This document shows positions 1-64,000 of a DNA stretch of 64,000 nucleotides, piece after piece. Within the stretch, counting starts at the first letter, position 1; each line of letters opens with the position of its first letter. This DNA comes from Nesterenkonia lacusekhoensis (GTDB lineage Bacteria; Actinomycetota; Actinomycetes; Actinomycetales; Micrococcaceae), in the NCBI RefSeq assembly GCF_017876395.1, contig NZ_JAGINX010000001.1, positions 2,046,001-2,110,000 on the forward strand, in the 5' to 3' direction. A program made the translations under genes and the position numbers. The notes beneath the pieces are model-generated. The model did not search any database. It worked only from the letters and a program-made list of their open reading frames with translations, and was not told the DNA's origin.

Positions 1-131
1 TTGATCCCGGCGATGGCCGGCACGGACTTCCGGAAGCCGAAGACAGCCCCGGAGGCCATCACGATGGTGTTGTTCGGCCCCGGAGTTCCGGCCCCGGCCA
101 CGACGAACAGGATCAGCGACAGAAAGGTCAT
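1..131 (-). CDS. LysE/RhtB-family exporter, 5' part only
   Basis: Only the first 43 codons are in the window; the gene runs off the left edge. They give a start Met, a hydrophobic first helix, the loop TPGPNNTIVMASG and then GFRKSVPAIAGI. A TPGPN loop after helix 1 is the hallmark of LysE/RhtB amino-acid exporters, six-helix inner-membrane proteins of about 200 residues driven by the proton gradient. The substrate cannot be told from this fragment. No clear ribosome binding site precedes the ATG. The ABC-F gene next door is divergent, across a 276-base gap. Confidence 0.8.
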   Translation of the reverse strand, partial: MTFLSLILFVVAGAGTPGPNNTIVMASGAVFGFRKSVPAIAGI

Positions 132-407
132 GAGGAGAATCTACTTGCTCGGGTTGTGTGGTGCGGGCGCGAATCCCGCCGGGCTGCGCTACAGTTGAAA
201 GCGTCTTTGTTCCCGACCACGAGGTGCCCGTTGAAGTTCTGAGGTCTGAGACCTGCGCAGTCTGCCCGCGACGTCCTGATGGCGTCCGGCCCGGCGCTGT
301 GCTCTCCGACCGATCAGAAGTTCACGATTCTCCGCCGTTCCGGCTGCACCCGTGGCATCTGCGCAGCGTCTCCACGCGTCATCGACCGCTTCTGCCTGTG
401 GAGACCT
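132..407. other. Divergent gap between LysE-type and ABC-F genes
   Basis: These 276 bases hold no convincing gene. A possible -10 (TACAGT, 190-195) and a 5-bp palindrome with a 3-base centre (AGGTC-TGA-GACCT, 242-254) are the only structures seen. An ABC-F leader can carry an attenuator with a short peptide gene, but no start with a good ribosome binding site and short frame was found. Confidence 0.3.
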
Positions 408-2018
408 ATGCCTGCCCCCATACTTGCCACACATTCCTTGTCCTATCGCCTGCCCGAAGGTCGCACCGTCCTGGACCAGGTCAGCTTCGGACTGACGCCC
501 GGCCGGCACGCTCTGATCGGTGACAACGGCGCCGGGAAATCGACCCTGCTGAAGCTCATCACCGGTGAGCTCACGCCCTCCTCCGGGACGGTCCAGCTCG
601 ACGGCGACCTCGCCCACCTTCAGCAGAACCCGGCCGTGGATGAACACGTCCCCGTGGCTGAGCTGCTGGGCGTCCAGCAGACGCTGGACGCCCTGGCGGC
701 CATCGAAGCCGGATCGGTGAGGGAGGAGCACTTCGACGCCGTCGGAGACGACTGGGACATCCGCGAACAGATCCTCGCCTCCCTAGCACGTGCCGGACTG
801 GAGGGGATCGAGCTCTCCCGCACGGCCAGAAGCCTCTCCGGAGGCGAGCTGATCCTGCTCAGCCTCACCGGACTCGTCCTGCGTCGACCATCGCTGCTCA
901 TCCTGGACGAACCCACCAACAACTTGGATGCGCACGCCCGACGGCGACTCAGCGACATCCTCGATCAGTTCTCAGGAACTGTCCTGGTGGTCAGTCATGA
1001 CCGTGACCTGCTCGAAGAGGTCGACTCCATCGGGGAGCTGCGCCGCGGATCGCTGCGCTGGTTCGGCGGCGGACTCTCGCTCTACGAGGAGATCATCGCC
1101 GCTGAGTCCGAAGCCGCCGCCCAACAGGTGGCCCAGGCCAAGGCTGACGTGAGGAGGCAGCGCCGCGAGCTGACCGAACAGCGGCGCAGGCACGCCGCCC
1201 GCGACCGCCAGGGGAAGCAGAGTGCCCAGAGCATGCCCAAGATCCTGGCCAATGCCCGGAGGTCCAAGGCTGAGGCCAACGCCGGCAGAGCCTCGGCGGC
1301 CCACCACACCCGGCTGGAAGAGGCGCGGAAGTCACTGGAACAGGCCGAGGAGCAGGTCCGTAAGGATCAGCAGATCCATCTCGATCTCCCTGGCGCCGAG
1401 GTGCCCAAGGGTCGCGAGGTGTTGGAGGTGGTCGGACTGCGCCCGCCGCACGGCACCGCTGTGGTCGACCTCCACCTGCGCGGACCGCAGCGCGTGGCGC
1501 TGACCGGGCCCAACGGCGTCGGGAAGACCTCAGTGCTGCGCTGCATCACGGGGGAGGCGCAGCCGCTGGAGGGCAGCGCCGGCGTCGCGGTGCCGTTCCG
1601 CTGTCTGCCGCAGAATCTGCAGCTGCTCGACGACGGTGCCAGCGTCCTGGAGAATATGCAGGGCTTCGCGCCGACCACGACGCCGGTTCAGGCTCGACAT
1701 CGACTGGCCCAGTTCCTGATCCGCGGCGACGCCGTCCACCAGCCGGCCGGGTCGCTCTCCGGCGGGGAGCGTTGGCGGGCCACACTGGCCTGCCTGCTGC
1801 TGGCCGAGCCGACGCCGCAGCTGCTCATCCTGGATGAGCCCACCAACAACCTGGACCTGGCCAGCGTGGCTCACCTGACCCACGCTCTGCAGGCCTACTC
1901 CGGTGCGCTGCTGGTGGTCAGCCACGATGAACGGTTCCTGCGTGAGCTGCAGCTGGACCAGCGGGTGGACCTGCGGGAGCCGGAGGAGATGGAGGCTCCA
2001 CCAAGAGGTGAAGTCTGA
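408..2018 (+). CDS. ABC-F family ATP-binding protein
   Basis: A 536-residue soluble protein with two tandem ATPase domains and no membrane segment, the layout of ABC-F proteins, which bind the ribosome instead of transporting. Domain 1 has Walker A GDNGAGKST (about 38-46), signature LSGGE (near 142) and Walker B LLILDEPTNNLD (near 162). Domain 2 has GPNGVGKTS (near 367), LSGGERW (near 450) and the same Walker B (near 472). A charged Arg/Gln-rich linker with coiled-coil character separates them, as in P-site-tether linkers. I chose the ATG at 408 over an upstream GTG because GGAG precedes it and the ABC fold begins there. It may protect ribosomes from antibiotics or act in translation; the sequence does not decide. 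Confidence 0.9.
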   Translation: MPAPILATHSLSYRLPEGRTVLDQVSFGLTPGRHALIGDNGAGKSTLLKLITGELTPSSGTVQLDGDLAHLQQNPAVDEHVPVAELLGVQQTLDALAAIEAGSVREEHFDAVGDDWDIREQILASLARAGLEGIELSRTARSLSGGELILLSLTGLVLRRPSLLILDEPTNNLDAHARRRLSDILDQFSGTVLVVSHDRDLLEEVDSIGELRRGSLRWFGGGLSLYEEIIAAESEAAAQQVAQAKADVRRQRRELTEQRRRHAARDRQGKQSAQSMPKILANARRSKAEANAGRASAAHHTRLEEARKSLEQAEEQVRKDQQIHLDLPGAEVPKGREVLEVVGLRPPHGTAVVDLHLRGPQRVALTGPNGVGKTSVLRCITGEAQPLEGSAGVAVPFRCLPQNLQLLDDGASVLENMQGFAPTTTPVQARHRLAQFLIRGDAVHQPAGSLSGGERWRATLACLLLAEPTPQLLILDEPTNNLDLASVAHLTHALQAYSGALLVVSHDERFLRELQLDQRVDLREPEEMEAPPRGEV

Positions 2019-2058
2019 GCCGGCACGGTGAGCGACCGGCGTCGGGCGGGGCCGCCCA

Positions 2059-2085
2059 GGTCTGATCAGACCATCTGATCAGACC
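2059..2085. terminator. Hairpin between convergent ABC-F and thiolase genes
   Basis: GGTCTGATCAG (2059-2069) pairs perfectly with CTGATCAGACC (2075-2085) over a 5-base loop. The right arm covers the thiolase stop. There is no T-run, so this is a probable bidirectional terminator of the U-less actinobacterial kind. Confidence 0.55.
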
Positions 2086-3266
2086 GTCAGGATCAGGGCG
2101 TCGCCCTGGCCTCCGCCTCCGCAGAGTCCGGCGGCTCCGGTTCCGCCGCCGCGCCGTTTGAGCTCCAGTGCGAGGTGCAGCAGCACGCGAGCGCCTGACA
2201 TTCCCACCGGATGGCCCAGGGCGATGGCGCCGCCGTTGACGTTGACCTTCTCCAGGTCGATGCCCAGCTGGCGCGACGAGGCCAGCCCGACCGCGGCGAA
2301 AGCCTCGTTGATCTCCACCAGATCCAACGATTCTGCGGCGATCCCCTGCTTGGCGCAGGCCTGGACGATGGCGTTGGCCGGCTGCAGCTGCAGGCTGGAG
2401 TCGGGGCCGGCGACCATCCCGTGGGAGCCGATCTCGGCGATCCAGCTCAGCCCCTGCTCCTGAGCCCTGCGCTTGGACATGACCAGCAGGGCGCAGGCTC
2501 CGTCGGAGATCTGCGAGGAGGTTCCGGCGGTGATGGCCCCGTCGGCGGCGAAGGCCGGGCGGAGCCGGGACATCGATTCGGCTGTGGTGCCGGGGCGGAA
2601 TCCTTCGTCCTGACTGACTGTGACCGGGTCGCCCTTGCGCTGGGGCACGTGGACGGAGACGACCTCCTCAGCGAAGAGACCCTCCTCCCAGGCGGCCGCC
2701 GCCCGCTGATGCGAGGCCGCGGCGAACTCATCCTGCTCCTCCCGGCTGACCTGGACCTCACCGGTGTTGCAGGACTCGGTCAAGGCGCCCATGGACTGGC
2801 GGGTGGCCTGGTCATACAGGGCGTCATAGGCCATGGAGTCCACCAGGGCGGTGTCCCCATAGGTGAACCCCCTGCGGGATCCGGGCAGCAGGTGCGGAGC
2901 CTGGGACATGGATTCCATGCCGCCGGCCAGGACCACCTCGCATTCGCCGGCGCGGATCATCTGGTCCGCTGTGGCCACTGCATTCAGCCCGGAGAGGCAG
3001 ACCTTATTGACCGTGATGGCCGGTATGTGGGCCGGGATCCCGGCACCCAGGGCTGCGCTGCGAGCAGGGTTCTGGCCGGAACCCGCCTGGATTACCTGCC
3101 CCATGATCACGTACTCGACCTCAGACGCCTCTGTTCCGGCCTTCTCCAGCGCTCCGCTCAGCGCGGCAGATCCCAGTTGGGCCGCGGAGAGGGAGGAGAG
3201 GCCTCCCATGAGCTTCCCGATGGGTGTGCGGGCTCCTGCGACGATCACAGTCGGTTCGGCAGACAC
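2079..3266 (-). CDS. Acetyl-CoA C-acetyltransferase (thiolase)
   Basis: A 395-residue thiolase that condenses two acetyl-CoA to acetoacetyl-CoA or cleaves 3-ketoacyl-CoA. The N-terminal nucleophile is in VNKVCLSG (Cys near 90). The His block is [10 protein letters not shown], and the C-terminal Cys block CGGGGQGDA lies close to the end. Length and motif order fit the degradative/biosynthetic AtoB-like class. An ATG 15 bases further out is possible, but GTG at 3266 has AAGGAG at ideal spacing and gives the usual [17 protein letters not shown]-terminus. It stands alone, convergent with the ABC-F gene, so the pathway cannot be told from context. Confidence 0.93.
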
Positions 3267-3394
3267 AGAGTTCTCCTTCATCGGGCGGGATCAGGCTATG
3301 TGCAGTAGACCACATTTTCAGGCGGCCCTGCACGCCCGCCCAGGGTGCGTCATGCCTGCCTCGAGGGGCCCAACCTCGCGGGACTCCCCGCTGA

Positions 3395-3976
3395 TCAGTC
3401 CAGCAGCGCCGGGTCCAGCAGGGCGAGGTAGGGATCGCCGTCGAGGTTCAGCGCCTGGGCGAAGGCCGGCTCAGTCTTGAGACCGGAGAGCTTGAGCTGG
3501 AAGATCTCCTGCCGGAACGCCGCTCCGTGACGCTGCAGCAGCACGTATTCGGCCACCAGGTGCCGGAAGGCGCGCTGCTCGGTCAGCGCCCGATCCTGCA
3601 GGAAGAACTCGATGAGGAAGCCTTGGGATTCGAAGGTCACGCACCAGGCCCCTGCCTCAGCGCTGTGCGCCCAGGCGGCGAACTGCGACAGCTGCCCGAA
3701 CTGTTCGGTCAGCTCCTCTCGGGCCGCAGCCACCTCCGAGGTGCAGACCAGCACGTCCAGATCCGATTCCGGCAGGTCCACCCCCAGCGGGATCGTCCCG
3801 GCCAAAGCCCACTCGCGCAATCCCGGAAGATCCCCGACACCGAGCTCCTCCAAGAGCGCCGCGGCCCGACGCTGGCGAGGGTTGCCCCGGTGCAGATACT
3901 CCGTGCCGAGTAGCTGAACCTCAGCCTGCTCTGCGCTGATCCGGGCAGCGGCGTACGGGCTCATCGGATCAGGCAT
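3395..3976 (-). CDS. DUF4269-family protein
   Basis: A 193-residue cytoplasmic protein. Its central GTIPLGVDLPESDLDVLV stretch resembles the G...SDLD nucleotide-binding signature of the polymerase-beta nucleotidyltransferase fold, and the arrangement matches the uncharacterised DUF4269 family (LLEELGV near the start, GTIPLG.D...SDLD, then an LIEFFLQD region). No catalytic role is known to me and I infer none. A second Met lies four codons in. The neighbouring thiolase gene is in the same direction across 128 bases, so a weak operon is possible. Confidence 0.7.
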   Translation of the reverse strand: MPDPMSPYAAARISAEQAEVQLLGTEYLHRGNPRQRRAAALLEELGVGDLPGLREWALAGTIPLGVDLPESDLDVLVCTSEVAAAREELTEQFGQLSQFAAWAHSAEAGAWCVTFESQGFLIEFFLQDRALTEQRAFRHLVAEYVLLQRHGAAFRQEIFQLKLSGLKTEPAFAQALNLDGDPYLALLDPALLD

Positions 3977-4273
3977 GCCTTCATCCTAGTCAGCGCTGTA
4001 CTCGACCTCTGCACTTTTCGCCGGTTGAATCGATCCGGTGGTGTCCCACTCATCGGTCAGCGCTTCGAGCGGCGTGGATACGGCGAATCGGGCGAAATCA
4101 GCCTCACAAGGACATCACGTCACGACTACGCCTGCGGAACACTCCCCCGGCGGATGAGGTTTCTGCACCCTGCTGCCACCGTCGCCGTGGGGAGATAGTG
4201 TGAAACTGACGACCAGGCCACAGTCCGAACCGCCGAATCCGACGATCGTGGTCGCTGAACGAGAGGACAGCCC
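3977..4273. other. Gap upstream of the SDR/DUF2867 gene
   Basis: This 297-base gap between divergent genes contains no frame with coding character or ribosome binding site, and no strong palindrome. It presumably holds the two promoters. Confidence 0.3.
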
Positions 4274-5740
4274 ATGACCAACATCGCAGTGACTGGAGCC
4301 ACAGGCTACATCGGAGGACGCCTGGTGCCTCAGCTGTTGAAGGCAGGGCACCGGGTCCGGGTGCTGACCCGCCGGGCCGAATCGCTGCGGGATGTTCCCT
4401 GGCGCGACGAGGTCGAGGTTCTTGAAGGAGACCTCTCGGACGCGTCGGCAGCACGGAGACTCTGCGACGACGTGGATGTGGTCTATTTCCTCGTGCATTC
4501 CATGAGCGGCGGCAGAGACTTCGCTGACCTGGACAAGCGATGCGCGGAATCGGTGGCCACTGCCGCCGCGGAGGCCGCGGTGGGCGGAATCGTCTATCTC
4601 TCCGGACTTCACCCCGACGAAGAACTCAGCCCGCACCTGCGGTCGCGGGTCGAGGTCGGGGAGATCCTGGAGTCCAGCCGCGTTCCGACGCTCACCCTGC
4701 AGGCCGGGCTGGTGATCGGCTCCGGATCTGCCAGCTTCGAGATGGTCCGCCATCTCACCGACGTACTGCCGGTCATGCCTTCACCACGTTGGGTGCTCAA
4801 CCGTGTGCAACCTATCGCCGTGCGCGATGTGCTGCACTACCTGAGCCGAGCCGCGGATGTGGAATGGGAGGAGAGCCGGCGGTATGACATCGGAGGGCCG
4901 GACGTCCACACATATGCGGACCTGATGAAGCTCTACGCGCGGGCTGCGGGCCTCCGGGAACCCACTGTCCTTCCGGTGCCGGTCCTCACACCGTGGCTGG
5001 CGGCCCAATGGGTCAACCTGGTCACTCCGATCCCGCGCTCTCTGGCCGTGCCCCTAGTCCAGTCCCTGCAGCACGACTGTGTGGTCCAGGACCGCAGCAT
5101 CGACGATCTACTCCCTCCTCCCGACGCCGGCCTGACGGACTATCCGACGGCAGTGGACCTGGCCCTGGAGAAGATCTCAGCGGACCGCGTGGAGACGACC
5201 TGGGCCGGATCGCATCCTTTGGACGCACCGTCGGAACCGCTGCCCTCCGATCCTGACTGGGCAGGCCGCACCGTACTGACCGATGAGCGCCGGGTGCGCT
5301 CCTCAGCCTCACCGGAAGCCGTCTTCGCGGTCATCGAGAGCATCGGAGGCGACAGGGGCTATTTCGCCCTGTCGCGAGCCTGGAGGGCCAGAGGATTGGC
5401 TGACAAGCTCGTCGGCGGAGTGGGGCTCGGCCGAGGACGCCGCAGCCGCCGGCAGCTTCAGCTCGGTGACGCAGTGGACTGGTGGCGAGTGGAGAGGCTG
5501 GACCGCGGGGAGCGGCTGCGACTGCGCGCAGAGATGAAGGTGCCTGGGCAGGCGTGGCTCGAGTTCCTCGTCGAGCCCGACGGCGAAGGCTCAGTATGCA
5601 CTCAGCGTGCGGTCTTCTTCCCGTCTGGACTGGGTGGGCGCATCTATTGGCTGGCGCTGACGCCCTTCCACGCGGTCATCTTTCGGAAGATGGCCGCGCG
5701 GCTCGCACTGGAGGCGGAGGCAGGTCCCGCACGGCACTGA
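4274..5740 (+). CDS. NAD(P)-binding SDR protein with C-terminal DUF2867
   Basis: 488 residues. It opens with the atypical-SDR Rossmann motif VTGATGYIGGRLVPQLL (residues 6-22), then DVDVVYFLVHS and IVYLSGLHP, as in NmrA/YbjT-like proteins that bind NAD(P)H as sensors or reductases. From about residue 325 the chain changes to a START-like module (SSASPEAVFAVIESIGG, DAVDWWRVERL, AWLEFLVEPDG), matching DUF2867 of this fusion family. A hydrophobic segment (IYWLALTPFHAVIF) near the end may contact membrane. The ATG follows GAGAGGA. It lies just upstream of the carotenoid operon in the same direction, but an 84-base gap with an operator-like repeat separates them. Confidence 0.8.
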   Translation: MTNIAVTGATGYIGGRLVPQLLKAGHRVRVLTRRAESLRDVPWRDEVEVLEGDLSDASAARRLCDDVDVVYFLVHSMSGGRDFADLDKRCAESVATAAAEAAVGGIVYLSGLHPDEELSPHLRSRVEVGEILESSRVPTLTLQAGLVIGSGSASFEMVRHLTDVLPVMPSPRWVLNRVQPIAVRDVLHYLSRAADVEWEESRRYDIGGPDVHTYADLMKLYARAAGLREPTVLPVPVLTPWLAAQWVNLVTPIPRSLAVPLVQSLQHDCVVQDRSIDDLLPPPDAGLTDYPTAVDLALEKISADRVETTWAGSHPLDAPSEPLPSDPDWAGRTVLTDERRVRSSASPEAVFAVIESIGGDRGYFALSRAWRARGLADKLVGGVGLGRGRRSRRQLQLGDAVDWWRVERLDRGERLRLRAEMKVPGQAWLEFLVEPDGEGSVCTQRAVFFPSGLGGRIYWLALTPFHAVIFRKMAARLALEAEAGPARH

Positions 5741-5777
5741 CGGCGTCGTGCGATCTGGCTGGAGACACACACTAAAG

Positions 5778-5805
5778 TTGCCTAAGCTAGTTATTAGATA
5801 GGCAA
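5778..5805. promoter_or_regulatory. Inverted repeat in the carotenoid operon promoter region
   Basis: TTGCCTA (5778-5784) and TAGGCAA (5799-5805) form a perfect 7-bp inverted repeat with a 14-base spacer inside an AT-rich block unlike its surroundings. It ends 19 bases before the idi ATG, where core promoter elements must lie. Size and symmetry suit a dimeric winged-helix repressor such as the MarR-type CrtR known to control corynebacterial carotenoid genes. That assignment is by analogy. Confidence 0.5.
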
Positions 5806-5824
5806 ACTACAGAAGGGGCAGCAG

Positions 5825-6391
5825 ATGCATCAGAAGGACTCTCAGCAGGTGGTGCTGGTCGCCCCAGACGGCGAGCCGCTCGGAACTCAGTCCAAGCGGT
5901 CGGTGCACAGCGCCGCCACGCCGCTGCACCTCGGCTTCTCTTGCCACGTCCTCAACCCCTCAGGAGAGGTCCTCGTCACTCGGCGCGCCCTGACCAAGCA
6001 GACCTGGCCGGGGGTATGGACCAACACCTTCTGCGGCCATCCTGCCCCCGGCGAAGACTGGGCAGACGCAGTGGCCCGGCACGGCTTCGACGAACTGGGG
6101 CTCGAGCTCACCGACCTGTCCCTCGTCCTGCAGAATTTCCGCTATCGCGCCACCGATGCCTCAGGCGTGGTCGAGAACGAAATATGCCCGGTGTTCACCG
6201 CGGTGACCTCATCCCGGCCCGAGCCGGACCCGAGCGAAGCGATGGAGATCGCATGGTCTGCCCCAGATGATGTCTCCCGGGCGATCCACCATGCTCCCTG
6301 GGCGTTCAGCCCATGGTTCTCGCTCCAGGTCCCGCAGATGGACGTGTACAGGACACAAGCCCGACCGTCCATCGGCGCTGCTGACTCATGA
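5825..6391 (+). CDS. idi: Isopentenyl-diphosphate delta-isomerase, type I
   Basis: 188 residues; interconverts IPP and DMAPP with a divalent metal. The Nudix-like type I fold shows both catalytic residues: Cys70 in TNTFCGHP and the Glu of VVENEICPVF (117-119). The metal-binding His context HLGFSCHVL is also present. It is the first gene of the carotenoid operon, and its stop overlaps the crtB start (ATGA at 6388). The ATG follows AAGGGG. Placing idi first and having no GGPP synthase (crtE) in the operon implies that crtE is elsewhere in the genome. Confidence 0.95.
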   Translation: MHQKDSQQVVLVAPDGEPLGTQSKRSVHSAATPLHLGFSCHVLNPSGEVLVTRRALTKQTWPGVWTNTFCGHPAPGEDWADAVARHGFDELGLELTDLSLVLQNFRYRATDASGVVENEICPVFTAVTSSRPEPDPSEAMEIAWSAPDDVSRAIHHAPWAFSPWFSLQVPQMDVYRTQARPSIGAADS

Positions 6392-7263
6392 ACGGTTTGG
6401 AACTCTACACCCGCACATCCACGGAAGCTGCCGCTCGTGTGATCAGTGCCTACTCGACGTCGTTCGGCATGGCGGCGAATCTGCTTCCGCCTGACTGCCG
6501 CCGAGGGATCCGGAACATCTATGCTCTTGTCCGCACTGCTGACGAGATCGTCGACGGGACAGCCGCAGAGGCAGGACTGACGGCGGACCAGCAGCGCAGC
6601 GTACTGGATGCGTTGGAGCAGGAAGTTCTTCTGGGAACAGCACGTGGATTCAGCGCCAACCCGGTGGTGCACGCGTTCGCCGTCACCGCCCGCGCCGCGG
6701 ACATTGAGATGCCCCTGATCACAGCCTTCTTCCACTCGATGCGCCGAGACCTGAGCCCAGTCGAACGCCTGAGCCGCACACAGTATGAGGAGTATGTCTA
6801 CGGCTCGGCCGAAGTCGTGGGGCTGATGTGCTTGCGTGTCTTCCTCAGCGGCCACGCGTGGGATGCCGAACGGCTCCAGCCCGTCGAGCATGGCGCCGCT
6901 CGTCTCGGCGCAGCCTTCCAGAAGATCAACTTCCTGCGCGACCTCGGCGACGACGCGACCCAACTGGGCCGGGCCTACTTTCCCGGAGCACTGCCAGGAC
7001 AGCTCAGCGAGCGGGAGAAGGCGGACATCCTCGATGAGATAGACGAGGATCTGGCCGCAGCGAAGACCGGCATCGCCCAGCTGCCCCCCGGCCCGCGTCG
7101 GGCTACACTGCTGGCCGCTCACCTCTTTGAGGATGTCGCCCTCCGGCTACGCCGAACGCCTGCCGCCGAGATCCTGCACCGCCGTGTGTCAGTCCCCCGG
7201 CGCAGGAAGACCTACCTTCTGCTGAAGACACTGCTGCCGATGAACTTCAGGGGGCGGCCATGA
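6388..7263 (+). CDS. crtB: Phytoene synthase (squalene/phytoene synthase family)
   Basis: 291 residues; condenses two GGPP to phytoene, the first committed carotenoid step. The first Asp-rich Mg-diphosphate site is DEIVD (52-56) after IYALVRTA, and the second is FQKINFLRDLGDD (near 176-188) with YFPG after it. Only phytoene synthase fits the context, since a desaturase and C50 genes follow. Both gene junctions are 4-base ATGA overlaps, implying translational coupling. Confidence 0.94.
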   Translation: MNGLELYTRTSTEAAARVISAYSTSFGMAANLLPPDCRRGIRNIYALVRTADEIVDGTAAEAGLTADQQRSVLDALEQEVLLGTARGFSANPVVHAFAVTARAADIEMPLITAFFHSMRRDLSPVERLSRTQYEEYVYGSAEVVGLMCLRVFLSGHAWDAERLQPVEHGAARLGAAFQKINFLRDLGDDATQLGRAYFPGALPGQLSEREKADILDEIDEDLAAAKTGIAQLPPGPRRATLLAAHLFEDVALRLRRTPAAEILHRRVSVPRRRKTYLLLKTLLPMNFRGRP

Positions 7264-8852
7264 CGGAGCGCAGGGGCAAGGCCCGCACCGCCGTCGTCAT
7301 CGGAGCAGGCTTTTCCGGTCTTGCCACCGCGGCGCTGCTGGCTCGTGACGGTGTCGACGTGACTGTTCTCGAAGCCCACGAGTCCGTGGGCGGACGCGCA
7401 GGTGAATGGCATCAGCAGGGTTTCCGCTTCGAAACGGGCCCATCCTGGTATCTGATGCCTGAAGTCTTCGATCGCTTCTTCGAAGAGATGGGAACCACCA
7501 CGGCCGATGAGCTGGAGCTCATTCGGCTGGATCCTGCCTATCGGGTCTTCTTCGAGGAGCAGAGCCAGCCCTTCGACCTACCAGACCAGGACTCCCTCGG
7601 CGCACTTCAGGAGTGGGAGCAGACCCCGGGGTCATTGACCGCCTATATGAGATCCGCAGAGGAGACCTGCCGGCTCGCGACGGACCGACTGCTCTATTCT
7701 TCCTACGATTCTCTGCGGGACTTCGCAGACCCTGGGCTTCTCCGACGTCTGCCCCGGCTGCTGCGCCTGCTCTTCGAACCGATGGACCGCTTCATCAGTC
7801 GGCACACCTCGGATCCCCAGGTGCAGAAGATCCTCGGGTACCCAGCGGTGTTCCTCGGAACCTCGCCGAAAGCAGCACCGAGCCTCTACCACCTGATGAG
7901 TCATCTGGACGTCAATCAGTCCGTGCTGTATCCGCGCGGAGGGTTCAGCGCGGTCGTCGCAGCGATCGCCCGCTTGGCACGACAGCACGGTGTGGATCTG
8001 CGCACCGGGCATCGGGTGACGGAGGTGATCACAGAAGGAAGGAACGCTGCGGGGGTGCGGTTCACCACCCCAGAGGGCGAACACAACAGTCTGGCCGCCG
8101 ACATCGTCGTCTCCAGCGCAGACATCCACCATACGGATACGGCGCTGCTGGCACCGCGCTTTCGCAGCCGCTCGACGGCTGCCTGGGAGCGACGGAACCC
8201 GGGGCCCGGGGCAGTGTTGGCGTTGCTGGGCGTTGAGGGTGAACTGCCTGAACTGGCTCATCATTCGCTCTTCTTCACCGAAGACTGGCAACGGGGGTTC
8301 GAAGAGATCGAGGGCAGGCTCCCCGCCTCAGGGCCTCCCCGGTCCCTCTACGTCTGCAGGCCCAGCGCCACGGATGCGGAGGTCGCCCCGCCGGGCCACG
8401 AGAATCTCTTCGTCCTGATTCCCGTCCGGGCAGATCCTGATACCGGAGCGGGGGGCATCGACGGGTCCGGCTCCCCCTCCGTCGAACGCTTCGTGGACGA
8501 GGCCATAGACCAGATCGCCTCCTGGGCAGGCATTCCGGATCTGTCGTCACGGGTGACCGTGCGACGCAGCCTCGGACCGGCCGATTTCGAACGGGAGTTC
8601 GGGGCCTGGCGCGGGGGCGCGTTGGGGCCGGCACATACTCTGCGGCAGAGCGCCTTCCTGAGAGGGCCGATCCGCTCTTCGAAGCTCGATGGGCTGTACT
8701 ACGCGGGCTCGACGACGATGCCGGGGATCGGCGTGCCGATGTGCCTCATCAGCGCTGAACTGGTCCGGACCTCTGTTCGCCGAGGCCCGAGGAGATCTCT
8801 GCGCCGGCTCTTCGACCACCGAACGGCCGCCCAGGGGGTGCGACATGCCTGA
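7260..8852 (+). CDS. crtI: Phytoene desaturase
   Basis: 530 residues; FAD-dependent four-step desaturation of phytoene to lycopene at the membrane. The N-terminal dinucleotide-binding fold is clear (VVIGAGFSGLATAALLARDG, then VLEAHESVGGRAG, residues 12-48). The C-terminal block LDGLYYAGSTTMPGIGVPMC is the CrtI flavin signature. It starts inside the crtB stop (ATGA) and its last 8 bases overlap the first cyclase gene, so the operon is tightly coupled. A CrtI that makes lycopene is what the downstream cyclase/elongase genes require. Confidence 0.95.
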   Translation: MTERRGKARTAVVIGAGFSGLATAALLARDGVDVTVLEAHESVGGRAGEWHQQGFRFETGPSWYLMPEVFDRFFEEMGTTTADELELIRLDPAYRVFFEEQSQPFDLPDQDSLGALQEWEQTPGSLTAYMRSAEETCRLATDRLLYSSYDSLRDFADPGLLRRLPRLLRLLFEPMDRFISRHTSDPQVQKILGYPAVFLGTSPKAAPSLYHLMSHLDVNQSVLYPRGGFSAVVAAIARLARQHGVDLRTGHRVTEVITEGRNAAGVRFTTPEGEHNSLAADIVVSSADIHHTDTALLAPRFRSRSTAAWERRNPGPGAVLALLGVEGELPELAHHSLFFTEDWQRGFEEIEGRLPASGPPRSLYVCRPSATDAEVAPPGHENLFVLIPVRADPDTGAGGIDGSGSPSVERFVDEAIDQIASWAGIPDLSSRVTVRRSLGPADFEREFGAWRGGALGPAHTLRQSAFLRGPIRSSKLDGLYYAGSTTMPGIGVPMCLISAELVRTSVRRGPRRSLRRLFDHRTAAQGVRHA

Positions 8853-9180
8853 ACCGCTGATCAGCCTGGCCTACCTCACGGCTCTTCTCGTCTCATTCGG
8901 CTGCATGCTCCTCATCGACCGACGCTTCGGCCTGTTCCTCTTCCGGGATCCGCTTCGTGCCGCACTGGTGCTGGCAGCCGGTCTCTTCTTCTTCCTCGCG
9001 TGGGACCTGGCAGCCATCTCCCTGGGAATCTTCCTCCACGGTCCGGCTCCCTATATGACCGGCATCATGTTGGCTCCGGAACTCCCCCTGGAGGAACTGG
9101 TCTTCCTCCTCTTCCTCTCGCATCTGACCATGGTCCTGGTGCTCGGGTTCCAACGCCTGTTCAGCCGAGGTGAGGCATGA
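8845..9180 (+). CDS. crtYe: C50 carotenoid cyclase subunit, CrtYe-like
   Basis: 111 residues with three predicted transmembrane helices (LISLAYLTALLVSFGCMLLI; an Ala/Leu/Phe-rich helix near 40-60; a C-terminal helix). The motif PELPLEELVFLLFLSHLTMV is the conserved lycopene-cyclase-domain stretch with paired acidic residues. In corynebacteria and micrococci two such small proteins form a heterodimer that cyclises the C50 precursor. ATG at 8845 lies inside the end of crtI; the stop overlaps the next gene by ATGA. Confidence 0.88.
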   Translation: MPEPLISLAYLTALLVSFGCMLLIDRRFGLFLFRDPLRAALVLAAGLFFFLAWDLAAISLGIFLHGPAPYMTGIMLAPELPLEELVFLLFLSHLTMVLVLGFQRLFSRGEA

Positions 9181-9524
9181 TGGGCGCCAACACCTACCTG
9201 ATCCTGAGTGCAGGGTTCGTCGCAGGTGCAGTGGCTGTGGCGCTTGTGGCGGCACACGTGCGCGGCAGAGCAGAACGGCCTGGACGTCTGCTTGGTTCCG
9301 CGGCCGCTGCCGCTGCCGCGCTGCTGCTGCTCACCGCCGTCTTTGACAACGTGATGATCGCCGTCGGACTGTTCGAGTACGCGGAATCGGTCATCTCAGG
9401 GCTGCGCCTCGGAATGGCGCCGATCGAGGACTTCGCCTATCCGATCGCTGCGGTCATCCTGCTGCCTTCACTATGGGTTCTGCTCGCACCCCTGCGCAGC
9501 GACAGGAGCAACAATGATCACTGA
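9177..9524 (+). CDS. crtYf: C50 carotenoid cyclase subunit, CrtYf-like
   Basis: 115 residues, three hydrophobic helices, partner of the preceding subunit. The conserved MAPIEDFAYPIAAVILLPSLW segment, with the acidic pair in PIEDF, is the second-subunit signature. Ring type (beta, gamma or epsilon) cannot be read reliably from sequence here, so the product could be decaprenoxanthin-, sarcinaxanthin- or C.p.450-like. The start is a 4-base overlap with crtYe and the end overlaps the elongase by 11 bases. Confidence 0.87.
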   Translation: MMGANTYLILSAGFVAGAVAVALVAAHVRGRAERPGRLLGSAAAAAAALLLLTAVFDNVMIAVGLFEYAESVISGLRLGMAPIEDFAYPIAAVILLPSLWVLLAPLRSDRSNNDH

Positions 9525-10371
9525 CATGCTGCGCTCTTCACGTCCGTTGAGCTGGATCAACACGGCCTACCCCTTCGCGGCCGCATGGCTGCTGGCCGGT
9601 GGAGGCTGGGAACCTGCGCTGGTCGTGGGGACCCTGTTCTTTCTGATCCCCTACAACTTCGCCCTCTACGGCATCAATGACGTCTTCGACCACGCGTCAG
9701 ACATGGCGAACCCTCGGAAGGGAGGAGCAGAAGGCGCCCTGCTGGACACGACTCTGCACCGGCCGGTCCTGATCGCCAGCGTAGCGCTGGTCATCCCGCT
9801 CCTCCTGGTCCTGATCCCGATGGGAGGTCTCGCATCCTGGGTCATCCTTGCGGTGAGCATGCTGGCGCTCGTCGCATACTCAGCGCCCCCGCTGCGCACC
9901 AAAGAGATCCCGGTGCTGGATTCGCTGACCTCGAGTCTGCATTTCGTCACCCCTGCGGCCTATGGTGCGGCCCTGGCTGGAGCTGAGGCCAGCGTGGTCC
10001 TGGTGTGCGCGTTGGGGGCGTTCCTGCTCTGGGGCATGGCCAGCCACGCCTTCGGGGCGGTACAGGACATCGGCCCGGACCGTGAGGCCGGCATCAGTTC
10101 GATCGCTACAGCGTTGGGGGCCGCAACCACGGTCCGCCTGGCGCTGGCCCTATGGGCGGCAGCCGGCCTGCTGGTGCTGGGGACCGGATGGCCATGGTCG
10201 CTCGCCGCCGTGTTGGTCGCACCCTACCTCGCGGCAGGGGCCCCCTACCGCTCACTGCACGATGGGGAGGCGGACCTGGCGCACAACGGATGGCGGCACT
10301 TCCTCTGGATCAACTACGCGGTAGGAGCTGCGCTGACCATCCTGCTGCTGCTCGGCACGGGGATGATCTGA
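9514..10371 (+). CDS. crtEb: Lycopene elongase (UbiA-family prenyltransferase)
   Basis: 285 residues and about eight hydrophobic helices. Adds C5 units from DMAPP to both ends of lycopene to give a C50 skeleton. The first Asp-rich motif is NDVFDHASD (near 52-60), followed by NPRKGG; the second is DIGPDREAG in the fifth-helix region. Its place directly after the two small cyclase genes makes lycopene elongase the best call, as against menaquinone or heme-O prenyltransferases of the same superfamily. Confidence 0.9.
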   Translation: MITDMLRSSRPLSWINTAYPFAAAWLLAGGGWEPALVVGTLFFLIPYNFALYGINDVFDHASDMANPRKGGAEGALLDTTLHRPVLIASVALVIPLLLVLIPMGGLASWVILAVSMLALVAYSAPPLRTKEIPVLDSLTSSLHFVTPAAYGAALAGAEASVVLVCALGAFLLWGMASHAFGAVQDIGPDREAGISSIATALGAATTVRLALALWAAAGLLVLGTGWPWSLAAVLVAPYLAAGAPYRSLHDGEADLAHNGWRHFLWINYAVGAALTILLLLGTGMI

Positions 10372-10373
10372 GC

Positions 10374-10847
10374 ATGCGCCTGTGGTCTCTCCACCCGGCC
10401 CTGCTGGACCGCCAGGGGCTCATCGCGTGCTGGCGGGAGTCGCTCCTCGCGCAGGCAGTTCTGCTGGGCCGCACACGCGGGTACACCCGACACCCACAGC
10501 TGGAACGGTTCCGGGAGCATTCCGAGCCGGGACCAGCGATCGGGGCGTATCTGGCGCAGCTTCATGCGGAAGCGCAGCGTCGAGGCTATCGGTTCGATGC
10601 CGCACGCATCGCCCATCCTCCCGCCCCTTCGGAGCTGATGAGAGATGACCCGAGTGCTGCCCTCAGCGCCATGCCGCAGATGAGTGTCACCAGTGGTCAG
10701 CTGGCCTTTGAACGTGACCACCTGCACACGAAGTTGGCACAGCGTTCCCCGCATCTGCTCGATGGATTCCCACAGGATGCAGTGCCAGCAGCTCATCCGC
10801 TCTTCCGCGTGGTGGAGGGAGATGTCGAGCCCTGGGAGCGGGCATGA
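10374..10847 (+). CDS. Pyrimidine-dimer DNA glycosylase / endonuclease V-like protein
   Basis: 157 residues starting MRLWSLHPALLDRQGL, the conserved N-terminus of the Pyr_excise family (T4 endonuclease V relatives) that excises UV-induced cyclobutane dimers with an attached AP-lyase activity. YTRHPQLERF and the C-terminal HPLFRVVEGDVEPWERA also fit. T4 endonuclease V itself starts at Thr; here Arg2 follows Met, as in the bacterial branch, so the catalytic N-terminus is not identical. ATG lies 2 bases after the crtEb stop, making this the last gene of the carotenoid operon. UV repair and pigment would then be co-expressed. Confidence 0.82.
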   Translation: MRLWSLHPALLDRQGLIACWRESLLAQAVLLGRTRGYTRHPQLERFREHSEPGPAIGAYLAQLHAEAQRRGYRFDAARIAHPPAPSELMRDDPSAALSAMPQMSVTSGQLAFERDHLHTKLAQRSPHLLDGFPQDAVPAAHPLFRVVEGDVEPWERA

Positions 10848-10914
10848 GCATCCCCGGACGTGACCAGTCCCTGCGCCCTGACTGCGCTCCAGCCATCGCT
10901 GAAGGCAGTCTCTG

Positions 10915-10968
10915 CCGGGTCAGCGACATCTCCACCCGGCTGTGACGCGTGAGATGTCGCTGACCCGG
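10915..10968. terminator. 18-bp perfect hairpin between the carotenoid operon and copA
   Basis: CCGGGTCAGCGACATCTC (10915-10932) and its exact reverse complement (10951-10968) flank an 18-base loop. The genes on both sides converge on it. No T-run on either side, so it is a U-less bidirectional terminator candidate. Confidence 0.7.
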
Positions 10969-10980
10969 TAGAGAAATGGA

Positions 10981-13271
<2,291 letters not shown>

Positions 13272-13275
<4 letters not shown>

Positions 13276-13493
13276 GGAACTCTCACCCCCTGGTATCCGG
13301 CCTCGTCCACTGCGGCCAGGATCTCAGCATCATCAGGGGCGGAGCCAGCGTCCAGTGTCACAGAGAGGGCGCCGTCTGCAGCGCTGACCTGGACCTCCTC
13401 CACGCCGGAGAGCTCAGAGAGCTCCTGACGGATAGCTTGCTCGCAATGTGCGCAGGACATTCCGGTGACTGTGTAGCGCCGTGTCTCCGACAT
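13272..13493 (-). CDS. copZ: Copper chaperone, HMA domain
   Basis: 73 residues, a single ferredoxin-like HMA domain with the Cu(I) site [11 protein letters not shown] near the N-terminus and the usual GYQGV end. It hands Cu(I) to CopA and possibly to CsoR. ATG at 13493 is chosen over an in-frame Met 12 codons out because AAGGAG sits just upstream and the HMA fold begins at once. Translationally coupled to copA. The CsoR-type palindromes lie 45-85 bases upstream. Confidence 0.92.
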
Positions 13494-13537
13494 GTGGGAC
13501 TCCTTCGGACGGGGTGTCTGTGGCTTCACCGCTCAAT

Positions 13538-13553
13538 ATACCCCTGTAGGGTA
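13538..13553. promoter_or_regulatory. CsoR operator, copZ-copA side
   Basis: ATACCCCTGTAGGGTA is a palindromic GC box of the form known for CsoR/RcnR repressors (A/T flanks, C4-N-G4 core). On the minus strand it runs directly into TATATT (13540-13535), a good -10 for copZ-copA, so bound repressor would block that promoter. Confidence 0.75.
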
Positions 13554-13560
13554 CATTTTC

Positions 13561-13577
13561 ATACCCCACAGGGGTAT
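13561..13577. promoter_or_regulatory. CsoR operator, csoR side, overlapping its -10
   Basis: ATACCCCACAGGGGTAT is a near-perfect palindrome overlapping the plus-strand -10 TATAAT (13575-13580). The -10 ends only 7 bases before the csoR ATG at 13588, so the transcript probably starts at or next to the ATG. With the other box this gives one operator per divergent promoter and predicts autorepression. Confidence 0.75.
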
Positions 13578-13587
13578 AATCTCTGCC

Positions 13588-13878
13588 ATGGACTCAGAGC
13601 ATGGCTATATGAGCGACAAGGACAAGTACCTCGCCCGCCTGCGGCGGATCGAAGGGCAGGCTCGCGGCATCCACCGGATGATCGAGGATGACACCTACTG
13701 CATCGACATCCTGACCCAGATCAGCGCCACGACTTCAGCACTGGAGAACGTTGCCCTGGCCCTGCTGGATGACCACCTCACCCACTGCGTGGCCCACGCC
13801 GTTGAGCACGGCGGAAAGGACGCCGAGGAGAAGATCGCCGAGGCCAGCGCCGCGATCAGGCGGCTGGTGAAGTCCTAG
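13588..13878 (+). CDS. csoR: Copper-sensing transcriptional repressor
   Basis: 96 residues, all-helical CsoR/RcnR family. The Cu(I) ligands Cys38 (DDTYCIDIL), His63 and Cys67 (DDHLTHCVAHAV) and the family signature RLRRIEGQARGIHRMIE are all present. Copper binding releases the protein from DNA and derepresses copZ-copA and itself. An upstream in-frame start at 13492 would run through the operator and -10; ATG at 13588 is much better. No ribosome binding site precedes it, which fits a leaderless message. Confidence 0.94.
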   Translation: MDSEHGYMSDKDKYLARLRRIEGQARGIHRMIEDDTYCIDILTQISATTSALENVALALLDDHLTHCVAHAVEHGGKDAEEKIAEASAAIRRLVKS

Positions 13879-13921
13879 ACGCGCGTCAGCGGACGGCTGC
13901 ACCGGGCAGCAGCGGCCGATC

Positions 13922-13983
13922 TGCCGCGAGCTTTCGACTCCGCCGCGCGTTATATCCCGCGGCAATGCAGAAAGCTCGCGGCA
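13922..13983. terminator. Nested hairpin between convergent csoR and yeiH-like genes
   Basis: Outer arms TGCCGCGAGCTTTC (13922-13935) and its exact complement (13970-13983) enclose a 34-base loop that holds a second stem GCCGCG/CGCGGC. The double-stem plan recurs at other junctions in this window. No T-run. Confidence 0.65.
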
Positions 13984-14011
13984 ATCGAGGCCTGACACCA
14001 CCAGCAGAGCA

Positions 14012-15067
14012 TCAGACCACCAGCAGCACCGCAGCCAGCGTTCCGGCGCCCATCACTGCAGTGGACGCACCCCCGACGACGGCGCCTCGGCCGCCGGTCC
14101 TCGCCAGGGACTTCAGGTCGATGCCCACTCCGAGGCCGAACATGGCTCCGGCCAGGAGCCATGTGGCGGCGAGCGACGCCGCGTCCAAGAGCTCCTCAGG
14201 CAGCGGCGCCACGGAGCGCACCGCCACCATGGCAAGGAACCCCAGGACGAAGAGCGGGACCAGCGGCACCTTCGGGGGCGAGCCGGCGTCGGCGTCGCGG
14301 GCAGTCCAGCCTTCACCGGCAGCCCGGTCATCGGCACTCAGATCGCGCGCAGCACGCCGCCAGAAGAGGGCCGAGAAGGTCAGCACCGGAGCCAGCAGGA
14401 CCACACGCCCCAGCTTGACCACCGCGGCTGTGGCCAACGCAGCAGTCCCGACCAACCCTCCGGCGGCCACCACCTGCGCCACCTCGTGCACCGTCAGGCC
14501 GATCCATACCCCGCTCTGCTCCTGAGTCAGCCCCACCATGCCGGAGACCAGCGGAAGCGCCAGCAGAGCGGCGGTGCCGTAGAGGGTGACCATCGCGACG
14601 GCGGAGGCGACCTCATCATCCTCAGCGTCGACCACGCTCTGCGCACCGGCCACAGCCGATGCCCCGCAGATGGAGAACCCTGCGGCATAGAGCAGCGAGG
14701 CGGCCGGACTCATGCCGATCCGGCGGGCAAACCAGTGGGTGAAGACAAAGCCGATCAGCACCGTCGCCCCGATCAGCACCAGAACCGGAACACCCAGAGC
14801 GAGGATCTCCGGGACGGCCAGCTGCAGCCCCAACACCACGATCCCCAGGCGCAGCAACGGCTTGGTGGCCCGCTGAACGCCGAGGCGGACCGCCGGGCGG
14901 AACAGCCCGAGGTTGCGCAGCAGCAGTCCCAGCACCAGAGCGATGAGCAGAGCACCCACGGCGCGCTGGATACTCCCCAGCAGCAGTGCCGCTGTGGCCA
15001 CCCCGGCCAGCAGCATCCATCCCGGAAGCCGACGGACTCCTGCGCTGCCGGCATCCGGAGAACTCAC
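14012..15067 (-). CDS. YeiH-family putative sulfate exporter
   Basis: 351 residues with about ten hydrophobic helices; UPF0324/YeiH family, annotated by convention as a putative sulfate exporter, though the substrate is not firmly established. Typical segments are ILALVLGLLLRNLGLF, a glycine/alanine helix ending FSICGASAVAGA, and the GMFGLG-like GAMFGLGVGIDL near the end. The frame stays open to 15226, but the extra 53 residues are unlike a membrane-protein N-terminus. GTG at 15067 follows GAAAGGA, so I prefer it. It is divergent from a rhodanese gene and adjacent to the sulfur operon, which supports a role in sulfur-compound transport. Confidence 0.83.
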   Translation of the reverse strand: MSSPDAGSAGVRRLPGWMLLAGVATAALLLGSIQRAVGALLIALVLGLLLRNLGLFRPAVRLGVQRATKPLLRLGIVVLGLQLAVPEILALGVPVLVLIGATVLIGFVFTHWFARRIGMSPAASLLYAAGFSICGASAVAGAQSVVDAEDDEVASAVAMVTLYGTAALLALPLVSGMVGLTQEQSGVWIGLTVHEVAQVVAAGGLVGTAALATAAVVKLGRVVLLAPVLTFSALFWRRAARDLSADDRAAGEGWTARDADAGSPPKVPLVPLFVLGFLAMVAVRSVAPLPEELLDAASLAATWLLAGAMFGLGVGIDLKSLARTGGRGAVVGGASTAVMGAGTLAAVLLVV

Positions 15068-15228
15068 GCGGCCACTGGTCCTTTCTGCGGAGGAAGATGA
15101 TGTGACACAGCCCCACCCGGGACCGGCGCCCTTCAGGATAGTCGCCCACCGGCTCCCCTCTCCGCCCCGCAGAGCATTCACCGCCCCCCCTGAGCGCTTC
15201 CGGAGCGCAAACTCCGCTCGCGTCATAT

Positions 15229-15249
15229 AAGTTCACGCGATCATTCACC
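15229..15249. promoter_or_regulatory. Candidate sulfur-regulon element in the yeiH/rhodanese gap
   Basis: The divergent gap (15068-15275) contains AAGTTCACGCGATCATTCAC, with GTTCA and ATTCA repeats in one orientation and 8 bases apart. Similar GTTCAT-rich elements precede sir and lie between sbp and the thiosulfate sulfurtransferase gene. This copy is the weakest of the three. Confidence 0.35.
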
Positions 15250-15275
15250 TTCTTCAGGACCACTAGCCTGCAGAC

Positions 15276-16112
15276 ATGACCGCCCCCGCCGTCACCATCA
15301 CTGCCCCAGCCCTCCGCGAGCTCCAGGACGCCGGCGCCCCGCTGACCGTGCTGGATGTGCGGTGGCGCCAGGACCGCCCCGAAGGCCTGCCCGACTATCT
15401 GGCCGGACATATCCCGGGAGCGATCTTCGTGGACCTGGACTACGAGCTCGCAGACCCTTCGCGGGCACCGCAGGAGGGAAACCACCCCCTCCCCTCAGCC
15501 GAAGCCTTCCAAGAGACACTGCGCCGCTGGGGCATCACGGAGGAGCACACCGTGGTGGTCTACGACGATCTGAAGAACCTCTCCGCCGCCCGCGCCTGGT
15601 GGCTGCTGCGGGCCGCAGGCCTGAGCGACGTGCGCATCCTCGACGGCTCGCTGCGCGCCTGGACCTCAGCCGGATACCCGCTCTCCACCGACATGGAGTT
15701 CACCGAACCCAGCGAGATCAGCATCAGCTTCGGCCACCTGCCCACCGCCGAGGCCGAGGAGATCGCCGCCCTGGACAGCACCGGCACCCTGCTCGACGCC
15801 CGGCCGGGAAGCCGCTACGCAGGCATCGATGACCCGCTGGCCGAACGGCCCGGACACATCCCCGGTGCGATCAGCGCTCCGACGGCGGCCAACACCGACA
15901 GCACCGGTCACCTGCTGACCCCAGAAGAGATCCGCGAGCGCTACGCCGCCCTGGGAGCACCCCCGGGCAGCCGTCTCCATGTCTACTGCTTCTCCGGGGT
16001 CCACTCCGCTCATTCGGCACTGGCGCTGACCAGTGCGGGCTACGAACCGGTGCTCTACCCGGGCGGGTTCGGCCAGTGGAGCCGAGATCCCCAACGCCCG
16101 GTGGAGCGCTGA
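15276..16112 (+). CDS. sseA: Thiosulfate/3-mercaptopyruvate sulfurtransferase (tandem rhodanese)
   Basis: 278 residues, two rhodanese domains. The N-terminal inactive domain has LDVRWRQ and the AGHIPGAIFVDLD signature; the C-terminal domain carries the catalytic Cys in YCFSGVHSAH (near 237), which takes a persulfide from thiosulfate or 3-mercaptopyruvate. The loop CFSGVHSA is closer to SseA-type proteins than the CRIGERSS loop of the second rhodanese at 28941, so the two paralogues probably prefer different donors. It lies just upstream of the sulfite reductase operon but has its own promoter region. Confidence 0.88.
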   Translation: MTAPAVTITAPALRELQDAGAPLTVLDVRWRQDRPEGLPDYLAGHIPGAIFVDLDYELADPSRAPQEGNHPLPSAEAFQETLRRWGITEEHTVVVYDDLKNLSAARAWWLLRAAGLSDVRILDGSLRAWTSAGYPLSTDMEFTEPSEISISFGHLPTAEAEEIAALDSTGTLLDARPGSRYAGIDDPLAERPGHIPGAISAPTAANTDSTGHLLTPEEIRERYAALGAPPGSRLHVYCFSGVHSAHSALALTSAGYEPVLYPGGFGQWSRDPQRPVER

Positions 16113-16143
16113 CAGTCTCGGGATCGCACTCGCCCGACCGCGA

Positions 16144-16182
16144 GGATGAACTTTGTTTACGAACAAATTCATAAGTTCATCC
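16144..16182. promoter_or_regulatory. Nested palindromes upstream of the sulfite reductase operon
   Basis: GGATGAACTT (16144-16153) and AAGTTCATCC (16173-16182) are exact inverted repeats; inside them TTTGTT (16152-16157) and AACAAA (16162-16167) form a second one. TTCATA (16168-16173) and TAGAGT (16192-16197) could be the -35 and -10, spaced 18 bases, so the repeats overlap the promoter. The -10 ends 6 bases before the sir ATG, suggesting a nearly leaderless transcript. Confidence 0.6.
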
Positions 16183-16203
16183 ATGGTCTTCTAGAGTGGC
16201 CGC

Positions 16204-17967
16204 ATGGCCTCACTCACACCCACCGAGACCGCCGACGCCGCGCCCAAGCGTCCGGCCCGTCCTTCCAAGCGCCCCAACGGCCAGTGGAAGGTCGACGGGA
16301 CGGATCCGCTGAACCACAACGAGGAGTTCAAACAAGCGGACAACGGCCTCAACGTCCGCGAGCGCATCGAGCAGATCTACTCCAAGCAGGGCTTCGCCTC
16401 CATCGAGCCGGATGATCTGCGCGGCCGCTTCCGGTGGTGGGGGCTCTACACCCAGCGCCGCCCCGGCGTGCCGGCCGGTGCTCACACCTCGCTGCCGCCC
16501 GAAGAGGTGGACGACGAGTACTTCATGCTGCGGGTCCGGATCGACGGCGGCGCGCTGACCACTGAGCAGCTGCGGACCATCGGCGAGCTCTCCCGCGACT
16601 ACGCACGCAACACCGCCGATGTCACCGACCGGCAGAACATCCAGCTGCACTGGGTCAGGGTGGAGGATGTCCCCGAGATCTGGCGCCGCCTGGAGGCGGT
16701 CGACCTCGGCACCACCGAAGCCTGTGGCGACACCCCACGCGTCATCCTGGGCTCGCCGGTCGCCGGGATCTCCGCCGATGAGATCATCGACCCCACCCCG
16801 GTGATCCAGGAGATCTCGCAGCGCTACATCGGCGACGACACGCTCTCCAACCTTCCCCGCAAATACAAGACCGCCATCACCGGCCACCCCAGCCAGGATG
16901 TGGTCCACGAGATCAACGACTTCGGGCTGGTCGGCCTCGACCACGCCGAGCACGGCCCCGGCTACGACCTCTGGGTGGGCGGCGGCCTGTCCACCAACTC
17001 CCGGCTGGCCGAACGTCTGGGCGCCTTCGTCACGCAGGAGGAGGCCCCCGAGGTCTGGCACGCGGTCACCCAGGCGTTCCGCGACTACGGCTACCGACGG
17101 CTGCGCAACAAGGCCCGGATGAAGTTCCTGATCAACGACTGGGGCGCGGAGAAGTTCCGCCAGGTCATCGAGGACGAGTACCTGGGCTACCGGCTCAAGG
17201 ACGGTCCGCCGGCGCCGGCACCCTCCATCCCCGGGGACCATGTGGGCGTCCACGCGCAGAAGGACGGGCGCTACTACATCGGAGCCGCCCCCGTGGTGGG
17301 CCGGGTCGACGGCGAGCTGCTGATCCGTCTGGCCGAGCTGCTGGAGGCCCACGGGTCCCACCGGCTGCGCACCACTCCTCACCAGAAGATCGTGGTGCTG
17401 GACATCGCGGCCGAGCACATCGACTCGGTCAAGGAGGGTCTGAAGGCGCTGGACCTGGATCCCGAGCCCACTGTCTTCCGCCGCTCCACGATGGCCTGCA
17501 CCGGCATCGAGTACTGCAAGCTCGCCATTGTGGAGACCAAGGTGACCGCCCGCCAGACCATCGAGCAGCTGGAGACCCGCCTGGCCGACGTCGCCGACCA
17601 GCTGCCCGAGCGCCTGACCCTGCACATCAACGGCTGCCCCAACTCCTGCGCCCGGATCCAGACCGCGGACATCGGGCTGAAGGGGCAGCTGCTTCCCGAC
17701 GACGACGGCGAGAAGACCCCCGGCTTCCAGGTCCACCTGGGCGGCGGACTCGCCTCCAGCGACCGGGAGGACCCGGGCCTGGGCCGAACCGTGCGCGGAC
17801 TGAAGGTCACCGCAGACGGCCTGGTGGACTACAGCGAAGCTCTGATCCGTCGGTACCTGCGCAGCCGCAGCAGCGCCTCAGAGACCTTCGCCGAATGGGC
17901 CCACCGGGTGGACGAGTCCCACCTCCAGCTGGAGGACCCGGAAGAGCAGGAAGGGAGCCGAGCATGA
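16204..17967 (+). CDS. sir: Assimilatory ferredoxin-sulfite reductase
   Basis: 587 residues; six-electron reduction of sulfite to sulfide using siroheme and a [4Fe-4S] cluster. Two nitrite/sulfite reductase half-domains are seen. The cluster ligands are CTGIEYCK (near 431-437) and NGCPNSCAR (near 477-482), the latter bridging to siroheme. Nitrite reductase has the same fold, but co-transcription with cysH, cysD and cysN makes sulfite the substrate. Electrons can come from the FprA/ferredoxin pair encoded at the end of the same operon. First gene of a seven-gene operon; the stop overlaps cysH by ATGA. Confidence 0.93.
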   Translation: MASLTPTETADAAPKRPARPSKRPNGQWKVDGTDPLNHNEEFKQADNGLNVRERIEQIYSKQGFASIEPDDLRGRFRWWGLYTQRRPGVPAGAHTSLPPEEVDDEYFMLRVRIDGGALTTEQLRTIGELSRDYARNTADVTDRQNIQLHWVRVEDVPEIWRRLEAVDLGTTEACGDTPRVILGSPVAGISADEIIDPTPVIQEISQRYIGDDTLSNLPRKYKTAITGHPSQDVVHEINDFGLVGLDHAEHGPGYDLWVGGGLSTNSRLAERLGAFVTQEEAPEVWHAVTQAFRDYGYRRLRNKARMKFLINDWGAEKFRQVIEDEYLGYRLKDGPPAPAPSIPGDHVGVHAQKDGRYYIGAAPVVGRVDGELLIRLAELLEAHGSHRLRTTPHQKIVVLDIAAEHIDSVKEGLKALDLDPEPTVFRRSTMACTGIEYCKLAIVETKVTARQTIEQLETRLADVADQLPERLTLHINGCPNSCARIQTADIGLKGQLLPDDDGEKTPGFQVHLGGGLASSDREDPGLGRTVRGLKVTADGLVDYSEALIRRYLRSRSSASETFAEWAHRVDESHLQLEDPEEQEGSRA

Positions 17968-18722
17968 CCACCCACCCCACCCCGGAGCAGCAGACTTCCC
18001 CGGAACAGCAGACACAGACGGCAGAGCTGCGCGCCCTGGCGCAGTCCGGCGCGGAGGCGCTGGACTGGGACGCCCGAGCCGAGGACGTCATCGCCTGGGC
18101 GGCTCAGCAGTTCGGCACCCGCGAGATGGCCGTGGCCTGCTCCATGCAGGACGCCGTGCTGCCGGCCATGGTGGCCGACCAGATCCCCGGCGTGGACGTG
18201 CTGTTCCTGGAGACCGGCTACCACTTCGCCGAGACCATCGCCGAGCGCAACGAGGTCGCCCGGACCCTGGATGTGAACATCGTCGACGTCATGCCCACGC
18301 TCAGCGTGGCCGAACAGGACCAGAAGCACGGCAAGGACCTCTTCGCCTCCGACCCGGCCGCCTGCTGCCGGATGCGCAAGATGGAGCCGCTGGCCGAGGC
18401 GCTGACCGGCTATAAGCTCTGGTTCACCGGTGTGCGCCGCGATGAGGCCCCCACCCGGATCAACACTCCCCTGGTGACCTTCGACGAACTGCACGGGCTG
18501 ATCAAGGTCAACCCGCTGGCCACCTGGAGCTTCGATGACCTGGTCAGCTACTCCCACGAGCACAGCGTCCCGGTGAACCTGCTGCTGGAGAACGGATACC
18601 CCTCCATCGGCTGCCAGCCCTGCACCCAGCCCGTCGCCCCCGGAGAGGACCCGCGGTCCGGCCGCTGGGCCGGCTCCGGCAAGGTCGAATGCGGCATCCA
18701 CACCACGGAGGCCACCTCATGA
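17964..18722 (+). CDS. cysH: Adenylyl-sulfate (APS/PAPS) reductase
   Basis: 252 residues; reduces adenosine 5'-phosphosulfate to sulfite with thioredoxin or a similar donor. Two Cys pairs are present, AACCRMRK near 135 and SIGCQPCTQPV near 215. These are the [4Fe-4S] ligands of the APS-reducing class; PAPS-only enzymes lack them. KVECGIH near the C-terminus supplies the catalytic Cys. No cysC (APS kinase) is seen in the operon, which agrees with APS as substrate. ATG at 17964 overlaps the sir stop; the stop overlaps cysD. Confidence 0.93.
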   Translation: MTTHPTPEQQTSPEQQTQTAELRALAQSGAEALDWDARAEDVIAWAAQQFGTREMAVACSMQDAVLPAMVADQIPGVDVLFLETGYHFAETIAERNEVARTLDVNIVDVMPTLSVAEQDQKHGKDLFASDPAACCRMRKMEPLAEALTGYKLWFTGVRRDEAPTRINTPLVTFDELHGLIKVNPLATWSFDDLVSYSHEHSVPVNLLLENGYPSIGCQPCTQPVAPGEDPRSGRWAGSGKVECGIHTTEATS

Positions 18723-19606
18723 GTTCACTGGCACGGCTCGAGGCCGAATCCATCCACATCATCCGCGAGGTGGTCGCCGAGTTCGACCGCCCCGCCATGC
18801 TCTTCTCCGGCGGCAAGGACTCTGTGGTCATGCTGCACCTGGCCGCCAAGGCCTTCCGCCCCGGACCCGTCCCCTTCCCGGTGGTCCACATCGACACCGG
18901 CCACAACTTCGAAGAGGTCATCGACTTCCGCGACCGCACCGTCGAGCGGCTGGGCCTGCGCCTGGTGGTCGGCTCGGTCCAGGAGCTCATCGACTCCGGT
19001 GAGCTGCAGGAGCGCGCCGACGGCACCCGCAACCCGCTGCAGACGGTCCCGCTGCTCAACACCATCCGAGAGAACCGGTTCGACGCCGTCTTCGGCGGCG
19101 CTCGACGAGACGAGGACCGGGCGCGGGCCAAGGAGCGGATCCTCTCGCTGCGCGACGAGTTCGGCCAGTGGAACCCCCGCAGCCAGCGCCCCGAGCTGTG
19201 GAACCTCTACAACGGCCGGCACACCCCCGGCCAGCACGTCCGGGCCTTCCCCATCAGCAACTGGACCGAGCTGGACGTCTGGCGCTACATCGCCGCCGAG
19301 GACATCGAGCTGCCGCCGCTGTACTACGCCCACCACCGGCCGGTCTTCCGCCGCGACGGCATGATCCGCGCCGTCGGCCCCCACAGCCTCCCCACCGAGG
19401 AGGAGACCGTGGAGACGCTGCAGGTGCGCTACCGCACCGTGGGCGATATGTCCTGCACCGGCGCCGTGCTCTCCGAGGCCACCACCAATGAACTCGTCCT
19501 CCAGGAGGTCGCCGCCGCCACGGTCACCGAACGCGGAGCCACCCGCGCCGATGACCGGCTCAGCGAAGCCGCCATGGAAGACCGCAAGAAGGACGGTTAC
19601 TTTTGA
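18719..19606 (+). CDS. cysD: Sulfate adenylyltransferase subunit 2
   Basis: 295 residues; the catalytic subunit that makes APS from ATP and sulfate. The PP-loop SGGKDSVVMLHLA is at about 31-43, followed by FPVVHIDTGHNFEEV and the C-terminal RKKDGYF ending that is typical of CysD. It works as a complex with the GTPase CysN encoded next. ATG at 18719 overlaps the cysH stop; its own TGA overlaps the TTG start of cysN. Confidence 0.95.
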   Translation: MSSLARLEAESIHIIREVVAEFDRPAMLFSGGKDSVVMLHLAAKAFRPGPVPFPVVHIDTGHNFEEVIDFRDRTVERLGLRLVVGSVQELIDSGELQERADGTRNPLQTVPLLNTIRENRFDAVFGGARRDEDRARAKERILSLRDEFGQWNPRSQRPELWNLYNGRHTPGQHVRAFPISNWTELDVWRYIAAEDIELPPLYYAHHRPVFRRDGMIRAVGPHSLPTEEETVETLQVRYRTVGDMSCTGAVLSEATTNELVLQEVAAATVTERGATRADDRLSEAAMEDRKKDGYF

Positions 19607-21009
19607 TCACCCCGAACTCAGACCAGACCGGCTCGCTGTTCCGGCTGGCCACCGCCGGAAGCGTCGACGACGGCAAATCCACCCTGGTGGGCCGGCTGCT
19701 CCACGATGCCCAGGCCATCCTCTCCGACCAGCTGGCCTCAGTGGCCCGCACTTCGGCCGAGCGCGGCTTCGACGCCGGTGAGGCCCTCGAACAGAGCGAC
19801 CGTGAGGAGCTGGCCGAGCAGCCTCTGGACCTCGCGCTGCTGACCGACGGCCTGCGCGCCGAGCGGGAACAGGGCATCACCATCGATGTGGCCTACCGCT
19901 ACTTCGCCACCGATCGGCGCAGCTTTGTGCTCGCCGACTGCCCCGGCCACGTCCAGTACACCCGCAACACCGTCACCGGCACCTCCACCGCCGATGCCGT
20001 GGTGCTGCTGGTGGATGTGCGCAACGGCGTGGTGGAGCAGACCCGCCGCCACCTCGCTGTGGCCACACTGCTGCGCGTGGAACACGTGATCATCGCGGTC
20101 AACAAGATCGACGCCGTGGACTACTCCGAAGAGGCCTTCCGTGCCGTGGAGCAGGACATCCGCGCCGTGGCCGCCGAGCTGGGGAGCCCGGATCCGCGGG
20201 TCATCCCGGTCTCGGCTCTGCACGGGGACAACGTGGTGACCGTCTCGGAGCGCACACCCTGGTATCGGGCTCCGGAGCACCTGGGGCAGGCTCTGCTCCC
20301 CATCCTGGAGGAGCTCCCCGACGCCGATGCCTCCCTGCGCAGCGAGGAGCCGCTGCGGCTGCCGGTCCAGACCGTCATCCGCCCTCACCAGGACTACCGC
20401 GGCTATGCCGGACAGATCGCCTCCGGGTTCCTCCAGCCTGGGGACCGGGTGCGGCTGCAGCCGGGCGCCCACGTCACTGAGGTGACCGCTGTGGAGCGCA
20501 CTGAGCTGCAGACCCAGCTGGCCGGGGGCGAGGGCATGCCCCAGCTGGCCGCTCCGGGCGAATCGGTGACCATCCAGCTCGCGGGCGAGTTCGACGCCGC
20601 CCGCGGCACCCTGATCACTGATCCGGACCGCCCCGCCGTGGAGCTCGACGAGCTGACCACCCGGGTGGCCTGGCTGGCGGACAGCCCGCTGAAGCCCGGG
20701 GCCCGTGTGCTGTTCAAGCACGGCACCGCCACCGTCAAGGCACTGGTCACCGCGATCGACGACCGGCTGGACCTCAGCACGCTCTCCTCGGAGCCGGCCC
20801 AGGAGCTTGAGCTCAACGACATCGGAACCGTCCAGATCAAGCTGGCCTCCACCCTCCCGGTGGACGACTACTCGGTGTCCAAGCGCACCGGAGCGGCCCT
20901 GCTGATCGACCCCACCGACGGCAACACGCTGGCGGCCGGCATGATCCGCGTCCCCGAGCCTGAAGAGGAGCCTGAGGCTCAGAGCGACGAGGAGTGGCTG
21001 TCATCATGA
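19603..21009 (+). CDS. cysN: Sulfate adenylyltransferase subunit 1 (GTPase)
   Basis: 468 residues; an EF-Tu-like GTPase that drives APS formation by CysD. G1 GSVDDGKSTL (near 16-25), switch region REQGITIDVAYRYF, G3 DCPGHVQYTRN and G4 NKIDAV are all seen, followed by beta-barrel domains. The start is TTG at 19603 inside the cysD stop (TTGA). It ends without a CysC APS-kinase domain, so it is not the CysNC fusion of mycobacteria. Confidence 0.94.
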   Translation: MITPNSDQTGSLFRLATAGSVDDGKSTLVGRLLHDAQAILSDQLASVARTSAERGFDAGEALEQSDREELAEQPLDLALLTDGLRAEREQGITIDVAYRYFATDRRSFVLADCPGHVQYTRNTVTGTSTADAVVLLVDVRNGVVEQTRRHLAVATLLRVEHVIIAVNKIDAVDYSEEAFRAVEQDIRAVAAELGSPDPRVIPVSALHGDNVVTVSERTPWYRAPEHLGQALLPILEELPDADASLRSEEPLRLPVQTVIRPHQDYRGYAGQIASGFLQPGDRVRLQPGAHVTEVTAVERTELQTQLAGGEGMPQLAAPGESVTIQLAGEFDAARGTLITDPDRPAVELDELTTRVAWLADSPLKPGARVLFKHGTATVKALVTAIDDRLDLSTLSSEPAQELELNDIGTVQIKLASTLPVDDYSVSKRTGAALLIDPTDGNTLAAGMIRVPEPEEEPEAQSDEEWLSS

Positions 21010-21770
21010 GCACCGTCTCTCTCATCGGCGGCGGCCCCGGAGAGGAGTCGCTGATCACCGAGCGCGGCCGGGAGCTGCTGCAGGCGGCCGACGTCGTCGT
21101 CGCCGACCGACTGGGCCCCCGCGGGCTGCTGGATGACCTCGCGCCGGAGGTGGAGGTCATCGACGTTGGGAAGGCTCCCGGACATCACAGCACACCGCAG
21201 GAGCAGATCAACGCGCTGCTGGTGGAGCACGCCCTGGCCGGGCGGACGGTAGCGCGGCTCAAGGGCGGCGATCCCTTCATCCTGGGCCGCGGCTCCGAGG
21301 AGCGCGAGCACTGCCGGCGCTACGGGATCGAGGTGGAGGTGGTCCCCGGGATCACCTCAGCCGTCTCGGTTCCCGCCGCGGCCGGCATCCCGCTGACCCA
21401 CCGAGGGATCTCCCGCGGATTCACCGTGGTCACCGGTCATGAGGACCTGGGTGTGATCCCTCGGGCCGAAGGGCATACCCTGGTGATCCTGATGGGTGTG
21501 AAGACCCTGCGCCGCACCGCCACCGCGCTGATGGTCAACGGCTTCGCCGCCGAGACGCCGGTGGGGATCGTGGAGGCCGGATGGACCCCGCAGCAGCGGG
21601 TCACCCTCGGCCGGCTGGGGGACATCGCAGAGCTCGCCCTGCAGCGTCAGGTCGCCAATCCGGCTGTGATCGTGGTCGGTGAGGTGGTCACCCTGGCCGA
21701 TCACTGGGCTGAGCTCTACCAGCCCGCAGCAGACCTCGCACACACTACGACTTCGCAAAGGCAGCCATGA
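21006..21770 (+). CDS. cobA: Uroporphyrinogen-III C-methyltransferase
   Basis: 254 residues; two SAM-dependent methylations that turn uroporphyrinogen III into precorrin-2, the branch to siroheme. Family signatures are SLIGGGPGEESLITERG, the long GDPFILGRG loop, and VVPGITSAVSVPAAAGIPLTHR. It is a single-domain SUMT: the CysG dehydrogenase/ferrochelatase domains are missing, so another gene must finish siroheme. Its presence in the operon couples cofactor supply to sulfite reductase. ATG at 21006 overlaps the cysN stop; a GTG 12 bases earlier is less likely. Confidence 0.92.
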   Translation: MSTVSLIGGGPGEESLITERGRELLQAADVVVADRLGPRGLLDDLAPEVEVIDVGKAPGHHSTPQEQINALLVEHALAGRTVARLKGGDPFILGRGSEEREHCRRYGIEVEVVPGITSAVSVPAAAGIPLTHRGISRGFTVVTGHEDLGVIPRAEGHTLVILMGVKTLRRTATALMVNGFAAETPVGIVEAGWTPQQRVTLGRLGDIAELALQRQVANPAVIVVGEVVTLADHWAELYQPAADLAHTTTSQRQP

Positions 21771-23200
21771 CTGATCGGACACTTCGCATCGCCGTGATCG
21801 GCGCCGGCCCCGCCGGTGTCTACGCAGCAGACATCCTCTCCCGCTCCGAGCAGGGCGAGCACGTAGAGATCGACCTCTTCGACCGCTACCCGGCCCCCTT
21901 CGGGCTCATCCGCTACGGTGTGGCCCCGGACCACCCGCGCATCAAGGGGATCGTCAAGGCCCTGCACAAAGTCATGGAGCGCGGGAAGATCCGCTTCATC
22001 GGCAACGTCGACTACGGCACCGACCTCACCCGTGAGGACCTGCAGCGCCACTACGACGCCGTGATCTTCTCCACCGGAGCCATCGACGACGCCGCGCTGA
22101 ACATCCCCGGCATCGAGCTCGACGGCAGCTTCGGTGCCGCGGACTTCGTCTCCTGGTACGACGGCCACCCGGACTACCCGCGCGAGTGGCCGCTTCAGGC
22201 CCAGCAGATCGCCGTGCTGGGCAACGGCAACGTGGCCCTGGACGTGGCCCGGGTGCTCGCCAAGCATGCCGATGACCTGCTGGAGACCGAGATCCCGGAG
22301 AACGTCTACGCCGGGCTGAAGGCCTCCCCGGTCACCGATGTGCACGTCTTCGGCCGGCGCGGCCCCGCCCAGGTGAAGTTCACCCCGCTGGAGCTGCGCG
22401 AGCTCGCCCACTCCAAGGACGTGGACATCATCCTCTACGAGGAGGACTTCGAGTTCGACGAGGCCTCCGATGAGGCCATCAAGACCAACAACCAGGTCAA
22501 GACCATGGTCAACACTCTGGCCAACTGGTTGGTGGAGCAGGAGGAGCGCACGGAGCCGGCGTCGCGCCGTCTGCACCTGCACTTCCTGCACTCCCCGGTG
22601 GAGATCGTCGGTGATGCCGACAGCGGCCGGGGCGGATCGGTCAGCGGCATCCGCTTCGAGCGTCAGGAGCTCGACGGCACCGGCAACGTCCGCGGCACCG
22701 GCGAGTACCTGGACTACGACGTCCAGGCGGTCTACCGCGCCATCGGCTACTTCGGCAGCCCGTTGGCCGAGGTGCCGTTCGACGCCGAGCGCGGGACCAT
22801 CCCCAACCAGGCCGGTCGCATCATCGACGAGGACGGCGAGCACCTGAGAGGCCTCTACGCCACCGGGTGGATCAAGCGCGGCCCTGTCGGGCTGATCGGG
22901 CACACCAAGGGCGACGCCTCCGAGACCATCGGCTGCCTGCTCGAGGACCTGCCCCACCTGCCGGCTCCGGCCGAGCCGGAGGTCGACGTCGTCGAGCTGC
23001 TGGAGTCCCGCGGCGTGGAGACCACCTCCTGGGACGGCTGGATCGCTCTGGACGCCCACGAGCGGTCCCTGGGCGAAGCCTGGGGTGAGCTCGACGACGG
23101 CGGCATCCGCGAGCGCGTGAAGGTCGTCCCGCGCGAGGAGATGGTCCGCGTCTCCCGCGCCCTGCAGACCGTCCCAGCATCCGAGGAGGCTGACCAGTGA
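21767..23200 (+). CDS. fprA: Ferredoxin-NADP reductase, FprA (adrenodoxin reductase) type
   Basis: 477 residues; transfers electrons between NADPH and ferredoxin. FAD-binding GAGPAGVYAADILSR (near 12-26), the FGLIRYGVAPDH signature of adrenodoxin-reductase-like enzymes, the NADP-binding VLGNGNVALDVARVL, and C-terminal GWIKRGPVGLIGHTKGDA are all present. It is followed directly by a ferredoxin gene (GTGA overlap) and preceded by sulfite-reduction genes, so it most likely feeds the sulfite reductase via that ferredoxin. Confidence 0.93.
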   Translation: MTDRTLRIAVIGAGPAGVYAADILSRSEQGEHVEIDLFDRYPAPFGLIRYGVAPDHPRIKGIVKALHKVMERGKIRFIGNVDYGTDLTREDLQRHYDAVIFSTGAIDDAALNIPGIELDGSFGAADFVSWYDGHPDYPREWPLQAQQIAVLGNGNVALDVARVLAKHADDLLETEIPENVYAGLKASPVTDVHVFGRRGPAQVKFTPLELRELAHSKDVDIILYEEDFEFDEASDEAIKTNNQVKTMVNTLANWLVEQEERTEPASRRLHLHFLHSPVEIVGDADSGRGGSVSGIRFERQELDGTGNVRGTGEYLDYDVQAVYRAIGYFGSPLAEVPFDAERGTIPNQAGRIIDEDGEHLRGLYATGWIKRGPVGLIGHTKGDASETIGCLLEDLPHLPAPAEPEVDVVELLESRGVETTSWDGWIALDAHERSLGEAWGELDDGGIRERVKVVPREEMVRVSRALQTVPASEEADQ

Positions 23201-23517
23201 CCTACATCATCGCCCTGCCCTGTGTGGACCTGAAGGATAAGGCCTGCATCGACGAGTGCCCCGTGGACTGCATCTACGAGGGCGAACGCTCCCTCTACAT
23301 CCACCCGGACGAATGCGTGGACTGCGGCGCCTGCGAGCCCGTCTGCCCGGTGGAGGCCATCTATTATGAGGATGATCTTCCCGAGGAGTGGTCCGAGTAC
23401 TACCGGGCCAACGTCGAGTTCTTCGACGACGTCGGCTCCCCCGGCGGTGCGGCCAGACTCGGCCTGATCGAGAAGGATCACGAGGTCATCGCCGCGCTCC
23501 CGCCCCAGGAGAGCTGA
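23197..23517 (+). CDS. fdxA: 7Fe ferredoxin
   Basis: 106 residues; small [3Fe-4S][4Fe-4S] electron carrier. Cysteines occur as CVDLKDKACIDECPVDC and CVDCGACEPVCPVEAIYYED, the standard 7Fe pattern of actinobacterial FdxA with an acidic C-terminal tail. The start is GTG in the fprA stop (GTGA at 23197). Last gene of the sulfur operon; likely immediate donor to sulfite reductase. Confidence 0.93.
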   Translation: MTYIIALPCVDLKDKACIDECPVDCIYEGERSLYIHPDECVDCGACEPVCPVEAIYYEDDLPEEWSEYYRANVEFFDDVGSPGGAARLGLIEKDHEVIAALPPQES

Positions 23518-23570
23518 GGCGATGAGTCTCATGCTCCGCCGCTGTGCCGTCCCGTTCTGAGAGGTTGCCG

Positions 23571-24740
23571 ATGTTCCCTGGTTTCTACGAGGAGATCCAC
23601 GAGGAGTTCCGGGAGGTCGTCCGGGAATTCGTCACCCGCGAGGTCTCCCCGCATTATCAGCAGTGGGATGCGGCCCATATGATCGACCGTGCCCTGTGGG
23701 AGAAGGCCTCCGAGAACGGGCTGCTGGGCCTGGCCGTGCCCGAGGAGCACGGCGGCATGGGGCTGGAGGACTACCGGTTCCGGATGATCATCGATGAGGA
23801 GCTCGCCCGCGCCGACGCCCTGGGCGTGGCCCTGGCGCTGCACCTGCACGACGACTGGGTGCTGCCCGCGCTGCTGCAGTTCGGCACCGAGGAGCAGAAG
23901 GCCCACTGGCTGCCCCGCTTCATGGACGCCTCCTTCGTCTCCTCGGTGGCCTTCACCGAGCCCGGCGCCGGCTCCGACCTGCGCGGTGTGCGCACCAAAG
24001 CGGTGAAGAACGACGACGGCAGCTGGTGCCTGAGCGGTCAGAAGACCTTCATCGGCAACGGCATCTCCGGCGACGGCGCCCTGGTCCTGGCACGGACCGA
24101 CGGCTCCGATGTGAAGGAGCGCGGTGCGGCGTCGTCGTTCAGCCTGTTCCTGGTCCAGAAGGAGGACAACCCGGGATACCGTCCGGGCTCCCAGCTGGAG
24201 AAGATGGGGCTGAAGGCCTCGGACACCGCGGAGCTGTTCTTTGACGAGGTCCACGTCCCGGCACAGAACATGATCGGGGCTGAGGGCCAGGGCCTGGAGA
24301 TCGCCAAGGCGATCCTGCCCCAGGGCCGGCTCGCCGTGGCTGCGGCGGCCGTGGTCGTGGCCGGCGAGGCGCTGCGTCAGACCATCCGGTATGTGGGTGA
24401 GCGTGAGGCCTTCGGCGGCCCGCTGACCCAGTTCCAGAACACCCGCTTCCAGCTGGCGGACCTGCAGACCCGTCTGGAGGTCACCCAGCGCTACGTGGCC
24501 GCCGCCGTGGACTCCCACAACGCGGGCGAGCTCGACGTGGTGGCGGCGTCGAAGGCGAAGCTCTGGGCGGCCGAGGAGGCGAAGTCTGCTGTGGACGCCT
24601 GCCTGCAGCTGCACGGCGGCTACGGCTACATCCTGGAGTACCCGGTGGCTCAGGCGTATCTGGCGGTGCGGCTGCTGACCATCTTCGGAGGGACCAGCGA
24701 GGTGCTGCGCGAGACCATCGCCGGGGATGTTCTGGGCTGA
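23571..24740 (+). CDS. Acyl-CoA dehydrogenase
   Basis: 389 residues; FAD enzyme that introduces a 2,3 double bond in acyl-CoA. VAFTEPGAGSDLRGVRT is the first family signature; the second is QLHGGYGYILEYPVAQ near the C-terminus, where the mobile substrate-pocket helix usually carries the catalytic Glu. A hydrophilic N-terminal helical domain and the final IFGGTSEVLRETIA are typical. ATG at 23571 follows GAGAGG. A GTG at 23544 is in frame but less favoured. It is 53 bases after fdxA, so may be co-transcribed, though a metabolic link is not evident. Confidence 0.9.
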   Translation: MFPGFYEEIHEEFREVVREFVTREVSPHYQQWDAAHMIDRALWEKASENGLLGLAVPEEHGGMGLEDYRFRMIIDEELARADALGVALALHLHDDWVLPALLQFGTEEQKAHWLPRFMDASFVSSVAFTEPGAGSDLRGVRTKAVKNDDGSWCLSGQKTFIGNGISGDGALVLARTDGSDVKERGAASSFSLFLVQKEDNPGYRPGSQLEKMGLKASDTAELFFDEVHVPAQNMIGAEGQGLEIAKAILPQGRLAVAAAAVVVAGEALRQTIRYVGEREAFGGPLTQFQNTRFQLADLQTRLEVTQRYVAAAVDSHNAGELDVVAASKAKLWAAEEAKSAVDACLQLHGGYGYILEYPVAQAYLAVRLLTIFGGTSEVLRETIAGDVLG

Positions 24741-24743
24741 TCA

Positions 24744-24814
24744 GTTGTTTGGGCGAAGAGTTGCCGTCTCAGGGCCTCTGAGCCGCTGAGACGGCAACTC
24801 TTCGCCCAAACAAC
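24744..24814. terminator. 29-bp perfect hairpin, family A copy 1
   Basis: Perfectly complementary 29-base arms at 24744-24772 and 24786-24814 with a 13-base loop, between the convergent acyl-CoA dehydrogenase and cysA genes. The core GGGCGAAGAGTTGCCGTC is shared with the hairpin at 47587-47655. No T-run. Confidence 0.75.
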
Positions 24815-24841
24815 GCGTGGGAACTCGTGGGAGTCCCTGGG

Positions 24842-25930
24842 TCAGACCGCGGCGAGGACCGGCTCCGGGGCACCTGCGCGCTGGGCGGGGCGGAGTTCGG
24901 CGTCGGGATGCGGCGCCACGATGACCCGATCCCCAGGCTGCAGGCCCAGACCGCGGACCTCCGTACGGGTCAGCTGCACGTGGACCGGAGTCTGCTGGAC
25001 CGGTCCCTGCGCCGTGGGATCCAGCGTGACCTCCAGGCGGGTCTCGAAGCCCACCCGGTTCCAGCGGGTGATCTCGCCAGAGAAGACGCCACCCAGATCA
25101 GAGCTGCTCAGATCGGAGCCCCCGACGCCGGCCGAGCAGTTCCCTGCCCCAGCCCCGGTCCCCGAGGCCTCGGGGACGATCCGCACGTCGTGCGGGCGCA
25201 GCAGCATCTCACCGAGCTGTGTGGTCTCTCCGATGAAGCGGAAGACGAAGTCGCTGGCCGGGCGGTCGTAGATCTCCTCCGGCGTGCCCACCTGTTCCAC
25301 GACCCCTTCGTTGACCACCACGATGGTGTCGGCCACCTCCAGGGCCTCCTCCTGGTCGTGGGTGACGAAGACACTGGTCACGTGGACGTCGTCGTGGAGC
25401 CGGCGCAGCCAGTCCCGCAGCTCCTTGCGGACCTTGGCGTCCAGAGCACCGAAGGGCTCATCCAGCAGCAGCACCGAAGGGTCGATGGCCAGCGCCCGGG
25501 CCAGCGCCATGCGCTGACGCTGACCCCCGGAGAGCTGGGAAGGCATCTTATGCCCGTGCTGAGAGAGCTGCACCAGGCTCAGCAGCTCCTCCACCCGCTG
25601 CCTGATCTGGGCTTTGGGTACTCTGCGGATCTCCAGGCCGAAGGCTACGTTCTTGGCCACGGTCATATGCCTGAAGGCCGCGTAGTGCTGGAAGACGAAG
25701 CCGATGTTGCGCTTCTGCGCCGGCAGCACCGTCACGTCCTGGCCGTCGATCTGCACCGTCCCGGTGTCCGGAGACTCCTGCCCGCCCAGGATGCGCAGCA
25801 GCGTGGTCTTCCCGGAGCCCGAGGGCCCCAGCAGCGCCGTCAGCCCGCCGGAGGGCAGCGACAGCGTGATGTCCCGGAGCGCGGCGAAGTCGCCATAGCT
25901 CTTGTTCAGTCCTCGGATCTCGATGCCCAC
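24842..25930 (-). CDS. cysA: Sulfate/thiosulfate ABC transporter ATP-binding protein
   Basis: 362 residues. Walker [13 protein letters not shown] (near 34-45), Q-loop VFQHYAAF, signature [15 protein letters not shown], Walker [12 protein letters not shown] and switch His in [14 protein letters not shown]. The C-terminal part (from about 235) is a TOBE-type regulatory domain with a glycine/serine-rich insert. [14 protein letters not shown] matches CysA. It is the last gene of the minus-strand transporter operon sbp-cysT-cysW-cysA, 19 bases after cysW. Confidence 0.93.
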
Positions 25931-25949
25931 GGCGGTCTCCTTCAGGCTT

Positions 25950-26843
25950 CTAACGCTTCTCGGACGGTCGGAGGATGGTCAGGACGGCCAGGGCCGCCAC
26001 GGAGATCAGGGCCAGCAGGAAGCCCACCGCATAGGCGTGCCCAGTTTCGAACCCCTGGTGAAGGCGCTGCACGGCGATGGTGGCGGTCTCGGTCTGGCCC
26101 ACCACGCCCCCGGAGACGATCACCACCGCGCCGAACTCCCCCACCGCCCGGGCCACCGTCAGCACGATCCCGTAGGCGGCGGCCCACCGGATGCTGGGGA
26201 GGGTGATCCGGCGCAGCACCTGAAGGCCGCTGGCCCCCAGTGACTTCGCCGCCATCTCCTGCTCGGTGCCGACCTCCTGGAGCACCGGCACCACGGCCCG
26301 CAGCACCAGCGGCAGCGAGACGAAGGTGACCGCCAGAACGATGCCCGGGAAGGAGAAGATCAGCCGCACGCCGAGCTCGAACAGCGGACCGCCCAGCACC
26401 CCATGGATGGGCCCGTAGGCCAGCAGCAGGGCCATCCCGACGACGATGGGTGATACGGAGGTGGGCAGATCCAGCAGAGCCGAGAGCGCCCGCCTGCCGG
26501 GGAACTCATAGCGGACCAGCAGGATCCCCAGCGTGATGCCGAAGACGGTGTTCAGCGCCACCGCCCAGGCCGTGGCGGCCACGGTGACCTGCAGAGCGTG
26601 CTGGATGGCAGGGTCCTGCAGTGCGGAGATCAGGTAGTTCTGCCCGGAGAAGAAAGTCTCCTGGACCACCCGCCACAGCGGCCAACCCACCAGCAGAACC
26701 AGGTAGATCACCACGATCAGCTGGCGCAGGTTCAGCCCCCGGCCCAGGTCCTCGCGGATGGCCCCCTCAGCGGCGTCAGTCGCGGCGGGTTGGGGTGCGG
26801 CGGGTTGGGGCGCGGCGGCGCCGCGCTCAGCTGTCTCAGCCAT
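25950..26843 (-). CDS. cysW: Sulfate ABC transporter permease
   Basis: 297 residues with six hydrophobic helices after a polar Ala/Pro-rich N-terminus of about 40 residues. The permease EAA-type loop that contacts the ATPase is [27 protein letters not shown], cut here by its middle, with the conserved G near [20 protein letters not shown] is the CysW/ModB signature. It overlaps the cysT stop by 8 bases and forms the membrane channel with CysT. Confidence 0.92.
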
Positions 26844-27720
26844 GCCGGTTCACTCTCCGGGAGATGAGGTCCAGGACGACGATGGCGCTCAGCGCCACCA
26901 TCAGCAGAAGCACCGCCACTGAGGCTGCGGCCGCCGTGTCGTCCGCCTCGATGTAGGACTGGATGCGCAGGGGCGCGCCCTCCGACACGTTCGGTCGGTT
27001 ACCTGTCAGCAGCACCAGTGCGCCATACTCTCCGACGCCGCGGGCGAAGGACAGGGTGGCACCGGCCGCAACGGCTGGGGCCAGTGCCGGCAGCACCACT
27101 CTGCGGAAGGTGGTGATCCGCGAGGCGCCCAATGATTCGGCGGACTGCTCCACCTCCTCGTCCATGGCCATGAGCACCGGCTGCACTGTGCGCACCACGA
27201 AGGGCAGGGTCACGAACAGCACCGCCAGGAAGACCGAATACGGAGTGCCCAGCACGTCGATGCCCACCGGGCTGTCCGGGCCATAGAGGCTGAGCAGCAC
27301 CAGTCCGGCCACCAGCGAGGGCAGCGCGAACGGGATGTCGATCAGCAGCTCGATCAGTCGTTTGCCGGGGAAGCGGTCACGGACCAGCACCCAGGCGGTC
27401 AGCGTGCCCATCACGATGTTCACCGCAGTGGCCGCCGCGGCCGCAGACAGGGTCAGCCGGATGGCGTTGGCCGTCTGCTGGTTGGTCAGCACCTCCCCCA
27501 TGTAGCCCAGCCCGTGCTCACCGGCGGCCACAAAGACCAGGGCCAGCGGGATGAGCACCAGCAGGCTGAACCACAGGACGCTCAGGCCCAGGGCCGCCGA
27601 CGCCGGCAGGTTCAGTGTGGAGCGCAGACCGCGCCGGCGTCGGGACGTGGCCCGCTCGGCGGCCGAGGCGGGGACCGGCGGGGTGCCCGGGGTGTTGGGG
27701 GCTGTGGTGGGGCGAGTCAT
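26836..27720 (-). CDS. cysT: Sulfate ABC transporter permease
   Basis: 294 residues, six hydrophobic helices after an N-terminal polar stretch. The cytoplasmic loop MDEEVEQSAESLGASRITTF is the ATPase-contact motif, and FARGVGEYGALVLLTGNRP is the CysT/CysU signature. VGIDVLGTPYSV and the VFLAVLFVTLPFVVRTVQP helix also match. The substrate-binding protein gene ends 7 bases upstream. With CysW it makes the sulfate pore. Confidence 0.92.
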   Translation of the reverse strand: MTRPTTAPNTPGTPPVPASAAERATSRRRRGLRSTLNLPASAALGLSVLWFSLLVLIPLALVFVAAGEHGLGYMGEVLTNQQTANAIRLTLSAAAAATAVNIVMGTLTAWVLVRDRFPGKRLIELLIDIPFALPSLVAGLVLLSLYGPDSPVGIDVLGTPYSVFLAVLFVTLPFVVRTVQPVLMAMDEEVEQSAESLGASRITTFRRVVLPALAPAVAAGATLSFARGVGEYGALVLLTGNRPNVSEGAPLRIQSYIEADDTAAAASVAVLLLMVALSAIVVLDLISRRVNRHG

Positions 27721-27727
27721 AGCGGCC

Positions 27728-28741
27728 TCAGTCCAGCCCGGATCCTTCGGTGATGCGGGTGATGATCCCGTCCTGGCCGAAGTAGTCCTCCATCACGCGG
27801 TCCCACCCGCCGAGGTCGTCGATGGTGGCCAGCTGTTCGACCTCCGGGAAGGGAGCCGCGGGGTTGTTCGCGCCGTCGACCTCTCCGAGGTCCACCTCGT
27901 CGGCGGCCGCGGCGATGGGCCGGAAGCCGAAGTCAGCGTAGATCTCCTGACCGGCGGGGCTCACGGCGAAGTCGAGGAACTCGCGGGCCTCCTCCGGGGC
28001 CTCCTCGGTGACCGCGGCGGCGTTCTGGATGAGCAGCGAGCGGTCGGGAACGATGTATTCGTACTCCTCCCCCTGCTGCAGGCCCAGGATGGCCTCGTTC
28101 TCATAGGAGAGGAGGACATCGCCGGTGCCGTCCAGGAAGGAGGTGGTGGCGTCGCGCCCTGATCCGGGGAAGGCCACGATGTTCTCCACCACGTCCTCGG
28201 TGAACTCGTCGGCTTCCTCCTCGGTGCCGCCGGCCTGGATCTGGGAGAGGTAGGCGGCCAGGATGTTCCAGCGGGCCGCCCCGGAGGACCCGGGGTTGGG
28301 GGTGACCACTTCGACGTCTTCGCGGACCAGGTCCTCCCAGTCGGTGATGTCATCGGGGTTGCCCTCGCGGACCACCAGCACCACCACAGAAGTGGTGACG
28401 TGGCCGTCCCAGGCGTTGTCGTTCCAGTCCTGGGCCACCAGGCCCTGATCGGCAAGCCGGGTGACATCAGGTTCGATGGAGAAGTGGACGAAGTCGGCGG
28501 GCTGGCCGTTCCCCACGGCTCGGGACTGGTCTCCGGAGGCTCCGTAGGACTCGGCCTGGGCGAGGCCTTCGCCGGCAGACGTCTGGGTGAAGGCGTTGAA
28601 CACTTCGCTGTTGGCCTCGGCGGGGGAACCATAGCCGACGACGTTGAGCTGGTCGCCGGTGCCCATGCATCCGGTCAGCAGCACAGCGGTCGCTGCGACC
28701 GCAGCGGCCTGGGCCCACCTGCGGGTTCCGGCTGATGTCAT
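27728..28741 (-). CDS. sbp: Sulfate ABC transporter substrate-binding lipoprotein
   Basis: 337 residues. The N-terminus has an Arg-rich start, a hydrophobic stretch and the lipobox LLTGC, so the protein should be lipid-anchored outside the membrane. The mature part starts LNVVGYGSP and has [27 protein letters not shown] and [12 protein letters not shown], all typical of periplasmic sulfate/thiosulfate binders. It heads the transporter operon and is divergent from a thiosulfate sulfurtransferase gene, suggesting thiosulfate may be among its ligands. Confidence 0.93.
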
Positions 28742-28830
28742 CGCTGCCGTCCTCTCTGCCGATGGTCCGTCTCCGCCTGTCGTTCACGCTAGAGGAAAAC
28801 GGGGCACCCTCACAGCACACCTGTTACAAA

Positions 28831-28849
28831 AGTTCATAAATGTTCATGC
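28831..28849. promoter_or_regulatory. Candidate sulfur-regulon element between sbp and sulfurtransferase
   Basis: AGTTCATAAATGTTCATGC is a direct repeat of GTTCAT with a 4-base gap, in the 199-base divergent region. It resembles the TTCATAAGTTCAT stretch in front of sir. Its position could serve both divergent units. Confidence 0.5.
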
Positions 28850-28940
28850 ACTCATTCCTTCCGCCGCTCCTGTGGCAGATTGGAGGATCGAGGGCAGTGG
28901 AACACCTCCCGCCGACTCCTGTGTGAAAGGAAGAGAAACG

Positions 28941-29834
28941 ATGTCGACCAAGGACTTCTCCCAGTACGCGAACCCCGAGGCTCTGGTCTCCACCGAGTGG
29001 GTGGCCGAGCACAAGGATGACGAGAACATCGTGCTGCTCGAGTCCAATGAGGATGTGCTGCTCTACGAGACCGGCCACATCCCCGGAGCCCACAAGATCG
29101 ACTGGCACACCGACCTGAACGATCCGGTGACCCGCGACTTCATCGACCCCGAGCAGTTCGCGGCCTTCGCCTCCAAGCTGGGCATCACTCCGGACTCCAC
29201 CGTGATCTTCTACGGCGATAAGTCCAACTGGTGGGCCGCCTACGCCCTGTGGGTCTTCACCCTCTTCGGCCACAAGGACCTGCGCCTGATCGACGGCGGA
29301 CGCCAGAAGTGGGCCGACGAGGGCCGTGAGCTCACCACTGAGGTGCCCACCCCCACCCCGTCCGAGTACCCAGCCCCGGCCACCCGCAACGATGCCGAGT
29401 TCCGTGCCTACCGCGAGGACGTCCTGGACTCGATCGGCAAGGCACCCCTGGTGGATGTGCGCTCCCCCGCTGAGTACACCGGCGAGGTGACCTCCGCACC
29501 CGGCTTCGAGGACAAGGAGGGCGCACTGCGCGGCGGCCACATCCCCACCGCCGCCTCGGTGCCGTGGGCCCGTGCGGCGAATGAGGACGGAACCTTCAAG
29601 TCCCGCGAGGAGCTGGAGGCGATCTACCAGGAGGAGGCCGGCGTCGGGCAGGCCGATGAGGTCATCGCCTACTGCCGCATCGGCGAGCGCTCCTCCCACA
29701 CCTGGTTCGTGCTGCAGCACCTGCTGGGCTATGACAAGGCCCGCAACTACGACGGCTCCTGGACCGAGTGGGGCAACGCAGTGCGCCTGCCCATCGTGGT
29801 CGGCGAGGAGCGCGGCGAGGCACCGGCACGGTGA
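28941..29834 (+). CDS. Thiosulfate sulfurtransferase (CysA2/TST type)
   Basis: 297 residues; tandem rhodanese domains. The catalytic loop in domain 2 is [12 protein letters not shown] with Cys near 242; CRIGER is the thiosulfate-type loop of actinobacterial CysA2 proteins. The N-terminal [18 protein letters not shown] and the domain 2 [14 protein letters not shown] fit. ATG at 28941 follows AAGGAAGAG at good spacing; longer frames upstream would cross the regulatory region. The stop overlaps the SufE-like start (GTGA), so sulfur from thiosulfate may pass to Fe-S assembly. Confidence 0.92.
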
Positions 29835-30298
29835 CTGCTCAGACGTCCGTGACGCATTCCGGCACAGCGACGGCTCCGGCCCCGCTGGCCGAGATCATCG
29901 CGGAGTTCCGTGCGGTGCCGGATCAGCAGCGGCTGAAGCTGCTGCTGGACTACGCCCACCGGCTGCCCGAGCTGCCGGAGGCCTATCGCGAGAACTTCGA
30001 TGAGATGGACGAGGTGGTGGAGTGCCAGACTCCGCTGTTCCTGGCCACGGAGTTCCGCGACGAGGACCGCACTGTCGAGTTCTTCTTCGCTGCGCCGGAG
30101 GAGGTCCCGACCACCCGCGGGTTCGCCTCGATCATCCAGCACGGACTCAGTGGGCAGAGCTATGACGCGATCCTCAGCGCACCACTGGACGTCGGGGAGC
30201 AGCTGGGGATGGGGCGGGTGATCGCCCCGCTGCGGCTGCGGGCGGTCAACGCCATGTTCGGCCGGGTGCGCCGCAGCGTGGAGGATCACCTCAGCTGA
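29831..30298 (+). CDS. sufE: SufE-family cysteine-desulfuration / Fe-S assembly protein
   Basis: 155 residues; SufE accepts sulfane sulfur from a cysteine desulfurase on a conserved Cys, here in [14 protein letters not shown] (near 68). [25 protein letters not shown] and the [13 protein letters not shown] end match the family. The start is GTG in the stop of the sulfurtransferase gene (GTGA at 29831). The pairing of a rhodanese with SufE is seen in many actinobacteria and suggests the rhodanese can load SufE. Confidence 0.9.
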
Positions 30299-30328
30299 CC
30301 CGCCCCTCCGCTGCCCCACCCCTCCACC

Positions 30329-30412
30329 GACCCTCGTTTTACCAAGCGGAATCCGTTGTACCTGCACGTATACGGGCAGGTAATCCGAGAATCGCTTGGT
30401 AAGACGAGGGTC
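30329..30412. terminator. Nested hairpin after sufE
   Basis: 20-base arms (30329-30348 and 30393-30412) pair fully with one G-U wobble: CCCTCGTTTTACCAAGCG against CGCTTGGTAAGACGAGGG. The 44-base loop contains a second stem ACCTGC/GCAGGT around the palindrome CGTATACG. It lies between two genes in the same direction. No T-run. Confidence 0.65.
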
Positions 30413-30512
30413 TTCGCATCGGGAGGGGTCGAGGGGACCGCGGGTCGAGTTAGCCGAAGGGCCGAGGATCCAGGGAGCAGGCAGAGGGACCCCGACCAGG
30501 CAGAATGGAGAT

Positions 30513-31904
30513 ATGGCAGAGACATCGGGCGACGGCGTCGTCGCAGCCCTGACCGAAGCACTCGGTGAGCTGGTGCTCACCGAGCCCTCCCTCCGTGCCG
30601 AGAAGGCTCAGGATCGCTCCTATCACCGGGGCGAACCACCCCTGGCCGTGGTCCAGCCCCGCAGCACCGACGAGGTGGCCGACGCCGTGCGGATCTGCTC
30701 GCTGCACAGCACCCCGGTGGTCCCGCGCGGCTCCGGCACCGGACTCGAGGGCGGATCCACCACCAGCGCGCAGAGCATCTGCCTGGATCTCTCCCAGATG
30801 GACCAGGTGCTCGAGGTCGCAGCCGATGACATGTACGCCCGCGTCCAGGCCGGGGTCATGAAGTCTTCGCTCAATGCCGCCCTGCAGCCTCACGGTCTGA
30901 TGTTCCCGGTGGGCCCGGGCGTCGATGCCAGCGTGGGCGGCATGACCTCCACCAGCGCCAGCGGCACGACGGCGGTCAGCTACGGCACGCTGAAGGAGAA
31001 CGTCATCGGGCTGACCGCAGTGCTGGCCGACGGGACTGTGGTCACCACCGGCGGGATCACCAAGAAGTCCTCGTCCGGCTACGACCTCACCCACCTGCTG
31101 GTGGGCGCGGAGGGCACCTTGGGCGTGATCACGGAGGTCACGGTCAAGGTCCACCCGATCCCGGAGACCGCCCAGGTCAGCATCTGGTCCCTGCCCACTC
31201 TGGCTGCGGCCGCCGAGCTCGTGGTCGCCGCACTGCGGTCCTCGCTGCGGATCGCCCGCGTGGAGCTGCTCGACGAGCTCACCGTCGGGGCTCTGGCCGA
31301 CTACAACGGGATGACCTTCCCGGTGGCACCCACCCTGATGGTGGAGTTCGAGGGGACCGCCTCCGATGTGGCCGCCCAGTTCGCACAGTTCCGCACTCTG
31401 GCGGAGACCTACGCGGCCACACTCGCCGACGAGGCCACCGAGGTGGAGGAGTCCGCGCGGATCTGGCAGGCCCGCCATGATGCGCTGCCGGCGTCGTTGT
31501 CTCTGGTTCCCGGCTCCACCCCGATGATCTCGGATGTCTGTGTGCCGATCTCACAGCTGGCCGAGGCGGTGCTGGCCGCCAAGAAGGACGTGGACGACGC
31601 CGGACTCATCGCCTCGATCGTCGGGCATGTGGGCGACGGCAACTTCCACGTCGCCTATGTGCTGCCGCCGGAGGACCCGGAGACCTTCGAGAAGGCGAAG
31701 GCGATCAACCAACGAGTCGTGGCCCGCGCCCTGGAGGCAGGGGGCACCTGCACCGGTGAACACGGGATCGGCAGCGGCAAGGTGGCCTCCATGGCCAAGG
31801 AGCATGCCTCGGCCATCCCGGCCATGCAGGCGATCAAGCAGGCCCTGGACCCGCAGAACATCATGAACCCCGGCAAGGTGGTGCCTCCGCGGCCCCACCC
31901 CTGA
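30513..31904 (+). CDS. FAD-linked oxidase (GlcD / D-lactate dehydrogenase type)
   Basis: 463 residues. The PCMH-type FAD domain is seen as PVVPRGSGTGLEGGS (near 69-83) and GGMTSTSASGTTAVSYGTLKE, then SSGYDLTHLLVGAEGTLGVITE. The C-terminal FAD-oxidase domain carries HVGDGNFH (metal-binding His) and ends GGTCTGEHGIGSGK with NPGKVVP. These are shared by glycolate oxidase GlcD and D-lactate dehydrogenases that oxidise a 2-hydroxyacid. No GlcE/GlcF genes adjoin it, so D-lactate is more likely, but the substrate is open. A GGAG only 2 bases from ATG makes the start somewhat uncertain. Confidence 0.85.
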   Translation: MAETSGDGVVAALTEALGELVLTEPSLRAEKAQDRSYHRGEPPLAVVQPRSTDEVADAVRICSLHSTPVVPRGSGTGLEGGSTTSAQSICLDLSQMDQVLEVAADDMYARVQAGVMKSSLNAALQPHGLMFPVGPGVDASVGGMTSTSASGTTAVSYGTLKENVIGLTAVLADGTVVTTGGITKKSSSGYDLTHLLVGAEGTLGVITEVTVKVHPIPETAQVSIWSLPTLAAAAELVVAALRSSLRIARVELLDELTVGALADYNGMTFPVAPTLMVEFEGTASDVAAQFAQFRTLAETYAATLADEATEVEESARIWQARHDALPASLSLVPGSTPMISDVCVPISQLAEAVLAAKKDVDDAGLIASIVGHVGDGNFHVAYVLPPEDPETFEKAKAINQRVVARALEAGGTCTGEHGIGSGKVASMAKEHASAIPAMQAIKQALDPQNIMNPGKVVPPRPHP

Positions 31905-31973
31905 GCAGCAGGGAACATGTCTCTTCGTGACGGGGCCGGCGTCGCTCCGGTCACGGAAATCTAGAATGAACGC

Positions 31974-32774
31974 ATGTCCAGCTCTCCGTGGAATCCGGGG
32001 GCGTATCTGACCTACGCCTCGGAACGCACCCAGCCCTTCATCGACCTGCTCCAGCGCACTCAGCCCCCGGAGGCCACCACCATCATCGACCTGGGCTGCG
32101 GCCCCGGCAACGGGATGCCGATCCTGCGTGCCATGTACCCCCACGCTCAGATCATCGGGGTGGACTCCAGCGCGGAGATGCTCGAGCGCGCCGCCGTCTC
32201 CACTGAGGCCGACTCCGGCATCCGCTACGTCCACGCCGACATCCGCGACCTCAGCCTGGAAGCACTGGGACTCGACGAGCCTGTCGACCTGGTGGTCTCC
32301 AACGCGGCCCTGCAGTGGCTGCCCGATCATCGGGCCCTGCTGCCCCAGCTGATGGAGCTGGTAGCCCCCGGCGGCACCTTCTCGGTCCAGATCCCCGGAA
32401 ACTTCAACGCCCCCAGCCACCGACTGCTGGCCGAGCATGCGGCCAAGCCGGAGTTCGCCCGTCACATCGACCCGGACAGCCTGCTGCAGCCCACTGCCGA
32501 GCTGACCGACTACATCCTCGACGTGGCCCAGCCCGGCTGGACCGTGGAAGCCTGGGAGACCCGCTACCACCACATCCTGCAGGGTGAGGATCCGGTGTTC
32601 CAGTGGATCTCCTCCACCGCCGCCCGTCCGGTGCTCCAGGCCCTTCCCGACGCCGAGCGCGAGCAGTTCGTCGCTGACTACACCGCTGCCCTGCGCGAGG
32701 CCTATCCGCAGAGCCGGATCGGCACCATCCTGCCGTTCCGCCGCATGTTCTTCATCGCCCGACGCGAGGGCTGA
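31974..32774 (+). CDS. tam: Trans-aconitate 2-methyltransferase-like SAM methyltransferase
   Basis: 266 residues, class I SAM fold: motif I IIDLGCGPGNG (near 39-49), acidic motif IIGVDSSAEML, then the VSNAALQWLPDH stretch that is highly typical of Tam. The start WNPGAYLTYASERTQPF is also Tam-like. Tam methylates trans-aconitate, an aconitase inhibitor formed spontaneously. The gene stands alone between the FAD oxidase and the CPBP-like gene, 69 bases after the former. Confidence 0.85.
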   Translation: MSSSPWNPGAYLTYASERTQPFIDLLQRTQPPEATTIIDLGCGPGNGMPILRAMYPHAQIIGVDSSAEMLERAAVSTEADSGIRYVHADIRDLSLEALGLDEPVDLVVSNAALQWLPDHRALLPQLMELVAPGGTFSVQIPGNFNAPSHRLLAEHAAKPEFARHIDPDSLLQPTAELTDYILDVAQPGWTVEAWETRYHHILQGEDPVFQWISSTAARPVLQALPDAEREQFVADYTAALREAYPQSRIGTILPFRRMFFIARREG

Positions 32775-32791
32775 GCAGCACATCGACTCTG

Positions 32792-32829
32792 CCCTGGAGA
32801 GTGCGGCCCCGGATACCGCCTCTCCAGGG
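32792..32829. terminator. Hairpin after the tam-like gene
   Basis: CCCTGGAGAG (32792-32801) and CTCTCCAGGG (32820-32829) are exact inverted repeats with an 18-base loop rich in G and C. It lies between two plus-strand genes. A potential GTG start for the next gene (32801) falls inside it, which argues for the later start. Confidence 0.55.
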
Positions 32830-32851
32830 TGAACCGGTATCGTCAGGGCCT

Positions 32852-33826
32852 GTGACTACCGCCAGCGTCCCCCGCACTCCCCTGGTCATCCTGAGCACCT
32901 TCGTGGTGGTCAGCCTCGCCCTGGGCTGGCTGATCGCTATGCCGCTGGTCCTGCTGGACCCTGCGGAGCTGGCGGAGGCTCCCATGGAGGCCTACTACAA
33001 CCTGTTCATGCTCACTCCGGCAGTGGCCGCCGTCGTCGCGTATCTGTTGGAGCGCCGGCACAGCGCCGCCACGCTCTACGGCCACATCAGCGGCGACGAC
33101 GCCGACCGCTTCCGTCCGCAGAAGCTCGTCGACGCGCTGGGCATCACTCCGCTGCGTCCGGTGGGACGTCTGCTGGGATGGAGTGTGCTGGCGCTGCTGC
33201 TCTTCTTCGTCTTCAGCCTCGCCGCCCTGCCGCTGGGAGGACTGCTGGGGGTCTACCCGTTCGACCCCTCCATGCCGATCTTCCTCCAGGACCTGGGCTA
33301 CCGGCTGGGCCATGACGCCACGGAGTTCCTCGCCACCGGGCTGATGGTCGAGGCCGGGGTCATCTTCGGCATGGCCGTGGTCCTGGTCTTCCTGCACGCC
33401 GGCCAGGAGATGGGGTGGCGAGGCTACCTCTACCCGCGCATCCAGCAGCGCTGGGGTGTGCTGCCCGCCGTCGGGATCACCGGCCTGGCCTCGGGTCTCT
33501 GGTATGCCCCGCTGCTGTCAGTGGGCTTCTTCTACGACCAGACCGAGCTCTTCGAGGCGCTGGCCCTGATGGTCGGCTTCTGCCTGATCATCGGCGGGCT
33601 GCTGGCCTGGCTGCGCATGCGTTCGGGCTCCATCTGGCCCGCGGCCTTCGCTCAGTCCATGATCACTGCCGCCACGGTGCTGCACTACTGGTTCGCCGAG
33701 TTCGGCCCACAGATCGACTTCCGCCAGGCGACTCTGCAGGGCTGGTCCGGCTGGATCATCCCCGGCGTGCTGCTGGCTGTGCTGCTGGTCTTCCGGAAGA
33801 AGGCCTTCGCCTTCCCGGTGCGGTGA
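32852..33826 (+). CDS. CPBP-fold membrane protein, probably not a protease
   Basis: 324 residues, about eight hydrophobic helices. The C-terminal half aligns with CPBP (CaaX protease/bacteriocin-processing) membrane proteins: QEMGWRGYLYPRI, GLASGLWYAPLL, then GSIWPAAFAQS. In active members these read EExxxR, FxxxH/LWHxP and HxxxN; here the first Glu is Gln, the WH His is Tyr and the last motif His is Gln. It is therefore probably a non-catalytic relative. GTG at 32852 is preferred over GTG at 32801, which lies in a hairpin. Confidence 0.78.
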   Translation: MTTASVPRTPLVILSTFVVVSLALGWLIAMPLVLLDPAELAEAPMEAYYNLFMLTPAVAAVVAYLLERRHSAATLYGHISGDDADRFRPQKLVDALGITPLRPVGRLLGWSVLALLLFFVFSLAALPLGGLLGVYPFDPSMPIFLQDLGYRLGHDATEFLATGLMVEAGVIFGMAVVLVFLHAGQEMGWRGYLYPRIQQRWGVLPAVGITGLASGLWYAPLLSVGFFYDQTELFEALALMVGFCLIIGGLLAWLRMRSGSIWPAAFAQSMITAATVLHYWFAEFGPQIDFRQATLQGWSGWIIPGVLLAVLLVFRKKAFAFPVR

Positions 33827-33848
33827 TCGGGCCGGACCCTGCGGTCGA

Positions 33849-33878
33849 GAGGTCAGCTGACCTCGCTCAGCTGACCTC
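33849..33878. terminator. Hairpin between convergent CPBP-like and secreted-protein genes
   Basis: GAGGTCAGCT (33849-33858) and AGCTGACCTC (33869-33878) are exact inverted repeats with a 10-base loop. The right part covers the 3' end of the minus-strand gene. No T-run. Confidence 0.5.
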
Positions 33879-34838
33879 CTCCTCCATCAGCTCGACCTGA
33901 TCGGCCAGGATGTCCTCGTAGTCGTCCAGCTCGCGCGGTGCCTCGCCCACGACCATCACGTGGTTGGCGCCGAAGCTCCGCCCCGCCATGTAGAACCACT
34001 CCTCCTGACCGCTGCCCTCCATGCGCACCTGTACGCCGTCGGCGCTGTCGGTGAGCTGGAACTCGATCTCGCCGTCGCCGAGGTCGAGGGTTCCGCACTC
34101 GTCGACGACGTCCTGGTAGTAGCCGTCGAAGAAGTCGTGCTCCTCAGGGGTGCTCACGAGGATGGCGCTGACCTCCTCGTCTCCGGCGGCAGCCTCGTAG
34201 GTGGCCGCCGCCTGGGCATCCTCCTCCAGATCGTCGATGGACTCCATGGCGTCCTCACAGGCCGGCTCAGCGCCGAGGCCCTCGAAGCTGAAGTCCTTAT
34301 AGAAGCTGGCACCGTGGACAGACTCGTCGAAGATCACCTCCGGCTCAACGGTGAACGCCCAGTCCGAATCGGGAAGATCAGACTCGGCCACGGCAAGCCG
34401 CTCCAGCTCCTCGGCACTCAGAGGGTCCGCGAAATCATCCTCTGAGCTGGAGCCTTCCTCCTCCCCGTCGTCCTCATCGTCCTCATCGTCCTCGTCGTCC
34501 TCGGGCGCATCCTCCGCGCCCTCCCCCACGGCGTCCTCCAGCTCCTCGAAGCCCTCGACGTCGCCGAGACGCTCAGCGAGCTGCTCGATCATCTCCAGGT
34601 ACTCGTCCTGACTGAGGCCCGGACCAGCAACCTCCGGCGTCGAGGCATAGGCTCCGGCGACGCCGAAGGAGCTGGTCAGGGCGAAGGCCGCGGCTCCGGC
34701 ACCCAGCCGGGCACACACCCGGCGACGGCGACCCTGCGCGCTCTCTGCACCCTTCGGCTCAGCATCCCGGTCAGTGGTGGCCTGGTCAGTGGTGGCCTGG
34801 TCAGTGGTCAGATCAGTCTCAGCGGTGATGCGGTCCAT
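33867..34838 (-). CDS. Secreted acidic protein of unknown function
   Basis: 323 residues; family not recognised. A long polar N-region with a TDQAT repeat precedes an Arg cluster (GRRRRVCARLG) and a hydrophobic stretch ending in AYAS, a plausible signal peptide with a twin-Arg-like or extended N-region. Residues of about 120-150 form an Asp/Glu run (DEDD repeats), then a globular part with a Cys pair (PACEDAM, DECGTLDL) and beta-rich C-terminus. That C-terminal part vaguely recalls extracellular sensor domains of actinobacteria, but this is not firm. ATG at 34838 follows AAAGGGA; a GTG 21 bases out is possible. Confidence 0.6.
   Translation of the reverse strand: MDRITAETDLTTDQATTDQATTDRDAEPKGAESAQGRRRRVCARLGAGAAAFALTSSFGVAGAYASTPEVAGPGLSQDEYLEMIEQLAERLGDVEGFEELEDAVGEGAEDAPEDDEDDEDDEDDGEEEGSSSEDDFADPLSAEELERLAVAESDLPDSDWAFTVEPEVIFDESVHGASFYKDFSFEGLGAEPACEDAMESIDDLEEDAQAAATYEAAAGDEEVSAILVSTPEEHDFFDGYYQDVVDECGTLDLGDGEIEFQLTDSADGVQVRMEGSGQEEWFYMAGRSFGANHVMVVGEAPRELDDYEDILADQVELMEEEVS
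34468..34503. repeat. 9-bp tandem repeat coding an acidic run
   Basis: Four units of TCGTCCTC(A/G) in tandem, inside the secreted-protein gene; each encodes Asp/Glu triplets. Such a tract could vary in length by slippage. Confidence 0.7.
34769..34810. repeat. 15-bp tandem repeat, 2.8 copies
   Basis: GGTCAGTGGTGGCCT is repeated twice exactly, with a partial third copy, in the 5' part of the secreted-protein gene, encoding TDQAT units. Codon-exact copies point to recent duplication. Confidence 0.75.
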
Positions 34839-34890
34839 GGCTTGTCCCTTTCGCTTCACACGGTCACTCCCGGCTTCGCGGAAGCAATTT

Positions 34891-34912
34891 GCTTACGTTT
34901 GCCATCGTAAGC
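34891..34912. promoter_or_regulatory. Inverted repeat upstream of the secreted-protein gene
   Basis: GCTTACG (34891-34897) and CGTAAGC (34906-34912) with an 8-base spacer lie 53-74 bases before the ATG at 34838, in a locally AT-richer stretch. It could be an operator for the secreted-protein gene; no regulator is nearby. Confidence 0.4.
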
Positions 34913-35096
34913 TGAAGCGTTTTGCTAGTGCAACCCATCTGGCTGAACAGGCCTGAGAAGCCCTTGTCATACCTGCTTTACACAGGCGACAAAGCAGGGA
35001 AACGCCGCTCTCCTACTCTGGTCCCACAGGGTGGCGATGGGCCGGAGAGCGTGGATCTCACAGAGGAGAACCGATGGAGCGGAATGCAGGTGGGCG

Positions 35097-35300
35097 ATGA
35101 CGGACACGGCACCTGAGGTCGTCGGCGAGGAGCATTCTCTGCGCATGCGCACCCGCTCCGGGGAGCTGGAGATCAGGGGCAATGAGGTGCGCCTGCCGGA
35201 TCCCCACCAGGACCCTGTCCGCCTGGCCCCCGGCCCGTTGGCGCTCATGCGTGTGCTCGTCAAAGCACAGGGCGCAGTCCTCTCCCTCGATCACCTCTTA
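35097..35300 (+). pseudogene. Winged-helix regulator gene, 5' part, cut by an IS
   Basis: The frame from ATG 35097 encodes a polar N-terminus, then LAPGPLALMRVLVKAQGAVLSLDHLL, the first half of an OmpR/PhoB-type winged helix (Trans_reg_C), shown here only in part. It runs into the left end of the inserted element at 35301. Joining base 35300 to base 36941, which removes the element and one TA copy, restores an uncut 109-codon frame. The full-length product would be a small free-standing winged-helix protein, similar to the C-terminal DNA-binding part fused to HemD-like regulators in actinobacteria. No HemD part is seen upstream. Confidence 0.75.
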
Positions 35301-35437
35301 GGGCGTGTCTCTTATATCTGTAGTCCGGTGATACCGGCGGAGTCGACCGTGCAATCCCTATGCGATGACAGACTTGTTCTCGCCAGTGATGGTTCTGCCG
35401 CAAGGTTGACCCGCCCCGAAGATTCAAGGAGGAGACG

Positions 35438-35962
35438 ATGACTGAGATAGTGTGGACTGGCCTGGAGGAGCCCTCCCGCGAGTCATGCCGGATCGAGAGC
35501 AACCTGCATGGCGTGACCGTCGTCAGCGATATTAATGGCGGGGTCGGCGCGTGCTCGTACAAGTTGCAGATGACGGAGGCCTGGGAGTTCATCGACCTCG
35601 TAGTTCGGGCGAACGGACGCGAGCTTGAACTGCGCCTCACCGAGCGGGGATGGGAAGTTGATGGGGAGGATCGCCCTGACCTTCAAGCGGCGCGAGAGGT
35701 CGACATCTCGGTGTCCCCGCTGAGTAACACATTGCCGATCCGACGACTTGACCTCGCTGTTGGCGAGAGTGCCGACATCACCACGGCTTACATCCGGGTT
35801 CCGGAGCTCGAGGTTACGACCGATCCGCAACGGTACACGCGCACCGGCGAGAACGAGTACCTCTATGAGTCCCGCGACTCCGATTTTCGCCGGTCCATCA
35901 CCGTGGACGGGGACGGACTGGTCATCGAATACCCGGGGTTGTTCATTCGAGGAGATCGTTAG
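35438..35962 (+). CDS. Glycolipid-binding domain protein (passenger gene of the IS)
   Basis: 174 residues, fitting the whole length of the putative glycolipid-binding family (PF06475). Its hallmarks are seen in order: VDISVSPLSNTLPIRRL, LAVGESADITTAYIRVPEL, PQRYTRTGENEYLYES and the end GLVIEYPGLF. No signal peptide; the fold is thought to be a beta-barrel lipid binder, with the biological role unknown. The ATG has a strong AAGGAGGAG site. Local GC is visibly lower than in neighbours, with codons such as ATA, TTG and AAG more frequent. The stop overlaps the stop of the convergent transposase, which is intimate packing for a passenger. Confidence 0.8.
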   Translation: MTEIVWTGLEEPSRESCRIESNLHGVTVVSDINGGVGACSYKLQMTEAWEFIDLVVRANGRELELRLTERGWEVDGEDRPDLQAAREVDISVSPLSNTLPIRRLDLAVGESADITTAYIRVPELEVTTDPQRYTRTGENEYLYESRDSDFRRSITVDGDGLVIEYPGLFIRGDR

Positions 35963-36892
35963 GGAGCGTCCAGTTTGCGTAGCCAGGCGACGACGGCGCA
36001 GAGCACGGCGGTGGCCCGGTAGGTGATGGCCAGCTTTTCGTAGCGGGTGGCGATCCCGCGCCACTGTTTGGCGAGGTTGAAGTGGCGCTCGACCACGTTC
36101 CGGCCGGCATAGGTGGTCTTATCCATAGCCGGTGGTCGGCCTCCGGTTGAGCCTTTGCGTTTGCGAGCGGCTTGTTCGTCGGACTTCTGCGGGATCACTG
36201 CTCGGATGCCCCGAGCCGAGAGCATCTTGCGGATGACCCTATTGGAGTAGGCCTTATCGGCGATGACCGCATCAGGTCGTGTGCGGGGTCTTCCCGGCCC
36301 GATCCGGGGCACGCGGATGTCAACGAGGACCTCGGCCAGCACCACCCCGTCGTTGCGCTGTCCGCCGGTGAGCACGATCGACAGTGGCATCCCCTCACCG
36401 TCGACGGCTGCATGCAGTTTCGAGGAGAGTCCCCCGCGGGAGCGGCCGACCGCGTGGCCTTCTGGCTCCTGGCAGTGTTCAGCCCCGGATTTACTGTGAT
36501 TCGAGCGAGCCCCCTGTGGGCTGGTCAGGGCGGGTGGTGTTGGTCCCGTGCTGGTGAGCACGGCTGATCGTCGAGTCCACCGAAACCGTCCAATCGATTT
36601 CTCCGACGGCATCGGCCTCAGCCAGGATCTGGGCCAACACCGAATCCCAGGTGCCCTCAGCGGCATACCTGCGATGTCGCTTCCAGACTGTCTGCCAGGG
36701 CCCGAAGGCATCGCGGGGCAAGTCACGCCACGGGATCCCTGTCCTGGCGCGGTAGATCAGCCCTTCGACGATCCGGCGGTTGTCTCTGAAGGGGTGGCCT
36801 TTGCGGCCCTCATTAGAGGGCAACAGCGACTCGACCCGCGCCCACTGTTCATCGGTCAAGATCCGATACCGGGAGCTGGTAGAAGTGCTCAT
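35959..36892 (-). CDS. IS5-family transposase, two frames joined by +1 shift
   Basis: The first frame (36892 to 36491) starts MSTSTSSRYRILTDEQW, has the RTGIPWRDLP and GPWQTVWKRHRRY blocks, and holds the first catalytic Asp in SVDSTISRAHQH. The second frame continues GRSRGGLSSKLHAAVD, the second Asp in VIADKAYS and the Glu in GRNVVERHFNLAKQWRG, ending at 35959. Together they give about 310 residues, the normal length. The shift is +1 and falls at a five-G run on the coding strand (36514-36510), a credible slippage site; a chance frameshift mutation is the alternative. All DDE residues are kept. Confidence 0.85.
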
Positions 36893-36938
36893 CCCCCACC
36901 CTCACCGAGAAAACATCCCACATATGGGAGACACGCCC

Positions 36939-37066
36939 TAGCTGTGCTGCCGCACTGCGGCTCAGAGCATGCCCTGGAGATGTGGGTGTCACGGCTGCGA
37001 CGCTCCCTGCCTGACCCGCGCATGGTCCGAACCGTGGTCAAGCGCGGCTACCGCTTGGTCCTCTGA
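36939..37066 (+). pseudogene. Winged-helix regulator gene, 3' part
   Basis: After the second TA copy the frame reads AVLPHCGSEHALEMWVSRLR followed by RSLPDPRMVRTVVKRGYRLVL and TGA at 37064-37066. The recognition helix region and the beta-hairpin wing TVVKRGYRL are the end of a Trans_reg_C domain. This piece joins the fragment at 35097-35300. Without the first half it has no start codon of its own and is unlikely to be expressed as a functional protein. Confidence 0.75.
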
Positions 37067-37073
37067 TAAGCCC

Positions 37074-37916
37074 TCAGGAGGAGCTGCGGACGAAGGTCAG
37101 ATCGAAGATCCTGCGCCCGACGTTCAGTGCCTTGGCCTCGAAGTCGGTCAGGGTGCGTCCGGCGAACCGTGGCGCCCATCCGCCGTCGTGGTCCAGGGCC
37201 TCCTCCAGCGGCAGCGGTGCGGTCTCCTTGCCCAGGCTGGCGGCGTCGAGGTCTCCCAGGCGGACCTGCGTGAGCGGAGAGTCCGCGCCGGCCCGCTCCC
37301 CTGCATGGGGATTGACGAAATGCTCGGAGGCAGAGATCAGCTCACGCATCTGCACCGCATAGGAGGACCAGTCGGTGGCCAACCGCCACGTCCCGCCCTC
37401 CGGCAGGACCCGGGCGGCGCGCTCGATGAAGTCTTCCTGGACCAGGCGGCGCTTATTGTGCTTCTTCTTGTGCCACGGGTCAGGGAAGAAGATCCACAGC
37501 TCGGACAGCGCCCCAGCGGGGATGAGCTTGTCCAGGACCTCCGGAGCGTTGGCCACCGCCACCCGCACATTGGTCAGACCCTCGCGGCGCAGCCGACTGG
37601 CCAGCTGGGCCGCACCGGGGCGATAGACCTCCACGGCGATGAAGTCGCTCTGCGGGTTCTCAGCCGCCGCATGGGCCACGGCCTCTCCGGAGCCGGATCC
37701 GATCTCCAGGATCAGCGGAGCCCTCCGACCGAATTCGGCCTCCCAGTCGATGCTGAACCCGTCCGCCACCGAGGTGTCGTGCTCACCCTGAGGGATGTCG
37801 AGCAGCTCGTGGCCCAATGCGGCATCCCAGGCGCGCTGGTAGCTGGGCTTGAGCCGGTTGCTGCGGCGGACGAAGGAGAACGGGTGGCGCAGTGGGCGCT
37901 TGGCAGGTTCAGTCAT
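37074..37916 (-). CDS. trmB: tRNA (guanine(46)-N7)-methyltransferase
   Basis: 280 residues; methylates G46 in the variable loop of tRNAs. SAM-binding ILEIGSGSGEA (near 69-79), VEVYRPGAAQL, and the catalytic PDPWHKKKHNKRR motif are all present; the last is diagnostic of TrmB. The N-terminal 60 residues are longer than in E. coli, as is usual in actinobacteria. Its ATG overlaps the stop of the upstream PBP gene (ATGA at 37914-37918 on the minus strand), so both are translated together. It converges with the broken winged-helix gene. Confidence 0.94.
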   Translation of the reverse strand: MTEPAKRPLRHPFSFVRRSNRLKPSYQRAWDAALGHELLDIPQGEHDTSVADGFSIDWEAEFGRRAPLILEIGSGSGEAVAHAAAENPQSDFIAVEVYRPGAAQLASRLRREGLTNVRVAVANAPEVLDKLIPAGALSELWIFFPDPWHKKKHNKRRLVQEDFIERAARVLPEGGTWRLATDWSSYAVQMRELISASEHFVNPHAGERAGADSPLTQVRLGDLDAASLGKETAPLPLEEALDHDGGWAPRFAGRTLTDFEAKALNVGRRIFDLTFVRSSS

Positions 37917-39844
37917 CAGGAGCCAAGGATATCGTGTGCGCCGCTGAGGAACTCATGCAGCAGCGGTCCGTTGGTGGAGCCGCCGAACTCCCCCTCCTCC
38001 AGGAAAATGGCCACGGCCAGATCTCCCTGGACGGCGATCACCCAGGTATGGGCGTAGGCATCGTCGCCGCTGCCGACCTCTGCGGTGCCGGTCTTGGCGT
38101 AGACATGCTCACCGGGCACCGACTCCATGGTCTCCAGCGTGCCGAAGTCGGTGGTGTCGGTCATCAGGGTCAGCAGGTCTTCCGCCTCCTGCTCGGTGAG
38201 CCCGTCGCCCTCGCGAGGCTCCTCCGGAACCGCCAGATGCGGATGGACTGTGTGCCCTGCGCCGATGGAGGCGGCCACCGTGGCCATGCCCAGGGTCGAG
38301 GCCTCCACCTCACCCTGACCGAACAGGTTGGCCGCATGCAGATTGTCCTCGCTGTCCTCAGGGACCGAGCCCTTGATGGCAGGCACCCCGATGCCGACCT
38401 CATTGTCCAGGCCGAGGTCCAAGGCCGCCTGCGCCACCTCCTCCGAGGTGACGTCGTCGGAGGAGGTGGCAAAGAGGGTGTTGCAGGAGACCGCCACGGC
38501 ATCGCGGAAGGGAATCGTGCCCACGTACTCCTCGGGGTAGCCTGGGACGTTGCCGAACTCCTGGCCGTTGACCACGGTGGTGTTCGGGCAGCTGACCTCG
38601 GAGTCCGGAGTCAGGCCGTCGCGCAGCATCGCCAAGGATGAGACCACTTTGAAGGTGGAGCCCGGCGCATACGTGGACTGGGTGGCATGCTCGATCTGAC
38701 CGCCGTCGGGACTGTGACTGGCGGCGGCCAGGATCCCGCCGTCGGAGGGACGTATGGCCACCAGGGATGCGGGGACGTCCTGGTCATCGACGATCTCCTG
38801 GGCGAGGTCCTGCATCCGCGGATTCATCGCCGTCTCCAGGTCCTCACCGGATTCGGCATCCCGAGAGAACACCGTCCGGCCGTCCATCTCGATGCTGATC
38901 CCCGGGGTCCCGCGCAGCTGCTCGTCGTGGATCGACTGCAGCCCGCCCAGGCCGATCGAGTCCCCGGCCATCAGCGCAGGGTTCTCTTCCAGGTGCTCCG
39001 CAGTGACCGGTCCCACCCGGCCCAGCAGCAGCGGGGCGAAGTCGGCGGACTCGGCCAGGGGCATCTGGTCCTCGTGGGCGAACGCCCCGGGGATGGCCTC
39101 CAGCTCGGCGGCGGTCACGGCATCAGAGTCGCGGCGGTGGACGATGGCTTCGACGAATGCCTCATCACCGTGGGCGAGCACCGTCTCCGCGTACCCTTCG
39201 GCGTCGATGTCCACCAGTTCTGCCAGCTGCTCGGCGGCCTCACGCTGGGTCTCCTCGTCCGGGACACCGTCACTGAGCTGAGTCTTATCGATGCCGATCC
39301 GCAACACATCACGGTCATAGACCATGGCGGTGCCGTCGTCGTCCATGATGCGGCCACGCTGAGCGGGCACAGTGGAGAGCCCCACCGCCTCATAGCCTCT
39401 GTAGCCGGGGTAGATGATCTCCGGGCCGGCGTCGAGCTGCCAGACTTCGGCGTCTTCGCTGTAGATGAAGGTGGCCTCGGTCTCGTACTCCCAGGCGTCA
39501 TCCTCCACGCCGAGCGACTCCAGGTCCCAGCTGTGGTGCAGCTCCACGGTGGCGGTGGGCGGCTGCGGAGAATCGTCCTCCGGCTCGTCGACCTCGATCT
39601 CGCCCACGGTGACCTCGGGGCTCAGCCCATCCAGGGGCTCATGGAGGTTCTCGACGCCGTCGCTGAGCTCCTCAGAGCTGCCGCTGCGCAGCTCGACCTC
39701 CGCGAAGTCCCCGGTGCCCAGGGCCTCGGCCACGGAAGCCGCATCCCGATCGATGAGCTCGGCCGCGTCCTCGGAGCAGCCGGTGAGGATGAGGAGAGCC
39801 GCAACTCCCAGAACGGGAGCTGAACGCGAGCTGGAGAAACGCAT
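37916..39844 (-). CDS. Lipoprotein penicillin-binding protein (transpeptidase)
   Basis: 642 residues. A short signal peptide ends in the lipobox LLILTGC, so it is a lipid-anchored extracellular enzyme. The N-terminal NTF2-like (MecA_N) region is followed by a PBP dimer domain with RGRIMDDDGTAMV. The transpeptidase has SxxK in YAPGSTFKV (near 420), SxN in VSCNTLF and KTGT in VYAKTGTAEV. This domain order is that of M. tuberculosis PBP-lipo (Rv2864c) and staphylococcal PBP2a-like class B PBPs. ATG at 39844 is chosen because the lipobox falls 23 residues later. Confidence 0.9.
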   Translation of the reverse strand: MRFSSSRSAPVLGVAALLILTGCSEDAAELIDRDAASVAEALGTGDFAEVELRSGSSEELSDGVENLHEPLDGLSPEVTVGEIEVDEPEDDSPQPPTATVELHHSWDLESLGVEDDAWEYETEATFIYSEDAEVWQLDAGPEIIYPGYRGYEAVGLSTVPAQRGRIMDDDGTAMVYDRDVLRIGIDKTQLSDGVPDEETQREAAEQLAELVDIDAEGYAETVLAHGDEAFVEAIVHRRDSDAVTAAELEAIPGAFAHEDQMPLAESADFAPLLLGRVGPVTAEHLEENPALMAGDSIGLGGLQSIHDEQLRGTPGISIEMDGRTVFSRDAESGEDLETAMNPRMQDLAQEIVDDQDVPASLVAIRPSDGGILAAASHSPDGGQIEHATQSTYAPGSTFKVVSSLAMLRDGLTPDSEVSCPNTTVVNGQEFGNVPGYPEEYVGTIPFRDAVAVSCNTLFATSSDDVTSEEVAQAALDLGLDNEVGIGVPAIKGSVPEDSEDNLHAANLFGQGEVEASTLGMATVAASIGAGHTVHPHLAVPEEPREGDGLTEQEAEDLLTLMTDTTDFGTLETMESVPGEHVYAKTGTAEVGSGDDAYAHTWVIAVQGDLAVAIFLEEGEFGGSTNGPLLHEFLSGAHDILGS

Positions 39845-39887
39845 GCCCCCAGTATGGATCACGCCGGGGACATGCGCGCAGAATATG

Positions 39888-40328
39888 TCATCGGTCCCGC
39901 CACAGGACCATGGCCTGAGTGCGCGGACGGGGCCTGCGCCCGCGGGCCACCGTGACCACATCACCGTGGGGCCCGACGGCGAATACGCGCGGCTTGGTGG
40001 AGTGGCGCTCGGCCTCGCGCAGCTCATAGCGCAGCTCGTCCACCGTCTCCTCCAGCTCCTCCACCCGGTTCTGCAGCTGGAGGATCCGACGGATGCCCTC
40101 GAGTGAGACGCCCTCGTGGGAGAGCTGCTGGATCTGACGCAGCTGATCGACGTCGTAGGGGGAATAGCGGCGATGGCGCCCGCCCTGACGGCGCGGGATC
40201 ACCAGGCCCAGACGATCGTACTGGCGCAGGGTCTGAGGGTGCATATCAGCCAGCTCGGCGGCCACGGAGATGACGAACAGCGGAGCGTGCCGCTGGTCAG
40301 CGTCCGACATCCTGGGGTCGTCCGTCAT
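39888..40328 (-). CDS. hspR: Heat-shock repressor, MerR family
   Basis: 146 residues. MerR-type HTH: LFVISVAAELADMHPQTLRQ, then YDRLGLVIPRRQGGRHRRYS, the DNA-binding core, and a coiled coil (LQNRVEELEETVDELRYEL). HspR represses the dnaK operon by binding HAIR sequences with DnaK as co-repressor. It is last in the order dnaK-grpE-dnaJ-hspR, as in Streptomyces. ATG at 40328 has AGGAGG 6 bases before it. Two HAIR-like palindromes lie upstream of dnaK. Confidence 0.93.
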   Translation of the reverse strand: MTDDPRMSDADQRHAPLFVISVAAELADMHPQTLRQYDRLGLVIPRRQGGRHRRYSPYDVDQLRQIQQLSHEGVSLEGIRRILQLQNRVEELEETVDELRYELREAERHSTKPRVFAVGPHGDVVTVARGRRPRPRTQAMVLWRDR

Positions 40329-40359
40329 CTGTGCCTCCTGAAGTCCCTCAGATCGCCTT

Positions 40360-41319
40360 CTAGACCGCCGCCTTCTCCTCGAGGCCGGCCCGGGGGTCGA
40401 TGCTCCGGGTGGCCTCAGCATAGGCCCGGACCGCCTCCAGCGCCTCCTCGGGGAGGTCCTGGGGCACCTGGACATCCACGACGACGAGCATGTCGCCCTG
40501 GCTGTTCTTCCGGCGGATGCCGTGGCCCTTCAGCCGCAGCACCTTTCCGGAGCTGCTGCCGGCGGGAACCTTGATCCGGACCTTCTCGCCGTGGACGGTG
40601 GGAACCTCCACCGTGGCGCCTAGGGCCGCCTCGTCGAAGGAGACCGGCAGGTGGATGCGGATGTCGTCGCCGTCGCGCTCGAAGAACCGGTGAGAGCTGA
40701 TGCTGACCTCCACCAGCAGGTCACCGGGACCGCCGGGGCCCTGCTGGCCCTTGCCCTTGACCCGGACCTTCTGCCCGTCCTTCACCCCGGCCGGGATGCG
40801 GACATCGATCACGGTGCCGTTCTGCTCGCGCAGGCCCACAGTGGTTCCGCGGACCGCCCCGGAGAAGGAGATCGTGGTCTTTGCGGTGCGATCAGCACCC
40901 TTGGCGGGGGCGCCGCCGCCGAAGCGGCCGCCCATGCCGCCGAAGAGGTCGGCGAAGTCGGGGCCGCCTCCGAAGCGGCCGTCGCCGGGGCCGGGAGCCC
41001 CGCCCCCGAAGAGGTTTCCGAACAGGTCCTCGAAGCCGCCGGACCCGCCGCCGGCGCCGGGACTTCCGGAGAAGCGGGCGCCGGAGCCCATGGCCCGGAT
41101 GGCGTCGTACTGTTCGCGCTGCTCCGGATCGGAGAGCACCGTGTTGGCTTCGGAGACGTCCTTGAACTTCTGCTCGGCCGCCTCATCACCCGGGTTCTTA
41201 TCCGGATGGTACTTGCGGGCGAGCTTGCGGTACGCCTTCTTAATCTCTTCCTCAGAGGCGTCCTTGGAGACGCCCAGAATGGCGTAGAAATCCTTCTCGA
41301 CCCAGTCCTGTGAGGCCAC
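40360..41319 (-). CDS. dnaJ: DnaJ/CbpA-type co-chaperone without zinc fingers
   Basis: 319 residues. The J-domain has the HPD tripeptide in KYHPDKNPG (near 44-46); a Gly/Phe-rich stretch and two C-terminal peptide-binding subdomains follow. The CxxCxGxG zinc repeats of classical DnaJ are absent, so it is a CbpA-like class II J protein, as for DnaJ1 loci of some actinobacteria. It stimulates DnaK ATPase. GTG at 41319 has a purine-rich GGAGGGAGG site, whereas the longer frame would start inside a hairpin. Confidence 0.9.
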
Positions 41320-41371
41320 TGGAGCGCCTCCCTCCTTCGTCAAGTCTTCTGTATATAACTGCGATTCGAGC

Positions 41372-41423
41372 GGGGTTTCGGCCCTTATGGCCTGCTCTGC
41401 AGGCTCAAAAGGGCCGAAACCCC
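41372..41423. terminator. Nested hairpin between grpE and dnaJ
   Basis: GGGGTTTCGGCCCTT (41372-41386) and its exact complement (41409-41423) enclose a loop with a second stem GCCTGC/GCAGGC. It lies in the 119-base gap after grpE inside the dnaK operon, so it may attenuate transcription into dnaJ-hspR or stabilise the upstream message. On the minus strand TTATATAC follows it and could be part of a separate dnaJ promoter. Confidence 0.6.
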
Positions 41424-41438
41424 TGCTCAATCACGCGA

Positions 41439-42185
41439 TCATTCTGCCGGACCGCTGGAGACCATCACCTGGGCCGCGCGCAGCAGGCGCTCCCCGTGGC
41501 GGTAGCCGGCCCGCAGCACCACGGCTACGTGATCGGCCTCGATCTCCTCATGCGGCTGCTGCATGATCGCCTCGTGGATGGTCGGGTCGAAGGCGACGCC
41601 GACCTCATCGATCCGCTCCAGGCCCTGCTGCTGCAGGACGCTCTCGAGACGGTTCGCGATGTGGGCGAAAGGCCCGTCCTCGAGGTCGCCGGCCTGGCGA
41701 GCCGCGGAGATGTCGTCCAGCACCGGCATCAGCTCTGTGATGACCTGGCCGATGGTGCGATCCTTCTCCGTGGCACGGTCCCGGTCCACGCGACGCCGGT
41801 AGTTGACGTACTCCGCCTGGAGCCGCTGCAGGTCGGCCTGCAGCTCAGCCTCGCGGTCGGTGGCCGCCTCAGCGGCCACCTCGCCCTCGGCGGCCTCCTC
41901 GACGACGGCATCGGCCTCCTGGCCTGCGGTGCCGAGGATCTCCTCGGCTGCGTTGACCACAGCCTCGGCGTCCTCGTCGGCAGAGGCGACCTCGGGCTCC
42001 TCGGCCACCGCTGCGGCCTCCTCCGAGGGGTCCTCCGCCGGCGCCTCCGGGTCGGTGCCGTGGACGTCCTGAACCTCAGGCTCCATGCCTTCCGGCGCTG
42101 CGCTCTCCGGACCGGTGCCCTCGTTGGTCGGGTCCTCCTCAGGGCGGTCCCGGCCGTCCGGGGTGTTCGGGTTCTGGTCTGACAT
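41439..42185 (-). CDS. grpE: Nucleotide exchange factor GrpE
   Basis: 248 residues. An unusually long acidic Glu/Ala-rich N-terminus (about 110 residues) precedes a coiled coil (LQADLQRLQAEYVNYRRRVD) and the GrpE beta-wing end: GVAFDPTIHEAIMQQPHEE, VVLRAGYRHGERLLRAAQVMV. GrpE releases ADP from DnaK. It starts 13 bases after the dnaK stop and is followed by a hairpin before dnaJ. The typical actinobacterial GrpE is about 200 residues; the extra length is all in the acidic tail. Confidence 0.94.
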   Translation of the reverse strand: MSDQNPNTPDGRDRPEEDPTNEGTGPESAAPEGMEPEVQDVHGTDPEAPAEDPSEEAAAVAEEPEVASADEDAEAVVNAAEEILGTAGQEADAVVEEAAEGEVAAEAATDREAELQADLQRLQAEYVNYRRRVDRDRATEKDRTIGQVITELMPVLDDISAARQAGDLEDGPFAHIANRLESVLQQQGLERIDEVGVAFDPTIHEAIMQQPHEEIEADHVAVVLRAGYRHGERLLRAAQVMVSSGPAE

Positions 42186-42198
42186 CGGTCAGGCCCCC

Positions 42199-44058
<1,860 letters not shown>

Positions 44059-44104
44059 GTGCGGACTCCTTTCAGAGAGCTTCATAAGGCTTGGATGACG
44101 CTCC

Positions 44105-44125
44105 ATTGAGCGAACTGGACTCAAG
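44105..44125. promoter_or_regulatory. HAIR-type HspR operator 1
   Basis: ATTGAGC-N7-ACTCAAG, against the known HspR consensus CTTGAGT-N7-ACTCAAG. It lies downstream of the predicted dnaK promoter on the minus strand. Confidence 0.75.
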
Positions 44126-44146
44126 TGTTCACCCGAGCGAGCCGGG

Positions 44147-44178
44147 TGTCAAACTGTGTTGAGTCGAGTCCACTCAAC
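44147..44178 (-). promoter_or_regulatory. dnaK promoter -35 with HAIR-type operator 2
   Basis: GTTGAGT-N7-ACTCAAC (44158-44178) is a perfect palindrome close to the HAIR consensus. TTGACA (minus strand, 44152-44147) follows it as a likely -35; the -10 about 17 bases further is not distinct. One operator on each side of the promoter suggests looped or cooperative repression by HspR. Confidence 0.7.
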
Positions 44179-44207
44179 TTTGCTGCATCAGGTCCAACAG
44201 CAGGCGC

Positions 44208-44741
44208 GTGGAGATCATTCCCGAGAGACGAGACCTCTTCATCGCCGCACGTGAACCCGGGACAGTCGGCTCTGGCCGCACCCTTGAGAACCCACAAGAG
44301 ATCGGCCTGGAGATGCTTCAGGGACCCCACCTGGGCGAATGGAGCGAACGTTGGGGGCGCCACGCCGTCGACATGCTCATCAGTGCAGGACACCTGGCCC
44401 CGTCCGGCCCCGCCCGGTCCGGACAGGGATCTTCACCCGGCGCACCGACGCCGGCAGACGGGATCATCTTCGCCTCAGATCAGCTCGCCCGCGGCGGGGC
44501 TGACCGGCTGCGCGAATGCGGCCTCGACGTCCCCGGCGACGTCGCCATCACCGGATACGACGACTGGCAGGTGATGTTCCTGGCTGCCCGGCCGCCTCTG
44601 ACCACTGTGGATATGCGCCTGGAGACCCTGGGACAGCGAGCTGTGGAGCTGCTGTTGGAGATGATCGATGGGCATGGGGAAGCCGGGCAGCACCTGCTCA
44701 GCCCCCGTCTGGTCACGCGGGAGTCCACGCTGGGCGCATGA
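44208..44741 (+). pseudogene. LacI-family regulator remnant (effector domain only)
   Basis: The 177-residue frame contains the end of a LacI/GalR effector domain: GPHLGEWSERWGRHAVDML, DGIIFASDQLARGGADRLRE, DVPGDVAITGYDDW and PPLTTVDMRLETLGQRAVEL. The helix-turn-helix and the first half of the sugar-binding fold are missing; the frame opens 30 bases after a HAIR site of the dnaK promoter. A low-complexity Gly/Pro/Ser insert (near 63-80) sits where family members are compact. I read it as a truncated, decaying regulator. Its nearest neighbour downstream is gabD on the other strand. Confidence 0.65.
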
Positions 44742-44747
44742 GGGAGA

Positions 44748-46223
44748 TCAGAGGGCGATGCCGATGTACTTGGTCTCCAGGAACTCATCGATGCCGACGT
44801 CGCCGCCTTCGCGACCCAGCCCGGATTCCTTGACCCCGCCGAAGGGCGCGGCCGGGTTGGAGACCACGCCCAGGTTGATCCCGACCATGCCGGACTCCAG
44901 AGCCTCGGAGACACGGATGGCGCGGTTGAGGTCATTGGTGAAGACGTAGTTGGAGAGGCCGTATTCGGTGTCGTTGACCGCGGCGATGGCCTCCTCCTCG
45001 GTGTCGAAGGCGGCCACCGGTGCCACCGGCCCGAAGATCTCCTCCCGGCGCACTCGTGCCTGCTCCGGGATCCCGGTGAGCACAGTGGGCGGGTAGAAGA
45101 AGCCTTCTCCGGCCGCCGGCTCGCCGCCCAGCAGCACATCCGCTCCGGCGCTCACCGCATCCTCGACCAGGTCCTGGACCTTGTCCCGCTGCCCGGCACT
45201 GATCAGCGGGCCGACCCGGACGCCGTCGTCGACGCCTCGGCCCATGGGGTACTCCGCCATCTTCTCGGCCAGGCGCCGGGCGAACTCATCGGCCACCCCG
45301 CGCTGGACGAAGATCCGGTTGGCCGCAGTGCAGGCCTCGCCCGAGTTGCGCATCTTCGCCGCCAGAGCGCCTTCGACCGCCTTGTCCAGATCGGCGTCGT
45401 CGAAGACGACCAGAGCGGCGTTGCCGCCCAGCTCCATCGAGGTGCGCATGACGTGCTCCGAGCACTGTTCGAGCAGCTTCTTCCCGACGCCGGTGGATCC
45501 GGTGAAGGAGAGCTTGCGCGCGATGCCGGAACGGATCAGCGGCTCCATGACCTGGCCGGATTCAGAGGTGATGACGATGTTGACCACACCGTCGGGGACT
45601 CCTGCCTCCTTGAGGATGTCCGCGAGCGCCAGCATCGACAGCGGCGTGAGCTCGGCAGGCTTGAGCACGCTGGTGCAGCCTGCCGCCAGGGCCGGACCCA
45701 GCTTGCGGGTACCCATCGCCAGCGGGAAGTTCCAGGGAGTGATGAAGATGGAAGGGCCCACAGGCTGCTTATGGATCAGGAACCGCTGCCCGCCTCCGGG
45801 GGCAACCTGATAGCTGCCGCTGATCCGCGTAGCCTCCTCAGCGAAGTGGCGGAAGAACTCGGCGGCATAGGTGACCTCGCCATAGGCCTCGGCGAGGGGC
45901 TTGCCCATCTCCAGGGTCATCAGCAGCGCGAGGTCGTCCCTGCGCTCATGCATGAGCTCGAAGGCGCGCATGAGGATGTTCGAGCGCTCCCGAGGAGCCA
46001 TCGCGGCGAAATCGGCCTGAGCCCTCTCAGCCGCCCGCAGCGCCTTCCAACCGTCGGCCTCCGCGGCGTCGGCCACTGAGCAGAGGACCTGGCCGGTGGA
46101 GGGGTCGATGACGTCGAGGGTTCGGCCGCTCTCAGCCGCGACCCACTGGCCGTCGATGAACAGCTGTTTGGGGGCCTGGTCGATGACCGAGCTCTCCTGG
46201 GCGGGGCTGATCTGCTGAGTCAT
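44748..46223 (-). CDS. gabD: NAD(P)-dependent succinate-semialdehyde dehydrogenase
   Basis: 491 residues; oxidises succinate semialdehyde to succinate. Aldehyde dehydrogenase motifs: TPWNFPLAMGTRKLGPALAAG, FTGSTGVGKKL, catalytic Glu in MELGGNAALVVFDDADLD, catalytic Cys in NSGEACTAANRIFVQ, and EEIFGPVAPV near the C-terminus. ATG at 46223 follows GGAGG. It is divergent from gabT, and the two together convert 4-aminobutyrate to succinate. A 14-base palindrome in the gap between them is a likely shared operator. Confidence 0.9.
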   Translation of the reverse strand: MTQQISPAQESSVIDQAPKQLFIDGQWVAAESGRTLDVIDPSTGQVLCSVADAAEADGWKALRAAERAQADFAAMAPRERSNILMRAFELMHERRDDLALLMTLEMGKPLAEAYGEVTYAAEFFRHFAEEATRISGSYQVAPGGGQRFLIHKQPVGPSIFITPWNFPLAMGTRKLGPALAAGCTSVLKPAELTPLSMLALADILKEAGVPDGVVNIVITSESGQVMEPLIRSGIARKLSFTGSTGVGKKLLEQCSEHVMRTSMELGGNAALVVFDDADLDKAVEGALAAKMRNSGEACTAANRIFVQRGVADEFARRLAEKMAEYPMGRGVDDGVRVGPLISAGQRDKVQDLVEDAVSAGADVLLGGEPAAGEGFFYPPTVLTGIPEQARVRREEIFGPVAPVAAFDTEEEAIAAVNDTEYGLSNYVFTNDLNRAIRVSEALESGMVGINLGVVSNPAAPFGGVKESGLGREGGDVGIDEFLETKYIGIAL

Positions 46224-46280
46224 AGCTGTGCCTCCTGGGCTGACATTCGGATGCTCACCCAGTAGCCTAGCCCTCGAGAC

Positions 46281-46294
46281 GATTGTCAACAATC
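46281..46294. promoter_or_regulatory. Palindrome in the gabD/gabT divergent region
   Basis: GATTGT-CA-ACAATC, perfect 6-bp arms, in a 94-base gap between the two starts. The TTGT-N2-ACAA core is like GntR-family (FCD type) sites. No regulator gene adjoins. Confidence 0.55.
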
Positions 46295-46317
46295 CTCATC
46301 GATCTGAAGGAGTCACG

Positions 46318-47580
46318 GTGTCTCATCTCTCCCCCGTTCTGAAGCAGGCCACACCGGTGGTCGCCACCCACGGCGAGGGCGTCTACCTCTACGACGACGC
46401 CGGCAGACACCACCTGGACTTCACCGCAGGGATCGGGGTGACCAGCACCGGGCACTGCCACCCGCGGGTGGTGGAGGCCGCCCAGGCCCAGGTCGGCAGC
46501 CTGATCCACGGCCAGTACACCACCATCATGCATAAGCCGCTGCTGGCGCTGAGCGACAAACTCACCGAGCTGCTGCCCGAGGGCCTGGACTCGCTGTTCT
46601 TCTCGAACTCGGGTTCCGAAGCCGCTGAGGCAGCGCTGCGTCTGGCCCGCCAGGCCACAGGTCGGCCGAACATCGTGGTCTTCCAGGGCGGGTTCCACGG
46701 GCGCACTGTGGCGGCGGCGTCGCTGACCACCTCCGGAACCAAGTTCAAGGCGGGCTTCAGTCCGCTGATGTCCGGCGTCGCAGTCTCCCCCTTCCCCAAC
46801 CCCGCGCACTACCGGGCCTACGGATTCGACGAGGAGCAGGCCACCGATTTCGCGCTGCGGGAGCTCGATCTGGTGCTGCAGACCCAGTCCCATCCGGCGG
46901 ACACAGCCGCCTTCCTGGTGGAGCCGGTCCTCGGCGAGGGCGGCTACATCCCGGGCAACCGGCGGTTCTTCGAGGGGCTGCGGAAGAAGGCCGATGAGCA
47001 CGGGATCCTGGTGATCGTCGACGAGGTGCAGACGGGATTCGGACGCACCGGCGAGTTCTGGGGCCAAGACCACTTCGGGCTCACTCCGGATATCCAGATG
47101 TTCGCCAAGGGGATCGCCTCGGGCTTCCCGATCTCCGGGATCGCCGCCTCCGAGGAGCTGATGGCCAAGGCCTGGCCAGGATCGCAGGGCGGGACCTATG
47201 GCGCCAACGCCGTGGCGTGCGCGGCGGCCCTGGCCACGCTGGAGGTCATCGAAGAGGAGCAGCTGGTGGCCAACTCGGCGGCCCGCGGCGTCCAGCTGAA
47301 GGCCGGGCTGGAGAAGATCGGCGAGAAGCACGCCGAGGTCCAGGCCGTCCACGGCCTGGGGCTGATGGTCTCAGTGGAGTTCACCGATGCCGAGGGCGAG
47401 CCCGACGGCGCCGCTGCGGCCGCCGTGCACCGAGCCGCCGCCGAGAACGGCCTGCTGCTGCTGACCAATGGGATGTACGGCCACCACGTGCGCTTCATCC
47501 CGGCCCTGGTGGTCACCGAGGGGCAGATCGATGACGCCCTGGCCCTCTGGGAGAAGACGTTGGAGCAGGTCCTCCGCTGA
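46318..47580 (+). CDS. gabT: 4-aminobutyrate--2-oxoglutarate transaminase
   Basis: 420 residues, class III PLP aminotransferase. FSNSGSEAAEAALRLARQ (PLP-phosphate loop), FQGGFHGRTVAAASLT, IVDEVQTGFGRTGEFW with the Asp that contacts the pyridine N, and FAKGIASGFPISGIAA with the Schiff-base Lys. Pairing with gabD makes GABA the most likely amino donor; related omega-transaminases cannot be excluded. GTG at 46318 follows GAAGGAG. The next junction is a family A hairpin. Confidence 0.9.
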   Translation: MSHLSPVLKQATPVVATHGEGVYLYDDAGRHHLDFTAGIGVTSTGHCHPRVVEAAQAQVGSLIHGQYTTIMHKPLLALSDKLTELLPEGLDSLFFSNSGSEAAEAALRLARQATGRPNIVVFQGGFHGRTVAAASLTTSGTKFKAGFSPLMSGVAVSPFPNPAHYRAYGFDEEQATDFALRELDLVLQTQSHPADTAAFLVEPVLGEGGYIPGNRRFFEGLRKKADEHGILVIVDEVQTGFGRTGEFWGQDHFGLTPDIQMFAKGIASGFPISGIAASEELMAKAWPGSQGGTYGANAVACAAALATLEVIEEEQLVANSAARGVQLKAGLEKIGEKHAEVQAVHGLGLMVSVEFTDAEGEPDGAAAAAVHRAAAENGLLLLTNGMYGHHVRFIPALVVTEGQIDDALALWEKTLEQVLR

Positions 47581-47586
47581 CCCGAG

Positions 47587-47655
47587 TTGATTGGGCGAAG
47601 AGTTGCCGTCCCAGCGAGGTTTCCCGCCTCAGACGGCAACTCTTCGCCCAATCAA
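47587..47655. terminator. 24-bp perfect hairpin, family A copy 2
   Basis: Perfectly complementary 24-base arms (47587-47610 and 47632-47655) with a 21-base loop that has a small GAGG/CCTC stem. It lies between convergent gabT and a hydrolase gene. The core GGGCGAAGAGTTGCCGTC is the same as in the hairpin at 24744-24814; the loops differ. No T-run. Confidence 0.75.
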
Positions 47656-47675
47656 TTGGTGTGCTGCCCGGCGAT

Positions 47676-48467
47676 CTACCAGACGCGCGAGGTGAGTTTG
47701 GGGTACTTCGCGCGCATCCCGTCCCCGGAGGAGGTTCCGGTGAGGCGGCGCTTCACCCACGGCACGAAGTAGTCCTTGGTCCAGGTGGCCTCGGCCACGA
47801 CCCTCTCCGACAGAGAGGTCACCGGCGGCTCATCCACCTCAGGGTCGGCGATCTCGTCCTTCTCCCCGAGCACTGCGAGCACCTCTTTGGCCATCATGGT
47901 GTGCCCAGCGATCCCCAGATGCAGGCGATCCACGTCCCAGTAGCGCCAGTCCTGGAACCGCTTCATGTGCCAGAAGTCGACCAGCTCGGTCCCCAGGTCC
48001 GCGGAGATCTTCCGCACATGCTCGTTGTAGATGGCGGTGCGCCCCCGAGTGACTCGGAACAGCGGCGCCTTGGCGGAGTCGAATCCGGTGAACAGCACCA
48101 CGCGCGCGCCGGTCTCGACGAGCTTCTCGACGCCGGCCCGGTACCGTTCCATGAGCCCATCGACATTGACCGCGGGACGCAGGATGTCATTGCCTCCGGC
48201 GTAGAGGGTCACCAGTGTGGGATTCAGGGCGATGGCGGCGTCGAGCTGCTCATCGAGGACCTGCTGGAGCTTCTTCCCGCGGATCGCGAGGTTGGCGTAG
48301 CCCCAGGAGTCATCGTTGGCGACCAGCTGGGCGGCCACTCGATCCGCCCAGCCGCGGCAGTCGTTCGGACGGGTGGGGTCGATATCCCCCACACCCTCGG
48401 TGAATGAGTCCCCGATGGCGACAAAACGCTGCGCAAAGGGACCGTCGAGTTCATCAGCTGCGGACAT
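47676..48467 (-). CDS. SGNH/GDSL-family hydrolase
   Basis: 263 residues, no signal peptide. Block I AIGDSFTEGVGD (nucleophile Ser near 22), block III YAGGNDIL with the Asn, and block V DVDRLHLGIAGH with the Asp-His pair are all seen, so the catalytic triad is intact. A C-terminal extension of about 70 residues (VTSLSERVVAEATW..., ending TSRVW) is usual in actinobacterial members. Likely an esterase; substrate unknown. It is downstream of the tetronate operon in the same direction, 23 bases after otnC's end, but no link is evident. Confidence 0.87.
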   Translation of the reverse strand: MSAADELDGPFAQRFVAIGDSFTEGVGDIDPTRPNDCRGWADRVAAQLVANDDSWGYANLAIRGKKLQQVLDEQLDAAIALNPTLVTLYAGGNDILRPAVNVDGLMERYRAGVEKLVETGARVVLFTGFDSAKAPLFRVTRGRTAIYNEHVRKISADLGTELVDFWHMKRFQDWRYWDVDRLHLGIAGHTMMAKEVLAVLGEKDEIADPEVDEPPVTSLSERVVAEATWTKDYFVPWVKRRLTGTSSGDGMRAKYPKLTSRVW

Positions 48468-48490
48468 GGGCACCAGCCTACAGGGGCTGA

Positions 48491-49108
48491 TCAGCCGAGC
48501 AGGTCGGCGACCTGCTCCTCAGTCAGCGGGCGGGTGGCCCGACCCTCCAGCAGGAAGGCCAACTGGGCGGAGGCCTCCAGCTCCTCCGCCGCATTGACCG
48601 CGTCCTCCAGAGCCGCGCCGGCCACGATGGAGCCGTGGTTGGAGAGGATCACTCCGGGTCCACGCCGACCGGCTGCCAGGATGTCCTCGAGCATCTCTGC
48701 TGATCCCGGCTTGTAGTACGGGACTGTGGGAACATCTCGGCCCAGCCGCATGACGAAATACGGCGTCAGCGGTGGGATGCCCTCCTCACCGGCCAGGCAG
48801 CTGTAGGCGGTGACATAGGTCGAATGCAGGTGCACGATGGCCTGAGCCTCGGGCCGGGCCTGGTACATGGCGCGGTGCATGACCACCTCTTTGGAGGGCC
48901 GGAGCCCGTCCACGTGCTCCCAGTCCTCGTTCAGCACGGACAGGCTCTGCGGGTCCAGCCGCCCCAGCGAGGAATTGGTGGGAGTCATCAGGTAGCCGCC
49001 GGGGATGCGGACACTGATGTTGCCGGCGCTGCCCACGGAGAATCCCCGGTGGAACAGGCTCGCGCCCAGTTCGGTGATCTGCTGGCGCAGCAGGTGCTCG
49101 TCGGTCAC
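48491..49108 (-). CDS. otnC: 3-oxo-tetronate 4-phosphate decarboxylase (class II aldolase family)
   Basis: 205 residues. Class II aldolase/adducin fold: GSAGNISVRIPGG, MTPTNSSLGRLD, the zinc-ligand pair in IVHLHSTYVTAYSCL, and VILSNHGSIVAGAALEDA with the third His. Fuculose-phosphate aldolase shares the fold, but the cluster with DUF1537 kinase, DenD, OtnI and LtnD points to OtnC, which gives dihydroxyacetone phosphate and CO2. Last gene of the operon. Confidence 0.85.
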   Translation of the reverse strand: MTDEHLLRQQITELGASLFHRGFSVGSAGNISVRIPGGYLMTPTNSSLGRLDPQSLSVLNEDWEHVDGLRPSKEVVMHRAMYQARPEAQAIVHLHSTYVTAYSCLAGEEGIPPLTPYFVMRLGRDVPTVPYYKPGSAEMLEDILAAGRRGPGVILSNHGSIVAGAALEDAVNAAEELEASAQLAFLLEGRATRPLTEEQVADLLG

Positions 49109-49118
49109 AGTTCTCCTC

Positions 49119-50522
49119 TCAGACGATGACGCTGGCGATCAGCAGCATCACCATAGTCGTGGCCCAGGCGATGGTGGTCGGCACTGACCAGACCAGCATC
49201 TGGTGTTTGGCGTTCTTGACTCCCAGCATCCGGTTGACCACCCAGAAGAAGCTGTCGTTGAAGTAGCCGAAGAACAGCGACCCCAGGGCGGCCGCTTGGG
49301 CGGCCAGGACCATATTCACATCCGGGACCTGGGCCAGGATCGGTGCGGAGATCGAGGCGGAGGTGATGATCGCCACCGTTCCGGATCCCTGGATCACGCG
49401 CACCACAGTGGCGATCAGGAAGGGCACCAGGATAGTCGGCAGCGGCAGTCCCGCCACGGTCTCACCGATGGCGTCGGCGGAGCCGGATTCGCGCAGCACC
49501 TCGCCGAGGGCGCCACCGGCACCGGTGACCAGCAGGATGATGCCTGCCGCCTGCACTCCCTGTTCCATGTCATCCAACGTGCCCTGCCGGGACTGGTTGC
49601 GGGTCAATCCGTAGACCGCGGCGAGCACGCCGAAGAGCAGCGCGATGACCGGGTTGCCCAGGAAGGCGGCCACGGAGATGAAGCCCTCGGGAAGGTCGAT
49701 GACCTCGGCATCGGTCAGGTTCGCGGAGAAGGTGTTGAAGAAGATCAGCACGATCGGCAGCAGGATGGGCAGCACCGAGAGGAACAGGCTGGGCAGCTCG
49801 CGGTCCCGCTCGTCGGCCCGCTGCTGGAACTCCTCGAAGGCCTCAGCAGGACTCTGTTCGGGCTCCGCTGCGATGCGTTCCCCGGTGTCCCGCTCGATCA
49901 TCGCCTCGATGCGCGGGCCCATCACCTTTGCGTACAGGGTCACCAGCACGCCGGCGGGCAGGGTGAGGATCAGACCCCACATGATCATCTCGCCGATGCT
50001 GACTCCGAAGATGCCGGCGGCACCCAGTGGGCCCGGTGTGGGCGGGACGGCGTGGTGGGTGAGGATCAGCCCACCGGCCAGGGCGATGCCCAGAGTCAGC
50101 ACGGAGCGCCCGGTGGTCCGAGCCAAGGACTTCACCAGCGGTTGGAGGATCACGAAGGCGGAGTCCACGAAGATCGGGATGGAGATGATGAACCCGGCGG
50201 CCGCCATCGCCCATTCCTCCTTCCGCTTGCCCAGCCAGCGGATCAGCGTGTAGGCGAGCTTCTCAGCGGCACCGGAGACCTCCAGGATCCGGCCCATCAT
50301 CACGCCCAGGCCGATCACCAGACCGATGGTCCCCAGAGTGGAACCGAAGCCTGCGGTGATCGTGTCGATGACGGCGTCGGGCGCCATCCCGGCGGCCAGG
50401 CCCGCGATGGAGGCGGCGATGACCAGGGCGAGCACCGCGTGGACCTTGGTCTTCAGGACCAGAAGGATCAGCAGTGCGACGGCGGCCGCAAGCCCGACGG
50501 CGGCGGTGATCTCAGTATTCAT
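49119..50522 (-). CDS. GntP-family permease, probable tetronate transporter
   Basis: 467 residues with about twelve hydrophobic helices; GntP/ArsB superfamily importer of gluconate-like acid sugars. LGLGVMMGRILEVSG-type and HHAVPPTPGPLGAAGIFG motifs and the RVIQGSGTVAIITSASIS stretch are GntP signatures. In this cluster it presumably imports threonate or erythronate. It starts 11 bases after denD and ends 10 bases before otnC, so it belongs to the operon. A long opposite-strand frame over it is an artefact. Confidence 0.9.
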   Translation of the reverse strand: MNTEITAAVGLAAAVALLILLVLKTKVHAVLALVIAASIAGLAAGMAPDAVIDTITAGFGSTLGTIGLVIGLGVMMGRILEVSGAAEKLAYTLIRWLGKRKEEWAMAAAGFIISIPIFVDSAFVILQPLVKSLARTTGRSVLTLGIALAGGLILTHHAVPPTPGPLGAAGIFGVSIGEMIMWGLILTLPAGVLVTLYAKVMGPRIEAMIERDTGERIAAEPEQSPAEAFEEFQQRADERDRELPSLFLSVLPILLPIVLIFFNTFSANLTDAEVIDLPEGFISVAAFLGNPVIALLFGVLAAVYGLTRNQSRQGTLDDMEQGVQAAGIILLVTGAGGALGEVLRESGSADAIGETVAGLPLPTILVPFLIATVVRVIQGSGTVAIITSASISAPILAQVPDVNMVLAAQAAALGSLFFGYFNDSFFWVVNRMLGVKNAKHQMLVWSVPTTIAWATTMVMLLIASVIV

Positions 50523-50533
50523 CGCTGCGGACC

Positions 50534-51520
50534 TCAGTTCTGCTCAGTGGGGTTCTGCCCGGAGGCCACGAACTCGGCGTGGAACTGGCGCACGGCGTCG
50601 GTGAAGCTCTCATCCCGGCCGAAGCCCAGGGACAGCACACGGTCCACCTCGAAGTCGCCCGGCCAGGAGAGCACGATGGACTTGATCCGCTCGTCCTCCT
50701 CATGGGTCACGAGGTCGCGAGCCTGCTGGCCGCCCACTGCGGTGAGGCTGGAGAGCATCTCCCCCACGGTCACGCAGAGGCCGGGCAGGTTGAGCACGCG
50801 CCAGCGGCCGATCTGCTCCCCCCCGATGATCACGGCGTGGACCAGATTGGCCACCACCGTGTTCGGGGAGGAGAGCCACATGCGGGTCTCCAGCGGAACG
50901 GGGCAGACGGAGGCCTCGCCCTGCAGGGGCTCGCGGATGATTCCGCTGGCGAAGGAGGAGGCTGCCGAATTGGGGCGCCCGGGACGGACCGAGATCGTGG
51001 GCAGCCGGCAGATGCGGGCATCCACGAATCCCTTGCGGGAGTAGTCGTTGACCAGCAGCTCGCCGATGGCTTTGAACGCACCGTAGGTGGAGTCGGGCTG
51101 GGTGGCCAGGTTCTCTGGGACCACCTCAGGCATCTCACCGCCGAAGACGGCGATGGAGCTGGTGAAGAGGAAGCGCGGGCAGGTGCCGGTGGCGCGAGCC
51201 GCCTCGAGCAGCTGGTGGGTGGCCTCGACGTTCACCCGGTGGGAAAGATCGAAGTCCTCCTCGGAGCCGCCGCTGAGCACAGCCGCCATGTGGTAGATCG
51301 CCCAGGTGTCCTGATCCACGGTGCGGCGGAGCAGCTCGGGGTCAGCGATGTCGCCCACCACCGAGCTGACGCGCGGGTCGCGGACCGGGGTCTCGGCCAG
51401 ATCCAGAGAGACCACCTCGGTGATCTGCTCAGGGAGGCGACCGGCGTCCTGGGCGGCGAGCAGTTCGCCGATGACGCGGCTGCCGAGGAATCCGGCGCCT
51501 CCGGTGACGATGATCTTCAT
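50534..51520 (-). CDS. denD: D-erythronate dehydrogenase-like NAD-dependent epimerase/dehydratase
   Basis: 328 residues, extended SDR. MKIIVTGGAGFLGSRVIGELL is the Rossmann motif; the active-site set is Ser/Thr in FLFTSSIAVFGG and YGAFK (YxxxK). RPTISVRPGRPNSAASSF-like loop and GIIREPLQGE are typical of DenD, which oxidises D-erythronate at C2 or C3 to the oxo acid used by OtnK. ATG at 51520 is preferred over a start 12 codons out, as AAGGACG precedes it. Second oxidative entry to the pathway, next to LtnD. Confidence 0.83.
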   Translation of the reverse strand: MKIIVTGGAGFLGSRVIGELLAAQDAGRLPEQITEVVSLDLAETPVRDPRVSSVVGDIADPELLRRTVDQDTWAIYHMAAVLSGGSEEDFDLSHRVNVEATHQLLEAARATGTCPRFLFTSSIAVFGGEMPEVVPENLATQPDSTYGAFKAIGELLVNDYSRKGFVDARICRLPTISVRPGRPNSAASSFASGIIREPLQGEASVCPVPLETRMWLSSPNTVVANLVHAVIIGGEQIGRWRVLNLPGLCVTVGEMLSSLTAVGGQQARDLVTHEEDERIKSIVLSWPGDFEVDRVLSLGFGRDESFTDAVRQFHAEFVASGQNPTEQN

Positions 51521-51613
51521 AGAACGTCCTTGTCCTTTCGAGGTCGTCCGCCGCATCCGGCGGAGGGTCAGGGATGTTGAGCAGTCAGGTGTATCGAGCA
51601 GTCGGAGCTGCCC

Positions 51614-52399
51614 TCAGAGCAGCACCTCGAGGCCGTGCTGCTGGGCATGTTCTCGGGCGGCCTCCGGCAGGTCCTCATCGCTGAGGATCCCGTCGAAGAC
51701 GTCCAGGGCCAGGGCCTTGAAGGCGGCCACCCGGCCGTATTTGCTGCTGTCGGTGGCCAGGTAGGCGCGCGCCGAGTGGGCGATGATCGCTCGCTTGACC
51801 ACAGACTTCGCGTCCGTAGGGACCGACAGGCCCCGCAGGTCGAAGGAGGAGGCAGAGACGAAGGCCAGATCGATGTTGAACTCGCCCAGCTCGGCCGCGG
51901 TCAGAGGTCCCTGGGTGGACATGTTCCCGCTGTCCAGCGTCCCGCCCAGCACATGGACCCGCGCCTGAGGGTGCTCCCCGACGGCGGCGGCCACCGCCAG
52001 ATCATTGGTCACCACATCCAGGGCGCAGGCCGGGTCGTCGTTCGGGTGCTGGGCCGCACGCCGGACCAGCTCACGGGCCAGAGCGAGCATGGTGGTGCCG
52101 GCGTCGAGGTAGACCAGGTCTCCGGGACGCACCAGATCCGCGGCACGGGAGGCGATGGCCTCCTTCTGCTGCGGACGGATCCCCAGCTTGGCCTGATGGG
52201 TGGCGTCCAGGGCCAGGCGGGAGGGTTTGGCCACTCCCCCGGAGACCGAGACCAGCCGACCCTCCTCCTCCAGCACACGAATGTCCCGGCGGACCGTCAT
52301 ATGGGAGACGCCGAGCTCCTCGGTCAGGTCGGCCACGGACGCAGAGCCGCGCTCCTCGACCAGGTGGAGCAGCCGGCGTCGGCGTTCGTCCGGGATCAC
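51614..52399 (-). CDS. DeoR/GlpR-type transcriptional regulator
   Basis: 261 residues. N-terminal DeoR HTH: RRRRLLHLVEERGSASVADL, then TEELGVSHMTVRRDIRVLEEEGRL, split here by position; C-terminal sugar-phosphate-sensing domain with YLDAGTTMLALAREL and VTNDLAVA. It lies inside the tetronate operon with a 4-base overlap to otnI, so it most likely controls this cluster. The GTTCA/TGAAC repeats in the otnK/ltnD gap are candidate targets. Effector may be a phosphorylated pathway intermediate. Confidence 0.9.
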   Translation of the reverse strand: MIPDERRRRLLHLVEERGSASVADLTEELGVSHMTVRRDIRVLEEEGRLVSVSGGVAKPSRLALDATHQAKLGIRPQQKEAIASRAADLVRPGDLVYLDAGTTMLALARELVRRAAQHPNDDPACALDVVTNDLAVAAAVGEHPQARVHVLGGTLDSGNMSTQGPLTAAELGEFNIDLAFVSASSFDLRGLSVPTDAKSVVKRAIIAHSARAYLATDSSKYGRVAAFKALALDVFDGILSDEDLPEAAREHAQQHGLEVLL

Positions 52400-53292
52400 G
52401 GCTGGGTCTTTCTGGACTCGACGTTCTGGGACTCGGCCGAGCAGGGCTGAGCAGCACCGGACTGATCAGCGCCGGACTGATCAGCGCCGGGCTGCAGCGC
52501 ATGGAACCAGCCGAGCCCGTCCTCGGTGCGCCCGGCCGGATGGTACTCACAGCCGACCCAGCCGCTGTAGCCGATCTCATCGATCACGGAGAACAGGTGC
52601 TGATAGTCGGTCTCGCCGGAGTCGGGCTCATGGCGGTCCGGCACTGAGGCGATCTGGATGTGCTCGATGACCTCAGCGCTGCTGCGCAGCAGCCGGGTGA
52701 GATCCCCGTCGGTGATCTGGGCGTGGTAGAGATCCAGCTGCAGCCCGAGGTTCTCCCGGTCGATGCGCTCGATCATCTGCAGCCCCAGGGCCACACTGCC
52801 CAGGAAGTAACCGGGCATGTCCACGTGATTGATGGGCTCGATGACCACGCGCCGGCCATCAGCGGCCGCACGGTCGGCCGCCTGGCGGATACGACGGATG
52901 TAGACCTCGGCGGCCTCATGGTTCAGCGCCTGCTCCACTGTGCGGCGGGCAGGGCCCTGCGGGTCTGGGATGCCCGCCATGACGTGGACCCGCGGGCAGT
53001 CCAGCGCCTGGGCGTAGCTCATGGCGGTCTCCAGGCTCTCGGCGAACTCCTCGTCACGGCCGGCGAGCGCGGCCAGGCCCCGCTCCCCGCTCTCCCAATC
53101 CCCGGCGGGGGCGTTGAACAGCGCCTGGGTCAGGCCGGCGGACTGCAGCGCGGCGGCCACGTCCTGCTCCGGGTGGGCGTAGGGGAAGAGATACTCCACG
53201 GCGTCGAATCCGGCCCGGGCGGCGGCATCGAAGCGCTCCAGGAAAGGCACCTCGGTGAACATCATGGACAGATTGCCGGCGAAGCGTGGCAT
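52396..53292 (-). CDS. otnI: 2-oxo-tetronate isomerase (hydroxypyruvate isomerase family)
   Basis: 298 residues, TIM-barrel of the xylose-isomerase-like superfamily. FAGNLSMMFTEVPFLERFDA is the typical Hyi start, followed by GFDAVEYLFPY, INHVDMPGYFL and LQLDLYHAQI with metal-ligand Asp/His, and VGCEYHPAG near the end. OtnI interconverts 2- and 3-oxo-tetronate. The C-terminal 30 residues form a low-complexity GADQSGADQSG repeat not seen in typical members. Start overlaps the otnK stop; stop overlaps deoR. Confidence 0.86.
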   Translation of the reverse strand: MPRFAGNLSMMFTEVPFLERFDAAARAGFDAVEYLFPYAHPEQDVAAALQSAGLTQALFNAPAGDWESGERGLAALAGRDEEFAESLETAMSYAQALDCPRVHVMAGIPDPQGPARRTVEQALNHEAAEVYIRRIRQAADRAAADGRRVVIEPINHVDMPGYFLGSVALGLQMIERIDRENLGLQLDLYHAQITDGDLTRLLRSSAEVIEHIQIASVPDRHEPDSGETDYQHLFSVIDEIGYSGWVGCEYHPAGRTEDGLGWFHALQPGADQSGADQSGAAQPCSAESQNVESRKTQP

Positions 53293-54677
53293 CAGCGGTC
53301 CTCCTCCTGCTGGGCGGCGTCGGGCTGGCCATTGTTGGGCTGGTCATTGTTGGACTGCCCGGCGCTCATCTGCACTGCGGTCCGGAAGAAGTCGGGGTCG
53401 CCGAAGTTGCCGGATTTCAAGGTCAGGTCGATGCGACGCTGAGGGTCCGACTCCAGGCTGCGCGTCCATGGCACACCCGGTGCGATCTGCGGGCCGACCT
53501 CAAAGCCGTCCACGCCCAACGCCTGGGTGACGGCGCCGGAGGTCTCACCACCGGCCACGATGAATCGGGTGACTCCCTCGCTGCGCAGCCGGGCGGCCAG
53601 CTGACCGAAGAAGTCCTCGATGGCGGCGGAGAGCCGCTCAGCGCCGTAGCTCTGCTGCCACTGCCTGACCGCCTCCGGGGCGGCGGTGGCGTAGACCATC
53701 GGGGCGGCGTCGTCGCTGGTGCTGTTATCCAGCACCCAGCTGCTGAGCTCGGCCAGGTATCCGGCGGCGTCGTCGATGACACGTGGGATGTCCAGGGCCG
53801 TATGGGGCGCGTGGGCGGAGTAGGCCTGCACCTGCCGGTTGGTCATCTGGGAGGCGGACCCGGAGATCACCACGGCGGCCCCTGAGGTGAAGCTCCAGTC
53901 CTCAGCTGGACTGACGGCGTCGTGATCGGCGGGATCGGGGGCTTCGGCCTGGTCCTGCTGCACGGACTGGCCGGTGAGCGCCCGGGCCAGGCCCGCGCCG
54001 ATGCCGGATCCGCCGGTGAGCAGCCGCAGCCCGGTGGTCGCCTGGCCGATGGTGTCCAGGTGATCATGGTTCAGCGTGTCCAGCACGGCGTAGCGGGCGC
54101 CCTCCGCACGGGCCTGGTCCAGAGCTTCACGGACGGCGTCGGGACCCTGCTCGACGATCGCGAAGGGCACTGGCGCGGCGGTGCCGGAGCCCTGTGCCTC
54201 CATGAGGCGCAGCAGGTTGGAATCGGTCATCGGGGTGACCGGGTGGTCCTTCATGCCGGATTCGTGCAGCGGCTGGTGATGGACGAAGAGGTTGCTCTGA
54301 TAGACCGTGCGGCCGTTGACCGGCAGGGCAGGGACCACCACCGTGAAGTCTTCCCCAAGCTCCTCCAGCAGGGCGTCGGTGACGGGACCGATATTGCCCG
54401 CAGCGGTGGAGTCGAAGGTGGAGCAGTACTTGAAGATGATCTGCTCAGCCCCGAGCTGCCTCAGGACGCGGCAGGCGCCGAGGCTCTGCTCGATGGCCTC
54501 CTGAGCTGGGATGGAACGGGTCTTGAGGCTGATGACGACGGCATCGGCGTCGAGATTCTCCGGTGCGTGCTTCGGGCTGTTCAGCTGGGCGGTGCGCAGC
54601 CCGGCGGAGACCAGGAAGCCCGCGATGTCTGTGGCTCCGGTGAAATCGTCGGCAATCACGCCTATGCGCAGCGTCAT
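53292..54677 (-). CDS. otnK: 3-oxo-tetronate kinase (DUF1537 family)
   Basis: 461 residues. N-terminal GVIADDFTGATDIAGFL is the signature of four-carbon acid-sugar kinases (DUF1537), with FKYCSTFDST and PALPVNGRTVY; the C-terminal nucleotide part has FIVAGGETSGAVTQALG. It phosphorylates 3-oxo-tetronate at O4. A polar Asn/Gln-rich tail (QSNNDQPNNGQPD) ends the protein. ATG at 54677 is preferred over a start 19 codons earlier because of AAAGGCG and the conserved N-terminus. First gene of the minus-strand operon. Confidence 0.88.
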   Translation of the reverse strand: MTLRIGVIADDFTGATDIAGFLVSAGLRTAQLNSPKHAPENLDADAVVISLKTRSIPAQEAIEQSLGACRVLRQLGAEQIIFKYCSTFDSTAAGNIGPVTDALLEELGEDFTVVVPALPVNGRTVYQSNLFVHHQPLHESGMKDHPVTPMTDSNLLRLMEAQGSGTAAPVPFAIVEQGPDAVREALDQARAEGARYAVLDTLNHDHLDTIGQATTGLRLLTGGSGIGAGLARALTGQSVQQDQAEAPDPADHDAVSPAEDWSFTSGAAVVISGSASQMTNRQVQAYSAHAPHTALDIPRVIDDAAGYLAELSSWVLDNSTSDDAAPMVYATAAPEAVRQWQQSYGAERLSAAIEDFFGQLAARLRSEGVTRFIVAGGETSGAVTQALGVDGFEVGPQIAPGVPWTRSLESDPQRRIDLTLKSGNFGDPDFFRTAVQMSAGQSNNDQPNNGQPDAAQQEEDR

Positions 54678-54728
54678 CGGCACGCCTTTCTGTGACCTGG
54701 GGAGCGGCGGGGATCTCCGCCACGAGGT

Positions 54729-54763
54729 GTTCAAGTTTGTGAACTCTAGCTCACGCGTTCACA
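54729..54763. promoter_or_regulatory. Overlapping GTTCA/TGAAC inverted repeats in the otnK/ltnD gap
   Basis: GTTCA-N6-TGAAC (54729-54744) overlaps TGTGAAC-N12-GTTCACA (54738-54763). They are centred in the 140-base divergent region, so one bound regulator, most simply the DeoR protein of the cluster, could control both units. Confidence 0.55.
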
Positions 54764-54817
54764 TAAGATAACATCGAAGCACATATCTGTGAAGACCATC
54801 ACGAGAGGCAGCTCACT

Positions 54818-55726
54818 ATGGCGTCCCACTCCCCCAGCGGCATACCCGAGAGAGTCACGTTCGTCGGCATCGGAGCCATCGGCCTGCCCATGGCCACCGC
54901 CGTGGCCGCCGGAGGATTCGAGGTGACCGGCGTGGACTTCTCGGCCGAACAGCGCGCCGCCGCGGAACAGAAGGGCCTGCAGGCAGCGGCCGACGCCGGC
55001 TCCACGGCCCATGCCGACGCGGTGATCGTCATGGTGGCCACTGCAGACCAGCTGCGCGCTGCCGTGCTGGGATCCGGCGAGGGCGCCGGCGGTGAAGGCC
55101 TGCTGGCGAGGATGCGCCCAGGCGCCGGGCTGATCGTGATGAGCACAGTGGGACCTGAGGCCGTGCAGGACCTGGTGGGACCGGCCGCCGAGCGCGGCGT
55201 GCAGCTGGTGGATGCCCCGGTGACCGGCGGCATCGCCCGGGCGGCATCAGGGGATCTGCGACTCTTCGTCTCCGGCGATCCGGCGGCCGTGGAGTCTCAG
55301 CAGACCCTGCTGGAGTCTATGGGGACTGTGGTGAGCTGCGGCGAGCAGGTGGGCCGCGGACAGTCCTTCAAGGCTGTGAATCAGCTGCTCTGCGCAGTGC
55401 ATATCGTGGCAGGTGCAGAGGCACTGGCGCTGGCTGAGAAGCTGGACCTGGAGCCGGCCGAGGTGCTGGAGGCAGTCTCCGGCGGAGCGGCAGGATCCTT
55501 CATGCTCAGCGACCGCGGACCGCGCATGCTCGAAGGCTTGGATGCCCAGGTCGCCAGTGCGGTGAGCATCTTTGTGAAGGACTCTGGGCTGGTCAGCGAG
55601 ATCGCCGAGTCCGTCGGCATGGAGGCCCCGCTGCTGGAGGCGGCGAAGAAGAAGTACGCCGAGGCCGCCGACGCCGGTTGGGCGGGCCGGGACGACTCGC
55701 AGGTCATCCAGACCTACCGCGGCTGA
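54818..55726 (+). CDS. ltnD: L-threonate dehydrogenase-like (3-hydroxyisobutyrate dehydrogenase family)
   Basis: 302 residues, beta-hydroxyacid dehydrogenase family. N-terminal FVGIGAIGLPMATAVAAGG (NAD-binding), substrate motif DAPVTGGIARA, catalytic Lys in SFKAVNQLLCAVH, and KDSGLVSEIAES near the end. LtnD oxidises L-threonate at C2 to 2-oxo-tetronate. It is divergent from the otnK operon and followed by a terminator-type hairpin, so is monocistronic. Other family substrates (tartronate semialdehyde, hydroxyisobutyrate) are less likely in this context. Confidence 0.85.
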   Translation: MASHSPSGIPERVTFVGIGAIGLPMATAVAAGGFEVTGVDFSAEQRAAAEQKGLQAAADAGSTAHADAVIVMVATADQLRAAVLGSGEGAGGEGLLARMRPGAGLIVMSTVGPEAVQDLVGPAAERGVQLVDAPVTGGIARAASGDLRLFVSGDPAAVESQQTLLESMGTVVSCGEQVGRGQSFKAVNQLLCAVHIVAGAEALALAEKLDLEPAEVLEAVSGGAAGSFMLSDRGPRMLEGLDAQVASAVSIFVKDSGLVSEIAESVGMEAPLLEAAKKKYAEAADAGWAGRDDSQVIQTYRG

Positions 55727-55742
55727 GGCACCACGCCGCACA

Positions 55743-55819
55743 CACGTTGTGTGGGCACTTTGGGACGTTCTGGCGCGGAGATCCGGCCGGACAACGCCTC
55801 AAAGTGCCCACACAACGTG
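55743..55819. terminator. 20-bp perfect hairpin between ltnD and the GST-like gene
   Basis: CACGTTGTGTGGGCACTTTG (55743-55762) and its exact complement (55800-55819) with a 37-base GC-rich loop. It separates convergent genes. No T-run. Confidence 0.7.
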
Positions 55820-55825
55820 GGTTCC

Positions 55826-56959
55826 TCAGCGGTAGAGCGGGTTCGCCCCGGGAGGCTGCTCCTCAGGCGCCACGGGACCGGGCGCCGTCGCGCCCTCGGC
55901 GAAGGGCGAGCCGCCCAGAGCCTCACGGCCATGCGGGCTCAGCCAGCTCTGCAGCTCCGGACCCTTGGGGATGACCTGCGTGGGGTTGATGTCCTCGTGG
56001 ACCACGTAATAGTGGGCCTTGATCTGGTCGAAGTCGACCGTGTCGCCGAAGCCCGGGGTCTGGAACAGGTCCCGGGCGTAGGCCCAGAGGTTGGGGAACT
56101 CCGCCAGCTTCTGCCGGTTGCACTTGAAGTGCCCGTGGTAGACCGGGTCGAACCGCACCAGGGTGGTGAACAGCCGGATATCGGCCTCTGTGATGTGCTC
56201 GCCCATGAGGTAGCGCTGATCGGCCAGCCGCTCCTCCAGCCAGTCCAGGGCGTCGAAGAGCCGATCGTAGGCGGCGTCGTAGGCCTCCTGAGACCCGGCG
56301 AAGCCCGCCCGGTAGACGCCGTTGTTGACTTCGGTGAAGATCCGCTTGATCACCGGAAGCATGTCATCGATCAGCTCCTCCGGAGCCAGGTTCGGCGCGC
56401 CCTCGCGGTGGAACTCCTTCCACTGAGTGGAGAAGTCCCACGTCAGCTGCGGGTAGTTGTTAGTGACCACACCGCCGGAGGGCACATCCACCAGCGCCGG
56501 GACGGTGATGCCCCGCGGATAGTCCGGGAAGCGGGCGAAGTAGTTCTCCTGCAGGCGCTCAGTGCCGAGCACCGGGTCCTTGCCATCTTCGGTGAGGTCG
56601 AAGGTCCAGGAGCGGACGTCGTGGACCGGTCCGGGCGTGGCCAGAGAGATGGCATCCTCCAGACCGAGTAGCCGCCGGATGATGATGGAGCGGTGGGCCC
56701 ACGGGCACGCGCGGGCGGCGACCAGCCGGTACCGGCCGGACTCCACAGGCCACGCCTCCGCACCCTCGGTCAGGCCGCTGACCCGGGGATCCCCGATGGA
56801 GCTGGACTCTTCGCGCGGGGCCGAGGTGACGGCGTCGACGTCGGCCACCACTCGGTCCTCGATGTAGTTGGTGTCGCGGGTGAACTCGCCGCCGGTGACG
56901 TAGGCGCCCTGGGTGGAGTTCTCCGTGCCGAAGGTCTTCTGCGGATTCTGATCAGCCAT
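55826..56959 (-). CDS. Glutathionyl-hydroquinone reductase-like (Xi-class GST) protein
   Basis: 377 residues. The thioredoxin-like domain has CPWAHRSIIIRRLLGLEDAI, with the Xi-class catalytic Cys in ACPWAH; GGVVTNNYPQL and DFSTQWKEFH follow. The C-terminal helical domain has GSQEAYDAAYDRLFDALD and ITEADIRLFTTLVRFDPVYHGHFKCN, all conserved in this class. The enzymes remove thiol adducts from hydroquinones. Since such bacteria use mycothiol, the thiol partner is probably mycothiol rather than glutathione. Confidence 0.9.
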   Translation of the reverse strand: MADQNPQKTFGTENSTQGAYVTGGEFTRDTNYIEDRVVADVDAVTSAPREESSSIGDPRVSGLTEGAEAWPVESGRYRLVAARACPWAHRSIIIRRLLGLEDAISLATPGPVHDVRSWTFDLTEDGKDPVLGTERLQENYFARFPDYPRGITVPALVDVPSGGVVTNNYPQLTWDFSTQWKEFHREGAPNLAPEELIDDMLPVIKRIFTEVNNGVYRAGFAGSQEAYDAAYDRLFDALDWLEERLADQRYLMGEHITEADIRLFTTLVRFDPVYHGHFKCNRQKLAEFPNLWAYARDLFQTPGFGDTVDFDQIKAHYYVVHEDINPTQVIPKGPELQSWLSPHGREALGGSPFAEGATAPGPVAPEEQPPGANPLYR

Positions 56960-57065
56960 GGGATCAGCCTACGCGGCACCGGTACGAGGAGGACAGAGAC
57001 AGAGTACGCCGAAGCCCGCTTCGGCGCACCGCCCCGCCTGAGCATGCCCCTATTAGGCTGGGGCC

Positions 57066-57881
57066 ATGACCGTCCCGACTCTGACCCGGATCACCTGTGA
57101 CAACCCCTCTCCGATGACGCTGGAGGGCACCAACACCTACATCATCAGCGCCGAGGGAGCCTCGGAGGCCGTAATCGTGGATCCGGGCCCGCAGGGCCAC
57201 CACGACCATCTCCGCACAGTGCTGGAGGCCGTCGGCACGCGCACGGTGACCGAGATTCTGGTGACCCACCGGCATCGGGACCACACCGGGGCCGCCAAGG
57301 AGTTCAGCGCGCGGACCGGCGCTCCGGTGCGTGGCTACGACGCCGATCACTGCCTCCCCGTCCAAGGCACAGTCCTGCCGCTGATGGACGGCGAGGAGAT
57401 CCAGGTGGCCGGGGTGAGCCTGCAGGTGCTGCACACCCCCGGACACACCTCGGACTCGGTGTGCTTCTGGATCCCTCAGGCCCAGTCCGAAGCCGCGGCA
57501 GAGCCCGGGGTGATGCTCACCGGAGACACCATCCTGGGCGAGGGGACCACCATGCTGGATCACCCCGACGGCAGGCTGAGCGACTATATGGAGTCCCTGC
57601 GGCTGCTGGGCGGCTTCGGCGGCGTCGGGATGTGCCCGGCCCACGGACCCGAACGCGAGGATCTGAGCGTGATGGCCGGACGGTACCTGAAGCACCGTGA
57701 GGAGCGCCTGGCGCAGACGCGTGAGCTGATCGCCGAGCACCGCGCCCGCACCCATGAGGCCCTGGACGCTGCGACCCTGGGCAGGCTCATCTACGGCGAG
57801 CGCGCCCAGGTTCCGGAGCGGGTGATCGAGCAGATCGCCGCCTCACAGCTGGCCCACCTGCGGGACCTCGGCGAGATCTGA
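57066..57881 (+). CDS. MBL-fold metallo-hydrolase
   Basis: 271 residues. The metal-binding HxHxDH motif is THRHRDHTG (near 77-82), with HTPGHTSDS and LTGDTILGEG for the other ligands, and GMCPAHGPE near the end. The first part MTLEGTNTYII is typical of LACTB2-like enzymes, which act as nucleases or thioesterases; the substrate is not predictable. A helical C-terminal tail of about 60 residues is also as in LACTB2. It stands alone between divergent and convergent neighbours. Confidence 0.88.
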   Translation: MTVPTLTRITCDNPSPMTLEGTNTYIISAEGASEAVIVDPGPQGHHDHLRTVLEAVGTRTVTEILVTHRHRDHTGAAKEFSARTGAPVRGYDADHCLPVQGTVLPLMDGEEIQVAGVSLQVLHTPGHTSDSVCFWIPQAQSEAAAEPGVMLTGDTILGEGTTMLDHPDGRLSDYMESLRLLGGFGGVGMCPAHGPEREDLSVMAGRYLKHREERLAQTRELIAEHRARTHEALDAATLGRLIYGERAQVPERVIEQIAASQLAHLRDLGEI

Positions 57882-57904
57882 GATCCTGTCGCGCCGCCCC
57901 AACT

Positions 57905-57997
57905 CCCGGAATCGCGTACCGGAATGGGGCGAATGAGCGGATTGCGTACTCGATTCTCGAGGATCGGGTACACGATCCCCGGGTACACAATCCCGGG
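57905..57997. terminator. Double nested hairpin, family B copy 1
   Basis: Outer arms 57905-57922 and 57979-57997 (CCCGGAATCGCGTACCGG against CCGGGTACACAATCCCGGG) and inner arms 57941-57956 and 57961-57976 (ATTGCGTACTCGATTC against GGATCGGGTACACGAT). The four arms are degenerate copies of one motif, GAATCGCGTACCCGAT. It lies between convergent MBL and unknown-protein genes and shares its motif with 63002-63077. Confidence 0.65.
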
Positions 57998-58006
57998 GGG
58001 GCAGGT

Positions 58007-58414
58007 TCAGAACGCGCGCTTCACGTAGGGATGCTCGGTCCAGGTGATCTCCGCGACGCCGACCCCCTCGCTCTGCAGATAGTCCACCAGTTCCGAGGCT
58101 GAGGAGCCCAGGCGGTCGAAGGCGTGAGGCTGGGCCTGACCCACGGCCCCCGCCGCGTAGAAGGTCACCGCGTGGACCCGGCGTCCCCGGCGGTCTTCCC
58201 CGGTGCACTGGACCACGGCCAGCTGCCCGTCGGTCACACCGGTCAGCGGGGCGCCGTCGAGGTCTGCGCGGAAGAAGTCCATGAACCCGGTGAGCTCTTC
58301 CACCGCCTGCTCGACCTCGGCCAGATCATCGGCACGGATCTGTGCCTCCAGCACCGCCCACTCGTCCGAGCCCAGCGTGCGCGGACCCCACTCCGTACGC
58401 TTCTTCCACCTCAT
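58007..58414 (-). CDS. Small conserved-looking protein of unknown function
   Basis: 135 residues, not recognised. Starts MRWKKRTEWGPRTLGSDEW. An alpha-beta pattern follows, with LAVVQCTGEDRRGRRVHAVTF as a likely beta-hairpin and a C-terminal LVDYLQSEGVGVAEITWTEH. No signal peptide or membrane segment. ATG at 58414 has GGGGAGG; an earlier frame start at 58537 is much weaker. Third-position GC bias supports coding. Confidence 0.6.
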   Translation of the reverse strand: MRWKKRTEWGPRTLGSDEWAVLEAQIRADDLAEVEQAVEELTGFMDFFRADLDGAPLTGVTDGQLAVVQCTGEDRRGRRVHAVTFYAAGAVGQAQPHAFDRLGSSASELVDYLQSEGVGVAEITWTEHPYVKRAF

Positions 58415-58555
58415 GAGAGCCTCCCCGGCACAGGTAACAAAGTAAGAGTTTCCCCACGATCCGAAGGCGCGCTGCCGGTCATCGGGCCAAAGCCTGAGTA
58501 TGGCCTGAACAGCGTGGCCTCCAGCATCCACCTTCACGTTCTACGATATCTAGTC

Positions 58556-59683
58556 ATGGGCACTCATACCGCTGTAGTCACCGGTTCCACCGCCGGACTT
58601 GGAGCCGCCTTCGCGCGCCAGCTCGCCGGGCAGGGCTATGACCTGATCCTGGTCGCCCGCGACGCCGACCGGCTGGGCACACAGGCAGAGGCTCTGAGCT
58701 CCCAGTACGGGATCTCCACCACTGTCCTGGTGGCCGATCTGGTCACCGACGACGGCGTGGGAGCGGTCCAGGAACGACTCTCCGATATGCGCAATCCCGT
58801 GCACCTGCTGGTCAACAACGCCGGACACGGTCTGGCCAGCGAGTTCCTCGAAAGCGACCTCGACGACGAACGCGATCTGCTGCGTCTGCATGTCCAGACG
58901 CCGATGGAGCTCACCCACACCGCTGCCCGGGCGATGGTCCGGCGTCGGGCTGGGCGTGTGATCAACGTAGCTTCCGTGGCAGGGTTCACCGCCACCGGCA
59001 GCTACTCGGCTGCGAAGTCCTGGGTCATCAACTTCTCGAAGGCGCTGCACCAGCAGCTCGCCGGCGACGGAGTCACGGTGACCGCCCTCTGCCCCGGCCT
59101 GGTCCGCACGGAGTTCCACCAGCGCTCGGGCATCAGCGTCAAGGGCGCGACCAAGCGGCTGTGGCTCGACGCCGACGACGTGGTCCGTCAGGGTCTGGCC
59201 GCCAACGCGCAGGGCGCTGCGGTCTGCGTGCCTTCGCGCAGCTACCAGATGCTCACCGCAGCCACTCGCTTCATGCCCGATTCGGTGGTCCATTGGGCGG
59301 TCAACCGGCGTATGGGCATGCCCGGTCAGCAGACCGGCCCTGAGGAGATCGAGGCGCCCGACTATGCCGGGACCGCACCGGCACCTGCGGCTCCGGCAGA
59401 GCACGACGCCGACGGCACCGCGGAGCCGACCACAGGCGCGATCAAGACAGTGGACGCCTATAAGGCCTCCAAGGTGAAGTTCCCGAAACCGCCTGCACGA
59501 CCCACGGAGAAGGCTGCGCCCGAGGCAGAGGCCCCTGAGGTCGCGGAGCCTGAGGGTACGGGCTCTGAAACTGCGGAGGCTCAGGCCGCGAAGCCTGGAG
59601 CTGCAGAGCCTGAGTCCACAGAGTCCGAGTCCACATGGTCCGAGCTCACCGAACCCGAGTCCACGGAACCTGAATCCGCATAG
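58556..59683 (+). CDS. Short-chain dehydrogenase with low-complexity tail cut by an amber codon
   Basis: 375 residues to the first stop. Classical SDR: VVTGSTAGLGAAFARQLA (near 7-24), VNNAGHG, Ser in NVASVAGF, catalytic YSAAK, and CPGLVRTEF. It resembles DltE/YqjQ-like SDRs; substrate unknown. From about residue 260 the chain is Ala/Glu/Pro-rich low complexity with EST repeats. TAG at 59681-59683 stops it, but the same frame continues for 62 more codons of the same Ala/Glu/Ser character and ends TWQAKKNPLKKK at TAG 59870-59872. Either a recent nonsense mutation or readthrough. Confidence 0.85.
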   Translation: MGTHTAVVTGSTAGLGAAFARQLAGQGYDLILVARDADRLGTQAEALSSQYGISTTVLVADLVTDDGVGAVQERLSDMRNPVHLLVNNAGHGLASEFLESDLDDERDLLRLHVQTPMELTHTAARAMVRRRAGRVINVASVAGFTATGSYSAAKSWVINFSKALHQQLAGDGVTVTALCPGLVRTEFHQRSGISVKGATKRLWLDADDVVRQGLAANAQGAAVCVPSRSYQMLTAATRFMPDSVVHWAVNRRMGMPGQQTGPEEIEAPDYAGTAPAPAAPAEHDADGTAEPTTGAIKTVDAYKASKVKFPKPPARPTEKAAPEAEAPEVAEPEGTGSETAEAQAAKPGAAEPESTESESTWSELTEPESTEPESA

Positions 59684-59872
59684 TCCGACGCCGCCGCGAC
59701 CGAGGCGGAGGAGAGTGCCGAGCCGAGCGAGGAGATCGCCGAGTCGGCTGCCGAGGACGACGCGGCTGAGAAGAGCGTCTCCGAGGCCCATTCATCCTCC
59801 AACCCCTCCGCCGCTCAGTCAGCTGCCCAGTCGACCTGGCAGGCGAAGAAGAACCCGCTCAAGAAGAAGTAG
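59684..59872 (+). other. In-frame continuation of the SDR reading frame after the amber
   Basis: 62 sense codons follow TAG 59681-59683 without interruption. They give an acidic Ala/Glu/Ser tail, then a basic end KKNPLKKK, like the preceding tail in composition. This is most likely the original C-terminus of the SDR. Confidence 0.65.
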
Positions 59873-59922
59873 GACCCCAGCACCCTCCCCCGACGAATCA
59901 GACTCCCCCACACACACAACAG

Positions 59923-60000
59923 ATCGGCGTCCCCTCTTCAAGGGATCTGGCCTCCTCAGGGACCTGAGGGCCTGGAAATCCCTGAAGAAGGGACGCCGAT
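59923..60000. terminator. Long imperfect hairpin between SDR and mscS genes
   Basis: Ends ATCGGCGTCCC and GGGACGCCGAT (59923-59933 and 59990-60000) pair exactly; the stem goes on inward through TCTTCA/TGAAGA and CTCAGG/CCTGAG with a few mismatches, to a 2-base centre. Almost the full 78 bases are paired. Convergent genes on both sides. No T-run. Confidence 0.65.
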
Positions 60001-60023
60001 GCGTCTGTCAGGACTCCGGAGAG

Positions 60024-61595
60024 TCAGTGCCGGGGCTCGTGGCGCTCCTCGCCGTCCTGGTCGTCCTCAGCGTCGCCGTCGTGCTCCTCCTGGCGCTCCC
60101 GACGCTCCCTGTACGCATCCTCGCCCGGTCCGGCGAACTCCCGGTTGCGCTCCACGGCGGAGATGGAACCGGTGAAGATCGAGGAGTACTGATCCGAGGT
60201 GGTCAGCGGAGTCTCACCGCTCTCAGCGGAGTATTCCTCCGTCACGGAGTCGTAGCGCTGCAGGAACTCCTGCTCCTCACCGGAGACCTCACCGCGAGGG
60301 CCCTCGTCCTGTCCGTCACCCGCTCCGGAGAGCTTCTGCTCGCCGGTCGCCGCTTCCCCTGCCGGAGCCTCGGCGGGAGCAGCGGGATTCTCCTCGCCGC
60401 GCTCGCCCATCTCCACCAGGGCCTCGTCTCTGGAGATCAGCATCCGCTGAGCGGCCACGGCGTAGGGGTACTCGGCACGCAGGAAATGGACCAGATCCTC
60501 GCGCACCAGGCACTGCAGATCCCACAGCTCGCCGGAGTTTCGTGCTGACACCACGACCCACACCTTGACCATTCCGCCCAAAGCCTCGGTGACCTGGATG
60601 GAGGCCTCCCGACCGTCCCACAGGTCGGTGGCGGCGACCAGCCGCTTGAGCCGGCCACGCATGGCGTCCACCGGGACCCGCCAGTCGACCTCCAGCTCCA
60701 CGGTGCCCATCATCTCGGTCCCCACCCGGGTCCAGTTCTCGAAGGGCGTGCCCACGAAGTAACCCGAGGGGTAGATGAAGCGTCGGCCGGTCCAGGACTT
60801 CAGGACCACCACGGAGAGCGTGATGTCCTCGACGGTGGCGAAGTTGTCCTCCACCGTCACCACGTCGCCCACCCGGATGGTGTCGGTGAAGGCCAGCTGG
60901 ATGCCGGCGAAGAGGTTGGTCAGGGTGGACTGCAGGGCCATACCCGCCACCACGGAGACCACGCCGGCCGAGGCGAGCATACCGACGCCGAGAGCGCGGA
61001 CCTGCTCGATGCTCAGCAGCACGGCGGCTACCGCCAGAGTGATGATGACCGCTGCCAGGATCCGGCGGATGAGCGAGACCTGGGTCTGCAGCCTCCGTCC
61101 GCGGCGGTTCTCCAGGTCGGCCTCGGCACCGTCCCCGATGTACTTGGAGAGGATGAACGCCTCGACCACGCCCACCAGGCGCAGAGCCCACCAGGCCAGT
61201 CCCACCACGATCACTACGATCAGCGCGAAGGAGACAGGCGGGTACCAGACCTCCTGACGGGCCACGAAGTCGATGGCCAGCCGTGCCCCGATCGCGGTGA
61301 CCGCGAGGAGCAGCGGAAGCCGGGTTCGGTCGATCACCCTCCGGACCTCCGGGGACTTCCGGAAGAACTGCTTCATGATCGTAGAAGTCACCAGCGTGAC
61401 CGCCAGCGCGAAGAGGAAGGCGACGCCGATGCCGATCAGCACGCCCCAGAGCAGCCCGGCCTCGGTCACCATGGACTCAAAGCTCTCAGGGACGTACTCC
61501 TCGACCTCATCGATCCGCTGGCTCGGGTCCGTCTCCTCATCGATGAGGGTCTCTTCGCCCTCAGCGGCTGCCAATGTTGAAGTGTTGATACCCAT
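60024..61595 (-). CDS. MscS-family mechanosensitive ion channel
   Basis: 523 residues. Four hydrophobic helices are followed by the pore helix and beta domain: ASAGVVSVVAGMALQSTLTN, LFAGIQLAFTDTIRVGDVV, then VEDITLSVVVLKSWTGRRF and YPSGYFVGTPFENWT, all MscS-type. The channel opens on osmotic downshock. N-terminal 40 residues and a long C-terminal tail of about 130 residues are acidic and low in complexity, an elaboration compared with E. coli MscS (286 residues). ATG at 61595; a GTG 2 codons out is also possible. Confidence 0.9.
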   Translation of the reverse strand: MGINTSTLAAAEGEETLIDEETDPSQRIDEVEEYVPESFESMVTEAGLLWGVLIGIGVAFLFALAVTLVTSTIMKQFFRKSPEVRRVIDRTRLPLLLAVTAIGARLAIDFVARQEVWYPPVSFALIVVIVVGLAWWALRLVGVVEAFILSKYIGDGAEADLENRRGRRLQTQVSLIRRILAAVIITLAVAAVLLSIEQVRALGVGMLASAGVVSVVAGMALQSTLTNLFAGIQLAFTDTIRVGDVVTVEDNFATVEDITLSVVVLKSWTGRRFIYPSGYFVGTPFENWTRVGTEMMGTVELEVDWRVPVDAMRGRLKRLVAATDLWDGREASIQVTEALGGMVKVWVVVSARNSGELWDLQCLVREDLVHFLRAEYPYAVAAQRMLISRDEALVEMGERGEENPAAPAEAPAGEAATGEQKLSGAGDGQDEGPRGEVSGEEQEFLQRYDSVTEEYSAESGETPLTTSDQYSSIFTGSISAVERNREFAGPGEDAYRERRERQEEHDGDAEDDQDGEERHEPRH

Positions 61596-61681
61596 GCGCA
61601 CGATGATCCCACGCAGGAATTAGGATGGGCTAGGCGGGAGCTTGACGACCGCCCGCCCCTTGTCCATCTCGAGGAGGACCA

Positions 61682-62989
61682 TTGCTGACCCTCAAGGATC
61701 TCCGTGGAAGCACCGCAGACGTCGCCACGGTGCTTCCCCGTGCGGAACAGGACGTCTCCGCCACTGTCGACACCGTGAAGCCGATCCTTGAGCAGGTGCG
61801 CACCGGCGGCGTCGAAGCTGTGCTGGACCTCTCAGAGAAGTTCGACGGCGTGCGCCCGCCGTCGCTGCGCGTTCCCCAGCAGAAGCTGGACGAGGCGCTC
61901 GACCAGCTGGACCCGAGCATCCGCGAGGCTCTGGAGGAGCTGATCACCCGAGCCCGCGAAGTCCACGCCGCGCAGCTTCCTGCGGCCTCGGTGATCTCGC
62001 CCGGTCCGGATTCCCGGATCACCAACCGGTGGGTCCCGGTCCGCCGGGTGGGGCTCTACGTGCCCGGAGGCCAGGCGGTCTACCCATCGTCTGTGGTGAT
62101 GAACGTGGTGCCCGCCCAGGTGGCCGGCGTCGAGTCTCTGACCATCACCTCTCCCCCGCAGGCCGAGTTCGGCGGCTACCCGCATCCGGTGGTGCTGGCC
62201 GCGGCCGCTCTGCTGGGAGTCGACGAGGTCTACGCCGCCGGCGGAGCCCAGGCGGTGGGCATGCTGGCCTACGGCGCCAAGGATTCCGAAGGCGAGCAGG
62301 TCTGCGCGCCGGTCTCGCTGATCACCGGTCCCGGCAATATCTTTGTGGTCACTGCCAAGCGCGCGGTCCAGGGCGTAGTGGGCATCGACTCTGAGGCCGG
62401 CCCGACCGAGATCATGGTGCTGGCCGATGAGACCGCCGACGCCGGCCTGGTCGCCGCCGATCTGATCTCTCAGGCCGAGCACGACGAGCTGGCCGCGGCC
62501 GTGCTCGTGACCGATTCCATGGGCCTGGCCGAATCCGTCCTGGAGCAGGTCTCCGCCCAGGCCGAATCCACCGAGCATGCCGCCCGGGTGCGGGCCTCGT
62601 TGAGCGGCGAGCAGTCCGCCGTGCTGGTGGTGGACTCCGTGGACGTCGCGATGGAGGTGGCCAACGCCTACGGCGCTGAGCACCTGGAGCTGATGACCGC
62701 CCAGGACGCCGAGCTGATCGACCGGATCCACAATGCCGGTGCGGTCTTCGTGGGCTCCTACACGCCGGTGTCCTTGGGCGACTACTGCGCCGGATCCAAC
62801 CACGTGCTGCCCACCGGAGGGGCTTCGGCCTACTCCTCAGGGCTCAACGTCACCAGCTTCATGCGCTCCCAGCAGGTCATCCACTACGGCCGCGAAGGGC
62901 TGAACCAGGTCTCCGGCCACGTCTCAGCACTCGCCGCAGCCGAGGGGCTTCCCGCCCACGGCGAGGCCGTCCAGATCCGCTTCCGCTGA
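61682..62989 (+). CDS. hisD: Histidinol dehydrogenase
   Basis: 435 residues; oxidises L-histidinol to histidine in two steps with NAD and Zn. GLYVPGGQAVYPSSVVMN, AGGAQAVGMLAYG, ITGPGNIFVVTAKR, DSEAGPTEIMVLADE, QAEHDELA with Zn ligands and GSYTPVSLGDYCAGSNHVLP are all seen. The start is TTG at 61682 with GAGGAGG at good spacing. It is followed by a hairpin, so it seems to be monocistronic here and apart from other his genes, at least within this window. Confidence 0.95.
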   Translation: MLTLKDLRGSTADVATVLPRAEQDVSATVDTVKPILEQVRTGGVEAVLDLSEKFDGVRPPSLRVPQQKLDEALDQLDPSIREALEELITRAREVHAAQLPAASVISPGPDSRITNRWVPVRRVGLYVPGGQAVYPSSVVMNVVPAQVAGVESLTITSPPQAEFGGYPHPVVLAAAALLGVDEVYAAGGAQAVGMLAYGAKDSEGEQVCAPVSLITGPGNIFVVTAKRAVQGVVGIDSEAGPTEIMVLADETADAGLVAADLISQAEHDELAAAVLVTDSMGLAESVLEQVSAQAESTEHAARVRASLSGEQSAVLVVDSVDVAMEVANAYGAEHLELMTAQDAELIDRIHNAGAVFVGSYTPVSLGDYCAGSNHVLPTGGASAYSSGLNVTSFMRSQQVIHYGREGLNQVSGHVSALAAAEGLPAHGEAVQIRFR

Positions 62990-63001
62990 GCGGCCCTACA
63001 T

Positions 63002-63077
63002 ACAGAATCGCGTACCCGAATATCGACATTGACGGACACGATCCGCCTATTCACGACATTCCGGTACGCGATTCTGT
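63002..63077. terminator. 20-bp hairpin, family B copy 2
   Basis: ACAGAATCGCGTACCCGAAT (63002-63021) and ATTCCGGTACGCGATTCTGT (63058-63077) pair with one mismatch over a 36-base loop. Convergent hisD and Rpf-like genes flank it. The arm core GAATCGCGTACC is shared with 57905-57997. Confidence 0.7.
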
Positions 63078-63112
63078 GTGAGTGGGGTGGGGCTGACAGC
63101 TGAGGGATCCGT

Positions 63113-64000
63113 TCAGGCGGCCATCACGTAGTCAGTGTTGACCCAGCCGGTGAGCGTCTCGTCCTCGCCGGTGTAGCGCACCTGGATCCAGGAGCCGTCC
63201 TCGTCCAGCTTCTCCAGCTCGGAGCCGCGCGGGATCTGCACCAGGCGATCGCTGGAGGAATCGGCCTCCTCCCGCAGCGGCACGCTGTAGCTCGCGTTCC
63301 AGATCTCAGCCGACGACCTCGACGAGACAGTGTCGACTCCGGTGCCGTGAACCTCCAGGTAGGAGTCCCCATACCCGCCGGGATCGTTGTCCCAACCGTT
63401 GAGGCCTGTGACGCCCTGGCTGGGCAGGAGCTGCTGGGTGCAGTGCGGCCAGGCGCCCCAGCCCTGCTGGTGCCAGAGGGCATAAGCCCGCTGGATCTGT
63501 TCCTCCTTGGAGGCCTCGTTGGGCCGGCCTTCGCCGCCCACGGCCTCCCAGGAGCTCTGCTGGAACTGCAGGCCCCCGTAGAAGCCGTTGCCGGAGTCGA
63601 TGGACCAGTCGCCGCCGGACTCGCACTGCGCCAGCTGGTCCCAGACCTGGCTGTAGGGCTCACCGCTGGAGCTCTGTGCGTGCAGGCCGCTGGACGGACC
63701 GGTCTGAGCAGGCTGCTGTGCGGGAGCCTCCGGCTCAGGCTCAGGCTCCGGTTCCGGCTCGGGTGCCGGCTCAGGCTGGGGCTCGGTGCCTCCCTCGGGC
63801 TCCTGGAACTCGAAGGTCCACGAGGTCTGACCGGTGAGCTCGTAGCCTTCATCGGCCGTGGCCTCGACCGTGATCCCGCCCTCGGGCACCTCGACGTCGT
63901 CGTTGATCTCACCCTCGGCGGTGGTGTGGGTGACGCCCTCCACCTCGGGGATCTCGACCAGGTTCCAGACCTGGTTGGGCTCCTGCGCAGAGACCTCGAC
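63113..64000 (-). CDS. Rpf-like transglycosylase, N-terminus beyond the window
   Basis: The visible 295 residues are the C-terminal part; the frame is open to the right edge. Order: a beta-rich repeat-like segment, a Pro/Glu linker (PEPEPEP), then a lysozyme-like Rpf domain with YSQVWDQLAQCESGGDWSID and GNGFYGGLQFQQSSWEAVGG, carrying the catalytic Glu in QCESGG; the domain ends HQQGWGAWPHCTQQL. A bacterial SH3-type domain follows (SVPLREEADSSSDRLVQIPR, GWVNTDYVM). Rpf proteins cleave peptidoglycan and wake dormant actinobacteria; surface location is expected, though the signal peptide is outside the window. Confidence 0.85.
   Translation of the reverse strand, partial: VEVSAQEPNQVWNLVEIPEVEGVTHTTAEGEINDDVEVPEGGITVEATADEGYELTGQTSWTFEFQEPEGGTEPQPEPAPEPEPEPEPEPEAPAQQPAQTGPSSGLHAQSSSGEPYSQVWDQLAQCESGGDWSIDSGNGFYGGLQFQQSSWEAVGGEGRPNEASKEEQIQRAYALWHQQGWGAWPHCTQQLLPSQGVTGLNGWDNDPGGYGDSYLEVHGTGVDTVSSRSSAEIWNASYSVPLREEADSSSDRLVQIPRGSELEKLDEDGSWIQVRYTGEDETLTGWVNTDYVMAA

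Follow-up and report, generated by a model that had tools for sequence, protein, structure and literature searches.

For insertion sequences (ISs) of the IS427 group, a published description lists elements of 832 to 865 bp with mostly 2-bp target duplications and two overlapping transposase frames (PMC3281130). Transporter ISs (tISs) are defined, in two further sources, by IS ends that enclose a transposase together with a passenger gene and are moved as one (PMC9330008, PMC7986276). We compared these systems with a locus in Nesterenkonia lacusekhoensis, within a stretch of 64,000 nucleotides that we call the window (contig NZ_JAGINX010000001.1, positions 2,046,001 to 2,110,000). Judging from sequence comparisons, positions 35301 to 36938 of the window are very probably an IS427-like tIS within the IS5 family. 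Its frameshift transposase would carry the PF06475 gene, along with the rest of the unit, into CTAG-like targets and duplicate TA there, and related ISs would have made similar captures. The IS427-group name is applied to this element by comparison with the published group description.

Structure of the insertion unit

The features of the unit and its flanks are as follows.

35097 to 37066, plus strand: host winged-helix gene split by the unit (pieces 35097 to 35300 and 36941 to 37066), read from the joined frame
35299 to 35300: TA, left copy of the target duplication
35301 to 35320, plus strand: left terminal inverted repeat, GGGCGTGTCTCTTATATCTG, matching the right end at 17 of 20 bases
35301 to 35346, plus strand: outer left end, similar beyond the inverted repeat to the end that ordinary ISs have on their transposase side (shuffle test)
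35426 to 35434, plus strand: AAGGAGGAG, likely ribosome-binding site of the passenger, ahead of its ATG (function inferred)
35438 to 35962, plus strand: passenger gene, putative glycolipid-binding protein of 174 amino acids (PF06475, Pfam E = 5.1e-42)
35960 to 35983, plus strand: decayed inner IS end, TAGGGAGCGTCCAGTTTGCGTAGC, compared with TAGGGCGTGTCTCCTATTTGCGTAGC in ordinary elements; its TAG supplies the stop codon of the passenger
35959 to 36726, minus strand: transposase ORF B (DDE_Tnp_1; Pfam and open frame)
36491 to 36892, minus strand: transposase ORF A (DUF4096; Pfam and open frame)
36509 to 36521, minus strand: CCCACAGGGGGCT, conserved, candidate +1 frameshift region in the overlap of ORF A and ORF B, identified by its recurrence
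36919 to 36938, minus strand: right terminal inverted repeat, pairing with 35301 to 35320 as its reverse complement
36939 to 36940: TA, right copy of the target duplication

The borders of the 1,638-bp unit are exact. Its outer ends had been predicted to match at 17 of 20 bases between duplicated TA dinucleotides, and we obtained the same count and found TA at both edges; the runner-up start for the left repeat, among starts from 35201 to 36908, matches at 12 of 20. When the flanks are joined with one TA, a single open frame runs across the join and encodes a short winged-helix protein that matches Trans_reg_C (Pfam, E = 1.1e-9). This host protein has a match in 27 of the 30 genus genomes, the best of them in Nesterenkonia cremea, where it is 84% identical and uninterrupted. 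Because excision of the unit with one TA restores a host frame that is intact in N. cremea, all 1,638 bp were inserted together and not just the 0.98-kb IS. The genome of the window contains a single copy of the unit, which weighs against the tIS reading. Foreign origin had been proposed from the low G+C content of the passenger; the passenger is indeed at 61.1%, compared with 67.4% for the window, but by itself this argues only weakly for such an origin because the transposase (64.8%) also lies below the window.

What the original prediction called a full transposase does include both DUF4096 and DDE_Tnp_1, but in two overlapping frames, and joining ORF A to ORF B takes a +1 (or -2) shift. 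With one mismatch allowed, the motif CCCACAGGGGGCT recurs in N. cremea and four ordinary elements as well as in the window, and the RefSeq transposase coding sequences of relatives (labeled "IS5 family transposase") have a length of 1 modulo 3 in 10 of 11 cases, which fits a +1 shift. Frameshifting between ORF A and ORF B is thus a candidate route to the transposase.

The passenger, as predicted, is a complete PF06475-type gene: residues 4 to 171 of 174 form the domain (143.9 bits against a cut-off of 25; profile positions 2 to 180 of 180). The overlap of the two stop codons also held, with the passenger TAG at 35960 to 35962 on the plus strand and the transposase TAA at 35961 to 35959 on the minus strand. 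Across 15 pairwise comparisons among six passengers, dN/dS is 0.147 to 0.289, apart from the near-identical pair from N. cremea and Saccharopolyspora, which has no synonymous change; by this measure the passenger is under purifying selection. It matches Protein Data Bank entry 2h1t (PA1994) with E = 2.7e-22. For PA1994, glycolipid binding was proposed from structure and context, and the same report names Asp103, Ser107, Asn111, Thr112, Gln145, and Tyr147 in an acidic pocket (PMC2954207). In our alignment to 2h1t the pocket is largely retained: all six residues are kept (as Asp89, Ser93, Asn97, Thr98, Gln131, and Tyr133, respectively), and three others are changed (Asp101 to Glu87, Thr110 to Ser96, and Pro106 to Val92). 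By analogy with its family, the passenger probably serves the host as a small protein that binds lipids or glycolipids.

Further copies of the unit and its passenger

The original prediction offered, as one of two readings, a transporter IS that moves a lipid-binding gene and named two or more whole units at unrelated TA-flanked sites as its proof. Besides the unit of the window, complete units were found at unrelated sites in N. cremea and Saccharopolyspora sp. HNM0983, which makes three. The latter two are 1,616 bp long, have TA on both sides, and carry the same PF06475 passenger. They came from a scan of genome contigs with two passenger proteins, which yielded five loci. The N. cremea and Saccharopolyspora units are identical at 1,609 of 1,616 positions, and their flanks are unrelated, short chance pieces aside; the window and N. 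cremea units are identical at 1,245 of 1,612 positions. The joined Saccharopolyspora flanks also read through, with a frame of at least 150 amino acids across the join. This comparative evidence shows the unit to be mobile, and recently so, the act of transposition itself being deduced. The N. cremea unit (loci L077 and L032) has an in-frame stop inside ORF B, which is open in the 99.6%-identical Saccharopolyspora unit; this stop weighs against the tIS reading.

The other three loci lack a complete unit. Lolliginicoccus levis has a truncated copy with the passenger (90% amino acid identity) and unit sequence 36 to 718, after which the transposase has been lost. Close passengers with no IS beside them occur in Microbacterium sp. 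G2-8 (locus L079, 4001 to 4558, just after a thioredoxin-like gene) and in a Propionibacterium MAG (locus L080, 1923 to 2447). The passenger thus also exists outside the unit, which weighs against the tIS reading; these two genes may be sources or escaped copies.

The unit has DNA matches in 14 of the 30 genus genomes, but its passenger part is matched only in N. cremea (78% over 107 to 1638, plus 1 to 46). The pattern that would speak for a resident gene, namely, the IS alone elsewhere with the glycolipid gene native in relatives, was not seen: among 395 family genomes the passenger occurs at 80% identity or more in two, both within the unit, and no further passenger exceeds 50%. Four genus members have native PF06475 genes, at 34 to 38% identity to it. 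In broader samples, of 394 genomes from the class and 396 from the order, no full-length match to the passenger exceeded 52%, and a single 80-residue piece was 69% identical.

Spread of the passenger by plasmids was considered and rejected: its best plasmid relatives are 40% identical, and plasmids match the unit over the IS core alone, with 0 of 179 records reaching 80% coverage. A phage origin was likewise rejected, with no match to the passenger in phages and none of seven pattern matches in viral contigs confirmed.

Cargo-free relatives and other cargo

We assembled relatives of the element from 189 loci, 78 of which had no transposase match; 20 loci, almost all of them repeats of places already included, were left out beforehand. 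A scan of viral contigs with the transposase alignment yielded a single weak locus, which we did not use. From 116 transposase places, removal of 60 without a TA-flanked pair of ends and of 5 duplicates left 51 resolved elements: 42 free of cargo, 7 with cargo of five kinds, 1 with 265 bp in which no gene is annotated, and 1 artefact. The cargo-free elements are 892 to 1,109 bp long and have at most 28 bp from transposase to end. One of these ordinary relatives (locus L033, genome G027; 1,109 bp) has about 130 bp of extra internal DNA that breaks the match to the core.

The slot downstream of the transposase and convergent with it also holds four other kinds of cargo, each seen in one copy among the loci that the IS core or the transposase had retrieved.

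L135, TA-flanked, 1,458 bp: Tautomerase_2 (Pfam); unit present once in its genome
L138, TA-flanked, 1,448 bp: cupin (Pfam)
L167 (region 1 to 3519), IS427-like, 2,170 bp: SDR oxidoreductase and MerR-type regulator (names by our own reading)
L200, Dietzia plasmid, 1,559 bp: AAA ATPase (name from the record); transposase with a deletion; in one plasmid record

Excision of L138 restores a 199-codon frame that we read as ABC permease-like. Two other candidates were dropped: L195, in which the annotation suggested cargo because a histidine phosphatase gene ends at the IS, proved to be an ordinary IS of 993 bp sitting at a stop codon, and the 2,427-bp pair at L196 joins two neighboring ISs and is the artefact counted above. 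The element with 265 bp from transposase to end (L204) is TA-flanked and lies on a Cellulosimicrobium plasmid. In the transposase tree, cargo elements stand beside cargo-free ones, with at least six state changes. The fork that unites the glycolipid units with one ordinary Nesterenkonia IS is not resolved, and the window and N. cremea units may stem from one capture or from two.

The target is CTAG in 47 of the 51 resolved elements. Among the 84 sides of the 42 ordinary elements, 15 have an open frame of at least 200 codons that ends at the boundary TAG, while the two remaining frames give 7 of 168 (P = 0.0005); at 150 codons or more the counts are 18/84 and 15/168 (P = 0.006), and the excess is weaker for shorter frames (25/84 and 32/168 at 100 codons or more; P = 0.04). 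All three P values are optimistic because related elements were treated as independent. Ordinary insertions at TAG stop codons are commoner than the frame controls.

The inner junction and alternative explanations

In ordinary Nesterenkonia relatives, TAGGGC(G/A)TGTCTCCTATTTGCGTAGCC stands straight after the transposase. At the corresponding inner end the window has TAGGGAGCGTCCAGTTTGCGTAGCC, N. cremea has TAAGCCGTGTCGTCTATTTCCGGAGCC, and Lolliginicoccus has TAGGGCGCGTCCGATCTGCGCAACC; the decay differs among the three, and in each the first three bases are the passenger stop codon. L167 and L200 likewise have a cargo stop made up of TA and the base that follows it in a damaged inner end, which brings this arrangement to three of the five cargo kinds. 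The tautomerase and cupin elements have no recognizable inner end or TAG at the junction, which weighs against the capture route set out below. At the other side of the passenger, the outer left end of the window unit was compared with six ordinary ends and gave shuffle fractions of 0.0045 to 0.195, four of the six below 0.05. This resemblance is modest and weaker than in the N. cremea unit, where the fraction is at most 0.0055 for five ends and 0.18 for the sixth. A distant surrogate left end, which had been suggested earlier as part of a one-off capture, thus survives in a changed form, as an IS-like outer end together with a decayed inner end at the passenger stop; the one-off capture is excluded for the whole unit.

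It is conceivable, though unlikely, that the unit is mobile but that the passenger was inserted later into an existing IS, in the interval that separates the transposase stop from the left end, and was never enclosed by two ends. If one end had been split in two, an outer left end somewhat like the transposase-side end of ordinary ISs would be expected, as is seen here, but the inner junction retains both TA and a degraded inverted repeat, which a simple split would not yield twice, and the exact placement of the cargo stop at the inner TA in three of five cargo kinds also argues against it. We think it quite improbable that the passenger serves the element itself, as a transposition or establishment factor, instead of being cargo for the host: its conservation in all three complete units and its purifying selection would suit such a role, but 42 of 51 resolved relatives manage without any such gene, and the slot of others is occupied by unrelated enzymes. 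We ruled out, as having almost no probability, an ordinary 0.98-kb IS that landed beside a glycolipid gene native to the locus with a chance left repeat: relatives commonly have just the IS core and there is an inner left-end remnant at 35960, but the 17/20 TA-flanked ends, the host frame restored only by whole-unit excision, the absence of a close passenger from the rest of the family genomes covered, and two further complete units refute it.

Proposed mechanism

The tIS reading is supported by the three units at unrelated TA sites, the restored empty-site frames, purifying selection on the passenger, the cargo-free relatives, the differing decay of the inner end, the four other cargo kinds, and the CTAG target with its stop-codon excess. 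A transposase made from two overlapping frames would recognize both outer ends and move the whole unit. For its origin, we infer a route that fits three of the five cargo kinds. An ordinary IS would insert at the stop codon of a gene, and the duplicated TA with the IS's own first G would re-form a TAG stop. A second IS end would lie upstream of the captured gene, and the inner end would then decay and leave the outer pair as the sole functional pair. Related ISs may have made similar captures with other genes.

More tentatively, and with a little less than even confidence, we suggest that an actinobacterial clade of IS427-like elements acts as a recurrent device for capturing single genes. Because the element targets CTAG and begins with G, insertion at a TAG stop would leave the stop intact; the IS could park 3' of intact genes, which would become convergent cargo once another end is present upstream and the inner end has decayed. 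The unit itself is a case of a very small element that has moved a gene related to neither resistance nor transposition between orders of actinobacteria. The sequence-level rule suggested here, in which a CTAG target and a terminal G that re-forms the stop let a simple IS enclose a whole gene, therefore makes the origin of tISs open to laboratory testing.

Comparison with known systems

With the IS427 group of the IS5 family, the unit shares a DUF4096 and DDE transposase in two overlapping frames, short terminal repeats, and a TA duplication, with a core of 940 to 1,000 bp; it differs in having a decayed inner end and an additional 0.66 kb of sequence, which contains a conserved gene unrelated to transposition. 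In composite transposons, two IS ends lie around a host gene, and this may be how the unit began, but the unit has one transposase copy and its left side is reduced to at most about 46 bp of IS. PA1994 belongs to the same family (PF06475) as the passenger and, unlike it, is not known as mobile. In searches of the open-licence PMC literature we found no description of stop-codon capture, of several cargo kinds sharing one slot, or of an IS427-group element that carries a PF06475 gene. Both features of tISs are present, in that the passenger lies between functional ends and the unit occurs at unrelated sites; what sets this tIS apart is its IS427-like transposase with a PF06475 passenger, a slot that accepts several cargo kinds, and an inner end at the cargo stop.
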